From: Pedomonas mirosovicensis
GTDB taxonomy: Bacteria; Pseudomonadota; Alphaproteobacteria; Sphingomonadales; Sphingomonadaceae
Direction: 5' to 3'
Length of the DNA stretch: 64,000 nucleotides
Assembly: GCF_022569295.1 (NCBI RefSeq)
Contig: NZ_JAKFIA010000001.1
Location: 449,001-513,000, forward strand
Numbering within the stretch: position 1 is the first letter of the stretch; each line of letters begins with the position of its first letter. The notes below the pieces were generated by a model, which saw only the letters and a list, made by a program, of their open reading frames with translations, was not told where the DNA came from and searched no databases. A program made the position numbers and the translations under genes. Below are positions 1 through 64,000 of the stretch, piece after piece.

Positions 1-31
1 GGCCGGTAAAATGCGGGGGAGGTAACGAGGC

Positions 32-484
32 GTGGCAGGTTTTCTGGGCGATGCCTACCTGTGGGTGAAGGCATTCCACCTCATCGCCGTGATTTTCTGG
101 GTGGCGGGCATGTTCATGATGCCCCGCTTCTTCGCCTATCACGCCGAGGAGAATGCCACGCACGGCGTCGGCTCGCCCGTTGACCTGACCTGGCGGGAGC
201 GCGAGCGCCGCCTGATGCGGATCATCATCAACCCGGCGATGATCGTTGCCTGGGTCCTGGGGTTGATGCTGGCGTTCAATATCGGTTGGATGGGCGGCTG
301 GCTGCACGCCAAGGTTGCGATTGTGCTGCTGCTTTCCGCCTATCACGGCTTCCTGTCCCGCTGGCGGAAAGAATTCGCGGCCGGGAACAACCCGCGCACG
401 ACCAAGTTCTACCGGGTGGTCAATGAACTGCCTACCCTGGCAGTTGTTGTCATCGTTATTCTGGTTATCGTAAAGCCGTTCTAA
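32..484 (+). CDS. hemJ: HemJ-type protoporphyrinogen IX oxidase
   Basis: Integral membrane heme-biosynthesis enzyme of the HemJ family, which oxidises protoporphyrinogen IX to protoporphyrin IX. The 150-residue product has about four hydrophobic segments and the family-like stretch AFHLIAVIFWVAGMF near residue 15, whose His is a likely heme or active-site ligand. A second His/Lys region (LHAKVAIVLLL) lies near residue 91. The start is GTG with a good upstream GGGGAGG. It lies just upstream of rho, a usual alphaproteobacterial order in which hemE often precedes it outside the window. Family assignment is firm; catalytic residues are inferred. Confidence 0.88.
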   Translation: MAGFLGDAYLWVKAFHLIAVIFWVAGMFMMPRFFAYHAEENATHGVGSPVDLTWRERERRLMRIIINPAMIVAWVLGLMLAFNIGWMGGWLHAKVAIVLLLSAYHGFLSRWRKEFAAGNNPRTTKFYRVVNELPTLAVVVIVILVIVKPF

Positions 485-508
485 TTAGGGTTCGGTATTA
501 AGCGACGC

Positions 509-537
509 TTGACTTCCACAACAGTGCTGCTTACCTG
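509..537 (+). promoter_or_regulatory. Candidate sigma70-type promoter for rho
   Basis: TTGACT at 509-514 and TACCTG at 532-537 are separated by 17 bases, about 100 bases upstream of the rho start. The -35 is close to consensus and the -10 is weaker. This is a visual match only. Confidence 0.35.
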
Positions 538-635
538 CTCATGAGCCATGTGCCGGTCTGGCACGGCCCTTCTCCTACCCTTCCCGCGTGCATCATCGTT
601 AAGCAAACCGCGGACTCCTACCATTAGGCACAGCT

Positions 636-1892
636 ATGCATTTGCAAGACCTCAAGCGGAAAACGCCGGCTGAACTCGTGGCCATGGCCGAAGAGCTGGG
701 TGTCGAGAACGCCTCTACCCTGCGGAAGCAGGACCTGATGTTCTCCATCCTGAAGCAGATGGCCGAAACCGACGTCCAGATCATGGGCGGCGGCGTCATC
801 GAGGTTCTGCCGGACGGCTTCGGTTTTCTGCGGTCGCCCGAGGCCAACTATCTGGCCGGTCCCGACGATATTTATGTCTCTCCCTCCCAAGTGCGCCGCT
901 TCGGTCTGCGGACCGGCGACACGGTTGAAGGTGAGATCCGCGCTCCCAAGGATGGTGAGCGCTACTTCGCCCTGGTCAAGGTTTCGACCATCAACTTCGA
1001 CGAGCCGGACGTTGTTCGTCATCGCGTCAACTTCGACAACCTGACGCCGCTCTATCCGAACGAGAAGTTCACCCTCGATCTTTATGATCCGACCCGCAAG
1101 GACATGTCCTCGCGCGTCATCGACATCATCTCGCCGCAGGGCAAGGGCCAGCGCGCCCTGATCGTGGCGCCGCCGCGCACCGGTAAGACCGTGCTGCTGC
1201 AGAACATGGCCCACGCCATCACCGCCAACCACCCGGAAGTCTACCTCATCGTTCTCCTGATCGATGAGCGCCCGGAAGAAGTGACCGACATGCAGCGCTC
1301 GGTGCGCGGCGAGGTCATCTCCTCCACCTTCGACGAACCGGCCGCGCGGCACGTGCAGGTGGCAGAAATGGTCATCGAGAAGGCCAAGCGCCTCGTTGAG
1401 CACAAGCGCGACGTGGTGATCCTGCTCGACTCGATCACCCGCCTGGCACGCGCCTACAACACCGTGGTGCCCTCCTCTGGCAAGGTGCTGACCGGCGGCG
1501 TGGACGCCAACGCCCTCCAGCGGCCGAAGCGCTTCTTCGGCGCGGCCCGCAACATCGAGGAAGGCGGCTCGCTGTCGATCATCGCCACCGCGCTCATCGA
1601 TACCGGCAGCCGCATGGACGAAGTGATCTTCGAAGAGTTCAAGGGCACCGGCAACTCGGAAATCATTCTCGACCGCAAGGTGGCCGACAAGCGCATCTTC
1701 CCGGCCATCGACGTGGGCAAGTCCGGCACCCGCAAGGAAGAAATGCTGGTGGACAAGGGCACGCTGTCCAAGATGTGGGTGCTGCGCCGCATCCTCATGC
1801 AGATGGGCACGGTGGATGCCATGGAATTCCTCCTCGACAAGATGAAGGATTCCAAATCCAACGAGGATTTCTTCGCCGCGATGAACCAGTAA
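636..1892 (+). CDS. rho: Transcription termination factor Rho
   Basis: Hexameric RNA-dependent ATPase that ends transcription of C-rich, untranslated RNA. The 418-residue product is full length: an N-terminal helical domain ([20 protein letters not shown]), a cold-shock-like RNA-binding domain ([14 protein letters not shown] near residue 66), then the ATPase core with Walker A APPRTGKT near residue 178 and Walker [18 protein letters not shown] near residue 262. There is no long N-terminal insertion. The 151-base leader carries a possible promoter. A strong intrinsic terminator follows the gene. Confidence 0.98.
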
Positions 1893-1893
1893 G

Positions 1894-1931
1894 GCCAAAC
1901 GGCGTCCTCCCACAGGACGCCGTTGGCTTTT
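1894..1931 (+). terminator. Rho-independent terminator after rho
   Basis: AACGGCGTCCT pairs with AGGACGCCGTT across a CCCAC loop, extended by GCC/GGC at the base and followed by TTTT. It begins two bases after the rho stop codon. Confidence 0.85.
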
Positions 1932-1964
1932 GATGGCGAGTTTGGCTGAGCAGAGGACGTTATC

Positions 1965-2606
1965 GTGGAGTCACTTTTACAAGGCGTGGTCGATACGGCT
2001 GCGCTGGCCGCCTTCCTCCAGGTGGTGCTGATCGACATTACCCTGGCCGGCGACAATGCCATTGTGGTGGGCTCCTTGGCAGCGGGCCTGCCCAAGGCTG
2101 ACCAGCGGCGGGTCATCTTCATCGGCATTCTTGCCGCGCTGATCCTGCGGATCATCTTCGCGTTGGTCGCCTCCCAGCTGCTCGAGATCATTGGCCTGCT
2201 GCTTGCCGGCGGCATTCTGCTTCTCTGGGTCGCATGGAAAATGTACCGCGAGTTGCATCCCGCCAAGCCTCAGAGCGACGAGAATGGCGACGGCATTCCC
2301 GAGGACGGCAACGTCAAGCCGGTCAAGTCCTTCGCCCAGGCTGCCTGGGCCGTGGCGCTGGCCGACGTTTCCATGAGCCTCGACAACGTGCTGGCCGTGG
2401 CCGGCGCGTCGCACGAGCACCCGTGGATCATGGTCTTCGGCCTGGTTCTCTCGGTTGCCCTCATGGGCGTGGCCGCAGGCTTCATCGCCCGCGTCATCGA
2501 CCGCTTCCGGTGGATCGCCTACGTGGGCCTTGTCGTAATCATTTACGTGGCCCTCAAGATGATCTGGGAGGGCTGGCACCAGGTTGCGCCCTTCATTGGC
2601 GCGTAA
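1965..2606 (+). CDS. TerC family integral membrane protein
   Basis: The 213-residue protein has about seven membrane segments and the TerC signature DITLAGDNAIVVG near residue 23, with the matching second acidic motif DVSMSLDNVLAVAG near residue 127. These paired Asp/Asn motifs are typical of TerC/YjbE proteins, several of which are linked to metal (Mn2+) export. The substrate cannot be told from sequence. A charged linker rich in Asp/Glu separates the two halves near residue 105. The start is GTG, preceded by AGAGGA. It is flanked by terminators and so probably monocistronic. Confidence 0.85.
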   Translation: MESLLQGVVDTAALAAFLQVVLIDITLAGDNAIVVGSLAAGLPKADQRRVIFIGILAALILRIIFALVASQLLEIIGLLLAGGILLLWVAWKMYRELHPAKPQSDENGDGIPEDGNVKPVKSFAQAAWAVALADVSMSLDNVLAVAGASHEHPWIMVFGLVLSVALMGVAAGFIARVIDRFRWIAYVGLVVIIYVALKMIWEGWHQVAPFIGA

Positions 2607-2633
2607 CGGCCGCCAGATCATCGCCGAACAGCG

Positions 2634-2674
2634 AAACGGGCGTTGGGAGAGATCCCGACGCCCGTTTTGTTTTT
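2634..2674 (+). terminator. Rho-independent terminator after the TerC gene
   Basis: AAACGGGCGT pairs with ACGCCCGTTT; an inner GGGA/TCCC extends the stem. The run TTTTGTTTTT follows. It also lies before the convergent quinone reductase gene. Confidence 0.85.
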
Positions 2675-2742
2675 GGGGTTTGAAGGGATTTGTGCAGGAA
2701 CTGCGGACCCCTCCTGCATAAAAAAGACCAACCGGCGAAGCC

Positions 2743-3714
2743 CTATGGCTCGATGATCGTGCAGCCGGTGGTCTTGCGCGCGGCGAGCGCCCGGTGGGCT
2801 TCAGCGACGTTATCGAGCGCGAAGGTCTGCTCGATCTCCACCTTGAGGTCGCCCTTCAGGATCTTGTCGAACACCTGGGCGCAGTAGCGCTCCCGATCTT
2901 CGGGGGTGGCGTAGTAGTGCACCAGCGTCGGCCGGGTGACGTAGAGCGAGCCCTTGGTGGCGAGGATGCCGAGATCAACGCCCGTCACCGGACCGGAGGC
3001 GTTGCCGAAGGAGACCATCAGCCCGCGCGGCTGGAGGCAGTCGAGGGATGCGGCGAAGGTGTCCTTGCCGACCGAGTCATAGACCACAGGCACGCCCTTG
3101 CCGTTGGTGATCTCCTTCACGCGGGTGGGAACATCTTCCTCGCGGTAGAGGATCACGTGGTCGCAGCCGTGGGCGCGGGCGAGGTCCGCCTTCTCCTTGC
3201 TGCCCGCCGTGCCGATGACGGCTGCGCCGATGGACTTGAGCCACTGCACCGCCAATAGCCCCACGCCGCCCGCAGCGGCATGCCACAGCACCGTTTCGCC
3301 CTTCTTGACGGTGTGGGTGCGGCAGACGAGATATTCAACTGTACAGGCCTTCAGCAGGCTTGCGGCGGCAATGCGGTCGTCCAGTCCCTCGGGCAGCTTG
3401 ACGGCCCTGTCGGCCGGAAGGGTGCGATACTCTGCATAGGCGCCGACCGGCCCCCAGGCATAGGCGATGCGGTCTCCCTTGCTCAGACGCGTCACCCCCT
3501 CGCCCACGGCCTCGACGACGCCTGCGCCTTCCTGCCCCGGCGTGAAGGGCAGCGGCAGGGCATAGAGCCCGCTGCGGTGGTAGGTATCGATGAAATTCAG
3601 CCCGATGGCGGTGTGGCGCACCAGCACCTCGCCGGGACCGGGCGTTGGCGTTGGCAGATCCACCAGTTTCAGGACTTCCGGGCCGCCTGTCTCGTTAACC
3701 TGAATGGCTTTCAT
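2743..3714 (-). CDS. Quinone oxidoreductase (zinc-independent MDR family)
   Basis: NADPH-dependent quinone or enone reductase of the QOR branch of the medium-chain dehydrogenase superfamily, probably cytosolic. From ATG at 3714 the protein has 323 residues, starting MKAIQVNETGGPEVL. The family signature GQEGAGVVEAVGEGV lies near residue 60, and the Rossmann motif AAAGGVGLLAVQ near residue 147. No structural-zinc Cys cluster is visible. An upstream in-frame start at 3741 would add nine residues, but ATG at 3714 overlaps the stop of the preceding GDPD gene as ATGA, indicating translational coupling. Confidence 0.9.
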   Translation of the reverse strand: MKAIQVNETGGPEVLKLVDLPTPTPGPGEVLVRHTAIGLNFIDTYHRSGLYALPLPFTPGQEGAGVVEAVGEGVTRLSKGDRIAYAWGPVGAYAEYRTLPADRAVKLPEGLDDRIAAASLLKACTVEYLVCRTHTVKKGETVLWHAAAGGVGLLAVQWLKSIGAAVIGTAGSKEKADLARAHGCDHVILYREEDVPTRVKEITNGKGVPVVYDSVGKDTFAASLDCLQPRGLMVSFGNASGPVTGVDLGILATKGSLYVTRPTLVHYYATPEDRERYCAQVFDKILKGDLKVEIEQTFALDNVAEAHRALAARKTTGCTIIEP

Positions 3715-4628
3715 GATTTGTCCTTCGTGTCCGCGATGCAAGTGTCCAGGGCCGCGTCCAGCGCCTGCTGCGCCATGGCCGGCCTGTCAGTGGCAACGAT
3801 CGTGACGCCCTGACGGACGAGATCGGCGTATTCGGAAGGGTTGCCGTCCGCCAGATAGGCTTCATCAAGGCGCGTTTCCTCCGGTCCCAAGGTGCCGAAG
3901 ATGGCCTCCACGCCCTCCCGGCGCAGCGCCGCCCAGAGGGCGGGATTGGGCGTGCGGGTGCCGGTGAAGGCGATCAGCCGGGTCAGGTCGAACCCTTTCT
4001 GCTGCAGGGTGGTAAGGTCCCCCGCTGACCAGATGGGAGCCGAAATCATCACCTGCGGTTCCAACCGGTGAACCTTGAGGGCATCCTTCAGGCTATAGGT
4101 GATGATGACCACCTGCCCCGTCATGCCTTCGGATTGGACGGCGGCGATCACGTCCTCGAAGCGCGTCTTTCGTTTGACGTCCAGCTGAAGCCAGGCGCCA
4201 GCTTTCTTCGCCCAACGGAGCGCCTCGACAAGGCTGGGCACCGTTTCCGGCACCGGCTTGCCCTGCGCGTCCTTCAGGGAAACGGATTTCAGGCGCTCAA
4301 ATGCGATTTCGCTCACCGGCCCGGCGCCGGTGGTCGTCCGGTCGAGCGTGTCGTCATGAAGAAGGACAAGCTTGCCCTCGCGGGTCGCCGCCACATCCAC
4401 CTCCAGAAGGCGGATGCCTGCTTGCCAAGCTGCCTGAAGGCCTGAGAGGCTGTTCTCGGGCGCTTCAGGGGCCAAACGCCCCCGGTGGGCCGATGCCAGG
4501 CCGATGTGGCTTTCACGCAGGCAATCGAGCTGCGTGGTTAGATCATCGGCCTGGGCTTGCGGCCCGGCCAGCGGCAGCAAGGCTGCCGCCAGCGCGAGGG
4601 CGTCGGATTTCACCCGGTTTCGTGCCAC
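3711..4628 (-). CDS. Glycerophosphodiester phosphodiesterase family protein (secreted)
   Basis: Hydrolyses glycerophosphodiesters to glycerol 3-phosphate and an alcohol. The 305-residue protein begins at GTG and has a signal-peptide-like start (ALALAAALLPLAGPQAQA), suggesting export. GDPD motifs are visible: AHRG near residue 48, ENSLSG with metal-ligand Glu, LLEVDV, and HDDTLDRTT near residue 91. The gene lies four bases after the stop of the dienelactone hydrolase gene and shares an ATGA overlap with the quinone reductase gene, so the three form one reverse-strand operon. The start codon is the least certain part. Confidence 0.88.
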   Translation of the reverse strand: MARNRVKSDALALAAALLPLAGPQAQADDLTTQLDCLRESHIGLASAHRGRLAPEAPENSLSGLQAAWQAGIRLLEVDVAATREGKLVLLHDDTLDRTTTGAGPVSEIAFERLKSVSLKDAQGKPVPETVPSLVEALRWAKKAGAWLQLDVKRKTRFEDVIAAVQSEGMTGQVVIITYSLKDALKVHRLEPQVMISAPIWSAGDLTTLQQKGFDLTRLIAFTGTRTPNPALWAALRREGVEAIFGTLGPEETRLDEAYLADGNPSEYADLVRQGVTIVATDRPAMAQQALDAALDTCIADTKDKS

Positions 4629-4632
4629 GCTG

Positions 4633-5334
4633 TTAGCGGAGATGCTCGGCGAAGAATTCAGTGGTGCGGCCGTGCGCCAGGTCGGTGGCTTGCCTGTCGA
4701 AGTTTTGGCCGTTGATGCGGGTGAAGGCGTGGTCCACGCCCGGATAGTCGTAGATCGTCACCTGCGGGTGATCGTCGAGCGCGGCATGGATCTGCGCTTG
4801 CGCGTCCTTGCTGACGAACCGGTCTTCCTGGGCAATATGCATCAGCAGCGGCCTGGTGATGTTGGCGGCTTCATCGAGCATCTTCTCGATGGTGACGCCA
4901 TAGTAGGCGGCATTGGCATCCGCGTTGGTGCGGGTGGCGCACATGTAGGCCAGCCGCCCGCCGAGGCAGAAGCCGACGGTGCCCACCTTGCCGGTGCAGC
5001 CATGAACCTCGCGCAGGGAATCAATGGCGGTCTTCAGGTCCTCTATCCCCTTGTCCAGATCCAAGCCGTTCATCAGCGACATGGCCTTGGCCCATTCCGC
5101 CTCGGTCTTGTCGGTGATCTGCACGCCTGGCTCCTGCCGCCAGAAGAGATCGGGCGCGAGCGCGAAATAGCCCTTCTCGGCCCAGGCGTCGCACTTGGCG
5201 CGCACGTCGTGGTTCACGCCGAAGATTTCCTGGATGACCACGATGCCGGGGCCGGTGCCGCTGGCCGGTTCCGCCAGATAGGCGCTGAAGCTGCCGGAGC
5301 CGTCGCTTGCGGTAAGGCTGATCTCGCGTCCCAT
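4633..5334 (-). CDS. Dienelactone hydrolase family protein
   Basis: Alpha/beta hydrolase of the DLH family (233 residues). The nucleophile is a Cys in GFCLGG near residue 121, as in true dienelactone hydrolases; the catalytic Asp and the His in GVDHAFTR near residue 203 complete the triad. An oxyanion-forming IVVIQEIFG motif lies near residue 31. Its substrate is unknown: no aromatic degradation genes are nearby. First gene of the DLH-GDPD-quinone reductase operon. Confidence 0.88.
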   Translation of the reverse strand: MGREISLTASDGSGSFSAYLAEPASGTGPGIVVIQEIFGVNHDVRAKCDAWAEKGYFALAPDLFWRQEPGVQITDKTEAEWAKAMSLMNGLDLDKGIEDLKTAIDSLREVHGCTGKVGTVGFCLGGRLAYMCATRTNADANAAYYGVTIEKMLDEAANITRPLLMHIAQEDRFVSKDAQAQIHAALDDHPQVTIYDYPGVDHAFTRINGQNFDRQATDLAHGRTTEFFAEHLR

Positions 5335-5397
5335 TGATCTCTCCTTATATCTTTGAAAAGTTTTCGAAAAAATCAGATACGCCAGAAACTTTGCCGG

Positions 5398-5850
5398 TCA
5401 ATGACCCAGCGCACCTTCAAGGCGCAGCAGCATGGTCTTGGTCTCGGTGCCTTCGCCGAAGCTGTAGAAATCCCGGCTTGGCGTTGCGCTCAACACCCGG
5501 TGGCATGGGATAAGAATAGGAATGGGATTCCGCGCGCAAGCTTGTCCGACCGCGCGGGCCGCAGTGCCAATCTCATTGGCGATTTGTCCGTATGTTTTGG
5601 TTTGGCCGTAAGGAATGGCCGACATGGCTTGCCAGATCTGCTGGCGGCGCGGCGTGCCATAGGGCGCAAGCGGCAGGGCGAAATTCTGAAGCTTACCGTC
5701 GAAATAGGCGTCCAGCTGCTCGCGCGCCTCCCGTAACAAGGGTGTTTCCTCCTGCTCGCTGCCCCACCCCCATTCAACGGCAACGATCTGTCCCTCGTCC
5801 TCGCACACGGTGATATCGCCAATGGGCGTGTGGAGAGAAATGGTGGGCAT
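5398..5850 (-). CDS. ogt: Methylated-DNA--[protein]-cysteine S-methyltransferase
   Basis: Suicidal repair protein removing alkyl groups from O6-alkylguanine. From ATG at 5850 it has 150 residues, with GTPRRQQIWQAMSAIPYGQT near residue 65 (helix-turn-helix DNA-binding part) and the active-site motif IPCHRV with acceptor Cys at about residue 116. An upstream in-frame extension to 6099 would run through the mnmE promoter and start, and lacks family similarity, so ATG 5850 with upstream GGAG is preferred. No AdaA-type domain is fused. It diverges from mnmE across 118 bases. Confidence 0.93.
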   Translation of the reverse strand: MPTISLHTPIGDITVCEDEGQIVAVEWGWGSEQEETPLLREAREQLDAYFDGKLQNFALPLAPYGTPRRQQIWQAMSAIPYGQTKTYGQIANEIGTAARAVGQACARNPIPILIPCHRVLSATPSRDFYSFGEGTETKTMLLRLEGALGH

Positions 5851-5968
5851 GAGGCATCTCCGGCGGATAAGAACGACTGTGCCCGGATTCTTAGCACGAA
5901 CAGGCGCTTGCGAGGGAAGAGTTGATAGGCGTATGCCGACCACTGAAGAGAACGAAGGTGGCTGAGCG

Positions 5969-7273
5969 ATGAGTGAGACGATCTTCGCCCTTTCCTCGGG
6001 GCGCGGCCCGGCGGGCGTTGCGGTAGTGCGCGTCTCGGGCTTGAGGGCGGGCGATGCGGTCACGCTCCTCACCGGCCAGCCAGTCCCTGCGCCTCGCATG
6101 GCGGCGCTGCGCCTGCTGCACGACCCGCACGATGGGGAAGTGATCGACCAGTCTCTCCTCCTCTGGTTTCCCGCGCCGAACAGCTTTACCGGCGAGGACG
6201 TGGCGGAGTTTCACGTGCACGGCGGCCCGGCGGTGGTCTCCGGCGTCCTCACCGCCCTTGGGCAGCAGCCGGGCCTGCGCCCGGCCGAACCGGGCGAGTT
6301 CACCCGCCGCGCCTTCCTTGCTGGCAAGATGGACCTGACCCAGGTGGAGGGCCTTGCCGACCTCATCAACGCCGAAACCGAAGCCCAGCGGCGCCAAGCC
6401 TTGCGCCAGATGCAGGGCGTGCTGGCCAATCTCTACGAAGGCTGGCGCGAGCAACTGGTGCGGGCCCTTGCCTATGTGGAAGCGGACATCGACTTCGCCG
6501 ACGAGGACGACGTACCCGAGCACGTCTCGGCGCAGGTGAAGGACGCTATCGAGCGGCTGAGCGCAGAGATTGCAAGCCACTTGGCGGACGGCAGCCGGGG
6601 CGAGCGGCTGCGCGATGGCCTCGGCGTTGCCATCATCGGCAAGCCGAACGCGGGAAAATCCAGCCTGCTCAACGCCTTGGCTAAGCGGGAGGTGGCGATC
6701 GTCTCCAACATCGCCGGCACCACGCGAGATGTAATCGAAGTACACCTGAACCTCGGTGGCTATCCGGTCACGCTGATTGATACGGCTGGCTTACGGGAGA
6801 CTGATGACCCGGTGGAAGCTGAGGGCGTTGCCCGCGCCCGCGCCCGTGCCCAGGCCGCTGACCTGCGCCTGCACCTCACCCCTTACGGGGAAGAGCCGGA
6901 GACAACGGAGGGCGAAAGCCTCTCCGTCATCACCAAGATTGATCTCGGCGGCGGGTCTCCCGGCCACCGCGACGGCCGCTTTTACATCTCCGTCGTTACC
7001 GGCGCGGGGCTTACCGAACTGGTCGCCCACCTCGCCGACTGGGCAAGCAAAGCCCTCGGCGGCGGCGAATCCGTGCTCCTCACCCGCGAACGGCACCGCC
7101 ATGCGCTCGAGGCCTGCCGCGCTCACCTGCACGCCGCCCTCACCCAGCCCGATCTTGTCCTGATGGCGGAAGACATGCGCCTTGCCGCCCGCGCCTTGGG
7201 CCGCATCACCGGTCGCGTGGACGTGGAAGACCTGCTCGACGTGATCTTCCGCGATTTCTGTATTGGGAAGTAG
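5969..7273 (+). CDS. mnmE: tRNA uridine-5-carboxymethylaminomethyl modification GTPase MnmE
   Basis: With MnmG it installs the (carboxymethyl)aminomethyl group on wobble U34 of several tRNAs. The 434 residues show the N-terminal formyl-THF-binding domain (FALSSGRGPAGVAVVRVSG), helical segments, and a G domain with GKPNAGKS near residue 222, DTAGLRETDDP near residue 270 and a TKID base-recognition motif. The C-terminal FCIGK, with its essential Cys, is intact. It lies upstream of mnmG, separated by a repeat element and two parS sites. Confidence 0.97.
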   Translation: MSETIFALSSGRGPAGVAVVRVSGLRAGDAVTLLTGQPVPAPRMAALRLLHDPHDGEVIDQSLLLWFPAPNSFTGEDVAEFHVHGGPAVVSGVLTALGQQPGLRPAEPGEFTRRAFLAGKMDLTQVEGLADLINAETEAQRRQALRQMQGVLANLYEGWREQLVRALAYVEADIDFADEDDVPEHVSAQVKDAIERLSAEIASHLADGSRGERLRDGLGVAIIGKPNAGKSSLLNALAKREVAIVSNIAGTTRDVIEVHLNLGGYPVTLIDTAGLRETDDPVEAEGVARARARAQAADLRLHLTPYGEEPETTEGESLSVITKIDLGGGSPGHRDGRFYISVVTGAGLTELVAHLADWASKALGGGESVLLTRERHRHALEACRAHLHAALTQPDLVLMAEDMRLAARALGRITGRVDVEDLLDVIFRDFCIGK

Positions 7274-7276
7274 CAA

Positions 7277-7422
7277 AAAGGGGGGTCTTGGATCCCCTTT
7301 AGATCCCCCTTCGCTTTGACGGGCCGTGCCTGTGACTTCGCTTGGGGGACTGACTGAACGGTTGATGCAGGGTGCGGCCCGATAAAAATTAGGGAGTGCA
7401 GAGGGTCCGAGACCCTCTGCAA
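7277..7422 (+). repeat. Paired-hairpin dispersed repeat, copy 1
   Basis: Left end: a GGGGGG/CCCC hairpin immediately after the mnmE stop. Right end: a perfect hairpin GCAGAGGGTC...GACCCTCTGC preceded by GGGAGT (7392-7422). Between them is a GC-rich interior containing GGGCCGTG and GTGCGGCCC. The same arrangement recurs at about 11.9, 20.4, 44.3 and 50.1 kb. It may act as the mnmE terminator. Confidence 0.7.
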
Positions 7423-7430
7423 AGAAAAAA

Positions 7431-7446
7431 TGTTCCACGTGGAACA
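7431..7446. promoter_or_regulatory. parS: parS site 1 (variant)
   Basis: Perfect 16-base palindrome TGTTCCACGTGGAACA, one symmetric change from the common ParB site TGTTTCACGTGAAACA. It lies between mnmE and mnmG, 2.6 kb from parA. Confidence 0.85.
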
Positions 7447-7479
7447 TCGTCCCATGACCCGCCCCACTCCATCACTGGA

Positions 7480-7495
7480 TGTTTCACGTGAAACA
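7480..7495. promoter_or_regulatory. parS: parS site 2 (consensus)
   Basis: Exact TGTTTCACGTGAAACA, the canonical ParB-binding palindrome, 33 bases after site 1 and upstream of mnmG. Confidence 0.93.
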
Positions 7496-7545
7496 CCGCT
7501 GTGCCGTTTGACTTCCGGCCGCCGAATCCATAGGGATGAGAGATC

Positions 7546-9426
7546 ATGCCAAGCTACGACGTTATCGTTATCGGCGGGGGTCACGCCGGCTGCGAAGCCG
7601 CAGCGGCTGCCGCGCGCCTGGGCGCGAAGACCGCACTCATCACGCACAAGATTGAAACTATCGGCGAGATGTCGTGCAATCCTGCCATTGGCGGGCTTGG
7701 CAAGGGCCATCTGGTCCGCGAGATCGACGCGCTCGATGGCGTGATGGGTCGGGTGGCGGACGCGGCGGGCATTCAGTTTCGCTTGCTCAACCGCCGCAAG
7801 GGTCCGGCCGTCCAAGGGCCGCGCGCGCAGGCAGACCGCAAGCTCTATCGCCGGGCGATGCAGGACATGCTGCTGAACTACCCTAACCTCACGGTTGTGG
7901 GCGCGGCTGCGGAAGACCTCACCTACGCAGAAACGGAGAGCGGCCCGGTCATCAGCGGCGTGGTGCTGGCGGACGGCACGCGGCTTTCCGCCGGCGCTGT
8001 CGTGCTGACCACGGGCACCTTCCTGCGCGGTGTTATTCACATTGGCGAGAAGCAGATTCCAGCGGGTCGCGTTGGGGAGCAGCCATCCATCGGCCTGTCG
8101 GATACGCTGGCCCGGTTCGGCTTTGCTCTTGGCCGGTTGAAGACCGGCACCCCTGCCCGGCTGGATGCTCGCTCGATCGACTGGGCCGGGCTGGAGCCGC
8201 AGCCGGGTGATGACCCGGCCGTGCCCTTCTCGTTCCTGACGAAGCAAATCACCACGCCGCAGGTGGCCTGTTACATCACCCGGACTACGGCGAAGACGCA
8301 CGAGATCATCCGCGCCAACATCCACCGCGCGCCCATGTATGCGGGGCGGATCGAGGGTGTGGGCCCGCGCTATTGCCCGTCCATTGAGGACAAGGTGATG
8401 CGCTTTGCGGACAAGGACAGCCACCAAATCTTCCTTGAGCCGGAGGGGCTGGACGACGTTACGATCTACCCGAACGGCATTTCCACCTCCCTGCCGGAAG
8501 AGGTGCAGGATGCTTTCCTGCGGACCATTCCGGGGCTGGAGCGGGTGAAGATCATCCGCCCCGGCTATGCCATCGAGTATGACTTCGTTGATCCACGCGA
8601 ATTGAAGCCCAGCCTTGAGACGCTGAAGGTGAAAGGTCTTTTCTTCGCCGGGCAGATCAACGGCACCACGGGCTACGAGGAAGCGGCGGCGCAAGGGTTG
8701 CTCGCCGGTCTTAACGCCGCCCGGATCGCGGGCGGCAGCGCGGAGCCATTCCTCATCGATCGCGCCGATGCCTACCTCGGCGTGATGGTCGATGATTTGA
8801 CGACGCAGGGAACGCGCGAGCCTTACCGCATGTTCACTTCCCGCGCCGAGTATCGCCTGCGTCTGCGGGCGGATAATGCGGACCAGCGGCTGACCCCGCT
8901 CGGGCTGGAACTGGGCTGCATCAGCGCCGAGCGCGCGGCGGCCTTCCGCCAGAAGATGGACGCGCTCGCCAAGGCGCGGGAGATGGTGGAAAACCGTTCC
9001 CTCTCCCCCAACCAGGCGGCGAAGCACGGCCTCAGCGTCAATCAGGACGGCATCGTCCGCACGGCGTTCGAGCTGATGCGCTACCCGAACATCGACTGGG
9101 CACGGCTCGTCTCGGTATGGCCAGAGCTGGGCGACGTGGACCCGGCGGTTGCCGAGCAGGTGGAGATCGACGCCAAGTACGCCACCTATATCGACCGCCA
9201 GGCCGAGGATATCGAAGCCTTCCGGCGCGATGAGGCCCTGCGGCTGCCGGAGAATCTGGACTATGCGGCGGTGATGGGCCTGTCCGCCGAGTTGCGGGAG
9301 AAGCTGGCTGTCGCCCGCCCGGCCACGCTCGGCGCAGCGGCACGGTTGCAGGGTGTGACGCCCGCGGCGCTCACCGCCCTCCTCGCCTATGTAAAGAAGC
9401 AAGCCAACCGGCGGTCAGCAGCATGA
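7546..9426 (+). CDS. mnmG: tRNA uridine-5-carboxymethylaminomethyl modification enzyme MnmG (GidA)
   Basis: FAD-dependent partner of MnmE in wobble uridine modification. The 626-residue protein is full length, with the FAD Rossmann motif [12 protein letters not shown] near residue 8 and the family signature [16 protein letters not shown] near residue 90. A second family motif, [20 protein letters not shown], lies near residue 368, followed by the C-terminal helical domain that contacts MnmE. The stop overlaps the rsmG start as ATGA, so translation of the two is probably coupled. Confidence 0.98.
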
Positions 9427-10070
9427 GTGATGCAGTACAGGAAACGTCCGGTCCCGAGGTGCTGACCGGCGTTGTTGATGTTTCACGTGAAACACTGAGC
9501 GCCCTCAACCGCTACGTCCTCATGCTTCACGACTGGCAAACCCGGCTCAATCTCGTTGGCCCGGCCACCCTGCCGGATGCCTGGCGGCGGCATATCCTCG
9601 ATTCGGCCCAGCTGTTCCGGCTGGTCGAAAAGCCGGAAGAGACGGTGTGGATGGACATGGGCTCGGGCGCGGGCTTTCCCGGCCTTGTCATGGCCATCAT
9701 GGGCGTGGGCGAAGTGCATCTGGTTGAGTCGATTGGCAAAAAGTGCCGTTTCCTGGAGGCGGTGGTGGATGCGCTCGCCCTGCACGACCGGGTGATCGTC
9801 CACAACGAGCGGCTGGAGAAGATGGATCGCTTCAAGGCGGATATCATCTCGGCCCGTGCCTTGGCCAAGCTGGCGCAACTGTTTGACTGGGGGCATCCTT
9901 TCGCGGCATCATCCACCCGCTGGCTCATGCTCAAGGGTCAGGATGTTGAAGCGGAACTGGCTGAAGCCCAGCAAAAGTGGGCCTTTGAGTACCACTTGCA
10001 CGCCAGTCTGTCGGACCCGCGCGGCCGTGTCGTCGAGGCATGGGGCGTGGCGCGAAAGGCCAGGAAATGA
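9423..10070 (+). CDS. rsmG: 16S rRNA (guanine(527)-N(7))-methyltransferase RsmG
   Basis: SAM-dependent methyltransferase making m7G527 in 16S rRNA (formerly GidB). The 215 residues contain the SAM-binding motif [12 protein letters not shown] near residue 78 and an RHILDSAQL segment near residue 56. Residues 20-24 (VSRET) are encoded by an embedded parS palindrome, a constraint seen in many bacteria at this locus. It overlaps mnmG by ATGA at the 5' end and parA by ATGA at the 3' end. Confidence 0.96.
9479..9494. promoter_or_regulatory. parS: parS site 3, inside rsmG
   Basis: Exact TGTTTCACGTGAAACA within the coding sequence of rsmG, about 570 bases upstream of parA. Confidence 0.93.
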
Positions 10071-10867
10071 CGGGTAACTCCCCTGCTTGCCGAATCTTTG
10101 CCATTGCCAACCAGAAGGGCGGCGTGGGCAAGACCACCACGGCGATCAACCTTGCCACCGGCATGGCGGCCGTGGGACGCAAGGTGCTGGTGATCGACAT
10201 GGACCCGCAGGGTAATGCCTCCACCGGCCTTGGGCTGGACCGATCCAAGCGCGGCCTTTCCGCCTATCAACTGTTGCTGGGAGAAACCACGGTTGCCGAG
10301 GCCCGGCAGGAAACCGTGGTGCCCAACCTGTGGCTCATCCCCTCCACCATCGACCTTTCGGGTGCGGAGGTGGAACTGGTGGATATGGAGCAACGCAGCC
10401 ACCGGCTGAAGAACGCCCTCGCCGAAGGCTGCGAAGAGTACGATTACGTCCTCATCGACTGCCCGCCCTCGCTTGGGTTGCTGACCATCAATGCGCTGGT
10501 GGCGGCCGAAGGCGTGCTGGTGCCGTTGCAGTGCGAGTTCTTTGCGCTGGAAGGCCTCAGCCAGCTGCTGCAAACCATCGAGCGGGTGCGCGCCAGCTTC
10601 AACCCCATGCTCGGCATTTCCGGCGTCGTGCTCACCATGTACGACAAGCGCAATCGCCTGTCCGATCAGGTAGCGGCGGATGTGCGGAGCTGCCTCGGCA
10701 ATCTGGTGTACGAAACGGTTATCCCCCGCAACGTGCGGCTTTCCGAAGCGCCATCCCACGGCAAGCCGGCGCTGCTCTACGATCACAAATGCCTTGGCTC
10801 CGAAGCCTATATGAAGCTGGCAACGGAAATCCTGCGGCGTATGGAAACGGCTGTGGAAGCAGCTTGA
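10067..10867 (+). CDS. parA: Chromosome partitioning ATPase ParA
   Basis: Deviant-Walker ATPase that forms a nucleoid-bound gradient and moves ParB-parS complexes. From ATG 10067 it has 266 residues, with KGGVGKTTT at residues 17-25 (including the signature first Lys), DMDPQGNAS near residue 45 and DCPPSLGLL near residue 133. An earlier in-frame start at 10040 adds nine residues; ATG 10067 is preferred because it forms an ATGA overlap with rsmG and matches the usual length. parB follows after 29 bases. Confidence 0.97.
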   Translation: MTGNSPACRIFAIANQKGGVGKTTTAINLATGMAAVGRKVLVIDMDPQGNASTGLGLDRSKRGLSAYQLLLGETTVAEARQETVVPNLWLIPSTIDLSGAEVELVDMEQRSHRLKNALAEGCEEYDYVLIDCPPSLGLLTINALVAAEGVLVPLQCEFFALEGLSQLLQTIERVRASFNPMLGISGVVLTMYDKRNRLSDQVAADVRSCLGNLVYETVIPRNVRLSEAPSHGKPALLYDHKCLGSEAYMKLATEILRRMETAVEAA

Positions 10868-10896
10868 CGCGACCTTGACTTGAGGACTGGTAAGAC

Positions 10897-11865
10897 ATGG
10901 CGAATCCCAAACAACCGAAAGGGCTGGGCAAAGGGCTTGAAGCCATTTTCGGTGATTACAACGCCAGCGTGATTGACCCATCGCGCGGCATGGGAGGCTT
11001 TGCTGTCGCTGGACAGGTCAGTAAACAACCGGACGAAACGGCGACCGCCTCCGCCACGCCGCGCCAGGCCCCGCAGCGTATCGCCATTGAAAAGATTGTC
11101 CCCAATGCCAAGCAGCCGCGCCGCAGCTTCTCGGACGAAGCCATTGATGAGCTGGCCCGCTCCATTCGCGAAAAGGGCATCCTCCAGCCGCTGTTGCTGC
11201 GCCCTGCCCCGAACCGCCCCGGCTTTTACGAGATCGTGGCGGGCGAGCGTCGCTGGCGCGCCTCGCAGCGGGTGCCGCTCCACGAGCTGCCAGCGATCGT
11301 CAAGGATCTGGACGACAGCACCACGCTGGAAATCGCCCTTATCGAGAACATCCAGCGACAGGATCTGAATCCCATCGAGGAGGCGGAGGGCTATCGCCGC
11401 CTGATTGATGAGTTCAGCCACACGCAGGAAGATATCGCCAAGCTGGTGGGCAAGAGCCGCAGCCATGTCGCCAACCTGCTGCGCTTGCTTGACCTGCCGC
11501 CCTATGTGCGCGCCCTGCTGGCCGAAGGCACCCTCACCATGGGCCACGCCCGCGCGCTGGCCAACACGCCGGACCCGGCCAAACTGGCCGATGAGGTAAT
11601 CGAAAAGGGCCTCAGCGTCCGCCAGACCGAGTTGCTGGCGCAGGAAGCCAAGAACCCGAGCGTCGCTGCCAGCCCCAAGGCCGAAGTGAAACTGAAGCCG
11701 GGCAAGGATGCCGACACCATGGCTCTGGAACGCGACCTCTCTGCCACCATTGGCATGGCCGTCACGATCACCGACCGCAACGGCCAGGGCACGCTGACCA
11801 TCAGCTACAAAAACCTCGACCAACTGGACGAAATCTGCGCGCGGTTGACAGCCCAGCGGATGTGA
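10897..11865 (+). CDS. parB: Chromosome partitioning protein ParB
   Basis: CTP-dependent clamp that loads at parS and spreads. The 322-residue protein begins with the typical QPKGLGKGLEAIFGD peptide, then a ParB/Srx N-terminal domain with GERRWRASQ (C-motif, CTP binding) near residue 113 and ENIQRQDLNPIEEA near residue 150. A helix-turn-helix region SHTQEDIAKLVGKSRSHVAN lies near residue 174, and a C-terminal dimerisation domain follows. It is last in the mnmG-rsmG-parA-parB run and is followed by repeat copy 2. Confidence 0.97.
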   Translation: MANPKQPKGLGKGLEAIFGDYNASVIDPSRGMGGFAVAGQVSKQPDETATASATPRQAPQRIAIEKIVPNAKQPRRSFSDEAIDELARSIREKGILQPLLLRPAPNRPGFYEIVAGERRWRASQRVPLHELPAIVKDLDDSTTLEIALIENIQRQDLNPIEEAEGYRRLIDEFSHTQEDIAKLVGKSRSHVANLLRLLDLPPYVRALLAEGTLTMGHARALANTPDPAKLADEVIEKGLSVRQTELLAQEAKNPSVAASPKAEVKLKPGKDADTMALERDLSATIGMAVTITDRNGQGTLTISYKNLDQLDEICARLTAQRM

Positions 11866-11892
11866 TCCCCGGTTGTTTTTTAGGTTTTGGTT

Positions 11893-12060
11893 TTTGCAGG
11901 GGGGCTATAGCCCCCTGCACCCCCTAACGTTTTTCGGGCCGCGTCCGTTTATTTGAGGATGCGCCTCTTTCCCTCTCTGATCGATAGGGACGCACCTGGT
12001 CGGTCCGTTGCACATCCATGAAATGATAGGGAGTGCAGAGGGTCTGCGACCCTCTGCAAT
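11893..12060. repeat. Paired-hairpin dispersed repeat, copy 2
   Basis: Left hairpin TGCAGGGGGGC...GCCCCCTGCA followed by CCCC, then TTTTTCGGGCCG. Right hairpin is GGGAGTGCAGAGGGTC...GACCCTCTGCA. It lies between the convergent parB and GNAT genes and could terminate both. Confidence 0.75.
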
Positions 12061-12120
12061 GAGAAAACTCTGCAAAAAGCCCGCTTAAAGGGCCGTGTTT
12101 CCCTGCGATCCTAATTTCAA

Positions 12121-12136
12121 TGTTTCACGTGGAACA
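12121..12136. promoter_or_regulatory. parS: parS site 4 (one mismatch)
   Basis: TGTTTCACGTGGAACA combines one consensus half and one half of site 1, so a single symmetry mismatch. It sits downstream of parB, just beyond the stop codon of the convergent GNAT gene. Confidence 0.8.
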
Positions 12137-12145
12137 GGAAGCGGA

Positions 12146-12574
12146 TCAGCCCAGTGTCTTGCTCATGAAATAACGGGCCCCGCCCCGGGGGTGGCCCGGC
12201 AGTTCGCCGAACACGCTGAAGCCCAGCTTTTCGTAGAAACCCCGCGCCTGAAAGCTGAAGGTGTCCAGCCAAATTCCGGCTGCACCGCGGTCCATGGCAA
12301 TGCGCTCTGCCTCCTGCATCAACTTGGTGCCGTAGCCGCCGCCCCGCAGGTGCTCCGGCACCACCAGCAGTTCTACAAACAGCCAATCATAGCCGAATTG
12401 GCCCCATAACCCGCCGACCGGGCGTTTGGTCTTCGGCTCCTTGAGCAGCAGAGCAATGAGTTCTTTGCGCGATGGCCCGGCAACACGGGTGTTATAATCC
12501 ACCAGCGGCCCAACAATCGCGTCATACATGTCATCCGTGGGAGACGTGGACAGGACAATATCCACACGCGTCAT
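12146..12574 (-). CDS. GNAT family N-acetyltransferase
   Basis: 142-residue acetyltransferase of unknown substrate. The acetyl-CoA-binding motif A is visible as LLVVPEHLRGGGYGTKLMQE near residue 70, and motif B as FYEKLGFSVFG near residue 113. ATG 12574 is chosen; a TTG two codons upstream is also possible, and AGGAGG lies about ten bases before the ATG. It is convergent with parB across a parS site and repeat copy 2. Confidence 0.82.
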   Translation of the reverse strand: MTRVDIVLSTSPTDDMYDAIVGPLVDYNTRVAGPSRKELIALLLKEPKTKRPVGGLWGQFGYDWLFVELLVVPEHLRGGGYGTKLMQEAERIAMDRGAAGIWLDTFSFQARGFYEKLGFSVFGELPGHPRGGARYFMSKTLG

Positions 12575-12702
12575 AGGCAAGGCCCCTCCTCGCAGTCACA
12601 GGATGCCAAGGTGGCGCATCGTTCCTGCCCCGGCAAGCGGACATATGCTTTGCAGGGGACCCGAGTTTCCCCGCATGAGAAATCAGAAGATAAGGAAGCC
12701 GA

Positions 12703-13722
12703 TCAGCGACGGCTGCCGGCGGCTGCGAGGGCCATGAGGCTTTGGTGGGCGATCACGTCGCCAGCGCTGCCGGAGGACTTGATGTCTCTCTCTGCGGCCA
12801 GCAGGCGGTTAAGGGCCGAGCGTAACCGCTCCGCGCTCCAGCGGCGGGCCTGGGCGGCAAGCGCGTCCTTCTCCTTCCAGAAGACGGGCGGGCGCAGCGC
12901 GCCGATGGCGGTGTCGAGCGATTGCCCGTCCGCCATAGCGGTTCGCACTTGCAGAAGCTGCCACAGGCGGCGGGAAACGGCGCGCAGGAGCGCGATGCCC
13001 GCCTCGCCTTCTTCCGCCATGCGGTCGATCTGGCGGGCGGCTTCCACCGGGTTGCCGCCGAGCACCGCGTTGATGAGCTTGTCGTAGCCGGTCTGGCCGA
13101 AGTCCGCGCCGACGGCTTCCATATCTTCAAGGGTTACGCGCCCGCCGCCCGTATAGAGCGCCAGCTTGTCCAGCTCGTTGCGGGCGATGTCCCGCTCCGG
13201 CCCCACGGCGCGGGAGAGCAGTTCGATGGCGTCCTGATCCATCTGGAGGCCACGGGCTTGCGCTTCCTGCATGAGGAAGGAGGACAGCCGCACGCCCTCC
13301 TCCGCGTAGCAGGCGATGGCAAGGGCGCGGGGGTGAGCTTCGGTCGCCTTGCGGATTTTGGAGGTCTTGGGCAGGTCGCCGCTGGTGGCGACAACGAGAT
13401 TTTCCGCCGTATCGGAATCCAGCAGGCTTTCTATTGCCTTCAGGCCGCCGTCGGTGAGGCCTGTCACACGGATCAGCTTGCGCCCGCCCAGCATGGGCAG
13501 GCTGGCGGCTTCATCGGCGAGCACGGCATCGTCGTCCGCCACCGCCTTGCCATCGAGATCAACGACGAGGAATGGGTCGGTGAGGTCTTCCACCACCTGC
13601 TTGCCGAAGATGCGGGCGCGCTCGCGCACCAGCGCTTCGTCGGGTCCGAAGATGTGAACGAGACGGATGCCGGGGTCGAGGCGCTTCAGCGCAGCCTGGA
13701 TCTGGGCGGGACCGGGTTTCAC
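12703..13722 (-). CDS. holA: DNA polymerase III subunit delta
   Basis: Clamp-loader subunit that opens the beta ring. The 339-residue protein matches HolA in length and in features: LVHIFGPDEALVRERA near residue 20, GRKLIRVTGL near residue 80, ARNELDKLALYTG near residue 180, and a C-terminal helical domain with LRSALNRLLAAERDIKSSG. Its start overlaps the lptE stop as ATGA, giving the common leuS-lptE-holA order. Confidence 0.94.
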   Translation of the reverse strand: MKPGPAQIQAALKRLDPGIRLVHIFGPDEALVRERARIFGKQVVEDLTDPFLVVDLDGKAVADDDAVLADEAASLPMLGGRKLIRVTGLTDGGLKAIESLLDSDTAENLVVATSGDLPKTSKIRKATEAHPRALAIACYAEEGVRLSSFLMQEAQARGLQMDQDAIELLSRAVGPERDIARNELDKLALYTGGGRVTLEDMEAVGADFGQTGYDKLINAVLGGNPVEAARQIDRMAEEGEAGIALLRAVSRRLWQLLQVRTAMADGQSLDTAIGALRPPVFWKEKDALAAQARRWSAERLRSALNRLLAAERDIKSSGSAGDVIAHQSLMALAAAGSRR

Positions 13723-14219
13723 TGGTTCTGGGTACGGAAGTAAAGCGCCAGCCGGGTGATGATACGGTTGGCGATGGCGCGGGTGTTGCGCTCGAACGCG
13801 GTGCGCTCGGCGGCGACCACGGCATATTCGCTCCGCACCACATCGATGCCGGCGTCGGAGCTGGCCACGTCCTCCAGTAGAACCTTGTCGGTCGCGACAT
13901 CAACCAGCCGGTAGGTGGCGGTAAGCGACACGCGCTCGCGGGCGACGGATTCGTCGCCGCGAATGCCGAAGCCTTCGATCCGCTCCTGCAGCGCCACATC
14001 AAGCCGGTAGGCGGGCGAGCCATCGGGCTGGAGCTGGCGCAGCAGTTCTTCCTGCAGCATCTGGCCGCTGCGCTCCGCAATGGGGCTGACAGCGACCATG
14101 GAGAGCTGCTCGGCGGCGACGCCCTGGCGCCCCTCCGCATAGATGGGCTGAAGGCCGCAGCCGGCCAGGGCCGAGCCAAGACCGGTCAGAAGCAGAGAGG
14201 CAGCAAGAGCGCGCATCAC
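13719..14219 (-). CDS. lptE: LPS assembly lipoprotein LptE
   Basis: Outer-membrane lipoprotein that plugs the LptD barrel during lipopolysaccharide insertion. The 166-residue product has a signal peptide ending in lipobox LAGC near residue 20, followed by GLQPIYAE, typical of alphaproteobacterial LptE. The start is either GTG 14219 or the adjacent ATG 14216; both overlap the leuS stop codon, so translation is coupled. It lies between leuS and holA as in most proteobacteria. Confidence 0.92.
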
Positions 14220-16771
14220 ACCACCAGATTGACCAGACGATCGGGAACCACGATGACCTTGCGGAGCGGCGCGCCATCGATGGCCCGCTGCACCTTTTCG
14301 GACGCCAGCGCGGCGGCTTCCAGTGTCGCCTTGTCGGTGCCCTTGGGCAGGGTCAACGTATCGCGCAGCTTGCCGTTCACCTGAACCGCCACGGTCACCT
14401 CGTCGGCCACCAGCAGGGCGGGATCAGCCACCGGCCACGCGCTTTCCGCCACCAGCGTATCGAAGCCCATGAAGCTCCACACTTCTTCCGCCAGGTGCGG
14501 CATCATGGGAGCAACCATTTGGACGAGCGCGATCAAACCCTCCCGGCGCGCAAATGCTAGGGCCTCGTCCTCCTTGGCGGACGAGAGGGTGTTCACGAAC
14601 TCGTAGAGCCGCGCCACGGCCTTGTTGAAGTGGAGGCCCGCGATGTCGCTGGTCACGCCGTCGATGGCCTTGTGCGTGGCCTGGCGGATCTTCTTCTCCT
14701 CGCCGCTGTCGTTCGGCTCAACCGCGCCGGAGACCTGCGGCCAGGTCTCGGTGACCAGACGCCACACCCGGTTGGTAAAGCGCCATGCGCCCTCGATGCC
14801 CGCTTCGGTCCACGACAGGTCGCGCTCCGGCGGGCTGTCGGAGAGCATGAACCAGCGCACGGCATCCGCGCCGAACTGGTCCACGATCACCGTGGGGTCC
14901 ACCGTGTTCTTCTTCGACTTGCTCATCTTCTCGGAGCGGCCCACCGAAACGGCAAGCCCGGTCTCCTTCTCGAAGACGCCGTCGTCGCGCCGCTCCACCT
15001 GCCCCGGCTCCAGCCAGCGGCCGTCGAGCGCCTTGTAGGTCTCGTGGGTCACCATGCCTTGGGTGAACAGGCCCTTGAACGGCTCGGTGATGTCCAGCCG
15101 CCCCACCTTGTTCAGCGCGCGGGTGAAGAAGCGGCTGTAGAGCAGGTGCAAAATGGCGTGCTCGATGCCGCCGATGTACTGGTCGACCGGCAGCCACCAG
15201 CCTGCCGTGTCCTTGTCGAACGGCTTGTCCTGCGGCTGGCTGGCGAAGCGCACGAAATACCACGAGCTGTCGACGAACGTATCGAGCGTGTCGGTCTCGC
15301 GCACGGCAGGCTTGCCGCACTTGGGGCAGTTGACGTGCTTCCAGGTGGGATGGCGGTCCAGCGGATTGCCGGGCGTGTCGAAGGTCACGTCCTCCGGCAG
15401 CTTCACCGGCAGCTGATCCTGCGGCACGCCCACCGGGCCGCAGGCCTCGCAGTGGATAATGGGGATCGGCGTGCCCCAGTAGCGCTGGCGGGAGACGCCC
15501 CAGTCGCGCAGGCGATAGGTGGTGGTGCCCTCACCCCAGCCTTCGCTTTCCGCGCGGGAGATGACGGCGGTCTTGCCGGCTTCCACATCCAGCCCGTCAA
15601 GGAAGCGGGAGTTGGCCAGGCGGCCGGGGCCCACATAAGCCTCGTCGCCCACGGCGAAGTCGGCGGCGTCCGTGCCTTCCGGCACCACCACCGGGGTCAC
15701 CGGCAGGCCGTACTTGCGGGCGAAGTCCAGGTCGCGCTGGTCGTGGGCCGGGCAGCCGAAGATGGCGCCGGTGCCATATTCCATCAGCACGAAGTTGGCG
15801 ATGTAAACCGGCAGCTCCCAGCTCGGGTCGAGCGGGTGCTTCACCCGGTAGCCGGTGTTGAAGCCCAGCTTCTCTGCGGTTTCCAGGTCGGCCGTCGCGG
15901 TGCCGGACTTGCGGCATTCGGCGATGAACGCGGCGGCCTCAGGGTTGTCGCGCACAACCGCTTCCGCCAGCGGGTGATCGATGGCGATGGCGCAGAAGCT
16001 GGCGCCGAACATGGTGTCCGGCCGGGTGGTGAACACCTCGATGGAGGGCACCGGCGCGGGCTGCGTCACCTCGAAGCGGAACTTGAGACCGGTCGATTTG
16101 CCGATCCAGTTCTCCTGCATCAGGCGCACCTTCTCCGGCCAGTGGTCGAGCGTCTTCAGCCCTTCCAGCAGATCCTCGGAGAAGTCGGTGATCTTGAAGA
16201 ACCACTGGCTCAGCTTGCGGCGCTCGACGAGCGCGCCCGAGCGCCAGCCGCGCCCGTCGATCACCTGCTCGTTGGCGAGCACTGTGTGATCCACCGGGTC
16301 CCAGTTGACCCAGCTTTCCTTCCGGTAGACCAGACCGGCGTTATAGAGGTCGAGGAACAGCGCCTGTTCCTGCCCATAGTATTCCGGATCGCAGGTGGCG
16401 AACTCGCGGGACCAGTCGATGGCGAAGCCCAGCAGTTTCAGCTGGTCGCGCATGGTGGCGATGTTGGCATAGGTCCAGCTCGCCGGGTGCACCTTCTTCT
16501 CGAAGGCGGCGTTCTCGGCGGGCATGCCGAAGGCGTCCCAGCCCATGGGGTGCAGCACTTCATAGCCTTGCGCGCGGCGGAACCGGGCGATCACGTCGCC
16601 CATGGTGTAGTTCCGCACGTGGCCGATGTGGATGCGCCCCGAAGGATAGGGAAACATCTCAAGCACATAGGCCTTGGGCTTGCCGGACTGGTCTTGCGCC
16701 TGGAAAGTCTTACGCTCTTCCCAAACGCGCTGCCACTTGGCCTCCGCGGCCTTCGGATTATAGCGAGTCAT
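14216..16771 (-). CDS. leuS: Leucine--tRNA ligase
   Basis: Class I aminoacyl-tRNA synthetase charging tRNA-Leu. The 851 residues contain the HIGH-type motif [15 protein letters not shown] near residue 46, the CP1 editing domain, a zinc-finger-like CPKCG near residue 487, the KMSKSKKN motif near residue 615 and the C-terminal anticodon-binding region. It follows the DUF3576 lipoprotein gene by 26 bases and overlaps lptE, so the four genes to holA are one operon. Confidence 0.98.
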
Positions 16772-16797
16772 GGACCTGGATCAGTTCTGTACGATGG

Positions 16798-17235
16798 TTA
16801 CTCGACGCCGACCGAACCCTGCCGGATCTGCCGGGCGCGGGTGAGAATAGCGTCTTCAAGCTTCTGCACGGTGCCGGCCTGAACCGGAGCATCCACCCAC
16901 GCGCCGTTCTGCTGCACCTGGCGCTGCACCGCCACCTTGATGGCATCGGCGCGCAGGTCGCGGTCCAGCACATAAGCTGAGAGCTTGAAGCGTTCATTGG
17001 GGACCTTGGGGTTCACCTTCCAGTCGGTCAGGATAACGCCGCTGTTGGCGTCCACCTGCGTCGTCGGCATGAACGACAGCACATCCAGCGCGGCGCGCCA
17101 CAGATAGGTGTTGATGCCGAGCGTCGTCACTTTTGCGGGCGGCAACTTCGCGGGGGTTGGATGATCTCCGCCGCCGCACGCCGCCAGACCGAGCGCCGTA
17201 CCCAAACCCAAGGCAATCCGCACGACCAATTTCAT
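16798..17235 (-). CDS. DUF3576 domain-containing lipoprotein
   Basis: From ATG 17235 the product has 145 residues, with a signal sequence and lipobox LAAC near residue 20, so it is probably a periplasmic-facing lipoprotein. The conserved core includes LGINTYLWRAALDVLSFMP and GVILTDWKVNP, characteristic of DUF3576 proteins that sit upstream of leuS in many alphaproteobacteria. Function is unknown. A longer in-frame start at 17316 would place 27 non-signal residues before the signal peptide and is rejected. Confidence 0.88.
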   Translation of the reverse strand: MKLVVRIALGLGTALGLAACGGGDHPTPAKLPPAKVTTLGINTYLWRAALDVLSFMPTTQVDANSGVILTDWKVNPKVPNERFKLSAYVLDRDLRADAIKVAVQRQVQQNGAWVDAPVQAGTVQKLEDAILTRARQIRQGSVGVE

Positions 17236-17463
17236 AGTGTTTCCCCATTCGACTCGGGAACCCCGGTCCCCGCGAAACTCGCACCCCTTATAGACATGGG
17301 CGCAGCGCGGGGCCAAGGCCCGTCGCGCCGATCAGCCGAAAGGTTTGTGGATTCGTCGCCACAGTGCTGCCCCATTCCGCCCTGGAGGGCTGGGAGAGGC
17401 GGAGGAATTACTGGAAACGAAGCGTATCTCCAGGCATATGAATAAAAAAGGATAACAGGGACG

Positions 17464-18205
17464 ATGACGGCGTTCGCGCGCATTTTGACGGTAACTCTCG
17501 CAGTAGCGGCCATTCCGGCTGCGGCTGCCGAGTCCGCGCGTCAAAACGCCGACTCCGACTCCGGTTATCTTTACTTCCGCGAAGGCTCCGCCACCACCCT
17601 CAGCGCCCAGAGCCAGGGGGCTGACGCCGTCTTTGCTGGAAACCAAGCAATCCGCCCGTTCGGTGGTGGCGCCGCTGCGCCCCAACGGCAAGGCCAAGGC
17701 TTCGGAGCGGACCTTCCTGTTCACGCCGTCCGGCAAGGTGAACGACCGCAAGGCGCTTAGCATTGGCGTAACCACCCGCACGCTCAACCTTGCTGACCGC
17801 GACGCGGACAAGACGGCGGCCAACAGCGTCGATGTCTCCGGCTACAACGTCGGCCTGTCGGTAGGCTATCGCGGCTTCTCGGTCGAGGCCGGTTACTCCC
17901 GCCTGGATGATGCCCGCCTGCATGGCAGTGAAGGGGTGGACCTGGGCCTGTCCTACCGGGGCAAGGACTGGAAGACGACCCTGCAGGTGGCCGGCGAGCG
18001 CTATGGCGATGACAAGTCCGTTGCTCCGCTTGGGCTGGATAAGAGCTATAGCGTGGAACTGGGCGGCGCTTACCTGCTCACGCCACGCCTCAGCCTGACC
18101 GGCGGCATCAAGTATCAGGTCGTCTCACCGCGTGAAGAGCTGCGCGCCCGCGATACCGATCAGGCTAGCGGCTCGGTTTACGTCGGCACCAACCTGAAGT
18201 TCTGA
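17464..18205 (+). pseudogene. Outer-membrane beta-barrel-like protein, frame broken by one base
   Basis: The first frame encodes a clear signal peptide (ARILTVTLAVAAIPAAAAES). The second frame, from about 17620, encodes alternating aromatic/polar strands (YNVGLSVGYRGFSVEAGYSR) and ends in Phe (VGTNLKF), as outer-membrane barrels do. Removing one G from the run GGGGG at 17616-17620 joins them into one protein of about 246 residues. The protein family is not recognised beyond barrel-like features. It may be a sequencing error, a true mutation or a phase-variable tract; the tract is short for the last. Confidence 0.7.
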
Positions 18206-18230
18206 TTTTTTAGCCCATTTCCTGTGTCTT

Positions 18231-18278
18231 AAGGGGGGACGGCACTCGCTTTCCCGAGCCCTGTGCCGCCCCCTTTAG
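18231..18278 (+). terminator. Stem-loop after the broken outer-membrane-protein gene
   Basis: AAGGGGGGACGGCAC pairs with GTGCCGCCCCCTT around an 18-base loop that itself contains CTCG/CGAG. It starts 26 bases after the stop codon. The U tract is poor, so terminator function is uncertain. Confidence 0.45.
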
Positions 18279-18450
18279 AATGAACGTGTTACCTAGCTTG
18301 CGCTGTGTTCCGTTTGCCCGCCAGCTGCACGGCGACTGTCACATACGGTTCTGTGGCATTTGGCTTGGCGTTTCGGGGTCGCCTCGCTCTTTCGGCTCCA
18401 ACTGATTAAGACTGCTATGTTTGGCTGGGCAGTCAAATACAGGGTATGGT

Positions 18451-18678
18451 ATGGGTCGTTCGTTTGGCACCCATATTATAATAGAAATAAATATAGTTAT
18501 TGTAATATTTGTTGCTTTCTTATTGGTGTTAACTTTCATTGCTTCACCATTGTTGAATATGCTGTTTTTTATCGGCTGCAATGATGCCATGAGGTCTATG
18601 CATCTTCTGTTTGCAGTTCTCCTCCCTTTTTATCCAGGTGTGGCTTGGGAATTGGCTAGTTTTGTAATGTTTCTATGA
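18451..18678 (+). CDS. Possible small two-span membrane protein
   Basis: A 75-residue frame with two strongly hydrophobic segments: IEINIVIVIFVAFLLVLTFI near residue 11 and LLFAVLLPFYPGVAW near residue 52. AGGG lies about six bases before ATG. Coding potential is doubtful because AT-rich DNA gives hydrophobic translations by chance. No family was recognised. Confidence 0.25.
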   Translation: MGRSFGTHIIIEINIVIVIFVAFLLVLTFIASPLLNMLFFIGCNDAMRSMHLLFAVLLPFYPGVAWELASFVMFL

Positions 18679-18829
18679 ATAACTTTGACTACGGATATTG
18701 ATATCTAAGCATTTACAACTTGATCTGCCGATTACGGTGTCAGCGCTACTGCGGTAATCACCTTGGCTAGGATGATTGATTTTCTGCGGAAAACGACTTA
18801 CACGCGGGTTGTTTTTCTGGGAGCAGCCC

Positions 18830-18913
18830 ATGGGCATCAATAAATATGCCCGTCCGCCCGAAGGAAGAATTAAAGTAAATGTGTATGCTTGCGTAAATTC
18901 AATAAAAAATTAA
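18830..18913 (+). CDS. Possible 27-residue small protein
   Basis: ATG preceded by GGGAG with six-base spacing opens a short frame (MGINKYARPPEGR...) ending in TAA. It is a basic peptide with one Cys. The ribosome-binding site is the only support. Confidence 0.18.
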   Translation: MGINKYARPPEGRIKVNVYACVNSIKN

Positions 18914-19104
18914 ATCGACTTATACAAGTTGGCGCTGAATGTATGTTGGCAAATTGCGGCGCCCCTTTCAACGAAAAATTTAAGTGAAATGAATATATTC
19001 TGAAGTTAAATATTGCAGATTAATTTCTACAAAAATTATTTACTGATCTATTTATATTAATACTGCTTTTGGTTCGCTTTAATTAAATCCTCACCGGGTC
19101 TTTA

Positions 19105-19683
19105 TCATTCCGGTCCCTCATCATTGTCGAGCCAAGCGTCGATCGCGCCCCAGCCATAGGGTTGCAAGGGAGCAAGGCGTTTCAGGGTGGCGGGCGTCAT
19201 CCCGCCCAGCGCCAGCACGGGAACGTTTACCCCTCGTGTCAGCAGGCCGAAGCGCGCGGGGCCCAGCGTGCGGGCGGTCGGGTGGCTGCGGGTGGGAAAG
19301 ACGGGGGAAAGGAACACTCCGTCCACCCCCAGCCGTTCAGCGCGGACGAGCGCGGGGCGGGAATGGGCGGCAGCGGTGAGGTAAAATCCGGCTTTCGGGC
19401 GCAGGTTGCGGCCTCGGCGCGCTTCTCGCTCGGGCAGGTGTGCGCCATGGGCCCCCAGCCGCTGCGCCAGGGTCACGGGCCCGGCCATCAGCACGATGAG
19501 GCCACGTCTGCTGCAGGCAGCAACAAGCCGCCGCGCCAAGGCGGCGTCGCGCTTGGGGCTTGGCACCCGCACGATCACCCCCACATCGTTCGGCAGCCGC
19601 GCGATCACAGCCCACACCGCATCGCCCAACCGGCTGTCGGTGAAGAACCATCGGCGGGGAAAGGTGTTGGGTCTGGAAGTCAT
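19105..19683 (-). CDS. Thiamine phosphate synthase family protein (ThiE/TenI-like)
   Basis: 192-residue TIM-barrel protein resembling ThiE, which joins HMP pyrophosphate to thiazole phosphate. Visible family features are the C-terminal phosphate-binding LALGGMTPATLKRL near residue 158, LGVDGVFLSPVFPTRSHP near residue 117, and RLGAHGAHLPERE near residue 73. No other thiamine genes and no TPP riboswitch are nearby, so it could be a divergent paralogue. It diverges from yggS across about 40 bases. Confidence 0.75.
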   Translation of the reverse strand: MTSRPNTFPRRWFFTDSRLGDAVWAVIARLPNDVGVIVRVPSPKRDAALARRLVAACSRRGLIVLMAGPVTLAQRLGAHGAHLPEREARRGRNLRPKAGFYLTAAAHSRPALVRAERLGVDGVFLSPVFPTRSHPTARTLGPARFGLLTRGVNVPVLALGGMTPATLKRLAPLQPYGWGAIDAWLDNDEGPE

Positions 19684-19721
19684 TGGCGGCTCACGATTCC
19701 TACTCTATACACCGCAAGGCC

Positions 19722-20402
19722 ATGAACACCACAGACACGCCCCTTCTCGATGCCGCCCGGCGGCTCCACGATATCCGCGACCGGATGGCGAAGGCCGCGC
19801 GCCTTGCCGACCGCAAGCCGGAGGACACGCGCCTCATCGCCGTCTCCAAGACCTTCGGACCGGAGGCGATCGAGCCGCTGCTGCAAGCGGGCCAGCGCCT
19901 GTTCGGGGAAAACCGGGTGCAGGAAGCGCAGGGCAAGTGGCCCGCCTTGAGGGAGGCTTACCCGGATATCGAACTGCACCTCGTCGGCCAGCTTCAATCC
20001 AACAAGGCGGAAGATGCGGTCGCGCTGTTCGATGTCATCCACAGCCTCGACCGCTCGTCCCTCGCCCAGGCGCTCGCCAAGGTCATGGCCAAGCTTGGGC
20101 GTCGGCCCTCCTGCTACGTGCAGGTCAACATCGGGCAGGAGGAGCAGAAGGGCGGCATCGCCATCGAGGCCCTGCCCGCGCTGCTCGATGAAGCGCAGGC
20201 GCTCGGCCTGCCGGTCGTTGGCCTCATGTGCGTGCCTCCGGCCGAGAGGGAGCCCGCGCCCTACTTCGCCCTTCTTTCCAAGCTCGCCAAGCGCCATGGC
20301 CTGCCCCGCCTCTCCATGGGCATGTCCGGCGATTTCGAGACGGCCATCACGCTCGGCGCAACCGAGATCCGCGTGGGCACCGCCCTGTTCGGCGGGCGCT
20401 GA
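19722..20402 (+). CDS. yggS: YggS family pyridoxal phosphate homeostasis protein
   Basis: PLP-binding protein of the PLPBP/YggS family that buffers free pyridoxal 5'-phosphate. From ATG 19722 it has 226 residues, with the PLP lysine in LIAVSKTFG near residue 39, FGENRVQEAQGKW near residue 62, WHxIG-equivalent LHLVGQLQSNKA near residue 86, and the C-terminal SMGMSGDFETAI phosphate-binding motif near residue 197. Thirteen upstream in-frame residues from 19683 are rejected as they run into the thiE start. Confidence 0.94.
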   Translation: MNTTDTPLLDAARRLHDIRDRMAKAARLADRKPEDTRLIAVSKTFGPEAIEPLLQAGQRLFGENRVQEAQGKWPALREAYPDIELHLVGQLQSNKAEDAVALFDVIHSLDRSSLAQALAKVMAKLGRRPSCYVQVNIGQEEQKGGIAIEALPALLDEAQALGLPVVGLMCVPPAEREPAPYFALLSKLAKRHGLPRLSMGMSGDFETAITLGATEIRVGTALFGGR

Positions 20403-20413
20403 ATTTTGGAATT

Positions 20414-20633
20414 TTCGCAGGGGTCGCAGGCCCCTGCACCCCGTTCGTTTTCAGGGCCGTGTACGGGATAACCGGTGCGGCCTTGTCTCTGTTGGGGTGG
20501 ATTGGGCCGCACCTGTTGAAAGCGCGCACGGATGACGCGGCCCTGAAGAACTCAACTCCATCAGGCACGACAGCAAACACAGACGCGGCCGATAAAATGA
20601 ATGGGAGTGCAGAGGGTCCAAGACCCTCTGCAA
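20414..20633. repeat. Paired-hairpin dispersed repeat, copy 3
   Basis: Left hairpin GCAGGGGTC...GGCCCCTGC followed by ACCCC and TTTTCAGGGCCGTG. Right hairpin GGGAGTGCAGAGGGTC...GACCCTCTGCA is nearly identical to those of copies 1 and 2. The interior holds further complementary GGGCCGCACC and GGTGCGGCC. It lies between convergent yggS and the L,D-transpeptidase gene. Confidence 0.78.
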
Positions 20634-20644
20634 GAACAGCGAAG

Positions 20645-21169
20645 CTACCCCACTATCTCGATCACCGTCTGCGGCGTGCAGGCTTTCAGGATACCGGCCA
20701 GTGTTTCACGCGGCACGGCGACGCAGCCGAGGGTGGGTTTCATCGCGCCCGTGTCATCGTACTTGCAGCAGTGGAGGAAGATAGCGCTGCCCAGCCCGGC
20801 TCGGGCGGGCGCGTCGTTGTGGCCGAGCACAACGATAAGGTCGTAGAGCCCGTCCTCGCGCCACAGGGCCTCGGCGCTGGCGTCGCACGGCAGGACGACC
20901 GGGCGGTTGTAGGCGGGGCTTTGGGGATCGTCGCACCAGCCGTCCTGGCGGCAGAGGCCGCGAATGGGGAGCGCAGTGGCGGGCGGCGGCACCCGGTCCG
21001 GGCGGAAATAGACCCAGCGCAAGGCATAGCTGCCGAGCGGGGTTGCGCCGTCCCCCTCTCGCTTGTCGGCCTCCGGCTTTGCGCCGCCCTTGCCGATGGC
21101 GCAAGGGGTGGACTGCTTGCCCCAGCGCAGCACGCCGGTGGCGGTTTCCACGATCAGACGGTCGGCCAT
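20645..21169 (-). CDS. L,D-transpeptidase family (YkuD domain) protein
   Basis: 174-residue protein with the YkuD-type active-site region: VVLGHNDAP near residue 114, FLHCCKY near residue 130 and the catalytic Cys in PTLGCVAVP near residue 149. Family members cross-link peptidoglycan or anchor proteins to it. No signal peptide is visible, which is common in the short YkuD proteins of this type, so location is uncertain. The gene is convergent with yggS. Confidence 0.85.
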   Translation of the reverse strand: MADRLIVETATGVLRWGKQSTPCAIGKGGAKPEADKREGDGATPLGSYALRWVYFRPDRVPPPATALPIRGLCRQDGWCDDPQSPAYNRPVVLPCDASAEALWREDGLYDLIVVLGHNDAPARAGLGSAIFLHCCKYDDTGAMKPTLGCVAVPRETLAGILKACTPQTVIEIVG

Positions 21170-21255
21170 GGCGGGCGAGTGCCTTCCTTGTAAGCTGGAA
21201 CGCCAATCTTATCGCGCGCCTGCCCGCATGACCACAGGCTCGGGGTGCGCCTCGT

Positions 21256-22014
21256 TTACTGGCCCGCCTGGTTGCGCTTCAGGGCGTCCAGCTTGTCGAG
21301 GTTGGCGGCCATGCGAGCGGCGAAGTCCGCGCCGCTGACCGCAGTCGCGCCTTGCGGCTGGCGATCATCGTTTTCGCGTTTCGCCGTCGATGTCGGGGCC
21401 GGGGCGCTGCTGCCGAAGGCGGCCATCAGGGCAGCGAACTGGTCTGAACTCATGTCCACGGGAGCAGAGCCCAGCGAGGGCGCAGCGGCAGAGGTGACAG
21501 GCTTGGCAGAAGCCGGTGCGGGATCGGCTGCGCGGGCCTCTGGCAGCAGTGGTTTTGCCTGCGCTTGCGCCAGCGCCTGCATGGGGATACCCGCGCCGCG
21601 CGGGCGCATCACCCCGGCGTGGATGGCCTGATCGCCCGTCAGCGCCGTGGGGCCCTGCTTGACGTTCTGGGCCTGCACCAGCTCGCTGTCTTTCTTGCCG
21701 CCGCCGAAGATCGCGCCGAACAGGCTCTCGACCAGATAGACGCCTGCGCCGATGGCGGCGCCGACCGGGCCGGCCACTGCCGCGCCCAGCCCCACGTGGC
21801 CCGCGAACTTCGCGCCTTCGGAAATCTTGTCCTTGGTGACGGCCCGGTAGGCCTGGCTCACGCCCGGTACGTGCTGGAGCGGATTGATCGTATCCAGCGC
21901 CTCGCCGAACAAGGACGTCTTCTCGCGCTGCGCGTTTGCCTCCACCCGCATGGCTGCGGTGGGGCCTTGGCGCATGTTCGGCAACAGAAAGTCGATGTTG
22001 GTGCTGCTGGGCAT
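21256..22014 (-). CDS. Hypothetical protein with glycine-rich hydrophobic core
   Basis: 252 residues from ATG 22014, which has GGAGGAG upstream; ATG 22050 is an alternative with a weaker site. Residues about 70-105 form a Gly/Ala-rich hydrophobic stretch (GHVGLGAAVAGPVGAAIGAG, then LVESLFGAIFGGG). The C-terminal half is Ala/Pro-rich and low complexity, with a short predicted helix MSSDQFAALMAAFG. The QGPTA motif occurs twice (near residues 16 and 121), which may mark a duplicated segment. No family recognised. Single gene between ribA and the L,D-transpeptidase gene. Confidence 0.7.
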   Translation of the reverse strand: MPSSTNIDFLLPNMRQGPTAAMRVEANAQREKTSLFGEALDTINPLQHVPGVSQAYRAVTKDKISEGAKFAGHVGLGAAVAGPVGAAIGAGVYLVESLFGAIFGGGKKDSELVQAQNVKQGPTALTGDQAIHAGVMRPRGAGIPMQALAQAQAKPLLPEARAADPAPASAKPVTSAAAPSLGSAPVDMSSDQFAALMAAFGSSAPAPTSTAKRENDDRQPQGATAVSGADFAARMAANLDKLDALKRNQAGQ

Positions 22015-22142
22015 GGCAGTCTCCTCCGCAAGGAGATCAGCAAAAGCCATGCCAAAAGACAGAAATCAGGGATTCCAAGGCGTTATCCACAGGGCGCCCT
22101 TGTCGCCCGGCAGATGTTGCCCTCTTTTAGCGAAACGATGCC

Positions 22143-23234
22143 CTACAGCAAATGCCCAGTTCTTTGTTGCTTCGTCTTCAAGTAGCCCGCGTTGTGCGGG
22201 TTGGCGGGGAACTGATGCGGCACCCGCTCGGCCACCCGGATGCCGCACGCCTCCAGCCCCGCCACCTTCTGCGGGTTGTTGGTCATCAACCGCACGGAGG
22301 TGAAGCCCAAGAGCGTCAACATGCGCGCGGCGGGCCAGAAGGCGCGCTCGTCCGTCTCGAAGCCGAGGCGGTGGTTGGCGTCCACCGTGTCGAAGCCCTG
22401 ATCCTGCAGGGCATAGGCGCGCAGCTTGTTGATGAGGCCGATGCCCCGCCCCTCCTGCGCGAGATAGAGGAGAACACCCGAGCCATGCTCTGAAATCGCC
22501 TTGAGCGCGCCGCGCAGCTGCGGGCCGCAATCGCACTTGAGGGAGGCGAGCAGGTCCCCGGTGAAGCACTCGGAGTGCAGGCGGGAGAGCACTGGCGCGT
22601 GCCGGTTGGGCTCGCCGATGATAATGGCGAGGTGCTCCAGCGCGCCGTCGTCCGCCCGGAAGGCGACGATGCGGGCGCTCTCCGCATCCGCCAAGGGCAC
22701 CTTGGCCTGCGCCACGATCTTGAGGCGGGCGGCGCGGGCTTCCGCATAGCCCATGATGGTCTCGGCCCGCACCTCCAGCCAGTCCGGCTGTGCGGAAGGA
22801 TCCGTCACGATCAGGCAAGAGGGCAGCAGGCGGGCGTTCTTCGCCAGTTCGATGGCGGCCTGCGCGGCGGCTTCATGCGCGCCAAGGGCCAGGGGACGGA
22901 ACGGGCCCTTGAGGGGCACGGCCAGATCCTCCACCGGGTCGGCGACGGAGAGGAGGAAGCCGAGGTCGGCACGCGGCTCGCGCTCGATCATCACCACCTG
23001 ATGCCCGGCGGCGCGGGCATCGCTGGTGATCTTGAGCACCTGCGCGCGCCGTCCGCTGATGAGCAGGTGAGCGCGGCTGCCCGCGTTGCTCTCGAAGGCG
23101 GTGATGCTGTCGTCGGTGGCAAGATCCAGCGCCATGGCGGCCACCCGGCTCATGCCATCCGTCACCACGACGGGGCGGCCCCGGCGCAGATCGTCGATGG
23201 CCCGGTCGACCGTCAGGAGCGCGCTTTCCGTCAC
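22143..23234 (-). CDS. ribA: GTP cyclohydrolase II with degenerate RibB-like N-terminus
   Basis: The C-terminal half holds the GTP cyclohydrolase II core that opens the GTP imidazole ring in riboflavin synthesis. Zinc ligands are visible in HSECFTGDLLASLKCDCGPQ near residue 220, followed by QEGRGIGLINKLRAYALQ and TNNPQKV. The N-terminal about 150 residues (AIDDLRRGRPVVVTDG) resemble the fold start of RibB but lack its acidic active-site motif, so DHBP synthase activity is not expected. The GTG start overlaps the xthA stop as GTGA. Total 363 residues. Confidence 0.88.
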   Translation of the reverse strand: MTESALLTVDRAIDDLRRGRPVVVTDGMSRVAAMALDLATDDSITAFESNAGSRAHLLISGRRAQVLKITSDARAAGHQVVMIEREPRADLGFLLSVADPVEDLAVPLKGPFRPLALGAHEAAAQAAIELAKNARLLPSCLIVTDPSAQPDWLEVRAETIMGYAEARAARLKIVAQAKVPLADAESARIVAFRADDGALEHLAIIIGEPNRHAPVLSRLHSECFTGDLLASLKCDCGPQLRGALKAISEHGSGVLLYLAQEGRGIGLINKLRAYALQDQGFDTVDANHRLGFETDERAFWPAARMLTLLGFTSVRLMTNNPQKVAGLEACGIRVAERVPHQFPANPHNAGYLKTKQQRTGHLL

Positions 23235-24025
23235 CAGCTGAAGCTCGCAAGCAGCGGCGCGTGGTCCGAAGGCTTGTCCCAGCCCCGGATGTCTTCCAGC
23301 ACCTGATAGTCCACATGGGTTTCGGCCAGCTCCGGCGAGAGCCAGATGTGGTCGAGCCTGAGACCCCGGTCGCTCTCCCGCCAGTCCTTGGCGCGGTAGC
23401 TCCACCAGGTGAACTGCCGCTCCGGCGCGGGGATGGCGACGCGGCCCAGGTCCACCCAGCCGTGGCTTTGCCGAAGCTGCTCCATCTTCTCCACCTCCAT
23501 CGGCGTGTGGCTCACCACCTTCAGCATATGCTTGTGGTTCCACACGTCGCAAGGCAGCGGGGCGATATTGAAATCGCCCAAGAGGATGGTCGGCTGCTTC
23601 AGCTTTTCCGACCAGCGGGTCATGCGGTCGTAGAAGTCCAGCTTCTGGCCGAACTTGGGATTGAGCTTGGCGTCGGGAATGTCGCCGCCGGCCGGGATGT
23701 AGACGTTCTCCAGCCGGATGCCGCCGGGGAGCTGGGCTCCCACATGGCGGGCTTCATCGTTGCCCTGCCAGTCGTGGCTGCCTGCCTCCGCCAGTTCGAC
23801 GCGCGAGAGGATGGCGACGCCATGATGCATGCGCTGCCCGCGCAACTGCATGTGGGTATAGCCAAGCTCGGCGAAGAAGGCGGCCGGGAAGTCCCCGTTC
23901 GTGGCCTTGGTTTCCTGGAGGCACAGCACGTCGGGCGCGTATTCGTTGAGGAAGCGGGCCACAAGGTCCAGCCGCGCGCGGACGGAGTTGATGTTCCAGG
24001 ATGCGATGCGAAGAGTAACTGACAT
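23231..24025 (-). CDS. xthA: Exodeoxyribonuclease III
   Basis: Class II AP endonuclease and 3'-5' exonuclease in base excision repair. From ATG 24025 it has 264 residues: RIASWNINSVRARL near residue 5, LCLQETKA with metal-ligand Glu near residue 34, LLGDFNIAP near residue 150 and the catalytic DHAPL near the C-terminus. ATG 24046 would add seven residues; neither start has a strong ribosome-binding site. It is translationally coupled to ribA downstream. Confidence 0.94.
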   Translation of the reverse strand: MSVTLRIASWNINSVRARLDLVARFLNEYAPDVLCLQETKATNGDFPAAFFAELGYTHMQLRGQRMHHGVAILSRVELAEAGSHDWQGNDEARHVGAQLPGGIRLENVYIPAGGDIPDAKLNPKFGQKLDFYDRMTRWSEKLKQPTILLGDFNIAPLPCDVWNHKHMLKVVSHTPMEVEKMEQLRQSHGWVDLGRVAIPAPERQFTWWSYRAKDWRESDRGLRLDHIWLSPELAETHVDYQVLEDIRGWDKPSDHAPLLASFSW

Positions 24026-24222
24026 TTGTGGTTGTACTAGAGCCATTTTCGATCTGTTTGCAACAGATCGTGGCTCAAACTCATTATTGGTCGCACTTGC
24101 CTGCCGCGGGGCCTTTGTCCTGCTCGAAAGCAGCTCCTGCTACGCTGCCCCGCCGGATAAGCCCAACCCACCGCCGCGACGATGCGCGCAAGACAGGTCC
24201 CAAGAAGCTCTTTAAACGAGAA

Positions 24223-24385
24223 GGACCCCGCCTCGGGGGCAGGAGGCGGGGTCCGGACTGCGCTCGTCACGCAAGCAGCGACAGGGTCGGGCAACAGGGG
24301 GCAAATCCCGACGAGAAGTGTGCCGCTGCCACATCCAAAATAGGATTGCCCCCCTGGCTTTTCAACCACGGCAGGTCCCAACTTT
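24223..24385 (-). ncRNA. Candidate structured 3'UTR or small RNA between lolA and xthA
   Basis: A 400-base gap with no gene. Nested complementary pairs occur: GCAGCG (24275) with CGCTGC (24324), and GTCGGG (24286) with CCCGAC (24307). A long GC hairpin GGACCCCGCCT/AGGCGGGGTCC at 24223-24254 has the form of a reverse-strand terminator, followed by TTCTCGTTT on that strand. It could simply be the lolA 3' end. No known RNA family was recognised; signal recognition particle and 6S consensus motifs were not found. Confidence 0.28.
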
Positions 24386-24431
24386 TTCGCTGGTCAACGC
24401 GGCTAGACGCCATTCCGGCACGGTTGGTCTC

Positions 24432-25100
24432 TCAGCGAGTCCGGCCGGGCCTGGAGGTCCGCAAGCCGCGCGGATCCTTGAAGCGAAAAGCGCTGTCGGA
24501 AACCTGTTCATTGAGTTTCTGGTTGGCCAGTTGAACCAATGTGGTACGGCCCTGGCCGTCCAGAACGCGCCAGCCCATCAGCATCACGCCTGCGGGGCCC
24601 TTGGGCGTCTTCTGGAAGAACAGGGTGATGGTGCCGTATTCGGGGTGCTTGGGGTCGCGCCCCTCGATGGCGATGAAGCCTTCCGGCGTTTCGCTCGGCG
24701 GCAGCACCGTGGCCCGGCCCTTCAGCGACACCTTGTCGTCCAGCAGCAGGGCGAGCGGCGTCTCCTTCACCGGCCAGCGGGTCACCTGGGCGACATCGTA
24801 GTCCACCATCGACAGCACGCTGCCGTTGGAGACGATGAGCAGCGGCGAATCCTTGCCGAAGTCGAACCGCACCTTGCCCGGCTTGGCCAGGATCATCTTG
24901 CCCTTGGCCACGGCTCCGGTATCGGCGGTCTGGGTGAAGTCCGCCTGCAGGCTTTTCACCTGCCGCAGGTGGCTCTCAATCTGGGCAAGGGCGGCGGACG
25001 AGCTCTGCGCCGTCGCTGCCGGGCCGATCTGCGCCGCCGCCGGGGCTGCGGCCGCACCAAGGGTGGCGAGGCACAGAAGCGGGGCGATCAAAAAACGCAT
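24432..25100 (-). CDS. lolA: Outer-membrane lipoprotein carrier protein LolA family
   Basis: Periplasmic chaperone that carries lipoproteins from LolCDE to LolB. From ATG 25100 (GGAGA eight bases upstream) the 222-residue product has a cleavable signal peptide (LLCLATLGAAAAPAAA), then LRQVKSLQADFTQT near residue 52 and GKMILAKPGKVRFDF near residue 70, typical of LolA. The C-terminus is basic and slightly longer than average. It follows ftsK by 80 bases, the usual ftsK-lolA order. Confidence 0.92.
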   Translation of the reverse strand: MRFLIAPLLCLATLGAAAAPAAAQIGPAATAQSSSAALAQIESHLRQVKSLQADFTQTADTGAVAKGKMILAKPGKVRFDFGKDSPLLIVSNGSVLSMVDYDVAQVTRWPVKETPLALLLDDKVSLKGRATVLPPSETPEGFIAIEGRDPKHPEYGTITLFFQKTPKGPAGVMLMGWRVLDGQGRTTLVQLANQKLNEQVSDSAFRFKDPRGLRTSRPGRTR

Positions 25101-25180
25101 CGTTGAAATCTCCACGGATGGCCTGTCTCAACTGGCCGTTGCCGCCTGAACTGCGGCTGAACCGAACCTTCGGCCTCCCG

Positions 25181-27565
25181 TTACAGCCGGGTGCCGTCGC
25201 GGTCGAGGAAAACCTCCCGGCGGCCCACATGGTCCGGCTGGCCCACAAGGCCCTCCTTCTCCATGCGCTCGATGAGGCGGGCAGCGCTGTTATAGCCGAT
25301 CCGCAGCTGCCGTTGCAGGTAGCTGGTGGAGGCCTTTTGCGATTCCGCCACGATCTGCACGGCGCGGCGGTACATGTCGCCCTCGCCGCCGTCCTCGCCG
25401 CCTTCGGCGTCAAAGCTGCCGTCCTCGCTCTCCTCCGGCTCCTCGGTCACGGCTTCCACGTAATCCGGCATGCCCTGGCTGCGCCAGTGGTCTGCGACGC
25501 GCTCCACCTCTTCCTCGGTGACGAACGGGCCGTGGACGCGGATGATCTGCTTGCCGCCGGCCATGTAAAGCATGTCGCCCTTGCCCAGCAGCTGCTCCGC
25601 GCCCTGCTCGCCGAGGATGGTGCGGCTGTCGATCTTGGAGGTGACGGAGAAGGAGATGCGAGTCGGCAGGTTGGCCTTGATGACGCCGGTGATGACATCG
25701 ACCGACGGCCGCTGCGTCGCCATGATGAGGTGGATGCCCGCCGCGCGCGCCTTCTGCGCCAAGCGCTGGATGAGGATTTCCACTTCCTTGCCCGCCACCA
25801 TCATCAGGTCGGCCAGCTCGTCCACCACCACGATGATGAGCGGCAGCGGGTCGAAATCGAAGGTCTGCTCCTCGTAGATCGGCTGGCCGCTCTCGCGGTC
25901 GTAGCCGGTGTGGACGCGCCGCACGAGGGACTGGCCGCGCGCCTTGCTCTCCATCACCTTCTCGTTGAAGCCGGCCAGCGAGCGGGCGTTGACGCTGGCC
26001 ATCTTGCGATAGCGGTCGTCCATCTCGCGCACGGCCCACTTCAGCGCCGCGATGGCCTTCTTCGGCTCGGTGACGACCGGGGCGAGCAGATGCGGAATGC
26101 CATCGTAGACCGACAACTCCAGCATCTTGGGGTCGATCATGATGAAACGCAGGCGGTCCGGCCCCATGCGGTAGAGCAGCGAGACGATCATGGCGTTGAG
26201 GCCGACCGACTTGCCCGAACCGGTGGTGCCCGCGATCAGGAGGTGCGGCATGGGCGCAAGGTCCGCCACCACCGCGTCGCCCGCGATGTCCTTGCCCAGC
26301 ACCATGGGCAGGGTCTTCTTGTCGGTTGTGAACGACTCCGACATCAGGAGTTCGCGCAGGTAAACCGTGTCGCGCTTGGCGTTCGGCAGTTCGATGCCGA
26401 TGACGTTGCGCCCCGGCACCACGGCGACGCGGGCCGAAATGGCGCTCATGGAGCGGGCGATATCGTCCGCCAAACCGATGACGCGGGAGGACTTGATGCC
26501 GGGCGCGGGCTCCAGCTCGTACATGGTGACGACCGGGCCGGGGCGCACCTGGATGATCTGGCCTTTGACGCCATAGTCATCGAGCACCGATTCCAGCAGC
26601 CGCGCGTTCTGCTCCAGCGCCGAGCGGTCGAAGCCCTTGCTGTCCGATTTCACGACCGGGGCCAGCAGCTCGAGCGAGGGGGATTCGTACTTGTCGCCCA
26701 GCTTGAGGTCGCCCTGGCGGGTGGCCTTCTCGATCGGCGCCGCCTTCTCCTTCGGTGGCTTCACGCGGTCGCGCAGGCGGGCGGGCGCGGGTTCTTCCTG
26801 CGCCGGCACGGTGAACTCCGGCGCAACACGCACCTCGCGCTTGATGCTCTGGGGCTTGGGCTCCTCTTCTTCCAGCTCGTAGGGCGGCACGTAGCGCTCG
26901 CGGCGCTGGAACAAGGCCTTGAGCCGTCCCCAGTCGCTGCCCTCCAGCCCCAGGCTGAAGGCGAACAGCACCAGGCCGATGATGAGCAGTGGCACGCAGA
27001 AGGCCCAGCCCAGCGGCTGCCAGCCCCACAGGCCCATGAGCGCGGTGATGCCCTTGACGCCGAGATAGCCCACGACGCCCCCCACGCCCGCATCCACCGG
27101 CCAGGTGGGCCAGGCGGGCACCCAGCCGCAGGCGAGACTGAGCACGATGGCCCCGCAGAACGCGAGGATGACCGAGCGGCGCAGATTGACCAGCGGCAGG
27201 CGGCGCAGCGCCCGGAAGGCCCAGCACAGCACGGGAATGACGACGAACCAGATGCCCAGCCCGAAGATCTGGTAAGCCAGGTCCGCCAGCGAGGCTCCCA
27301 TGGTGCCCAGCCAGTTGTTGGGCGCCGCGGCGGTTGCGTTGTTGAGCGATGGGTCTGCCGGGTCGTAGCTGAGCAGCGCGGTCAGGAGGCACAGGCCGAG
27401 CAGACCCAGCCCCACGCCGCCGCCCAGGCGCAGAACCGGTTCGCTGGCCGCGCTCAACCGTTCGGTGAGGGAGCCGGGCAACTTGAGGAAGCGCGCACGT
27501 GCCACTGCTTTGATACCTTGTCCTGCCTTTAGCCGATGGTTCGCCGGTCTTTGCCGGAATCGCAT
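25181..27565 (-). CDS. ftsK: DNA translocase FtsK
   Basis: Septum-anchored ATP-driven DNA pump for chromosome dimer resolution and segregation. The 794 residues include about four membrane spans in the first 210 residues, a charged proline-containing linker, and the RecA-like motor with AGTTGSGKSVGLN near residue 446 and the Walker B strand IIVVVDELADLM near residue 574. The C-terminal winged-helix gamma domain (RQLRIGYNSAARLIERMEKE) reads KOPS-type sites. Length and order are normal. Upstream divergence with the UbiH gene leaves 220 bases for promoters. Confidence 0.97.
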   Translation of the reverse strand: MRFRQRPANHRLKAGQGIKAVARARFLKLPGSLTERLSAASEPVLRLGGGVGLGLLGLCLLTALLSYDPADPSLNNATAAAPNNWLGTMGASLADLAYQIFGLGIWFVVIPVLCWAFRALRRLPLVNLRRSVILAFCGAIVLSLACGWVPAWPTWPVDAGVGGVVGYLGVKGITALMGLWGWQPLGWAFCVPLLIIGLVLFAFSLGLEGSDWGRLKALFQRRERYVPPYELEEEEPKPQSIKREVRVAPEFTVPAQEEPAPARLRDRVKPPKEKAAPIEKATRQGDLKLGDKYESPSLELLAPVVKSDSKGFDRSALEQNARLLESVLDDYGVKGQIIQVRPGPVVTMYELEPAPGIKSSRVIGLADDIARSMSAISARVAVVPGRNVIGIELPNAKRDTVYLRELLMSESFTTDKKTLPMVLGKDIAGDAVVADLAPMPHLLIAGTTGSGKSVGLNAMIVSLLYRMGPDRLRFIMIDPKMLELSVYDGIPHLLAPVVTEPKKAIAALKWAVREMDDRYRKMASVNARSLAGFNEKVMESKARGQSLVRRVHTGYDRESGQPIYEEQTFDFDPLPLIIVVVDELADLMMVAGKEVEILIQRLAQKARAAGIHLIMATQRPSVDVITGVIKANLPTRISFSVTSKIDSRTILGEQGAEQLLGKGDMLYMAGGKQIIRVHGPFVTEEEVERVADHWRSQGMPDYVEAVTEEPEESEDGSFDAEGGEDGGEGDMYRRAVQIVAESQKASTSYLQRQLRIGYNSAARLIERMEKEGLVGQPDHVGRREVFLDRDGTRL

Positions 27566-27785
27566 CTGTTCTTCTCACGCGCTTATGAGCCGGAAGGCCC
27601 GGCCACCGTCAAGTAAGCGCGGCCTGGTACACGATAAACCGTTTGCCGGAGCGCGAACAAGCCATGGCGGTCCCTTTGTGTTCTCGCGCATATGGGAGGC
27701 GTTGGCCTTGCCGGTGGAAAATCCCGCGCCGCCGGGGCATAAGGCGGCAGGCACACCGGTGCCGCAGGACGTAAAGGACAGGCTC

Positions 27786-29012
27786 ATGGCGGACGCGCAG
27801 AAGGCAGTTTCGGTCGACGCGATCATCATTGGCGGCGGCCTTGTGGGGATGACCCTGGCGCTGGCGCTCTCCGCCCACGGGCTGGAGGTGGCGGTGGTGG
27901 ACGCTGCCGACTTGGGCGCGACGCTGGAAGCCGGGTTTGATGGCCGCGCCTCGGCCATCGCCAACGCCTCGTCCAAGATGTTCCAGGCCATCGGCGTCTG
28001 GCCGCACCTTGCCGATGTCGCCCAGCCGATCGCCAAGATCATGGTGACGGACGGCGACTCGCCCCGGTTCCTCCAGTTCGACAGCGCCGCCATCGGCGAC
28101 GAGCCGCTGGGCTACATGTTCGAGAACCGCCGCCTGCGCGTGGGGCTGATGGATGCCTACCGGGCGAGCAAAGGCATCCGCCTGTTCGCGCCGGATCAGC
28201 TGGTTTCATGGACCCGCAGCAACAGCCGCGTCGAGGCCGTACTGGCCAGCGGCGTGAAGATCACCGCGCCGCTGCTGGTGTCGGCGGAAGGCCGCCGCTC
28301 CCGCCTGCGCGCCGAAGTGGGCATCCGCACCGCCAGCTGGTCCTATCGCCAGCACGGCATCGTGACGACCGTTGCCCACGAAAAACCCCATGGCGATGTG
28401 GCGCACGAGCGCTTCCTGCCCAACGGCCCCTTCGCCATCCTGCCGTTGCAGCACAACCGCTCCTCCATCGTCTGGACCGTCTCCGAGAAGGACGGCCCGG
28501 CCCTCATGCAGCTCGGCGATCGCGCCTTCCTTGCCGAGGTGAAGCATCGCTTCGGCGATTTTCTGGGCGAGCTGCAACTGGCCGCGCCGCGCTGGTCCTA
28601 CCCTCTCGGCTTCATCCATGCCGAGCGCTACGTCGATGACCGCTTCGCCCTCATCGGCGACGCCGCCCACGGCATCCACCCCATCGCGGGGCAAGGCCTC
28701 AACATGGGCCTGCGCGATGTGGCCGCCTTCACCCAGGTGCTGATCGAATCCGCCCGGATCGGGCTCGACCTCGGCTCGCCCGACGTGCTCACCCGCTACC
28801 AGCAGTGGCGGCGGCCGGACAACGTGATGTCTGCCGCCGTGATGGATGGGCTGGTGCGCCTGTTCTCCAACGATCTCAAGACCGTCACCATGGCCCGCCG
28901 CCTTGGCATGGGCCTCGTCAACCGTATCCCGCCGCTGAAGGGCTTCTTCATGCGCGAAGCCATGGGCGCAACCGGCAAGCTGCCCAAGCTGCTGCTGGGC
29001 GAACGGGCTTGA
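27786..29012 (+). CDS. UbiH/UbiF/VisC/COQ6-type FAD-dependent hydroxylase
   Basis: Aromatic-ring hydroxylase of ubiquinone synthesis. The 408-residue protein from ATG 27786 (AAGGA upstream) has the FAD motif IIIGGGLVGMTLALAL near residue 14, the DG-type motif near residue 155 and the second FAD motif FALIGDAAHGIHPIAGQGLN near residue 288, all diagnostic of the UbiH family. Which ring position it hydroxylates cannot be told. A 107-residue upstream in-frame extension overlaps ftsK and is rejected. Confidence 0.92.
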   Translation: MADAQKAVSVDAIIIGGGLVGMTLALALSAHGLEVAVVDAADLGATLEAGFDGRASAIANASSKMFQAIGVWPHLADVAQPIAKIMVTDGDSPRFLQFDSAAIGDEPLGYMFENRRLRVGLMDAYRASKGIRLFAPDQLVSWTRSNSRVEAVLASGVKITAPLLVSAEGRRSRLRAEVGIRTASWSYRQHGIVTTVAHEKPHGDVAHERFLPNGPFAILPLQHNRSSIVWTVSEKDGPALMQLGDRAFLAEVKHRFGDFLGELQLAAPRWSYPLGFIHAERYVDDRFALIGDAAHGIHPIAGQGLNMGLRDVAAFTQVLIESARIGLDLGSPDVLTRYQQWRRPDNVMSAAVMDGLVRLFSNDLKTVTMARRLGMGLVNRIPPLKGFFMREAMGATGKLPKLLLGERA

Positions 29013-29026
29013 GTTGGAAGACTTGT

Positions 29027-29054
29027 TTGCAGAGGGTCCGCCTCTGCAAAAATT
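29027..29054 (+). terminator. Hairpin after the UbiH-type gene, related to the dispersed repeat
   Basis: TTGCAGAGG...CCTCTGCAA followed by AAATTCC. It matches the right-hand hairpin of the dispersed repeat family but stands alone and shortened. It probably works as a bidirectional terminator between convergent genes. Confidence 0.55.
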
Positions 29055-29076
29055 CCCAAGGAGCCCTCTCGAACCC

Positions 29077-29439
29077 CTACCGCGTGCGGCTGAGGCCGCG
29101 TGCGGACAGGGCGGCGAGGTAATCGGACCACACCTTGTCCTTCTCGCGGCCCAGCTTGTGGAGGTAATTCCAGGTGTAGAGGCCGCTGTTGTGTCCGTCG
29201 TTGAAGACGATCCGCACCGCATAGCGACCCACCGGCTCGATGCGTTCGATTTCCACATCCGCCTTGCCGGAGACGATCTGCTTCTGGCCGGGGCCATGGC
29301 CCTGCACCTCGGCGGAGGGGCTTTCCACCCGCAGCAGTTCGGCGGGCAGGTCGAAGGCTTCGCCCGTGTCGAAGGTAATCGTGAGCAACCGCGTGCTGCG
29401 CTTGTAGGTCAGGTCCGTGGGCCAGGGGTCGCCGGTCAT
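29077..29439 (-). CDS. DUF971 (GBBH-like N-terminal) domain protein
   Basis: 120-residue single-domain protein with the DUF971 pattern: [20 protein letters not shown] near residue 18, [21 protein letters not shown] near residue 70, and a WSDYLAAL tail. The same domain occurs at the N-terminus of gamma-butyrobetaine hydroxylase. Proposed roles include Fe-S related functions, but none can be shown here. Its start overlaps the Trm112-like gene by ATGA; it is the last of four co-directional genes. Confidence 0.85.
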
Positions 29440-29633
29440 GGCTTTGCCTCGATCTGGCGGGCTTCGTCCACCAGCATGATGGGGATGCCGTTGCGGATGG
29501 GATAGGCCAGCCCGGCCGAGCGGCTGATCAGTTCATTGGCGTCCCGGTCGTATTCCAGCGGCCCCTTGGTCAGCGGGCATACCAGAATTTCCAGGAGGCG
29601 CGGGTCGAGGGTCTTGGTGTCGGTCTCGCTCAT
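29436..29633 (-). CDS. Trm112 family protein
   Basis: 65-residue protein of the Trm112/YcaR family: [20 protein letters not shown] near residue 9 and [18 protein letters not shown] near residue 42. Eukaryotic Trm112 activates methyltransferases; bacterial short members are less understood. It keeps only one of the metal-binding cysteines (CPLTKG in place of CPxC), so zinc binding is doubtful. It overlaps its neighbours by ATGA downstream and TGATG upstream. Confidence 0.9.
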
Positions 29634-30295
29634 CAGTGTCTCGCATCGGTTGAGCCGGTGTCCTCTCCGGCAAAGCGCATCAGAAGAATGGCGGCTTCCG
29701 CCCTTTCCGTCAGCGATGCGGCCTCCAGCAGCGCCTGCTTCTCCGCTTCGGTGAACGGGCAGAGCATGCAGATGGCGCTTACCAGCATTTCGTCGTCGGC
29801 GCCGTGGATCGAATCCCAGTCCGCCTTCAGGGTACGCGCTTCCAGATATTGCCCCAGCTGATCGAGCAGCTGGGCGCGCAAGACGGAAGGCAGTGGGGCG
29901 GGCGGAATCCGGTCATCGGCATAGAGGGTATAGTCCGCCTCTACCTGCCGGTAGGGCGTATCCACCTGCAGTTCAGAGACGATGCGGAAGCGGCTGACGC
30001 CTTTCAGGCTGATGAGGAAGCGGCCGTCCTTGGTCTCCTCGAACTGGGAGATACGCCCGAGGCACCCCACCGAGAACAGCCTTGGCCGCCCGTCGTCCTG
30101 CAGGCCGTGGGGCTGCACCATGCCGATGTATTTCCCGTTCTTCATCGCATCTCGCACCATCGCCAGATAGCGCGGCTCGAAGATGTGCAGCGGCAGGTAG
30201 GCGCGCGGCAGCAGCAGCGCCCCCGGCAGCGGAAACACGGGGATCACGCCTGGCAGCGCTTCCGCCTCGCCTGAAAGGGCCTTTGCTGCAGCCAT
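29633..30295 (-). CDS. LON peptidase substrate-binding domain-containing protein
   Basis: 220-residue stand-alone Lon N-terminal domain: [20 protein letters not shown] near residue 17, [15 protein letters not shown] near residue 37 and [15 protein letters not shown] near residue 72. No ATPase or protease domain is present, so it is probably an adaptor or sensor rather than an enzyme. It is next to the cnoX co-chaperone gene, fitting a protein quality-control role (inference). Confidence 0.9.
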
Positions 30296-30320
30296 CGCCT
30301 GCCTGCTCCCCGGCTGGATG

Positions 30321-31244
30321 TCAGGAAAAGAGAACGGATGAAAGCCGCCGGCGGGTAGCCTTGGTGAACGGGTTTTCCAGGCCGATGGCGTCGAACATGC
30401 GAAGGAGACGGGCCTTGGCCTCGCCGCCGTTCCAGTTCCGGTCGCGCTGGATGATCTCTAGCAGCTGATCCGCTGCGCCCTCCTGGTCGCCCACGGCCAT
30501 CAGGCCGCCGGCCAGCTCGTAGCGCTTCTCATGGTCGTTCGGGTTTGCCTCCACGTGGGCGCGTAAGGAGTCCAAGTCCGCCACCGGCTTTGCCTCCGCC
30601 GCCAGCGCCACGGTGGCGCGGGCGCGCACCACTGCGGGGTCGTTGGCGCTTTCCTCTGGGATGCGCTCCAGCAGCGCCTTCGCGCCCGGCAGGTCCCCGG
30701 CGGCGCAGCGGGCGCGGGCCAGGCCGGTGAGCGCCTGCAGGTTCTCCGGCTCGATGTCGAGGATGTCGCCAAAGAGCGTCTCGGCGGAGGCATGGTCGCC
30801 ATTCAGCGCGGCGGTCTCGGCGGCTTCCAGCAGCGCCGCCATGTCCTCCCCGCCATCGGCGTGGGCCAGATCCTCGCCGCCCATCGCCTGAAGCAGACGG
30901 TCGATGAAGGCGCGCAGCTGGCTCTCCGGCAGCGCGCCCATGAAGCCATCGAGCGGCCGGCCGCCGCCGAAGGCATAGACCGTGGGGATGGACTGCACCC
31001 GAAACTGGCCGGCCAGCATCTGGTTCTTGTCCACGTCGATCTTCACCAGCCGCACCCGGCCCTGATAGTCGGCCACCAGCTTTTCCAAGAGCGGGGTGAG
31101 GCTCTTGCACGGCCCGCACCACTCGGCCCAGAAATCAACCAGCACCAGCGCCTGCATCGAGGCATCGATCACCAGTTCGCGGAAGGTCTCCGCCGTGGCT
31201 TCCGCGACCAGAGGTGACGGCGCATTGATCGATTCCAAAGCCAT
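30321..31244 (-). CDS. cnoX: Thioredoxin-TPR co-chaperone (CnoX/YbbN family)
   Basis: 307 residues from ATG 31244 (GGGAGG upstream). N-terminal thioredoxin fold with an intact WCGPC active site (Cys43, Cys46 by this start), then about 170 residues of TPR-like helices (LQALTGLARARCAAGDLPGA). Family members hold unfolded proteins under oxidative stress and pass them to GroEL/DnaK; E. coli YbbN lacks the full CxxC, whereas this one could be redox-active. First gene of the cnoX-LonN-Trm112-DUF971 cluster. Confidence 0.9.
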   Translation of the reverse strand: MALESINAPSPLVAEATAETFRELVIDASMQALVLVDFWAEWCGPCKSLTPLLEKLVADYQGRVRLVKIDVDKNQMLAGQFRVQSIPTVYAFGGGRPLDGFMGALPESQLRAFIDRLLQAMGGEDLAHADGGEDMAALLEAAETAALNGDHASAETLFGDILDIEPENLQALTGLARARCAAGDLPGAKALLERIPEESANDPAVVRARATVALAAEAKPVADLDSLRAHVEANPNDHEKRYELAGGLMAVGDQEGAADQLLEIIQRDRNWNGGEAKARLLRMFDAIGLENPFTKATRRRLSSVLFS

Positions 31245-31353
31245 AAGGGTCGCCTCCCAGAAATCTGTCCGGTCCTTGTTCACGCCTTATGTGACGATTG
31301 TCACGGCAAAATCCAAGCCGCGTTCGCGTCTAACGCGCGTTTGGCCTTGCGGC

Positions 31354-31884
31354 TCAGGCGAACCGGTGCGCCACCGGTGCCCAGCCGCAGTCCTCGATGA
31401 AACGCACGAGCCCGGCGGAGGAAATGCCGGTCGTCGCCGCGTTGTGCAGCGGGTGAAACCAGACGGTCTCGTGGTCCAGCAGCGTCTGGTCCACAACGAT
31501 TCGCAGCCGGTTCCGATTCGGATGCTGCTGCGCGTTCACAAGCGCGAAGGGCGTCACCGCGCCGGGCCACACGCCCAGCCACTCGAACACCCGCTCCGGC
31601 CGGGCGAAGCTCAACCGCCCTACCCCGCACGCCCTAGCGAGCGCCTGCACATCAACGGGCGCGTCCTCCTGCGCCACGGCGAGCACATATTCGTCCCGTT
31701 TCGATTTTAAAAACAGGTTCTTAGCATGGCCCCCGGCCAGGTCCCCGCGCAACCTTCTCGCCTCCTCCACCGTATGCGCGGGCGGGTGGCGCACGGTGCG
31801 GTGGGGGATGCCGAGCCGGTCCAGCCGACCGAACACCCGAGCCTCCAGCTCAGCTTTTTCATCATCAATCACAAGAAATGTCAT
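31354..31884 (-). CDS. Prolyl-tRNA deacylase (YbaK/ProXp family)
   Basis: 176-residue trans-editing protein that removes mischarged amino acids, typically Ala, from tRNA-Pro. Visible motifs include LGIPHRTVRHPPAHTVEEA near residue 24, AKNLFLKSKRDEYVL near residue 54 with the key Lys, and FALVNAQQHPNRNRLRIVVD near residue 117. The C-terminal GISSAGLVRFIEDCG matches ProXp-ala/PrdX. It stands alone, divergent from the tRNA-Gly gene. Confidence 0.9.
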   Translation of the reverse strand: MTFLVIDDEKAELEARVFGRLDRLGIPHRTVRHPPAHTVEEARRLRGDLAGGHAKNLFLKSKRDEYVLAVAQEDAPVDVQALARACGVGRLSFARPERVFEWLGVWPGAVTPFALVNAQQHPNRNRLRIVVDQTLLDHETVWFHPLHNAATTGISSAGLVRFIEDCGWAPVAHRFA

Positions 31885-31960
31885 CTTTGCCCTTGCGCGG
31901 TGTGATCCGGCATAGTATCAGCCCGCCCGTCGACGCGACACACCGCAGCGACAACGCCGA

Positions 31961-32035
31961 GCGGGCGTAGCTCAGGGGTAGAGCACAACCTTGCCAAGGT
32001 TGGGGTCGAGGGTTCGAATCCCTTCGCCCGCTCCA
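31961..32035 (+). tRNA. tRNA-Gly (anticodon GCC)
   Basis: Full cloverleaf: acceptor GCGGGCG/CGCCCGC, D arm GCTC...GAGC, anticodon loop TTGCCAA with GCC, T arm GAGGG-TTCGAAT-CCCTT, discriminator T and encoded CCA. A possible -10 TAGTAT lies at 31913-31918. A perfect short palindrome GTTTTCTC-TAA-GAGAAAAC follows at 32036-32054, before a true terminator. Confidence 0.98.
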
Positions 32036-32063
32036 GTTTTCTCTAAGAGAAAACAGCAGGATG

Positions 32064-32088
32064 AAAGACGCCCTTCGGGGCGTTTTTT
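32064..32088 (+). terminator. Rho-independent terminator after tRNA-Gly
   Basis: ACGCCC-TTCG-GGGCGT with a stable UUCG tetraloop followed by TTTTTT. Confidence 0.88.
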
Positions 32089-32121
32089 CGTTTCAGGCTC
32101 CTGCCGCTCCCCTTGCTTCCC

Positions 32122-33174
32122 TCATTCCTGTTGCGGAAACAGGCGCAGGATGCGCTCGTAAAGCGCCTTCGGCACCCGGATGCCGTGCTGCGCGGCGGCA
32201 GCCCGCGCGGCATAGCGGCGATCACCGGGCAACCGCGCGCCCTGCTGCGTGATTCTGGAGAAGAGATCCTCGGCAGCGTCTTGGGGCGTTCCTTCAAGAT
32301 CGGGCTGCGCCGAATCAAACTGGAAAAGATCGGGATTGAAGGCAAGGATCAGCTCCCCGTGGCAGGGAGCGGCCTTGGCGCCCTTATCGAACGCCGCCGA
32401 TTGGCGGCTGGTCCTGTCGCCGATGAAGGGGCCCGCCAGCAGCTCGATCATGGTTGCGAGCGCCGAGCCCTTGTGGCCGCCGAAGGGCAGCATGGCCCCG
32501 GCCAGAACCGCGGCGGGGTCGGTGCTCGGTCGCCCTTGCGGGTCGAGACCCCACCCGGCCGGAATTTCCTGGCCCCGCTGCCGGTGGAGCGCGATATCGG
32601 CCCGCGCCGCCGCGCTGGTGGCGAAATCGAACACATAGGGTGGGTGCCCTGCGCGCGGCCAGGCGAAGGCGATGGGGTTGGTGCCGAGCGTTCCCTTCGT
32701 GCCGCCGCTTGGTGCCACCCAGTCGTGCGTCGGATTCATCGAAAGCGCCGCAAGGCCATGGGTGGCGATCTTCTCGACGACCGGCCACAGCGCGGTTGAA
32801 TGAAAGCCGTTGTTCACGGCCAAAATGGCAACGCCCAGCCGCCGGGCATTGGCAACGAGGGACGGCAGGCCGCGCTCCGCCGCAAGGATGGAGAAGCCAT
32901 AGTCCGCATCGACGCGGGTGACGGCGGGCGTCACCGCCTCCGGCCGGGGGTCGGCCATACGATTGAAGGCGGGATGCGCCATGGTGTCCAGCGTGCCGGG
33001 CAGCCGCTGCAAGCCGTGGGACGCACAGCCGTCGCGCTGCGCCGCGCACAGGGCGCTGGCCACGGCTTCCGCCTGCGCCGCCGACAAGCCATGCGCGGTC
33101 AGGAAATCGCGGGCGAGGCCAAGCGCCTCACCTTCGGACAGGATGATCTCGTCCGGGCTGTTCCTGCTCATCAT
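32122..33174 (-). CDS. Ldh2/YlbC-family NAD(P)-dependent dehydrogenase
   Basis: 350 residues from ATG 33174 (AAGGAA upstream). The family (malate, lactate, ureidoglycolate and piperideine-2-carboxylate dehydrogenases) is marked by SHGLQRLP near residue 52, NNGFHSTALWPVVEKIATHG near residue 119, TKGTLGTNPIAFAWP near residue 158, and PFGGHKGSALATMIELL near residue 230. The fold is not Rossmann. Substrate cannot be assigned. No co-directional partner is present. Confidence 0.85.
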   Translation of the reverse strand: MMSRNSPDEIILSEGEALGLARDFLTAHGLSAAQAEAVASALCAAQRDGCASHGLQRLPGTLDTMAHPAFNRMADPRPEAVTPAVTRVDADYGFSILAAERGLPSLVANARRLGVAILAVNNGFHSTALWPVVEKIATHGLAALSMNPTHDWVAPSGGTKGTLGTNPIAFAWPRAGHPPYVFDFATSAAARADIALHRQRGQEIPAGWGLDPQGRPSTDPAAVLAGAMLPFGGHKGSALATMIELLAGPFIGDRTSRQSAAFDKGAKAAPCHGELILAFNPDLFQFDSAQPDLEGTPQDAAEDLFSRITQQGARLPGDRRYAARAAAAQHGIRVPKALYERILRLFPQQE

Positions 33175-33334
33175 GGCTGCTTCCTTCTGCAACGCTACAA
33201 AAGGCGGCAGTCTATCCCGGCGTATCCTGGCGGTGCAACCGCAGCGCCCAGGGCGGCTGGCAAAGGGTGTTGTCGGGTCAGTACAGGGGCTGTAGGCCTG
33301 TCAGTCACGCGGTTGCTTTTTCATAGAGACGCAC

Positions 33335-33661
33335 ATGGCCGCCATCGGCTGGTATATCATTGCGGCATTAGGGGAAATCGGCGGGTGCTTCGCCTTCTGG
33401 GCCTGGGTGCGCCTGGGCAGGTCCGCGTGGTGGCTCATCCCCGGCATGGCCAGCCTCGCCTTCTTCGCCTTTGCGCTCACCCGCGTCGAGGCGGATTTCG
33501 CCGGGCGCGCCTATGCGGCCTATGGCGGCGTCTATATCACCGCCTCCATCCTGTGGCTGTGGGTGGTGGAGCGCCAGCCACCCGATCGCTGGGACCTGAT
33601 TGGCTCCGCCGTGGCGCTTCTCGGGGCCGCCATCATCCTGTTCGGGCCGCGGGCGGCGTGA
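33335..33661 (+). CDS. YnfA/UPF0060 family small membrane protein
   Basis: 108 residues with four membrane spans and the family pattern [20 protein letters not shown] near residue 11, [20 protein letters not shown] near residue 55 and W-x(n)[20 protein letters not shown] at the end. The family resembles small multidrug transporters, but function is mostly unproven. It follows a 140-base gap and is probably monocistronic. Confidence 0.92.
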
Positions 33662-33783
33662 CATCGCCTCTGTTGCCGCCACACCGTCTCACTTTTCTAT
33701 CGTGACGCTGTGGTTGGGTGCGTAACACTAGCGCCGTATGGGGCCCGAGCCCTGCTGAGGGGCGAGTAACCGGGGGAGACGAC

Positions 33784-34764
33784 ATGCGGAAGTTCTGGCG
33801 CAAGCTGCTGATCGCGTTGACCCTGCTGGTGATATTTATCTTTCTCAACAACACGGCGCTGCTTGCCCCCGGCATGTCCGGCCAGCCGGTGCTGCTGGCC
33901 CATCGCGGCATCGCCCAGCGGTTCGAGACCGAGGGGCTGACTAACGACACCTGCACCGCCACGCGTATGCTGCCGCCCACCCATGGCTTTCTGGAGAACA
34001 CCATTCCCTCCATGCGGGCGGGCTTCGATGCCGGGGCGGACGTGGTGGAGCTGGACATTCACCCGACACGGGATGGCCATTTCGCCGTATTCCACGACTG
34101 GACGCTCGATTGCCGCACCAACGGCCATGGCGTCACCCGCGAGCGCACGCTGGCGGAGTTGAAGGCGCTCGATATCGGCTACGGCTACACGGCGGATGGC
34201 GGGCGCACCTTTCCGTTCCGCGGCAAGGGCGTCGGCCTCATGCCTTCGCTGGACGAGGTGCTCGGGACATTTCCCGATCGCGCGTTCCTCATCAACATCA
34301 AGAGCAACGACCCGGAGGAAGGTCGCCTGCTGGCGGCAGCTCTCAAGCGCCTCTCGCCCGTGCAGCGCCACCGGCTCATGGTCTATGGCGGGGACAGGCC
34401 GGTCGCCGAGGTGCGGCGGCTCGTTGATGTCAAAACCCTGTCGCGCGCCTCGATCAAGGCCTGCCTCATCCGCTACATGGCCTACGGCTGGACCGGCCTT
34501 GCGCCCAAGGCCTGCGAGCGGATGGTCGTCTACGTGCCCATCAATGTCGCGCCGTGGCTGTGGGGCTGGCCGAACCGCTTTCTTGCCCGCATGGAGGCCG
34601 CCGGAAGCACGGTCTTCGTGCTGGGGCCCTACCATGGCGGCGGCTTCTCCTCCGGCATCGACTCGGCTAAAGCCGTTGCCCGCCTGCCCGAAGGCTATGC
34701 GGGCGGCATCCTGACCAATGAAATCGAGAAAATTGCGCCGCTGCTGAAGGACGGCGGGAGATAA
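33784..34764 (+). CDS. Glycerophosphodiester phosphodiesterase family protein (membrane-anchored)
   Basis: 326 residues from ATG 33784, with GGGGGAG upstream. One N-terminal membrane anchor (LLIALTLLVIFIFLNNTALL) precedes a GDPD domain: LLAHRG near residue 39, ENTIPSMRAGFDAGAD near residue 72, VELDIHPTRDGHFAVFHD near residue 89. The catalytic domain probably faces the periplasm. Distinct from the GDPD at 3.7-4.6 kb. Convergent with the receiver-domain gene, 30 bases apart. Confidence 0.88.
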   Translation: MRKFWRKLLIALTLLVIFIFLNNTALLAPGMSGQPVLLAHRGIAQRFETEGLTNDTCTATRMLPPTHGFLENTIPSMRAGFDAGADVVELDIHPTRDGHFAVFHDWTLDCRTNGHGVTRERTLAELKALDIGYGYTADGGRTFPFRGKGVGLMPSLDEVLGTFPDRAFLINIKSNDPEEGRLLAAALKRLSPVQRHRLMVYGGDRPVAEVRRLVDVKTLSRASIKACLIRYMAYGWTGLAPKACERMVVYVPINVAPWLWGWPNRFLARMEAAGSTVFVLGPYHGGGFSSGIDSAKAVARLPEGYAGGILTNEIEKIAPLLKDGGR

Positions 34765-34794
34765 GCGGGCGCGCGGACGGGCGGTGGCCCGCCC

Positions 34795-35166
34795 TTACGC
34801 TGTCTCCACCGCGTCGCTGATCGCTGCCAGCAGTTCCTTATCGTCGACCGGCTTGTAGAGCACGGCGGCCGCGCCGTAGATGTCCCCCAGTGCGGTCGCC
34901 TGCTCCAGGCTTGCGCCGGGGCCGCCGCCAGAGATCAAAATCACCGGCATCGGCCGGCGAAGGTTTCTCAGTGCCTTCAGCACGTCAATGCCGCTGAGCC
35001 GCGGCATCCAGATGTCGAGCACCGCCACATCGAACGTTTCCTGCTCGCTGTGCTCGATGGCCTCCGCGCCGTTCTCGACGCACACCACGTCATGCCCGGC
35101 GGATTCAAGGACCAGCTTCATCGCTGCCCGCGCCGACTCCAGGTCTTCTGCCAAAAGGATTCGCAC
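34795..35166 (-). CDS. Single-domain response regulator (CheY-like receiver)
   Basis: 123-residue receiver domain with no output domain. Acidic pocket residue Asp8, phospho-acceptor Asp51 (VLDIWMP), Ser79 and Lys105 (LYKPVD) are in place. The start is GTG. No histidine kinase is adjacent, so the partner is unknown. It is downstream of, and co-directional with, the MarR gene, with two strong hairpins between. Confidence 0.88.
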   Translation of the reverse strand: MRILLAEDLESARAAMKLVLESAGHDVVCVENGAEAIEHSEQETFDVAVLDIWMPRLSGIDVLKALRNLRRPMPVILISGGGPGASLEQATALGDIYGAAAVLYKPVDDKELLAAISDAVETA

Positions 35167-35203
35167 CGCCTAGCTCCCGCAGTCCGGATCGGGCGAGGCT
35201 GGC

Positions 35204-35236
35204 GTAGACCGGCCCTCAAGGGTCGGGCCGGTCTAC
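35204..35236. repeat. Perfect 12-bp inverted repeat between marR-type and receiver genes
   Basis: GTAGACCGGCCC and GGGCCGGTCTAC flank a 9-base loop, 38 bases upstream of the receiver start. There is no U tract. It may block read-through or shape the receiver mRNA leader. Confidence 0.6.
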
Positions 35237-35259
35237 CGGTTCCTGCGCGCCTCCGGCGG

Positions 35260-35303
35260 CCGCTGCCCGCGCCGCTCTCCGTCACGTGGCGGCGCGGCAG
35301 CGG
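35260..35303. repeat. GC-rich inverted repeat downstream of the MarR gene
   Basis: CCGCTGCCCGCGCCGC and GCGGCGCGGCAGCGG are complementary over about 15 bases around a 13-base loop. No U tract follows on the reverse strand; it is probably a transcript 3' hairpin or leader structure. Confidence 0.45.
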
Positions 35304-35336
35304 CAGGGCCTGAGAAAACGAGAAAAAACGCGCGGA

Positions 35337-35885
35337 TCAGGAGTGGATCACGAACGGATTGGTCGCCTTGTGCTGACCCTTCTTCTGACCCAGCCGCTCA
35401 AAAACATGCTCCAGAACAACGGTCAGGCCATGCTGCCGTTCCGCCGGCAGTTCGCCGATGATTTCCGCCAGGCGCAGGATTGGATCCTGCTGGATCAGCT
35501 GCTCGCCCTCGGGCGTCAGCGACAGGCGCACGATGCGCCGGTCGCGGCTGTCGGGCTCGCCCTTCACGAAGCCTTTGCGGATGAGCGCGGAGACGGCGCG
35601 CGACGCGGGGGCCAGGGTCACGCCGAGATAGCGCGCGAGCCCCGCCACGGTGGCCGCTTCCCGGTTGGCCCGCGCCAGATAGCGCAGCGCTGCCCACTGG
35701 CCCGGATGCATGGCCTGGGGTGATCGCTCCGGGTAGATCAGCCGCACGGTCTGCTCCAGCAGGACGGCCAGGGCGACGAGACTTTTCTGCGGACCCGCAG
35801 GCGCAGTCTCACGAGCCATGGTTTCAAGGGCGGGTTCGATCGGGTGCCCGTCGTCGATCATAGGCAAAACGCTCATGTAGTTCAT
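35337..35885 (-). CDS. MarR family transcriptional regulator
   Basis: 182-residue winged-helix regulator: HPGQWAALRYLARANREAAT near residue 60, recognition-helix region LGVTLAPASRAVSALIRKGF near residue 87 and wing DSRDRRIVRLSLTPEGEQL near residue 112. The N-terminal 35 residues are an extension lacking family features. Targets are unknown. The long upstream gap contains TGATAGCAATCA at about 35925, a short dyad that could be an autoregulatory site. Confidence 0.88.
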   Translation of the reverse strand: MNYMSVLPMIDDGHPIEPALETMARETAPAGPQKSLVALAVLLEQTVRLIYPERSPQAMHPGQWAALRYLARANREAATVAGLARYLGVTLAPASRAVSALIRKGFVKGEPDSRDRRIVRLSLTPEGEQLIQQDPILRLAEIIGELPAERQHGLTVVLEHVFERLGQKKGQHKATNPFVIHS

Positions 35886-36536
35886 ATACCCCCCTGGGCC
35901 AGAGATGTCCGCAAGAGTTAGCTGATAGCAATCAACTCCTTCTGGACAATCCGGCGGTCTGCCGAGCCAGTCATCGTTACGCTATCAGTGCTATCACCCT
36001 GTGATGAACGACGGATGAATAGAATGGTTCAGAAGAAATTTCCGGACCGGCAATGAATTTCAGGCCAAGTTTCACTTTGATCATAATGATCGTGTTGGCT
36101 CTGTAAGTCGCAGTAAGGCGCATTTTTAATCAAACTACTCCATTCGTCGTATCTGGCGTGCTTTTGCCGGAGCAGAATTCGCCTGGTCGGCTTTGGAGGG
36201 GCGGGCCGTTCTCCCGTCCATCCAACGGTTGAACACGGCCAGGCAGCGGGCTGCCGGGCGCAAGGCCGAAAGCCGGGGCCATGGTTGCCGCCTCGGGCGT
36301 TGGTACAGCCGTGGCGGGCGGAACCGATCCGCAGGCTTGCATGGATGTGTTGCCCAAAATCGTCAGACCGGGGTGAAAATCGACCGGAACGGCGCTTCAC
36401 ATCGGCAATCAGAGGCCGAAAATCGCCAGCATGGGCTGACACCTGCTGTTCGTTGGCCTAGGTTTTGTCCTTATAATGTAAGGCGCTGGCGGTCCCTTCG
36501 GGCCTAACCCGCGCAAAAGCATGAGGGAACCGAATC
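35886..36536. other. 650-base intergenic region upstream of NAD-glutamate dehydrogenase
   Basis: No supported gene. A short dyad TGATAGCAATCA and a TTGATCATAATGATCG palindrome-like stretch near 36077 are the only structures noticed. The right end carries the dehydrogenase promoter. Frames of about 100 codons here lack ribosome-binding sites and family features. Confidence 0.5.
36449..36477 (+). promoter_or_regulatory. Candidate promoter of NAD-glutamate dehydrogenase
   Basis: A perfect TATAAT at 36472-36477 lies 60 bases before the ATG. The -35 at 17-base spacing is only TTCGTT, so an activator may be needed. Confidence 0.4.
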
Positions 36537-39500
36537 ATGTCAGTTTTGGGCCTCGCGCAGGAACATGCGGAGGAAGTGGTTTCGCACTTGGGAGTAGAAG
36601 GCGAAGCAAAGGCGGATTTGCAGAGGTTTACCAGCGCATTCTTCCGGGATGCCTTGCCTGAGGAGCTGCGTGGGCTCGATGCGGCGGACATGGCGGAAAT
36701 CGCCGAGTTTGCCTGGGAAGCGGCCAAGGTCCGCATGCCCGGCCGGCCGGATATCCGGCTGGAGTCGCTGAAGATGGACACGGATGCGCCCGGCTCGCGG
36801 CGCACCATCCTGTGCATCGTCAACGACGACATGCCCTTCCTGGTCGACTCGGTGGCGGCCATTCTGGCGGCGCGCGGCCTGACGGTTGATCGCGTCATTC
36901 ACCCGGTGCTCGACGTTCGCCGCGATGAGGACGGCACGCGGCTCGAGACCATCGGCCCCCGCCAGGGGCCGGCCCCGGCCGATGGCCTGGTGCGCGAGTC
37001 GGTCATCTATATCGAGCTGGAGCGCATCAGCGCCAAGGCGCGCCAGGACCTGCTGGCGGACCTGGAAGGCGTGCTGGGCGACGTGCGCGCGGTCGTGGAA
37101 GACTGGAAGCCCATGGTCGGCGCGCTCAAGACCGCGACGGACGGCCTGCGGAACGATCCCCCGCCGGTGAACGCGGGCGAGCAGGCCGAGGCCCTCGCTT
37201 TCCTCGAATGGCTGGCGAAGGACAACTTCACCTTCCTCGGCTACCGCTACTACAGCTACGAGGGCGATCTTAGCGACGAGACGCTGGAGCCCGAGTCGGA
37301 GCTGGGCCTTGGCTACCTGCGCGACCCCAACTTCCGGGTGTGGCGCGGCCCCGAGGGCTTCACTGCCGTCTCGCCGCAGCTGCGCTATTTCCTGGCGACG
37401 CCCGAGCCGCTGCTCATCACCAAGTCCAACGCCCTGTCCACCGTGCACCGCCGGGTGCACATGGACTACGTGGGCGTGAAGGCCTTCAAGGATGGCCGGG
37501 TGGTGGGCGAACACCGCTTCATCGGCCTGTTCACCTCGTCGTCCTACGCCACCAGCCCACGCAACATTCCGTTGCTCCGCCGCAAGGTGGACAAGGTGGT
37601 GGATGCCTGCGGGTTCGATCCGCGCGGCCACGCCGGCAAGGCGCTGCTGCACGTGCTGGAGAACTTCCCGCGCGACGAGATGCTCCAGATCGACCCCGAG
37701 CAGCTGACGGAAATGGCGCTCGGCTTGCTCTCGCTCATCGACCGGCCCCGGCCCAAGCTGTTCCTGCGCCGCGACCGGTTCGAGCGCTACGTGTCGGTTC
37801 TCACCTGCATCCCGCGCGACCTCTACCGCAGCGATATTCGCGTCACCGTGGGGCGGATGCTCTCTACCGCCTTCAAGGCGCGGGTCTCCCTGTTCTCGGT
37901 GGAGCTGCGGGATGATCCGGTGGCGCGCATCCACTTCATCCTCGGCACCACCCCCGGCTCCGTGCCGCAGGTGGACGAGGCCGAGCTGGACCGCCGCCTG
38001 CGCGCGCTGGTGCTGGGCTGGGACGACCAGCTGGAAACGGCGCTGGCCGAAACCCTCGGCGCCGCCCGTGCTGCCCGTCTGCGCCTCAGCCACGGCCGGA
38101 TGCTCTCCGCGTCCTACCGCGCCCAGTATTCGCCTGCGGAGGCCGCCACCGACATCGAGCGGCTCATTGCCCTGCGCGACGAGAGCGACCGCGATGTGCT
38201 CATCTACCGCCGCAGCGAGGACTTGGCGCATCAGATTCGCCTCAAGATCTTCCGGCTCGGCCAGATCATTCCGTTGTCCGAGTGCGTGCCGGTGCTGGAG
38301 CATCTGGGGCTGAAGGTGATCGAGGAGTATCCGTTCGATCTGGCCGAAGGCCGGCTGGGCTGGATTCACGACTTCCTGCTGGAGGATCCCCACGGCCAGC
38401 CGCTCGATCTCGATTGGCTGAAGCCGACGCTGGAGCCGGCGCTGCGCGCCATCCTCGGCGGCGAGCAGGAGGACGATGGCTTCAACGCCCTCGTCATCAA
38501 GGTGAATCTGTCGGTTGAGCAGGCCGGCTTGTTCCGCGCCTACTTCCGCTACATGCGCCAGATCGGCCTGCCCTACGGCCAGGATACGGTGCAGGCGGCG
38601 CTCATCGCCTATCCGAAGCTGACGGCGGGGCTGGCTGATCTGTTCGCTGCCCGCTTCGACCCCGACCGGGCCGATGCGAAGCTGGAGGAGTCCGTCCTCA
38701 CCCGCGTGGGCGAGGAACTGGCAACCGTCGAGGCGCTGGCGGATGATCGCATCCTCCGGCTCTACCGCTCGGTCATTCTGGCTACGGTTCGCACCAACGC
38801 CTACCAGGCGGAGCGCGAGGCGCTGGCATTCAAGATCAACTCCTCCCAGGTGCCGGGCCTGCCGCTGCCGGTGCCGTTCCGCGAGATTTTCGTCTACAGC
38901 CCGCGCGTCGAGGGCATTCACCTGCGCGGCGGCAAGGTGGCGCGTGGCGGCCTGCGCTGGTCCGATCGGCGCGACGACTTCCGCACCGAGGTGTTGAGCC
39001 TCTTGAAGGCGCAGATGGTCAAGAACGCGGTCATCGTGCCGGTGGGCGCCAAGGGCGGCTTCTATGCGAAGCAGCTGCCTCCCGCCTCCGACCGCGAGGC
39101 CTGGCTGGCCGAGGGCAAGGCCTCCTACCAGATCTTCATCCGCTCGCTGCTGACGGTGACGGACAACCTGGTGGAAGGCGAGGTGGTGCCGCCGCCGCGG
39201 GTGGTGCGCCACGATGAGGACGACCCCTATCTGGTGGTCGCGGCCGACAAGGGCACGGCCACCTTCTCCGACATCGCCAACGCCATTTCGCTCGAGCGCG
39301 GCCACTGGCTGGGCGATGCCTTCGCCTCGGGCGGCAGCCACGGCTACGACCACAAGGCCATGGGCATCACCGCCAAGGGCGGGTGGATCTCCGTCGAGCG
39401 CCACTTCCGCGAAATGGGCATCAACGTGGCGACCGATCCGGTGCGCGTCATCGGCGTCGGCGACATGTCGGGCGACGTGTTCGGCAACGGCATGCTGCTC

Positions 39501-41337
39501 AGCCGGGCGATCAAGCTGGTGGCGGCGTTCGACCATCGCCACATCTTCCTCGATCCCAACCCGGACCCGGAGAAGAGCTTCGTTGAGCGCCAGCGCCTGT
39601 TCAACCTGCCGCGCTCGTCGTGGGAGGACTACGACCCGGCGCTCATCTCCCAGGGCGGCGGCGTCTTCCCGCGCACGGCCAAGTCCATCGACCTCAGCCC
39701 GGAAATCCGGGCCATGCTGAGCATCGAGGCGGCCAGCGTCTCGCCGATCGAGCTGATCCGCGCCGTCCTCAAGATGGAGGCGGACCTCCTGTGGATGGGC
39801 GGCATCGGCACCTACGTGAAGGCAGCCGCCGAGCCCCATTCGGCCGCGGGCGACAAGGCCAACGATCCGGTGCGGATCGACGCGGAGGAGCTGCGCGTGA
39901 AGGTGGTGGGCGAAGGCGCCAACCTCGGCTTCACCCAGGCGGCGCGCATTGCCTTTGCCCGCAAGGGCGGGCGCATCAACGCCGACTTCATCGACAACTC
40001 GGCGGGTGTCGACTGCTCGGACAACGAGGTGAACATCAAGATCTCTCCTCAACCCGATCGTCGCCAGCGGCCAGCTGCCGATGCCGGAGCGCGACAAGCT
40101 GCTGGAGGAGATGACCGACAACGTCGCCTCCATCGTGCTGCGCGACAACTACCTGCAGACCCAGGCCCTTTCCGTGGCCGAGCTGGGCGGCGTGCACGCC
40201 GTGCCGGCCTATGCCCGCCTCATCCAGACGCTGGAGGCGAGCGGCCATCTCAACCGCGCGGTCGAGGGCCTGCCGTCCGACGAGGAGCTGGATCGCCGCA
40301 TCGCGGCGGGCGAAGGCCTCACCCGGCCGGAGCTGGCCGTGCTGCTGGCCTATTCCAAGCTGCGGCTCTACGAGGCGCTGCTGGCCTCCGACGTGCTGGA
40401 CGATCCGGTGATGACCGAGGATCTGGTGCAGGCCTTCCCCGAGCAGCTGCAGCAGCGGTTCGGCGCGGAGATCCGCAACCACCCGCTGCGGCGCGAGCTG
40501 ATCGCCACCAAGCTGTCCAACGCCATCGTCAACCGGGGCGGCATCCCGCTCGCCTTCGAACTGGCGGAGGAAACCGGCGCCGGGCTCGATCAGGTGGTTG
40601 GCGCGTTCGTGGTGGCGCGGGAGGTGTTCAACACCCGCGCGCTGTGGCGCCTCATCGACTCCTACGATTACCGCATCGCGGCCGATGTGCAGATCGGCCT
40701 GCACCGGGAGGCGGCAAGCGCTCTCAAGCGTCAGATCGAGGATATCCTGCGCTTCTCCGGCGAAGGCATGGTGCCCAGCAGCATGATCGCGCGGCTGAAG
40801 CCGGGCATCGAGCGGCTGATCCCGCAGGTGGAGGATCTGCTGCGGCCCGAGCCGCGCGCCATGGTCGAGCAGTACCGGCAGGTTCTCCAGGAACGCGGCA
40901 CGCCGCCGGATGTGGAACAGGCCCTGCTGCTGCTGGTGGTGCTCAACGGCGGCGTGGGCGTTGCCCTGCTGGCCGAGGAGCTGGGCAAGGACGAGGCGGA
41001 TATCGCCCATGCCTACACCCTGCTTGGCGACCGGCTGGGTCTCGACTGGGCGGCCGGCATGGCCTCCAGCCTCATGCCTGCCGACCCGTGGGAGCGGCTG
41101 CTCATCGCGGGCACGGCGCACGACTTCGAGCGGGTGCGGCTCGACCTCATCCGCCGTCTCGTGCAGGCGGGCGATGGCGCGTCGGCGCAGGATATCGTCG
41201 CGCAGTGGCTGGATGAGCAGGAGGCCTGCGCCAACCGCATCCGGGCGCTGGTTGCCAACGTGCGGGCCTCCAAGCCCGCCACCACGGCCAAGCTCACCCA
41301 CCTCGCCTCGCAGGTGCGCCAGCAGCTGGCGCACTAA
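36537..41337 (+). pseudogene. NAD-specific glutamate dehydrogenase (large, GDH-180 type), frame broken near 40044
   Basis: Large NAD-dependent glutamate dehydrogenase converting glutamate to 2-oxoglutarate and ammonia. The first frame runs from ATG 36537 with the N-terminal ACT-like regulatory region and the catalytic part (LRGGKVARGGLRWSDRRDDF, GANLGFTQAARIAFARKGG). At 40041-40050 the sequence reads ATCTCTCCTC where ATCCTCCTC would continue the protein (ILLNP). After that the true frame resumes about 40050-41337 (MPERDKLLEEMTDNVASIVL). Removing one base gives about 1599 residues, the family's normal size. It may be a sequencing error; otherwise the C-terminal helical domain is lost. Confidence 0.85.
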
Positions 41338-41353
41338 GCGGGCGGGCAATCTT

Positions 41354-41379
41354 CGCAGGGGGTTCTCAAGCCCCCTGCG
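41354..41379. repeat. Dispersed repeat, single-ended copy 4
   Basis: CGCAGGGGG...CCCCCTGCG followed by TCTTTCGGGCCGTG, matching the left half of copies 2 and 3. It begins 17 bases after the glutamate dehydrogenase stop. No right-hand hairpin is found before mdh. Probable terminator. Confidence 0.65.
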
Positions 41380-41542
41380 CCTCCACTCGTCTTTCGGGCC
41401 GTGTCCTTCATGTAAGGGCGCGGCCCTTTCGTTTGCGGCGTCGTGTCAGGCGGCCGGCTGCAAATGCCAGCGGCAAGCCGCCGCCTTGGAAACAGCAGAA
41501 CTTCGGCGATCGAACCACACGAGGGTGCAATGTGGATATCTC

Positions 41543-41580
41543 AAAGACAAAGCCGCCCTGCCTGGGGGCAGGACGGCTTG
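41543..41580 (-). terminator. Rho-independent terminator of mdh
   Basis: On the reverse strand AAGCCGTCCTGCC pairs with GGCAGGGCGGCTT, followed by TGTCTTT. It lies 35 bases beyond the mdh stop. Confidence 0.8.
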
Positions 41581-41614
41581 TCTGGTGTTTCCGTCAGCTA
41601 AGCTGCGAAGCGCT

Positions 41615-42646
41615 TTACTCGGCCGACAGGATTTCCTGCACGGCGTCGCGCTCCTCGATCAGCTCCTGCACCGTGCGGTCGATCTTCTGGCGCTGGAACT
41701 CGTTCAGCTCCAGACCCGTCACGCGCTTCAGCTCACCGTTCTGGACGGTGACCGGCACCGAGCACATCAGGCCTTCCGGAATGCCGTAGGAGCCGTCGGA
41801 CGGAATGGCCATGGACAGCCAGCGGTCGCCCGCGCCCAGGAACCAGTCGCGCATGTGGTCGATGGCGGCGTTGGCGGCGGAAGCCGCCGAGGACGCGCCG
41901 CGGGCCTCGATGATGGCGGTGCCGCGCTGGGCGACCTTCGGGATGAAGGTGTCCTTGTACCAAGCCTCGTCGTTCACCAGCTCCGGCAGGGCCTTGCCGC
42001 CCGAGGAGGCCTGGAAATAGTCGGCGAACATGGTGGGCGAGTGGTTGCCCCAGATGACGAACTTCTCGATGGAGTCGACCGCAACGCCGGTCTTCTCGGC
42101 CAGCTGGGCGAGCGCGCGGTTGTGGTCGAGGCGGGTCATGGCGCTGATGTTCTCGGCCGGGAAGTCCGGCGCGTTGCGGGCCAGAATCCAGGCGTTGGTG
42201 TTAGCCGGGTTGCCCACCACGATAACCTTGGCCGTTTTCTTGGCGACGGTGTTGAGGGCCGCGCCCTGCACCTTGAAGATGGCGGCGTTGGCGGCCAGCA
42301 GATCGCGGCGCTCCATACCCTTCGAGCGCGGACGCGCGCCGACCAGGAACGCAGCATCGATGTCCTTGAAGGCGACGTTGGCGTCGTCGGAAATGGTCAC
42401 GCCGGCCAGCAGCGGGAAGGCGCAGTCTTCCAGCTCCATCACCACGCCCTTCACGGCATTGATGGACTGCGGAATGTCGAGCAACTGCAGGATAACCGGC
42501 TGATCCTTGCCGAAGACATCGCCGTTGGCGATACGGAACAGCAGCGAGTAGCAGATCTGCCCGGCAGCGCCCGTAACGGCTACGCGAAGAGGGGGGTTTG
42601 GCCATTTGTCTATCCTTTCATACACCTCGAGAAATTCGATCTGCAT
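41615..42646 (-). CDS. mdh: Malate dehydrogenase, 5' end probably disturbed by one base
   Basis: Malate to oxaloacetate in the TCA cycle. Bacterial-type MDH (about 330 residues): [13 protein letters not shown], catalytic region [16 protein letters not shown] and [18 protein letters not shown]. The open frame extends to ATG 42646 as 343 residues, but residues 1-18 look foreign. ATG 42605 begins MAKPP-, the usual MDH start, but is out of frame unless one base is removed from the run of six at 42591-42596. The third Gly of the NAD-binding GxxGxxG (GQIGYSLL in relatives) is Cys here (codon 42551-42553). Errors or a damaged gene are both possible. Confidence 0.87.
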
Positions 42647-42914
42647 TGTCCGGCGCTAGAACGTGGGGGCTTTGCAGGAGGTCCTGCCCCGGTCAACCAT
42701 TCCGGTCCCGCGAGGCGGCCCCGGCCTCTGCTATACCTCTTTTGGGCAAAGGGGGAGCCGTATCCGCGTTTTTTTTAAGCTGCGCCGTTTTTTCAACAGG
42801 GGGGTGGTCAAGGCGCCCCGTTTGCTCTACCCCGGCCATGGCTTGTTGGATGCAATTTCGGATACATTTCGACAGGAAATGTACCTGATTGGCAAATCGA
42901 CGCTAGCGGGGTTT

Positions 42915-43004
42915 AAACGCTCGTAGAGAGGTTTTTGCCTATTCCGGCTAGGGTGGTAGCGGGCAGGTCCATAATCCTTCTGTAATAGGCCTCTACGGGC
43001 GTTT
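42915..43004. ncRNA. Nested inverted repeat, candidate structured RNA or mini-element
   Basis: AAACGCTCGTAGAG (42915) pairs with CTCTACGGGCGTTT (42991-43004) with one mismatch. Inside it GCCTATT pairs with AATAGGC, with an 8-base bulge on one side and a roughly 40-base terminal loop. The 480-base gap between mdh and the GNAT gene has no other feature. It is 85 bases upstream of the GNAT start, so it could be its leader; strand is undetermined. Confidence 0.4.
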
Positions 43005-43088
43005 ATGAGGCATTCCAGTGTTGAGTCTCGCCCCGTTTGGCCTTGGGCGCGCCAACATGCTCTCAACCGTTATCAGAAAGCCTGCTCG

Positions 43089-43526
43089 ATGATTACGCTC
43101 CGCCCCTCCAACGTTGCTGATGTTCCGGCCCTCGTCGATGTCTGGCGCCGGGCCGTGCGCGCCACCCACCATTTCCTCAGCCAAGCGGACTTCCAGGAGA
43201 TCGAGAGGATCGTGGCGGAGTTGTACCTGCCCAACGCCGATCTCATGGTGGCGGTAAATGGCGATGGTCGCCCCCTCGGCTTCATGGGGATGACCGGCAG
43301 CCACATCGACAGCCTGTTCATCGACCCCGCCTGCCACGGCCAGGGGCTGGGGCGAAGGATGGTGGAGCATGCCGCCGGCAAGTGCGGCGCGCTCACGGTC
43401 GACGTGAACGAGCAGAACGAACAGGCCGTCGGCTTCTATCTGAAGATGGGCTTCATCCAGACCGGCCGCGCGCCCACGGACGACGACGGCCGGCCCTACC
43501 CCCTCCTTCACATGCGCCGGGCCTAG
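43089..43526 (+). CDS. GNAT family N-acetyltransferase (YjaB-like)
   Basis: 145 residues: MITLRPSNVADVPALVDVWR start, motif A region IDSLFIDPACHGQGLGRRMV near residue 76 and VNEQNEQAVGFYLKMGF near residue 105. The substrate is unknown; YjaB-type proteins are uncharacterised small acetyltransferases. An upstream in-frame stretch to 43005 has no family similarity. It may be read from a leader with the inverted repeat at 42915-43004. Confidence 0.86.
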   Translation: MITLRPSNVADVPALVDVWRRAVRATHHFLSQADFQEIERIVAELYLPNADLMVAVNGDGRPLGFMGMTGSHIDSLFIDPACHGQGLGRRMVEHAAGKCGALTVDVNEQNEQAVGFYLKMGFIQTGRAPTDDDGRPYPLLHMRRA

Positions 43527-43544
43527 GCGCGCCCGGCCTGCCGC

Positions 43545-44210
43545 TCAGCGCTCGGCCAGCGCCAGCCGCACCGCCAGGCCGCCCATGAGGGTGGCCGTCG
43601 CCCAGCGGATGGCTCGCCCTACCCGCGCGCTGCCCTTCAGGCGCAGGGCGGCACGGGCGGCGATGATGGCCACCCCGATGTTCACCAGCGTGCCGCTCAC
43701 GTTGAACCACAGGCCGAGCATGGCGATTTGCGCCGTCTGGTGCCGGCTGGCGGGGTCGAGGAACTGGGGCAGGAAGGCAAGGAAGAACAGGCCCACCTTG
43801 GGGTTGGCCACGTTCACCAGCGCCCCCTGCCGGAAGGCGCGCCACGGGCTGGCCGGGGCCGCCGGTGCATCCGGCTTGTCACCTGCCGCCGGGGCCTTGC
43901 GGACCAGCCCCCACGCCAGATACAGCAGGTAAGCCGCGCCCGCCCATTTGAGCACCGTAAAGGCGGTTTGCGAGGCGGCGATCAGCGCCGAAAGCCCCGC
44001 CACCGCAAACAGGATATGGGCGCAGCAGCCCACCATGATGCCGAGCGAGGCGGCAACGCCGGAGCGCAGGCCGCCCCTGGCGGCGGAGACGCCCACGAGG
44101 GTCATGTCCGCCCCCGGCGTCACGTTGAGCGCCAGCGCCGCCACGGCAAACGCCATCAGCTGCGGCAAAGGGGGAAGCACATCGTGCGGGAGAAATTCAA
44201 AGCCTGTCAT
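43545..44210 (-). CDS. LysE/RhtB family amino-acid exporter
   Basis: 221 residues with about six membrane spans. The family signature NVTPGADMTLVGVSAARGGL lies near residue 29 and GALVNVANPKVGLFFLAFLP near residue 128. Members export basic amino acids, homoserine lactone or threonine; the substrate here is unknown. It has no adjacent LysG-type regulator. Convergent with the GNAT gene. Confidence 0.9.
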   Translation of the reverse strand: MTGFEFLPHDVLPPLPQLMAFAVAALALNVTPGADMTLVGVSAARGGLRSGVAASLGIMVGCCAHILFAVAGLSALIAASQTAFTVLKWAGAAYLLYLAWGLVRKAPAAGDKPDAPAAPASPWRAFRQGALVNVANPKVGLFFLAFLPQFLDPASRHQTAQIAMLGLWFNVSGTLVNIGVAIIAARAALRLKGSARVGRAIRWATATLMGGLAVRLALAER

Positions 44211-44284
44211 AAGGCACCTCCTGCCCCGCCTCTATAGGGAGATGTGGCCGGAAGATAGAGGCTTCTGGATAGTTTTTTGGTTTC

Positions 44285-44446
44285 TTGCAGGGGTCTCGGA
44301 CCCCTGCACCCCCTTTGTTTTTCAGGACGTGCGCGGGAACGACCGGGTGCGCCCCATTGAATACGCATAAGAAAAGGGCCGCACTCTTTATGAGGGACAC
44401 GGCCCTTTGAGTCGAATGGGGTGCAAGGGACTGAGTCCCCTGCAAA
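44285..44446. repeat. Paired-hairpin dispersed repeat, copy 5
   Basis: Left hairpin TTGCAGGGGTC...GACCCCTGCA followed by CCCC and TTTTTCAGGACGTG. Right hairpin GGGGTGCAAGGGACTGAGTCCCCTGCAA. A further internal hairpin AGGGCCGC/GGCCCTTT lies between. Between lysE-type and purH genes; may terminate transcription entering from the purH side. Confidence 0.75.
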
Positions 44447-44524
44447 AAAGTAAATAAAAACAAACAAAAAGGGCGGAGCCATGAAGGCCCCGCCCCTCTG
44501 TCGGTGCGAACAATCCTGCGCGGA

Positions 44525-46117
44525 TTAATGCCGGAAGTGGCGCTTGCCGGTGAAGACCATGGCGAGGCCCTTCTCGTCGGCGGCGGCGATCACCTCATCG
44601 TCGCGGATCGAGCCGCCCGGCTGGATGACGGCGGTCGCGCCGGCTTCGGCAGCGGCCAGCAGGCCGTCGGCGAAGGGGAAGAAGGCGTCCGACGCCACGA
44701 CCGAGCCGATGGTGAGGGCTTGCGCCTCACCGGCCTTCTCGGCGGCTTCCTTCGATTTCCAGGCGGCGATGCGGGCGCTGTCGACGCGGCTCATCTGGCC
44801 CGCGCCGACGCCGACGGTCGCGCCGTTCTTGGCGTAGACGATGGCGTTGGACTTCACGTGCTTGGCGACGCGGAAGGCGAACAGCAGGTCCGCCATTTCC
44901 TGGGCCGTCGGCGCGCGCTTGGTGACGACCTTGAGGTCAGCCTCCGCCGTGATGCCGTTGTCGCGGCCCTGCACCAGATAGCCGCCGGCGATGGAGCGGA
45001 TGGTGAGGCCCGGACGCGCCGGGTTCAGCATGCCGCCCGTGAGCAGCAGGCGCAGGTTCTTCTTGGCAGCGAACGCCGCGATGGCCTCTTCGTCCGCATC
45101 CGGGGCGACGACGACTTCGGTGAAGATTTCGGTGATCGCGCGGGCCGTTGCGCCATCCAGCGGCCGGTTGGCGGCAATGATGCCGCCGAACGCCGAGACC
45201 GGATCGCAGGTCAGCGCCTTGCGGTAGGCCTCCTCCAGCGTTGCGCCGGTCGCCACGCCGCACGGGTTGGCGTGCTTGATGATGGCGATGGCGGGCTGGG
45301 AGGCATCGAACTCGCTGATAAGCTCCAGCGCCGCGTCCGTGTCGTTGAAGTTGTTGAAGGAAAGCTCCTTGCCCTGCACCTGGCACGCGCCGACCAAACC
45401 CGGCTCGGCCTTGGGCGAGCGGTAGACGGCGGCGGTCTGGTGCGGGTTCTCGCCGTAGCGCAGTTCGGCGACCTTGGCGGCGGAGACGGTGAGCGTCTCG
45501 GGGAAGGTTTCGCCATGCACGGCGCCCGAGAACCACGCGGCAATGGCGCTGTCGTAGGCGGCGGTGCGGGCGTAGGCCTTGCCGGCAAGGCGGCGGCGCA
45601 GTTCGAGCGTGGTCGCGCCATCGTTGGCGTTCAGTTCGGCCACCACGGCGTCATAGTCGGCCGGGTCGGTGATGATGGTGACGTAGGCGTGGTTTTTGGC
45701 GGCCGAGCGCACCATGGAGGGGCCGCCGATATCGATGTTCTCGATGCAGGTCTCGAAGTCCGCGCCCTTGGCGACGGTCGCCTCGAACGGATAGAGGTTC
45801 ACCACCACGAGATCGATCGGCGGAATGGCGTGGTCCGCCATCGCCTTCGCGTGTTCCGGGTGGTCGCGGAGCGCAAGCAAGCCGCCGTGAATCTTCGGGT
45901 GCAGGGTCTTCACCCGCCCGTCCATCATCTCGGGGAAGCCGGTGTGCTCGGCCACGTCCTTCACGGCGAGGCCTGCATCGCGCAGGGCCTTGGCGGTGCC
46001 GCCGGTCGACAGCAGTTCGACGCCGCGCGCGGCCAGCGCCTCAGCGAAGGGCACCAGCCCCGTCTTGTCGGAAACGGAAAGAAGCGCGCGGGTGATGCGC
46101 ACCAGCGGTTCGGCCAT
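44525..46117 (-). CDS. purH: Bifunctional AICAR transformylase/IMP cyclohydrolase
   Basis: Last two steps of IMP synthesis. The 530-residue protein has the N-terminal MGS-like cyclohydrolase domain ([46 protein letters not shown]) and the C-terminal formyltransferase with [14 protein letters not shown] near residue 214 and [11 protein letters not shown] near residue 277. Full length. It follows the heparinase gene by 68 bases and is the last gene of the rsmB-rpe-heparinase-purH set. Confidence 0.97.
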
Positions 46118-46185
46118 GACTTGTTCTCCGGGTTGCTCTGAACGCTATAACGAATGACTTGGGATTGGCTTTACTGCCTGGCGGC

Positions 46186-47928
46186 CTATTGCTTTGCGGA
46201 ACGCTTGAACGACCAGTTGACCACCGCCCCTGCCGCAGGAGCCTGCCCGCTCAGCACGATCTGCTCCGTCTTCCGGCGGCGGCCTTCCGCATCGATCCAC
46301 AGGGAGGGCGCGATGGCGAGGCTCGCGCCGCGCGCCTTGAACTGCCACACGGTGCCGCCCGGCAGCTTCAAAAGCGCGCCCTGATTGTCGGCGGTGGCGG
46401 TCGCCTCGATGCCCAGCCCCAGGTGGAAGCGGATGTCGAACGGCACGTCCTGCGGCCCGCGCAGGCTGAGGCCCCGCCGCTTGGACGGCACCAGCCGGTC
46501 CTCGCCGCGGAAATCCATGCCGTCGCCCGCCAGGTAAAGGCGGCGGCGGTGCTGGAAGCCGAAGCGGCGCACGTAGCCGTCGTGCACGGCGTCCACCAGC
46601 ACGCCCTCGTCGCTCTCCTGCCGCACGGCGATCACCTCGCCCACGCCCTTGCCGAGCGTGCCGTCGTCGCGGATGCGGGTGGAGTTGGTGTCATCGATGA
46701 TGAGCGTCGAGTGCGCGGCCGAGGCCCGCAGCACCTGTTGAAGGTCGGGGATCAGCGCAAGCGCAGTGCCGCGCCCGCCGCCGCAGTTGACGACGACGCG
46801 GTTGAGGCCGTCGGAGAATTCGAACGCCAGCGTGCCCGCGTGGGCGGTCTGGCTCACGCGGCCCGGCGGGGGCGGCCCCGCATCCAGCACCACGACGCTG
46901 CGCCCGCCTTCCAGCCGCTGGAAGCCGCTGTAGATGCCGTTCTTCAGCGGCTTGGCGGTGACGCCGGAGAGTTTCAGCGCGTGCTCCAGCACATGCTTGT
47001 CGGCCAGCCCGCCGCCGTGGACGGCGGAGAGGTGGCTGTCCCCCAACACCACGCCGCGCAAGCTCGGCACCAGCCGGTCGATGGCGCGGGTGAGGCCCGC
47101 GGGCTCTTCCGCCTTGCGCTCCATGACGACGGAGCGGACGGTGAGCAGGAGTTTCAGGATTTCCAGCTGTTCCTCCGGGCAGCGGGAGGCAACGCCGCCA
47201 TCCGCCAGGATGAAGAGGTCGAGCGCCCGCTCCAGCGCCTGCGCGCCCTTGTGGGCGCGGGCTTCGCCGCCGGGCAGCAGCATGCCGTTGATCATCAGGC
47301 CTGCGGTTGCCTTGATGCGGGCAAGGCCTTCGGGCGTTTTCTCCGCCGTCTGTACGAGGTGGCGGCCCTGCCGCGCCAGCGCGTTCAAGACGGACGAGCG
47401 GTAGACGTGATCCTCCGCCGAGAGGATGTAGGGCGCGTGGGTCATCCACTGCATCAGGCGTTCGCCGAGCACGTCCGCCCGCCACGCCAGCTCATCGAAC
47501 TTGGCGTATTCGCCCAGCCAGCGCTGCACCAGCGGCTCGACGAAGGCGGCGCCCCGCTTGTGGTCCGCCTCGGCGGCGAGGTCGCGCAGCCAGCGGAAGC
47601 TGTGCAGCCACTCCAGCCAGGCGGTGGGCGCATGGATGGCGGAGAAGCGCACCCCGTGGGTGGTGATGGAGATGCCCATGTACTCCAGCCGCCCTTCCAT
47701 CAGGGCGCGGCCGACGGCCGGGTCACCCGGCCACAGGTCTGGCGGGGCGGCCAGCAGCTTGAGCGGAAACCGGCCGCGCAGGCGCAGGCCATGGAGGAAC
47801 GAGCGGTATTGCAGGCGGCGCAGGCTGTGACCGATCTTTTCGGTCAGCGACAGGCCGCGGTCCTCGCCATAGCGCACCAGCCGGTGCGCCGGGGTCTGGG
47901 GGGCGGCCTTGTCTGCCTTGTCGCTCAC
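46186..47928 (-). CDS. Heparinase II/III family protein
   Basis: 580 residues with the alpha/alpha-toroid region ([19 protein letters not shown] near residue 143) and the heparinase II/III domain ([17 protein letters not shown] near residue 378, [16 protein letters not shown] near residue 408). No signal peptide is visible, so a cytoplasmic or unusual export route is possible. The substrate is unknown; this gene is conserved between rpe and purH in many alphaproteobacteria that make no heparin-like polymer. Its start overlaps the rpe stop as ATGA. Confidence 0.88.
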
Positions 47929-48620
47929 GCCTTGCTCCCGCCGATATCCTTAAGGGCAGCTTCTTTCAGAGCCTTGATGTTGGCGGCATAAACGTCCGGC
48001 CCGCCCTTGAAGGTGGCGGTGCCGGCCACCAGCACATCGGCCCCGGCGGCAACGGCCGCGCCGATGGTCTCGGTGGTGATGCCGCCGTCTACTTCCAGAT
48101 CGATCTGCTTTCCGAGCCGGTCGATCATGCGGCGGATGCGGGCAATCTTCTCGATCTGGCTGTCGATGAACGATTGGCCGCCGAAGCCGGGGTTGACCGA
48201 CATGACCAGCACGAGGTCGAGATCGGGCAGGATGTAGTCCAGCACCTCGACCGGGGTCGCCGGGTTCAGCGACACGCCCGCCTTCAAACCCCGCGCCTTG
48301 ATGCGCTGGATGGTGCGGTGCAGGTGCGGGCCCGCCTCCGGGTGAACGGTGATGATGTCCGCGCCCGCATCGGCGAAGGCGTCGATGTAGGGGTCCACGG
48401 GGGCGATCATCAGGTGCACGTCGAACGGCTTCTTCGTGTGCGGGCGCAGGGCCTTCACCACGCTCGGGCCGATGGTGATGTTGGGCACGAAGTGGCCGTC
48501 CATCACGTCGATGTGGATGTAGTCGGCACCGGCGGCGTCAACGGCGCGCACCTCCTCGCCCAGCTTGGCGAAGTCGGCGGACAGGATCGACGGGGCGATG
48601 CGAACGGGTTGTTGTGGCAT
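47925..48620 (-). CDS. rpe: Ribulose-phosphate 3-epimerase
   Basis: Interconverts ribulose and xylulose 5-phosphates in the pentose phosphate pathway. The 231 residues show [20 protein letters not shown] near residue 12, [20 protein letters not shown] near residue 37 with metal ligands, and the [18 protein letters not shown] phosphate site near residue 178. Upstream rsmB ends 51 bases before; the heparinase gene overlaps downstream. Confidence 0.96.
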
Positions 48621-48671
48621 GAGTTCGGCTCTTAGCAGGTTGAGCGGGAAGGAGCAATTAAGGGAAAATTC

Positions 48672-49946
48672 TCACGGGGCCTGACGGACGAGCCGGGCCA
48701 TGAAGAAGCCGTCGAGCCCGCCCTTGTCGGCAAGCATGCCGGGCAGGGTCCGCAGCCAGCCTTCAGGCGAGTGCAGAACCTCGATGCCGCCGGTTTCCTC
48801 AGGGGCAATGGGGTCGAGGGCAACGTCCTTGTTGCGCTCCAGCAGGGCCTCGATCTGGCGCTCGCCCTCCTCCGGCTCCAGCGAGCAGACGGCGTAGACC
48901 ATCCGCCCGCCGGGCCTCAAAAGCTTGAGCGCGTGGTCGATCAGCTCGGCCTGCAACTCCAAGAGCGGCTTCAGGTTGCGCGCGCCCTTCAGGTGCAGCA
49001 CGTCCGGGTGGCGGCGAAGGGTGCCGGTGGCGGAGCACGGCGCATCGAGCACGATGGCATCCAGCGGCTCCGGCGCCTTCCACTTGCGGGCGTCCCTCGC
49101 CACGGTTTCGGCGGCAAGGCCGGTGCGCTCCAGATTCTCCGTCACCCGGCGCAGGCGCGCCTCCGACACGTCCACCGCCGTCACGCTTGCACCAGCGGCG
49201 GCGAGCTGGAGCGTCTTGCCGCCAGGGGCGGCGCACAGGTCGGCGACACGCTCACCGGGCTTGGCGTTGACGAGGCGCGCGGGCAGCTGGGCCGCCACGT
49301 CCTGCACCCACCACGCGCCCTCGCCATAGCCGGGCAGTTCCTCAACGCCCTGCCATTCCATCAGGCGCACCATGCCGGGGGCAAGGCGCTCGCCGCCCAG
49401 TTCAGGGGCCCAGCGGGCTTCGTCCTCGTTGCTCCGAAACACAATATCCAGCGGCGCTTCCATCACGGTCGCCCGCGCGATGCTTTCCGCCATGTCGATG
49501 CCGTAGGTCTCCTGCCAGCGGGTGGCGTAGGGCTCGGGCAGCAGCGGTACGGCGGGCAGCACATGCTCCTCGCGGATCAGGCGCCCCAGCACGCCATGCA
49601 CCAGACGGCGCGGGCCCGCCTCCACCAGCGGCAGGGCGGTCGACACCACCGCGTGCGCCGGGGTTTTCAGCACCCACAGCTGGGCGAGCGCCATCCGCAG
49701 CACCAGCCGCGCGCGGGCGTCATGCGGCAGCGGCTTGCGGGTGCAGCCGTCGATCGCCATGTCGAAATCCACCATCCAGCGCAGCGTGTGGCTGGCAATG
49801 GCGCGGGCCAGCGCGCGGTCCGGCCCTTCAAGCCCATGCAGCGCCCGGTCCAGCGCCATGTCGAGCGGACGGTGCTGCCACAGCACGGACGAAAGCAGTT
49901 TGAACGCGCCTCGACGGGCGGAAAGGCCGGGAATGTTCTCGATCAT
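48672..49946 (-). CDS. rsmB: RsmB/NOP family 16S rRNA cytosine methyltransferase
   Basis: 424 residues: a NusB-like N-terminal domain (AFKLLSSVLWQHRPLDMALD) and a SAM-dependent m5C methyltransferase domain with DLCAAPGGKTLQLAAAGA near residue 236 and the catalytic-Cys motif DAPCSATGTLRRHPDV near residue 303. Site specificity (C967 in E. coli RsmB) is inferred from the domain layout. First gene of the rsmB-rpe-heparinase-purH run. Confidence 0.93.
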   Translation of the reverse strand: MIENIPGLSARRGAFKLLSSVLWQHRPLDMALDRALHGLEGPDRALARAIASHTLRWMVDFDMAIDGCTRKPLPHDARARLVLRMALAQLWVLKTPAHAVVSTALPLVEAGPRRLVHGVLGRLIREEHVLPAVPLLPEPYATRWQETYGIDMAESIARATVMEAPLDIVFRSNEDEARWAPELGGERLAPGMVRLMEWQGVEELPGYGEGAWWVQDVAAQLPARLVNAKPGERVADLCAAPGGKTLQLAAAGASVTAVDVSEARLRRVTENLERTGLAAETVARDARKWKAPEPLDAIVLDAPCSATGTLRRHPDVLHLKGARNLKPLLELQAELIDHALKLLRPGGRMVYAVCSLEPEEGERQIEALLERNKDVALDPIAPEETGGIEVLHSPEGWLRTLPGMLADKGGLDGFFMARLVRQAP

Positions 49947-50049
49947 CCGGGGCGTTTAGCGCATCAAGCCAAAAGCCGTAAGCCGGTTTTCAGGCAAACC
50001 AGCCATGTGACGCGATGAGTGGGAGCGGGTTGGGTGAGTTTCTTGGTTT

Positions 50050-50245
50050 TTGCAGGGGTCTTGGACCCCTGCACCCCATTTTTTTGTGGCTGTGTTTCGG
50101 GTGCTTGCTGGATTTAAGGAATGAAAGGGACGCACCCGGTCTGGTCCCATGCGCGGCCCTGTTGCTGAAATTCCAGAATGCGCGCGGGTATCTACGCGCA
50201 CGTCCCGATCAAACGAATGGGGGCGCGGGGGACAAGTCCCCCGCA
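50050..50245. repeat. Paired-hairpin dispersed repeat, copy 6
   Basis: Left hairpin TGCAGGGGTC...GACCCCTGCA with CCCC and TTTTTTTGTGG after it. Right hairpin is GCGGGGGAC...GTCCCCCGC. An extra ATGCGCGCGGG/CGCGCAC hairpin lies inside near 50180-50200. It lies between rsmB and htpX, just beyond the htpX stop codon. Confidence 0.75.
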
Positions 50246-50255
50246 TAAAGCCCCA

Positions 50256-51251
50256 TCACCCCCACGGGCCGCGCTGCTGGCGGTTCGCGCCGCCCAGCGG
50301 GTCGAGCGCGGAGCGGCGCGCGCCACCGGAGGGCGAGGCTGCGGGGCGATCCGACGGGGCGGTCTCGTGGCGCTCGGCGGCGGCGGACCACACGGCGCGT
50401 TCGCCCATGGTGCCGCCCAGCTTTTGCAGCTCGGCGATGCGGTTGGCGGTGTTGGGGTGGGTGGAGAACAGGTTGTCCATGCCCCGCTTGGTGAGCGGGT
50501 TGATGATGAACAGGTGGGCGGTCGCCGGGTTGGCCTCGGCGGCGGCGTTGGGGATGCGGGCGGCGCCGTGCTGGATCTTGTTGAGCGCGGAGGCGAGCGC
50601 ATGGGGGTTGCCGGAGATTTCCGCGCCCGCGCGGTCGGCGGCGTATTCGCGGGTGCGGGAGATGGCCATCTGCACCAGCATGGCCGCCAAGGGCGCGAGG
50701 ATCATCAGCGCGATCATGGCGATGGGGTTGGGCCGGTCTTCCCCGTCGCGGTTGCCGCCGAACAGGAAGGCGAAGTTGGCCAGCATGGAAATCGCGCCCG
50801 CGATGGTGGCGGTGATGGTCATAATGAGGGTGTCGCGGTTGCGGATATGGCCCAGCTCGTGCGCCATCACGCCCGCCAGCTCCTCGCGGGTGAGCATCTG
50901 CATGATGCCGGTGGTGGCGGCAACGGCCGCGTTCTCCGGGTTGCGGCCGGTGGCGAAGGCGTTGGGCTGGGGCGTGTCGATGACATAGACCTTGGGCATG
51001 GGCAGGTTCGCCCGCTGCGCCAGCTCCCGCACCAGGCCGTAGAACTCGGGGGAGGAGCGCTCGTCCACGGGGTGGGCGCCGTGCATCTTGAGCACGATCT
51101 TGTCGGCATTCCAGTAGGCGAAAACGTTCATGCCCGCCGCGAACAGCAGCGCGATCAGCGCGCCCTGGCCGCCGCCGATCATGAAGCCGACGGCCATGAA
51201 CAGGGCCGTCATGGCAGCCAGAAGCATTGCGGTCTTGAAATAGTTCATCAT
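50256..51251 (-). CDS. htpX: Zinc metalloprotease HtpX
   Basis: Membrane-bound M48 protease of inner-membrane quality control. Two N-terminal spans ([20 protein letters not shown], then [19 protein letters not shown]), the zinc motif HELGH near residue 136 with a distal Glu ([11 protein letters not shown]), and [15 protein letters not shown] near residue 100. Start chosen at ATG 51251, with in-frame alternatives 51257 and 51248; a 95-residue longer frame is rejected because it crosses the divergent DUF1674 gene. The C-terminal about 40 residues are polar low complexity. Confidence 0.94.
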
Positions 51252-51414
51252 GCCCATCCGGTTGTCAGACGCTTCACAGATGTGGCGTAGCGGGCGCTGG
51301 GGTTCAAGGGGATGGCGAGGGATGGCCCGGCGCGCGGGCTGGTCGGCCGCAGGGTTTCTGGCAGGCGGCAGGCGTGGTAAGGGAGGCGCATTCCCCCGTG
51401 TGCGAGAGTGTGCC

Positions 51415-51582
51415 ATGACCGACAAGCCGCGCGAACAGGAAGCCGAGAAAACCGGGCAGGAGCCTGGCCAGGCCGGCGAGACCCAGCCGCCGCAGCTGCC
51501 GAAGGAGATCGGCGGCCGCAAGGGACCCGAGCCCACCCGCTACGGCGACTGGGAGAAGGGCGGAATTTGCAGCGACTTCTAA
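51415..51582 (+). CDS. DUF1674 / SDHAF4-like succinate dehydrogenase assembly factor
   Basis: 55-residue protein whose C-terminal half [20 protein letters not shown] matches the DUF1674 (SDHAF4) family, which aids flavinylated SdhA assembly in mitochondria and probably bacteria. The N-terminal half is charged and Gln/Glu-rich. The start ATG 51415 is chosen because the conserved core begins soon after; a longer frame from 51250 would overlap the htpX start. Divergent from htpX, a common alphaproteobacterial pairing. Confidence 0.88.
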
Positions 51583-51685
51583 GGGAGCTGCCTTGAGGAG
51601 ACCCCGCCCAAGGATGCCGGCCCGCAACGGAGGCGGACCGGCACGGGACAGGCATGTCCTTATCCTGATCCCTTGTGTTTAGGGC

Positions 51686-52924
51686 TCAGATATACCGCCG
51701 GCGGGGCCGCAGCCCGAGGAAGAGGAGGCCGATCCCCATGAGGCCGACCGTGGCCGGAGCCGAGACCAGGGCCGGATCGGAGCCTGGGTTCGGGTCAGGG
51801 CCGTTCGAGTTGTGGATAAGCTCGCTCAGCCAGTCATGGAAGAAGGCGACGTTGGTATCGCCGGAAATCTCCCCGAAGGTGGAATTCAGTTCGCAATCGA
51901 TATCCGGGGAATTGACGATCTCCGGGTTAAAGGCCCCAGCGGTGTTGTAAGGATTGCTGGGGTCTGGATTGAGAATGCCGTCGCAGTATTCGTCCTCCAG
52001 CGTGAAGCCGAAGGAGTGAACGCCGGCGAGCAGCCCGTCGATGAACGCGCCGCCGCCTGAGTCCCCGGCATCGATCAGCACTTCATCCAGGCGGAGCCCG
52101 CGGCCCTGGAACCGGTCGGTCACCGGCTCCACGAAGATCGAGCCGTCGCTGAGGATGGTCTCGTCCGTACTGGCCCACCAGGGGAGCGCGTTGTGCGCCC
52201 TGGTGCCGTCGTCAAAGTCGTAGATCAGCTGGGCGCCCTCCAGCCCGATGCCGAGCAGGCCTGTGAGATCGGTTTCGTAGAAGTTCTTGCCGATGCGGCC
52301 GTTCTCCAGATTGTCGAGGGAGAACTCCGTTACCGAGCCGTCGCCGTTGCCGGTGGTGCCGTAGCCGATGTGGGTGGCGACCTGTCCGATGGCGTTGCCG
52401 TCATAGAGGCCGTAGGTGCGGGTGCCGGCGGGCGCAGGCGCATTGAGCGTCAGCACCGCGATATCACCGGCGGCAAAGGCTCCCTGCATGGGAAAACCCA
52501 CGGTCTCATCGAAATAGAGGGGATGGATGTTAATGTTGGTGGCGGCGCGGGCCGGGCCGGAGAGGCCGCCGAAGTGGACCTCCGTCTGCCCGGCGATGCC
52601 GAAGTCCGGGCTGCGCGGGTCGTGAAAGTCCACGCAATGGGCCGCGGTTACGATCTGGGTCGGTGAGACCACCGTGCCGGTGCAGAAGAAGGCGCTGTCG
52701 GAATCGACAAGCGGCGAACGTATGACCACGGTGCCGCTGCGCTGCGCTGCGCTGGGCAGGTAGCGGGGGTCCCGATAGTCGCCCGCCGTCTTCAGTACTT
52801 GGCGGGCCTTCACGGCCGAGAGAGGTATGGCCTCGGCCGTGGTGGGCGCAATAGCCGAAAGTCCAGGAAAGATCAGCGCACAAAGACTCAGGCTGACATA
52901 AAGAGATGGTTGAAACCTGATCAT
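51686..52924 (-). CDS. Secreted trypsin-like serine protease with PEP-CTERM-type tail (copy A)
   Basis: 412 residues: signal peptide (LSLCALIFPGLSAIA), a short propeptide, and a trypsin-type domain with catalytic His in VTAAHC near residue 97, Asp in GDIAVLTL near residue 153 and Ser in GDSGGGAF near residue 289. The C-terminus has the sorting-tag layout: APATVGLMGIGLLFLGL hydrophobic span then Arg-rich RPRRRY, following a VSAPA variant of the PEP motif. It is paralogous to the gene at 53269-54471. No exosortase gene is in the window. Confidence 0.85.
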   Translation of the reverse strand: MIRFQPSLYVSLSLCALIFPGLSAIAPTTAEAIPLSAVKARQVLKTAGDYRDPRYLPSAAQRSGTVVIRSPLVDSDSAFFCTGTVVSPTQIVTAAHCVDFHDPRSPDFGIAGQTEVHFGGLSGPARAATNINIHPLYFDETVGFPMQGAFAAGDIAVLTLNAPAPAGTRTYGLYDGNAIGQVATHIGYGTTGNGDGSVTEFSLDNLENGRIGKNFYETDLTGLLGIGLEGAQLIYDFDDGTRAHNALPWWASTDETILSDGSIFVEPVTDRFQGRGLRLDEVLIDAGDSGGGAFIDGLLAGVHSFGFTLEDEYCDGILNPDPSNPYNTAGAFNPEIVNSPDIDCELNSTFGEISGDTNVAFFHDWLSELIHNSNGPDPNPGSDPALVSAPATVGLMGIGLLFLGLRPRRRYI

Positions 52925-53088
52925 GGAAAAAATCCTCTACTGACAGGTTGGGCAGGCCGGCGCCATCGGCTGGCGTTGCCTGCCAGGATCGCAACCATGC
53001 GATGTCCTGCTGGTAGGGATTCAAGTCTCGAGCCAGAAAATTAAGTCTCTATGTCAATTGTATGGTTGTGGCTTCACAATAATATGAT

Positions 53089-53112
53089 TGTAAATAATTT
53101 CGACGAATTATT
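53089..53112 (-). promoter_or_regulatory. Conserved upstream element of protease copy A
   Basis: TGTAAATAATTTCGACG, about 165 bases before the start. It nearly matches TGTAAATAATCTCGACG at 54625 upstream of copy B. It overlaps a perfect dyad AATAATT-TCGACG-AATTATT at 53093-53112. Likely promoter or activator site shared by the duplicates. Confidence 0.45.
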
Positions 53113-53206
53113 GTCTCTCGATTTATTTCAGAATAATTCAACATTATAATTGGCAAGAATTTGTTTCGCTTGGGCTGTGCACCTGATGATTGCATGGCCA
53201 GGACAT

Positions 53207-53238
53207 AAAAAACCGGCCCGCAGGGTTGCGGGCCGGTA
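53207..53238 (-). terminator. Rho-independent terminator of protease copy B
   Basis: On the reverse strand CCGGCCCGCA pairs with TGCGGGCCGG around a CCC loop, followed by TTTTTT. It lies 31 bases after the copy B stop and separates it from copy A. Confidence 0.9.
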
Positions 53239-53268
53239 TGTATAAGGCTTGATTGTTCTTGTGGAAGA

Positions 53269-54471
53269 TCAGGCGCGGCGACGGCGGCCCAAGCCAAGGG
53301 CGGCGAGACCGAAACCGAACAGGCCGAGCGTGGCCGGCGCCGGCACTTCCGTTGCCAGGTCGAGGCGCTGCATCAGCCAGTCGTAGAAGAAGGCGATGCT
53401 GGTGTCGCCGGCGATCTCGCCGAAAGTGGAGTCGTTGGCGCAGGTCACGTCCGACGGGTTGGAGATTTCCGGATTCCAGTCCCCGGTCGTGTCGTACGGA
53501 TCGTCGGGGTTCGGGTTGAGGATGCCATCGCAATACTCACCCGCCAGCGTCACGCCGAAGGAGTGGACGCCCGCCAGCAGGTCGTCGATGAATGAGCCGC
53601 CGCCGGAATCGCCACCATCGATGAGAACTTCATCAAGGCCGAGGCCGAGATCTGGGAAGAGGTCTTCCGGAATGACAATCTCGATCGAGCCGTCCGGATT
53701 GAGGGAGGCAAACGGGCTGGCCCACCATGCCATGGCATTGTGCTCCGGCGTGCCATCGTCGAAGTCATAGAGCAGGTGCGCCCCATCGAGGCCGACGCCG
53801 AACAGGCTCGCCAGATCGCTTTCATAAAGGTTCTGGCCGATGCGGCCGTTGGTCAGGCTGTCGAGGCCCAGGTTCTCGCCCGTGCCGTCGCCGTTGCCGG
53901 TGGTGCCGTAGCTGATGTGGGTGGAAACCTTGCCGATGGCATCGCCGCCGTAAAGACCATAGATCTTGGTGCCCGCCGGCACCGGCTCGCTCAGCGTGAT
54001 GATCGCGATATCGCCGGTTGCGAACGCGCCTTGTCCGGGCGAGCCGACGATCGGATCGAAATAGAGCGGGTGGATTTCATAGCTGGCGGAGGCGATCGGC
54101 GAGCTGCCGCGGCCACCAAGGTAAACCTGGGTCGTGCCGGTGGTGCCGTATTCGGGGCTGCGCGGATCATGGGTATCGACGCAGTGGGCGGCGGTGACGA
54201 TCTGGGTCGGCGAGACCACCGTGCCCGAGCAGACGTAGGACGAAGGCGAGTTGTTGATTGGCGTCATCAGCAGGGCGGTGCCGTTGCGCTGCTCTGAGCT
54301 GGGGAAATACCGCGGATCAAGATAGTTGCCCGTCGTCTTCAGAAGCGGGCGGGCCTGGGCGGCGGAAAGCGGAACCGCGTTGGCCTCGGACGACATGAAC
54401 ACCGTGCTGCCCGCCAGGGCAACAACGCCAACGCTTACGCCAACGCAAAGGGAAGATAGAAATTTCTTCAT
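53269..54471 (-). CDS. Secreted trypsin-like serine protease with PEP-CTERM-type tail (copy B)
   Basis: 400 residues with signal peptide (VGVSVGVVALAGSTVFMSSE), catalytic His in VTAAHC near residue 96, Asp in GDIAIITL near residue 154 and Ser in GDSGGGSF near residue 287. The tail VPAPATLGLFGFGLAALGLG plus RRRR is a classical PEP-CTERM-like signal. Copy A shares the order of motifs and long matching stretches (HCVD-HDPRSP, YGTTGNGDG, FDDGT, EYCDGILNP), so the pair is a tandem duplication. Each copy has its own leader hairpin and upstream element. Confidence 0.87.
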   Translation of the reverse strand: MKKFLSSLCVGVSVGVVALAGSTVFMSSEANAVPLSAAQARPLLKTTGNYLDPRYFPSSEQRNGTALLMTPINNSPSSYVCSGTVVSPTQIVTAAHCVDTHDPRSPEYGTTGTTQVYLGGRGSSPIASASYEIHPLYFDPIVGSPGQGAFATGDIAIITLSEPVPAGTKIYGLYGGDAIGKVSTHISYGTTGNGDGTGENLGLDSLTNGRIGQNLYESDLASLFGVGLDGAHLLYDFDDGTPEHNAMAWWASPFASLNPDGSIEIVIPEDLFPDLGLGLDEVLIDGGDSGGGSFIDDLLAGVHSFGVTLAGEYCDGILNPNPDDPYDTTGDWNPEISNPSDVTCANDSTFGEIAGDTSIAFFYDWLMQRLDLATEVPAPATLGLFGFGLAALGLGRRRRA

Positions 54472-54624
54472 AATAACCCCCCTGCCGTATCGGGATCAGG
54501 CAGGCGGTTCGCACCACCTGCCGGAGCCGCGCCAATGCGGCTCCCTACAGCCGGAGATTCAAGATTCGCGCCAAGCTTTAAGCTCTTAGAATTACAGTTA
54601 AATTAAAATTAACCGATACGTACC

Positions 54625-54641
54625 TGTAAATAATCTCGACG
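54625..54641 (-). promoter_or_regulatory. Conserved upstream element of protease copy B
   Basis: TGTAAATAATCTCGACG, one base different from the copy A element. On the reverse strand TTTACA and TTTAAT lie 17 bases apart here, giving a plausible promoter for copy B. Confidence 0.45.
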
Positions 54642-54829
54642 TTTGTTTCGCTTTTGGCGCATTTCGTCTCGTCTCTGAAACGGGTTATCTTGCTATCGAA
54701 AATAAAGCGTATATATGCGGAATATGCCGCTGACGCGCTTTGTGCCCGTATCTCGGCGGCGTTTCGGGTAACTGTTTTCAACTGTCGGAGGATCAGGACA
54801 GGTTATCTTCAATCCTGCAGAGGGGGCCC

Positions 54830-54963
54830 GTGCGCGGAGGCGCACACGTAAAAGTTCGTGCGCGGAGGCGCACATGCAAAAGTTCGCGCGCGGAGGCGCA
54901 CAAGCAAAAGTTCGTGCGCGGAGGCGCACAAGCAAAAGCTCATGCGCGGAGGCGTACAGGCAG
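54830..54963. repeat. 28-bp tandem hairpin array, about 4.8 copies
   Basis: Five consecutive units start at 54830, 54858, 54886, 54914 and 54942. Each is a 16-base hairpin, GTGCGC-GGAG-GCGCAC, followed by a 12-base A-rich linker (AAGCAAAAGTTC type). Changes are few: unit 3 begins GC, unit 5 has AT/GTAC ends. The 28-base period is not a multiple of three, so no repeat protein is encoded. Linkers are alike, so it is not a CRISPR array. A possible forward promoter TTGCTA-N16-TATATG lies at 54690-54717. Confidence 0.88.
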
Positions 54964-55098
54964 ATAGAAGGCATCCTCTGCGCTCCCGCTCTTCTTGTCG
55001 GGCCGCGCACGGCAGGATCGCTTGCGCCTTAATCAAGGCCTCCGCGCCGGGAGGGGATCTGCGCTCCCCTTGGCAAGCCCGTATGGGGACAAACCGCC

Positions 55099-57042
55099 CT
55101 AGCTGACTGCCTGCTGCCGTCCGGCAACCAACGCCTCGACGACGCTGGGGTCCGCCAGGGTCGAGGTATCGCCAAGGGCATGAATTTCATTCTCGGCGAT
55201 CTTTCGCAGGATGCGGCGCATGATCTTGCCCGAGCGGGTCTTGGGCAGGGCGGGGGTGAACTGGATGCGATCGGGCACGGCGATGGCGCCGATCTCCTCC
55301 CGCACGTAGGTTTTCAGTTCAGCCAGCAGGGCGTCGGACGGCTCGACATGCGCCACCAAGGTCACGTAGGCGTAGATGCCTTGGCCCTTGATGTCGTGCG
55401 GGAAGCCGACCACCGCTGCCTCCGCCACGTCCGGGTGGGCAACGAGCGCGGATTCGATTTCCGCCGTGCCCATGCGGTGGCCGGAGACGTTGAGCACGTC
55501 ATCGACGCGGCCGGTGACCCAGTAGTAGCCGTCCTCATCGCGGCGGCAGCCGTCCCCGGTGAAGTAAACGCCCTTGTAGGTGCTGAAATAGGTCTGCTCG
55601 AAGCGGGCATGGTCGCCGTAGACCGTCCGCATCTGGCCGGGCCAGCTGTCGGTGATGATGAGGTTGCCTTCGCCCGCGCCCTTCAGCACCTTGCCTTCGC
55701 CGTCCACCAGCGCAGGTTGCACGCCGAAGAAGGGCATGCAGGCCGAGCCCGGCTTCAGCGCCATGGCGCCCGGCAGGGGCGCGATCATGGTGGCGCCGGT
55801 TTCGGTCTGCCACCAGGTGTCGACAATGGGCAGTTTCCCGTCGCCCACCACCCGGTGATACCACAGCCAGGCCTCGGGATTGATGGGCTCGCCCACGGTG
55901 CCGAGCAGGCGCAGCGACTTGCGGCTGTGCTTCTTCACTGGCGCGTCGCCCTCGCGCATCAGGGCGCGGATGGCGGTGGGCGCGGTGTAGAAGATGTTCA
56001 CGCCGTGCTTGTCCACCACCTGCCAGAAGCGGTCGCACGCCGGGTAGTTGGGCACGCCCTCGAACATCAGCGTGGTCGCGCCGTTGGCGAGCGGGCCATA
56101 GACCACATAGCTGTGTCCGGTCACCCAGCCCACGTCCGCCGTGCACCAGAAGATCTCGCCTTCCTTGTAGTCGAACACGTAGGAATGGGTCATGGCCGCC
56201 CACAGCAGGTAGCCGCCGGTGGTGTGCAGCACGCCCTTCGGCTTGCCGGTGGAGCCGGAGGTGTAGAGGATGAACAAAGGGTCTTCCGCGTTCATCGGCT
56301 CGGGCTCGCAGATGGCGGGCACGGTCTCGGCAATGTCGTGAAACCAGCGGTCCCGCGCCGTATTCCAATGCACATGGCCGCCCGTGCGGCGCACCACCAG
56401 CACGTTCCTTACCTGCGGGCAGTGCTCCAGCGCCTTGTCCACATTGGCCTTGAGCGGGATGACCTTGCCGCCGCGCACGCCTTCGTCCGCCGTGATGACG
56501 AGATGGGAGTCGCAATCCTGAATGCGCCCGGCCAGCGCCTCGGGCGAGAAGCCGCCGAACACCACCGAGTGGATGGCGCCGATCCGCGCGCAGGCCAGCA
56601 TGGCGTAGGCGGCCTCGGGGATCATGGGCATGTAGATCGTCACCCGGTCGCCCTTCTTCACCCCCAGCTCGCGGATGACATTGGCCATGCGGCACACGTC
56701 GTCGTGCAGCTGCTGGTAGGTGATCTTGCGCTCCTCGGACGGGTTGTCCCCTTCCCACAGGATGGCAATATCGTTCGCCTTGCGCGGCAGGTGCCGGTCG
56801 ATGCAGTTGGCGCTGACATTGAGCACGCCGTCCTCGAACCACTTGATGGAGACATCCGGCGCGAACCGCGTGTTCTTGATCTTGGCCGGGGGCTTCACCC
56901 AGGTGAGCATACGGGCCTGCTCGGCCCAGAAGCCCTCAGGGTCCTCGATGGAGCGGCGGTACATCTCTTCATACTGTTCCGCCGTGCAGCGCGTCTGCGC
57001 CGCAACCCAATCCGGCACCGGAAACACTTGCGACTCACTCAT
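55099..57042 (-). CDS. acs: Acetyl-CoA synthetase
   Basis: Activates acetate to acetyl-CoA through acetyl-AMP. From ATG 57042 (GGGGGAGAG upstream) it has 647 residues, the usual length. AMP-binding motif [20 protein letters not shown] near residue 262, adenylate-forming WWQTETG near residue 412, [19 protein letters not shown] near residue 521 and the acetylatable Lys in TRSGKIMRR near residue 606. It belongs functionally with aceA/aceB downstream. A 37-residue longer frame is rejected. Confidence 0.97.
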
Positions 57043-57280
57043 CGGCTCTCCCCCATGCGGCTTGATCGAAGGCTGAAGGGCAACCCAGCACAATGTAGTC
57101 CGGAAAGTGATCTGGGCCCTCTGCTCCCACGCAAAAAAGCATATGCCGGCCATGCTTGACCCTTGCGCCCGCCAGAAGCTGCCGCCATGAGAAAACGGAT
57201 CGTTACCCCGCGAGGCGGTTTTCTCCCGGGTGGCGAGGGCCTTAAATTATTTTACCATAAGGTTTCCGGAGGCTCAAAAA

Positions 57281-58168
57281 GTGGCGTCACGTCTGGCCTT
57301 TCCCGCCCTCCTGCTGGGGAGTGGCGTTCTGGCGCTGGGACCATTGTTGGTCCGCGTCGCCCCGGTCGGCCCCATGCAGTCCGCCTTCTGGCGGCTGGGG
57401 GTGGCGGTGATCCCGCTTCTGCTTCTGGTCTACCTCATGCCCGGCCAGCGGCCGGAAACCCGGCCCAGTCGCGGCCTGTGGGCCGGCATGGCGCTGGCCG
57501 GCCTGTTCTTTGCCGCCGACCTCATGACCTGGCACCTGGGGATAGTCCGCACCACCATCGCCAACGCCAGCCTGTTCGGCAACATGGCCAGCTTCATGAT
57601 GATGGGCTACGGCGTTGCGGTGATGGGTCTGCGGCCCACGCGGCGGCAGGCCATGGGCATGGGGGTGGCGGTCATCGGCGCGCTGTGCCTGTTCGGGGCC
57701 AGTGCCGAGCTTTCCCTGCGCCACTTCACGGGCGACCTGTTGTGCCTGCTCGCGGCCGCCTTCTACACCGGCTATCTCGTCTCCATCGCCCGGGCGCGCA
57801 GCGCCCTCTCCGCCATGGCGGTGCTGGCAGGCAGTTCGCTGGCCGGCGCGCTCGCCATCCTGCCGATCGTTCTGATGTCGCCGGAGCCGCTGGTGCCCGC
57901 CACCTTCGAAGGCTGGCTGCCGCTCATCGTGCTCGGGCTGGGCGGGCAGGTGCTGGGCCAGGGGCTGATCGTCTATGCCCTTGCCCACCTGTCGCCGTCG
58001 GTCAGCGGCATCGGCCTGCTCTCCCAACCGGTGCTGGCCACGCTCATCGGCTGGCTGGCGTTCGGGGAAGTGATGGGCCCGCTGGAGCTGTTCGGCGCAT
58101 CCCTCATTCTCCTGGCGTTAATCAGCCAGTCCCTTCCAGCCAGATCTGCCCGTCAGCCAGCCGAATAG
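57281..58168 (+). CDS. DMT superfamily (EamA) transporter
   Basis: 295 residues, about ten hydrophobic spans, in two EamA halves (LLLGSGVLALGPLLVRVAPV near residue 9 and LLCLLAAAFYTGYLVSIARA near residue 154). The start is GTG 57281, with GGAGG nine bases upstream; GTG 57230 would add 17 polar residues. Probably exports a small metabolite; substrate unknown. Its 3' end overlaps the convergent Rieske gene by 47 bases. Confidence 0.86.
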   Translation: MASRLAFPALLLGSGVLALGPLLVRVAPVGPMQSAFWRLGVAVIPLLLLVYLMPGQRPETRPSRGLWAGMALAGLFFAADLMTWHLGIVRTTIANASLFGNMASFMMMGYGVAVMGLRPTRRQAMGMGVAVIGALCLFGASAELSLRHFTGDLLCLLAAAFYTGYLVSIARARSALSAMAVLAGSSLAGALAILPIVLMSPEPLVPATFEGWLPLIVLGLGGQVLGQGLIVYALAHLSPSVSGIGLLSQPVLATLIGWLAFGEVMGPLELFGASLILLALISQSLPARSARQPAE

Positions 58169-58478
58169 GCGCCGCCTCCAGCGCCTTGCCCCGGCAGGGC
58201 CCGGCGGTGCACAGGCCGGAGGCGGGATCGAACAGCGCCCCGTGGGTGGCGCAGATGAGGCGCTGGCCGTCCGCCGTGAATACCCGGCCGGGCACGAGAT
58301 CGAGCGGCGTGCCCACGTGCGGGCAGCGGTTGCGGAAGGCGCGCACCTCCCCTTGCCAGCGGTAGAGCAGCACCGTGCCGCCCCGGAAGGGCACGACGAG
58401 CGCCCGGCCTTCGGGGATCTGCTCTTCCCGTGCGACAGGATGCATCGCCGGGCCGTGATCGGGCTTGGGATCGGTCAT
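58122..58478 (-). CDS. Rieske (2Fe-2S) domain protein
   Basis: 118 residues from ATG 58478, one Rieske domain. Both cluster-binding boxes are present: NRCPHVGTPL near residue 51 and CATHGALFDPASG near residue 76, giving two Cys and two His ligands. It resembles ferredoxin subunits of ring-hydroxylating dioxygenases or the small NirD-type electron carriers; no partner oxygenase is nearby. Its 3' end is inside the DMT transporter gene, an antisense overlap. Confidence 0.85.
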   Translation of the reverse strand: MTDPKPDHGPAMHPVAREEQIPEGRALVVPFRGGTVLLYRWQGEVRAFRNRCPHVGTPLDLVPGRVFTADGQRLICATHGALFDPASGLCTAGPCRGKALEAAPIRLADGQIWLEGTG

Positions 58479-58543
58479 GCCATTGGTGTACCGTTCGCGC
58501 CCCAGATCAACAAGATTTGGCCCAACAAGCGAGGTTTCTTTCC

Positions 58544-59038
58544 GTGCGCGTGACCTGGCGGCTCTTTCCCCTGCCCCTTCTTGCCCTGGCATTGCTGGCC
58601 GGCTGCGACCGCAAGCCCGAGCCGATCCATTACAAGCTGGACGGCACCTGGGCGTGGGCGAGCGAGATGAACTGCTACGGCAACGAGAACACCATCGCCT
58701 TCAAGGGGCGCAGCATTCAGGTATTCCTGCACGGTGATCTCACGATGTCGGTATCGGATGCCGAGATCTCGGAGGACATGCTCGACGGCAAGCCACTGCT
58801 CACCGTGCGCTACACGCTCAAGGAGCGCGACCTTGAGGTTCGCGACTTCGAGGACCGCGATTACGAGGATCGGGACTTCGAGGAGCAGTACCTGGCGCTG
58901 GACGCCGACACGCTCCAGCCGCTGGAGACGGAGGTGGACGGCAAGCCCCAGATCTCGGCGGCCAGCAGCGACAAGAGGCTGGTGCGCTGTCCCGCCGATA
59001 CCCTGACGCCCATGCCGGCGCCGGCCCCCACACGATAA
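58544..59038 (+). CDS. Hypothetical lipoprotein with acidic repeat
   Basis: 164 residues from GTG 58544. A lipobox LLAGC near residue 20 follows a short signal sequence, so it is probably lipid-anchored. Residues near 88-110 are a charged repeat, DLEVRDFEDRDYEDRDFEEQ, from near-repeated codons. Two Cys (MNCYGN near residue 42 and VRCPADT near the end) may form a disulphide. No family recognised. Divergent from the Rieske gene and convergent with rraA. Confidence 0.65.
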   Translation: MRVTWRLFPLPLLALALLAGCDRKPEPIHYKLDGTWAWASEMNCYGNENTIAFKGRSIQVFLHGDLTMSVSDAEISEDMLDGKPLLTVRYTLKERDLEVRDFEDRDYEDRDFEEQYLALDADTLQPLETEVDGKPQISAASSDKRLVRCPADTLTPMPAPAPTR

Positions 59039-59045
59039 GGCGCGA

Positions 59046-59525
59046 TCAGGCGCGCACGATCACCACGCCGTCCTCGTCCGCCACCACATGGTCGCCGGGC
59101 TGGATGAAGATGCCATTGATATTGACGGCGACATTGAGCGAACCGGTGCCTTGCTTGGCGGGGGGACGCGGGCAGGTGCCCAGCGCCTTTACGCCCACGG
59201 GCAGGCTCGCCAGCTCGATCGAGTCCCGTACCACGCCGAAGACGATCATGCCCGCCCAGCCGTTGCGGACCGCCAGCGCTCCAAGGTTGCCGCCCACCAT
59301 GGCGCAGTGGCGCCCGCCGCCGTTGTCCACCACCAGCACCCGTCCTTCGCCTGGCTGTTCAAGCTGGGCGCGCACGAGGCCGTTGTCGTTGCGGGCGGCA
59401 ATGGTCGCCACGCGGCCGGAGAAACGCCGCACCGCGCCGTAGTCCCGCCAATCCAGCGCCAGCACCTGGGCCTTGTCGCCCAGCGCATCGCACAGATCCG
59501 CCGTGATCGCCGGCAGCTTCTCCAT
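59046..59525 (-). CDS. rraA: RraA family protein (RNase E activity regulator)
   Basis: 159-residue trimeric-fold protein: [18 protein letters not shown] near residue 7, [20 protein letters not shown] near residue 75 and [20 protein letters not shown] near residue 96. E. coli RraA inhibits RNase E; related proteins are aldolases for 4-hydroxy-4-methyl-2-oxoglutarate. The short length and sequence fit the RraA branch, but activity is inferred. Upstream lies a dispersed-repeat hairpin. Confidence 0.88.
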
Positions 59526-59563
59526 CGGCCCCCCTCCTTTGTCTGCCGTCTTTCATTCTATTT

Positions 59564-59595
59564 CCTGCAGGAGGGCTTGTCCCCCCGTGCCCCCC
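59564..59595. repeat. Dispersed repeat, single-ended copy 7
   Basis: CCTGCAGGAGGG...CCCCCCGTGCCCC followed by TTTTTTGGGAAGCGTGTCCGG, a diverged left half. It lies between rraA and aceA, about 40 bases upstream of the rraA start. No right-hand hairpin is visible. Confidence 0.5.
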
Positions 59596-59647
59596 TCTTT
59601 TTTGGGAAGCGTGTCCGGAACCACACGCATGGCCGGTGGCGAATAGG

Positions 59648-59685
59648 AAAAAGGGGCCGGTGCCGACAGGCGCACCGACCCCTTC
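59648..59685 (-). terminator. Rho-independent terminator of aceA
   Basis: On the reverse strand AAGGGGTCGGTGC pairs with GCACCGGCCCCTT, followed by TTT. It lies 45 bases beyond the aceA stop. Confidence 0.82.
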
Positions 59686-59729
59686 CCCCTCCCCCACCGG
59701 CCCCCTCCCCACCGGTGGCGCGCACCGGA

Positions 59730-61019
59730 TTACGCGGCGGCGGTCTTGAACTGCGCCGCTTCCGTCGACTCCTTCAGTGCAATGGTCGAAGCCTCGCCCC
59801 CCGCGATGGCGACGGCCACCTGGTCGAAGTAGCCGGTGCCCACCTCGCGCTGGTGGCGGGTGGCGGTGTACCCGAACTGCTCGGAGGCGAACTCGGCCTG
59901 TTGCAGCTCGGAATAGGCGGCCATGCCCCGGTCGCGGTAGCCGCGCGCCAGCTCGAACATGCCGTGGTTGAGGCTGTGGAAGCCTGCCAGCGTGACGAAC
60001 TGGAACTTGTAGCCCATCGCGCCCAGCTCACGCTGGAACTTGGCGATGGTGGCCTTGTCCAGGTTCGCCTCCCAGTTGAACGAGGGCGAGCAGTTATAGG
60101 CCAGCAGCTTGCCCGGATATTCCTTCTTCACGGCTTCCGCGAACTGGCGCGCCTCGTCCAGGTTCGGGTGGCTGGTCTCCCACCACAGCAAATCGGCATA
60201 TTCGGCGAAGGAGAGCCCGCGCTTGATGCAGTGGGCCAGCCCCGTGCCCTCCTTCAGGCGGAAGAAGCCCTCGGGCGTGCGCTCGCCGGTCAGGAACTCG
60301 CGGTCGCGCTCGTCCACGTCGGATGTGATGAGCTTGGCCGATTCGGCGTCCGTGCGGGCGACGATCACGGTCGGCACGCCGCAGATGTCCGCCGCCAGCC
60401 GGGCGGCGTTGAGGTTGCGGATGTGGGCTTGCGTCGGGATCAGCACCTTGCCCCCTAAGTGCCCGCACTTCTTCTCGGAGGCCAGCTGGTCCTCGAAGTG
60501 CACGCCTGCCGCGCCCGCCTCGATGAACGCCTTCATGATCTCGTGGGCATTGAGCGGCCCGCCGAAGCCCGCCTCGGCATCGGCGATGATCGGCGCGAAC
60601 CAGTCCCGCTGCGCGCCGCCCTCGGCGTGCTCGATCTGGTCGGCGCGCTGGAGCGTCTTGTTGATCTTCCGCACCAGCTCCGGCGCGGCGTTGGCCGGGT
60701 AGAGCGACTGGTCCGGGTACATCTGGCCCGCCGTATTAGCGTCCGCTGCCACCTGCCAGCCGGAGAGGTAGATGGCCTTCAGCCCGGCGCGCACCATCTG
60801 CATGGCCTGGTTGCCGGACAGCGCGCCCAGCGCGTTGATGTAATCCTCGGTATGCAGCAATTCCCACAGCTTCAGGCTCGTGCGCTCGGCCAGGGTGTGG
60901 CTGATCCGCACCGAGCCGCGCAGCCGCTCCACATCGGCCGGGGTATAGTTGCGCTTGATGCCATCGAACCGGCCCTTCGGGGCGGCGGGAACCAGTTGCT
61001 CAAAGCTGGTTGCGGTCAT
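59730..61019 (-). CDS. aceA: Isocitrate lyase
   Basis: First enzyme of the glyoxylate shunt: isocitrate to glyoxylate and succinate. The 429 residues have the catalytic signature [11 protein letters not shown] near residue 181 and [13 protein letters not shown], with YNCSPSFNW near residue 314. Normal length. It diverges from scfR across 239 bases carrying two operator-like dyads. Confidence 0.97.
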
Positions 61020-61054
61020 GTCTCGTCCCTTCTGTGCACGTGAAAAATTTTACA

Positions 61055-61074
61055 AACCAAGTACTGTCTTGGTT
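61055..61074. promoter_or_regulatory. Operator-like dyad 1 in the aceA-scfR gap
   Basis: AACCAAG-TACTGT-CTTGGTT, a perfect 7-base dyad 36 bases upstream of the aceA start. It resembles dyad 2, so both may bind the adjacent ScfR-type regulator. Confidence 0.5.
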
Positions 61075-61134
61075 GCGCCGGCAGAGGTTTTGACAAAGTC
61101 TCCTGCCGGGCCACCTGTTGTTCGGGGGTTTGAC

Positions 61135-61156
61135 AAACAAGTGCTTGCCTTGGTTT
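61135..61156. promoter_or_regulatory. Operator-like dyad 2 in the aceA-scfR gap
   Basis: AAACAAG-TGCTTGC-CTTGGTTT, near-symmetric and sharing ACAA(A)C-AAGT and TTGGTTTGCG with dyad 1, 80 bases away. A TTGACA also overlaps at 61130. Confidence 0.5.
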
Positions 61157-61258
61157 GCGCGAGTCAGTATCGAATTACAAGTTGATGGGCCGCCGAAAAG
61201 TGTGGCCATGTATTCAGTGGCGTGGGTTAAATTGGTCAAATTGTAAAGAAATGTAAAA

Positions 61259-62725
61259 ATGGCTCTGGCGGTCTCAACCGAACGGAAACTCTTCGCTGGC
61301 CCGCGGCTGCGGCGGTTGCGCGCCCAGCTGGGCCTCACCCAAAGCCGCATGGCGGAGGAGCTGGGGGTTTCGGTCAGCTACCTGAACCTGATCGAGCGCA
61401 ACCAGCGGCCGCTGACGGCCCAGTTCCTGCTGCGGCTGGCGGAGGTGTTCAATCTCGACCTGCGGCAACTGACCGGCGACGCGGACGACCGCACGCTGGC
61501 GGACGTGGGCGAGGTGCTGGCGGACGGGCTGTTCCGCAGCCTCGAGGTGAGCCGCAACGAGGTGAGCGACTTCGTGCAGAGCTTCCCCGCCATGGCGCAG
61601 GCGTTGACCCGCCTCTATGGCCTCTACCGCGACAAGGCGGGCGCGGCCGTGGCCGATGCGGGCGGCGCGGGCGACGATGGGCGCGGCGTGACGGATGCCT
61701 CCGGCCCGCTGGAGCGGGTGCGCGACATCATTCAGGAACGGCGCAACCACTTCCCCGAGCTGGACGAGAAGGCGGAGACAATCGCCGAGGAGCTGCGGCT
61801 GCATGGCGAGGACCTGTTCGCCGCGCTGAAGGAGCGGCTGCGGGCCAAGCACGGCATTGCGGTGCGCGTGCTGCCTGTCGACGTGCTGCCCGAATCGCTG
61901 CGCCGGTACGACTACCACCGCCGCCAGCTCCAGCTCTCCGAACTGTTGCAACCGGAGAGCCGGGCTTTCCACGCCGCCTATCAGCTGGCCTATGCCGAGG
62001 CGCGGGCGGACATGGATCGCATCATCGAAGGCGCAGGGCTGGAGGATGGCCCGGCCCAGCACCTGCTGCGCGTGAACCTCGCCAACTACTTCGCGGCGGC
62101 GGTGATGATGCCCTACGGCCGCTTCCTCGCGGCGGCGGAGCAGCTGAACTACGACCTCACCCTGCTCGGCGCGCGCTTCGGGGCCAGCTACGAGCAGGTG
62201 TGCCACCGGCTCACCACGCTCCAGCGGCCGGGCGCGCGCGGCGTGCCCTTCTTCCTCATCCGGGTGGATCAGGCGGGCAACGTCTCCAAGCGCTACTCGG
62301 CGGGGCGGTTCCACTTCTCCAAGTTCGGCGGCACCTGCCCGCTGTGGTCCCTGCACGCCACCTTCCGCGCGCCGGGGCAAATCCTCACCGAAGTCGTCGA
62401 GATGCCGGATGGCACCCGCTACTTCTCCATCAGCCGCACGGTGCGAACCCATGTGAACGGCTGGGGCAACATCGAGCCGCAGTTCGCCATCGGCCTCGGG
62501 TGCGAGCTGAAATACGCCCGCCATCTGGTCTACAGCCGGGGGCTCGACCTCGAAAACCCCAACGCCACGCCCATCGGCGTCAACTGCGCCCTGTGCGAGC
62601 GGGAAGCCTGCCGCCAGCGCAGCCAGCCGCCGCTGTCCAGAACCCTCATCATCGACGAGCGCTCGCGGGGGGCGACCCCCTACCGTTTCGCAGAACCGGG
62701 AGTTCCCGCACCCCTGCCGCGCTGA
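61259..62725 (+). CDS. Short-chain fatty acyl regulator family (ScfR/RamB-type) XRE regulator
   Basis: 488 residues: N-terminal XRE helix-turn-helix (LRRLRAQLGLTQSRMAEELG, then SYLNLIERNQRPLTAQFLLR), a central IrrE/metalloprotease-like region and a Cys-rich C-terminus (NCALCEREACRQR) near residue 447. This matches ScfR/RamB proteins that sense acyl-CoA status and control acetate and glyoxylate genes. Placed between aceA and aceB, it probably regulates both. The spacing to aceB is 44 bases. Confidence 0.88.
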   Translation: MALAVSTERKLFAGPRLRRLRAQLGLTQSRMAEELGVSVSYLNLIERNQRPLTAQFLLRLAEVFNLDLRQLTGDADDRTLADVGEVLADGLFRSLEVSRNEVSDFVQSFPAMAQALTRLYGLYRDKAGAAVADAGGAGDDGRGVTDASGPLERVRDIIQERRNHFPELDEKAETIAEELRLHGEDLFAALKERLRAKHGIAVRVLPVDVLPESLRRYDYHRRQLQLSELLQPESRAFHAAYQLAYAEARADMDRIIEGAGLEDGPAQHLLRVNLANYFAAAVMMPYGRFLAAAEQLNYDLTLLGARFGASYEQVCHRLTTLQRPGARGVPFFLIRVDQAGNVSKRYSAGRFHFSKFGGTCPLWSLHATFRAPGQILTEVVEMPDGTRYFSISRTVRTHVNGWGNIEPQFAIGLGCELKYARHLVYSRGLDLENPNATPIGVNCALCEREACRQRSQPPLSRTLIIDERSRGATPYRFAEPGVPAPLPR

Positions 62726-62769
62726 CCGGCGGGGACTGAACACGTCACGTGCAGAAGGAGGAGGCTTTG

Positions 62770-64000
62770 ATGTCCGTAACCGGCGTTCAGATCACCGGCC
62801 CCATGAATCCGGGCTATGAAACCATCCTGACGGACGAGGCCGTCGCCTTCCTTGCCGGGCTGCATCGCCGGTTCGAGGCGACGCGGCGGGAGCGGCTGGC
62901 CGCCCGCGCCGCCCTGCAAGCCCGGCTGGACGCAGGCGAGAAGCTGGGCTTTTTGCCGGAAACCGCCGCCATTCGCGGCGCACCGTGGAAGATCGGCACC
63001 ATCCCGCAGGACCTCACCGACCGCCGGGTGGAAATCACCGGGCCGGTTGATCGCAAGATGGTCATCAACGCGCTGAACTCCGGCGCGAAGTGCTTCATGG
63101 CCTGCTTCGAGGATGCCTCGACGCCGGCGTGGGAGATCATGGTCGAAGGGCAGGTCAACCTGCGCGACGCCGTTGCCGGCACCATCAGCCTGACGGACGA
63201 GACATCCGGCAAGGAATACCGGCTGGGCAAGGAGACCGCGACGCTCATCGCCAGGCCGCGCGGCTGGCATCTTCTGGAGAAGCACCTCTATGTGGACGGC
63301 GAGCCGATCGCAGGCGCGCTGTTCGACTTCGGCCTCTACTTCTTCCATAACGCGAAGGCGCTGCTGGCCAAGGGTTCCGGGCCTTACCTCTACCTGCCCA
63401 AGATGGAGCACTATCTGGAAGCGCGGCTGTGGAACGATGTGTTCGTCTACGCCCAATCACAGCTGGGTCTTCCGGTGGGCACCATCAAGGCGACGGTGCT
63501 CATCGAGACCCTGCCCGCCGCCTTCCAGACCGAGGAGATCCTGTGGGAGCTGCGCGAGCACATCGTGGCGCTCAACTGCGGCCGGTGGGACTACATCTTC
63601 AGCTACATCAAGCGCCAGCGTACCGACCCCAACGCCGTGCTGCCGGACCGCGCCGCCGTCACCATGACCGTGCCGTTCATGCGGAACTACTCTCTCCACA
63701 CCATCCGCACCTGCCACCTGCACGGGGCCTATGCCATGGGCGGCATGTCCGCCTTCATTCCGGTGAAGAACGACGAGGCCCGCAACGCGGCGGCGTTCGA
63801 GCAGGTGCGCGCTGACAAGGAACGCGAGGCAACGGACGGCCACGACGGCACCTGGGTCGCCCACCCCGGCCTGGTGCCGGTAGCTCTGCAAGTGTTCGAC
63901 CGGATCATGCCCGGCCCCAACCAGGTCGCCAAGATCCCCGACGTGTCGGTATCGGCCGAGGATCTGCTCAGGCCCTGCGAAGGCCCCAAGACACGGCAGG
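62770..64000 (+). CDS. aceB: Malate synthase A, 3' end beyond the window
   Basis: Condenses glyoxylate and acetyl-CoA to malate. ATG 62770 is preceded by GGAGGAGG. The 410 visible residues match malate synthase A: CFMACFEDASTPAWE near residue 99, RPRGWHLLEKHLY near residue 160, GTIKATVLIETLPAAFQTEE near residue 237, and the catalytic-site region GRWDYIFSYIK near residue 274. The C-terminal part is cut by the window edge. Co-directional with scfR, probably one transcript. Confidence 0.96.
   Translation, partial: MSVTGVQITGPMNPGYETILTDEAVAFLAGLHRRFEATRRERLAARAALQARLDAGEKLGFLPETAAIRGAPWKIGTIPQDLTDRRVEITGPVDRKMVINALNSGAKCFMACFEDASTPAWEIMVEGQVNLRDAVAGTISLTDETSGKEYRLGKETATLIARPRGWHLLEKHLYVDGEPIAGALFDFGLYFFHNAKALLAKGSGPYLYLPKMEHYLEARLWNDVFVYAQSQLGLPVGTIKATVLIETLPAAFQTEEILWELREHIVALNCGRWDYIFSYIKRQRTDPNAVLPDRAAVTMTVPFMRNYSLHTIRTCHLHGAYAMGGMSAFIPVKNDEARNAAAFEQVRADKEREATDGHDGTWVAHPGLVPVALQVFDRIMPGPNQVAKIPDVSVSAEDLLRPCEGPKTRQ

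Follow-up and report, generated by a model that had tools for sequence, protein, structure and literature searches.

Introduction

Two kinds of repeat come close to the element described here: REP/BIME-like palindromes at the 3' ends of genes, and repeats capable of forming triplexes. In E. coli, REPs are presented in the cited sections of PMC5082802 as a barrier to exonucleases and as sites of transcription termination. The same sections describe Br-REP1 and Br-REP2 of Bradyrhizobium, REP/BIME elements which resemble our family in being short extragenic palindromes with tens to hundreds of copies, in their position in 3' UTRs, among them the 3' UTRs with which two convergent genes overlap, in their grouped stem-loops and in an abundance that differs strongly between relatives (PMC5082802). 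As for the second kind, purine-motif triplexes can arrest polymerases, and instability is reported around comparable intrastrand-triplex repeats (PMC4666352). PIT/BoxC elements blocked DNA polymerase in vitro, but according to the cited sections of PMC4666352 they had neither terminator activity nor an effect in vivo.

The starting point of this work was a tandem array of short hairpins in a stretch of 64,000 nucleotides from Pedomonas mirosovicensis, which we refer to as the window. Its layout recalls two classes of regulatory RNA. CsrB/RsmZ-type sponge RNAs consist of repeated hairpins with GGA in their loops, and the alphaproteobacterial sRNAs of the CcsR/cuckoo type have CUCC-type loops. 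We propose instead that the array is probably the inner hairpin of one member of a high-copy REP/BIME-like family, expanded in tandem to five units, with no dedicated role for the array itself.

The array between acs and a protease gene

Tandem Repeats Finder places one such array in the window at 54829-54962 (period 28, 4.8 copies, 91% matches, score 212), while the runner-up among its eight rows scores 72. The five 28-base units named in the preliminary description are indeed present, starting at 54830, 54858, 54886, 54914 and 54942. They had been called self-complementary units with GGAG loops, and all five loops are GGAG, but of the stems only three pair perfectly. On the + strand, unit 1 (GTGCGCGGAGGCGCAC, 54830-54845) is followed by the linker ACGTAAAAGTTC (54846-54857), unit 2 (54858-54873) by ATGCAAAAGTTC, unit 3 (GCGCGCGGAGGCGCAC, 54886-54901; stem GCGCGC/GCGCAC, one mismatch) by AAGCAAAAGTTC and unit 4 (54914-54929) by AAGCAAAAGCTC; unit 5 (54942-54957) has the degraded stem ATGCGC/GCGTAC. 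Because of the period of 28 the array is not coding, and because its linkers are alike, without unique spacers, it is not a CRISPR; on both points the first reading was correct.

The span of 54830-54963 given earlier does contain the array but is too small, as the outer arms GCAGAGG (54817-54823) and CCTCTGC (54975-54981) enclose it. The 5' outer arm of this host element, GCAGAGGG (54817-54824, +), is the arm found in the whole family and pairs with 54974-54981 in the predicted fold. Behind the 3' arm CCTCTGC follows the tail GCTCCC (54982-54987, +; ACTCCC in the family), which mirrors this arm as the mirror rule of the family described below would have it, and then the remainder of the tail (54988-55007, +), which ends in GGGCCGCG. 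The family model R1 (see below) matches here at 54942-55009 (26.5 bits, E 1.8e-6). Of four predicted folds, three (RNA +, DNA + and RNA -) show the outer arms paired, and DNA - does not. In the predicted RNA fold of the + strand only units 1 and 4 form hairpins of their own, whereas unit 2 is paired with unit 3, so that the string of five separate hairpins suggested earlier for this strand does not appear. Compared to shuffled sequences the array region does not stand out in its predicted DNA folding (z -0.69 and -1.69), and it does so moderately in its RNA folding (z -2.47 and -3.07).

The neighbouring genes, named from reading their translations, are those given before: acs at 55099-57153 (-) and a PEP-CTERM trypsin-like protease at 53269-54471 (-). 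According to our own ORF picker the upstream neighbour is divergent, with 358 nt between it and unit 1, and the end of acs is on the opposite strand. Therefore the element is not a sense 3'-UTR element at this place, and with no same-strand gene end just upstream it is atypical of its family. The near edge of the array lies about 136 nt beyond the acs stop, in the direction of acs.

Two side observations concern these genes. The protease has a tandem duplicate at 51686-52924 (-), also trypsin-like with a PEP-CTERM-type tail, with 57% identity over 410 columns, and this gene pair adjoins the array. A second acs copy, 72% identical, is found elsewhere in the genome (G000:C1:1754831-1756780, +), and the best full-length match of the window acs among 29 relatives (74%) comes from another family of the order. 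Neither the array nor a match to R1 was found around acs in these 29 relatives; other short tandem repeats occur there in five of them. A comparison of the array region with a phage collection gave no match, and at the gathering thresholds of Rfam the window and eight loci yielded only a tRNA.

The inner hairpin in the genome

The inner hairpin has the form GTGCGC-GNAG-GCGCAC. Further copies, for which a genome search had been advised, are numerous: the GGAG form GTGCGCGGAGGCGCAC, a 16-mer, occurs 24 times exactly in the 3.63-Mb genome, and the 16-mer extended by CC before and AA after (CCGTGCGCGGAGGCGCACAA) has 32 places at up to one mismatch. Since the reversed control pattern has none, the hairpin is present beyond chance. 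Allowing up to two mismatches to one 16-mer, followed by curation by eye, we obtained 46 loci, most of which sit in the apical loop of a larger palindrome. By a composition-preserving shuffle test the outer stem is significant at 22 of the 46, and the outer stems of the remaining loci were placed by eye.

The loops at these 46 loci read GGAG (30), GAAG (5), GCAG (5), GTAG (1) and five others once each. GGA is thus missing from 15 of them and CUCC, on the other strand, from 16. Counting one unit per locus (35 substitutions in total), the second loop base is not G in 11 loci, and every other position departs in zero to three (binomial 6e-6; 9e-5 corrected for 16 positions). The loop rule is C(GNAG)G. 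It is similar to d(cGNABg), a class of very stable DNA tetraloops, a likeness which we do not count as evidence. None of six forms of the inner hairpin was found printed in the open-licence literature.

More than one unit is present at only four of the 46 loci: two at C1:562993, two at C1:2544644, three at C1:623002 and five in the window. At C1:562993 the units have diverged, and both carry the identical paired stem change GTGCGT/ACGCAC. The linkers are similar inside each array and dissimilar between arrays, with the last linker of the window array as exception. This is the pattern expected from local duplication, and the more cautious of the earlier suggestions, an expanded repeat, perhaps a recent one, fits. 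We conclude that the window array is a five-fold local tandem expansion of the inner hairpin and not a stand-alone RNA gene.

Some inner hairpins (L017, L028, L040, G000:C1:86723) adjoin a palindrome of the type AAGGGGGTCT..AGACCCCCTT instead of the usual arms and form further mosaic subtypes.

The host palindrome family

The host palindrome, GCAGAGGG...CCCTCTGC-ACTCCC, belongs to a dispersed family of about 500 copies. In elements with an insert a T-rich stretch is followed by an arm (GCAGAGGG or GCAGGAGGG), CCCC and the inner hairpin; then come an AAAC-type linker, the complementary arm, either ACTCCC or ACCTCCC, and TTCGTTTTTCGGGCCGCG; the purine strand reads GGGAGTGCAGAGGGTC...GACCCTC. The palindrome without insert (3-nt loop) is commoner and has 43 places at up to three mismatches, compared to five for the control. 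Typical insert-less copies have a 7-nt loop (TCNNNGA) between 5-nt arms. The base element is a 10-bp hairpin with a mirror tail; a T tract precedes the hairpin and ACTCCC follows it.

The model R1 and the covariation test are based on alignment A4, for which 30 insert-less copies were fetched and 25 kept (L076, L077, L132, L138 and L139 were left out); these copies were found by an arm pattern with up to three mismatches, so that AGAGGG-type and well-paired copies are favoured. In this alignment 96.4% of the stem cells are paired and there are eight double-change cells, against 1.7 in shuffles. The covariation is confined to two of the ten stem pairs, and neither the number of such pairs nor of pair types is above that in shuffles (183 and 185 of 500).

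R1, which also catches some insert-bearing copies, has at least 74 matches in the genome, a floor, as all 74 scored candidates match. In 400 kb, sampled as twenty 20-kb stretches at fixed spacing, there are 57 full-length matches (E <=3.5e-4), which extrapolates to about 517 copies per genome (Poisson 95% 392-670). The family is spread unevenly, since no match is found in eight of these stretches (L266, L271, L272, L277, L281, L283, L284 and L285), both chromid stretches among them.

In the window itself there are 13 matches with E <2e-5, partial reverse-strand echoes set aside, and ten of these form five facing pairs. An insert-less member at 20582-20635 (-, 71.8 bits) faces 20413-20463 (+, 40.2 bits), and a second insert-less member at 7371-7424 (-, 69.4 bits) faces 7274-7330 (+, 24 bits). 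An insert-less member of the CCCCC class at 11892-11945 (+, 58 bits) faces 12009-12061 (-, 49.6 bits). The other two pairs are 44283-44333 (+, 49.3 bits) with 44396-44447 (-, 34.6 bits) and 50048-50096 (+, 38.5 bits) with 50197-50248 (-, 43.6 bits). A single member lies at 41351-41405 (+, 37.8 bits) and a weak one at 59563-59615 (+, 24.4 bits).

Among 77 relatives no strong R1 match was found; four marginal ones (E 0.001-0.009) in three genomes are taken as chance. This search scored up to 74 candidates per genome under stricter filters, which could miss weak relatives. The exact sequence GTGCGCGNAGGCGCACAAA is present in one of 289 genomes of the class, our own. As far as visible from relatives which all lie outside the genus, the family is private to the genus level or below.

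Placement at gene ends

The elements are extragenic, as REP/BIME elements are: 67 of the 74 R1 elements and 42 of the 46 inner-type elements lie outside called genes, and the overlaps of the other seven and four are perhaps errors of the gene picker. Of the non-genic R1 elements 58 of 67 follow a same-strand gene, at a median of 23 nt past the stop, and 50 of 67 lie between convergent genes. For the inner type, with the distance counted from a point 14 nt ahead of the inner hairpin, 36 of 42 follow a same-strand gene, likewise at a median of 23 nt, and 23 of 42 are between convergent genes. Among the gene junctions of the sampled 400 kb and the window that measure at least 80 nt, elements are present in 24 of the 42 convergent, 12 of the 86 tandem and none of the 38 divergent ones (chi-square p 2e-10); among shorter junctions the numbers are 0 of 19, 2 of 69 and 0 of 16. 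These contexts come from our own ORF picker, not from curated annotation, and 12 of 70 elements are not assignable to a junction.

All 27 pairs of neighbouring elements within 400 nt of each other (464 kb) consist of a + followed by a - copy, i.e. they are inverted, tail to tail. An inverted second copy within 300 nt downstream (score >=16) accompanies 36 of the 74 R1 elements, compared to two direct ones and none with mirror and complement controls; for the inner-type loci it is 13 of 46, compared to four direct ones. A palindromic consensus common to many copies per genome and the alternating orientation of neighbours are both features which the family has in common with REP/BIME elements.

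The mirrored tail

The tail of the element mirrors its 3' arm, in the forms CCCTC-TGCA-CTCCC, CCCTCC-TGCA-CCTCCC, CCCCC-TGCA-CCCCC and CCCC-TGCA-CCCC. Among 98 elements with a centre TGCA (97) or TGGCAA (1) and a matching 5' arm, 80 have a mirror within the first five positions, of 5 nt in 73 and of 4 nt in seven, and the full mirror is absent in 18. In 10,000 permutations of the tails the mean is 27 and the maximum 43, a test which overstates the significance as related copies are not independent. Divided by arm class, full mirrors are found in 39 of 41 CTCCC, 25 of 25 CCTCC, nine of 14 CCCCC and seven of 13 CCCC elements and in none of five with rarer arms; in the C-only classes the mirror is little informative, so that the weight rests on the two T-bearing classes.

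In 80 of 98 elements one strand carries a purine stretch, a pyrimidine stretch and a third one with a mirror match, the layout of ITxF/TMECO repeats. The geometry is that of repeats forming intrastrand triplexes; in the classes given in the cited part of PMC4666352 it is class III for this strand and class I for the other. The dimensions mostly fall outside the three stems of 6-15 nt and loops of 1-6 nt stated there for TMECO: an exact mirror of at least 6 nt is found in only 29 of 98 elements, and the loop between the 5-nt arms has 7 nt. We rejected a filing of the family as TMECO on these grounds.

Origin of the array and alternative explanations

We suggest that the palindrome together with its mirror tail, which is putatively triplex-capable, may stall DNA polymerase, and that slippage would then duplicate the inner hairpin locally. 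The array as such would then be left without a dedicated role. With less confidence we consider a function of the family at gene ends, where it might act passively, as a stable 3' hairpin for each converging transcript, like the REPs of E. coli, and/or as a structural block between convergent genes.

Among the alternatives, a mobile element of the MITE or REP/RAYT type, whose transposition would have produced the arrays, is unlikely, although the high copy number, the mosaic composition and the inverted pairs would suit it. The units of the arrays are local duplicates, and no Y1_Tnp (RAYT) gene was found in the genome (0 matches to PF01797, in a search which finds matches in five of 14 control genomes). 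We therefore call the family REP-like and not a RAYT-linked REP.

Quite improbable in our opinion is a more ambitious reading, in which the elements are a new class of bidirectional gene-end elements. Under transcription-driven supercoiling an intrastrand triplex between convergent genes would stop polymerases, with the C(GNAG)G hairpins as an adjustable apical module, the five-unit array as its extreme setting, and the same hairpin adopted by unrelated palindromes in other Alphaproteobacteria.

It is also doubtful, and to a considerable degree, that the array serves as a terminator-like string of hairpins for acs. Read on the - strand the units are hairpin-ACTTTTGC, two of them pass a terminator-like scan of that strand, and the region has four such sites compared to a shuffle mean of 1.3. 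However, the tract has only four T, two bases off the stem, and members elsewhere mostly have no T tract at this place but AAAC-type linkers. In the base element, the T tract comes before the hairpin. Because of this the base element is not a canonical intrinsic terminator, whose hairpin would, in sense direction, be followed immediately by a T tract; we find ACTCCC at this place.

An anti-Shine-Dalgarno RNA of the CcsR/cuckoo kind, as proposed earlier, would expose five CUCC loops on the - strand and act on ribosomes or mRNAs, and read-through from acs, whose stop is so near, would transcribe this strand. We regard it as very improbable, as CUCC is not conserved (the 16 loci mentioned above), the Rfam scan returned nothing but a tRNA, and the identity of the units is explained by local duplication as preferred here. 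The other RNA proposed earlier, a + strand sponge whose GGA loops would sequester CsrA/RsmA, shares repeated hairpins and GGA in some loops, all five in the window, with CsrB/RsmZ, but it is largely refuted: the 15 loops without GGA and the failure to find a CsrA family gene in the 97.94%-complete genome, with a model that finds matches in three of 14 control genomes, argue strongly against it as the role of the family, and the predicted RNA fold is not a series of separate hairpins, a sigma-70-type promoter match is absent from 54400-55150 (weak evidence in this group), and the host element has hundreds of dispersed copies. The array thus gives reason for caution, since a convincing sponge RNA layout can arise as a by-product of repeat expansion.

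Comparison with known systems

A scan of named genomes for the inner hairpin returned 26 stretches, many from Marinicaulis and Hyphomicrobiaceae; several look like chance, among them one from Lachnospiraceae and one (L097) apparently in coding sequence. Ten of these genomes have one to six copies of GCGCGNAGGCGCACAA each, some in short arrays, with none for the control, and R1 matches in none of the ten. We dropped the idea that the inner hairpin is nested in an outer stem in all genomes, as shuffles support this in four of 31 clusters elsewhere, compared to 22 of 46 of our own loci.

A similar array is found in Marinicaulis sp. OFTM65 (L103), where a tandem GCGCGAAGGCGCACAAAC core is repeated in six units with the same period of 28. 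It starts at about 7307, and has mostly AAACGRTAATACC as linkers and GGCGCC at both flanks. It is unlike ours in that R1 has no match and the flanking stem by itself is not significant (p 0.065). Either homology or convergence may account for the likeness to our inner hairpin. In Marinicaulis-type genomes (L085, L086, L088, L091 and L102) one or two units of the inner hairpin adjoin an incomplete copy of the 5' end of the gene that follows, by reading cysteine-desulfurase-like, which suggests duplication at the hairpin.

The sequence of our family differs from REP/BIME elements, and it adds the mirror in the tail, the pairing of copies tail to tail and, in some members, an inner hairpin which can be multiplied, with no RAYT found. 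A search of the open-licence literature with few terms did not find these three features combined.

With BoxC/PIT/TMECO, as the cited parts of PMC4666352 describe them, the family shares a strand on which purine and pyrimidine stretches are joined by a third, mirrored one, the richness in G/C, the many copies and the occurrence of some inverted pairs; instability is linked to BoxC-type repeats there. If the mirror rule holds, one genome would offer about 500 natural hairpins whose third strand apparently co-varies with the duplex, mainly at gene ends. With such a set one could test directly whether repeats capable of forming triplexes have a role at the ends of bacterial genes; BoxC/PIT gave no evidence of it. 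Our family is strongly biased to gene ends, whereas the cited part of PMC4666352 gives no significant correlation with gene orientation for BoxC. Its mirror is mostly 5-6 nt instead of 9 nt long (PMC4666352, cited part), its hairpin extends past the mirror, and its loop 2 is TGCA. In our family the triplex is only putative, and loop 1 can host inserted hairpins.
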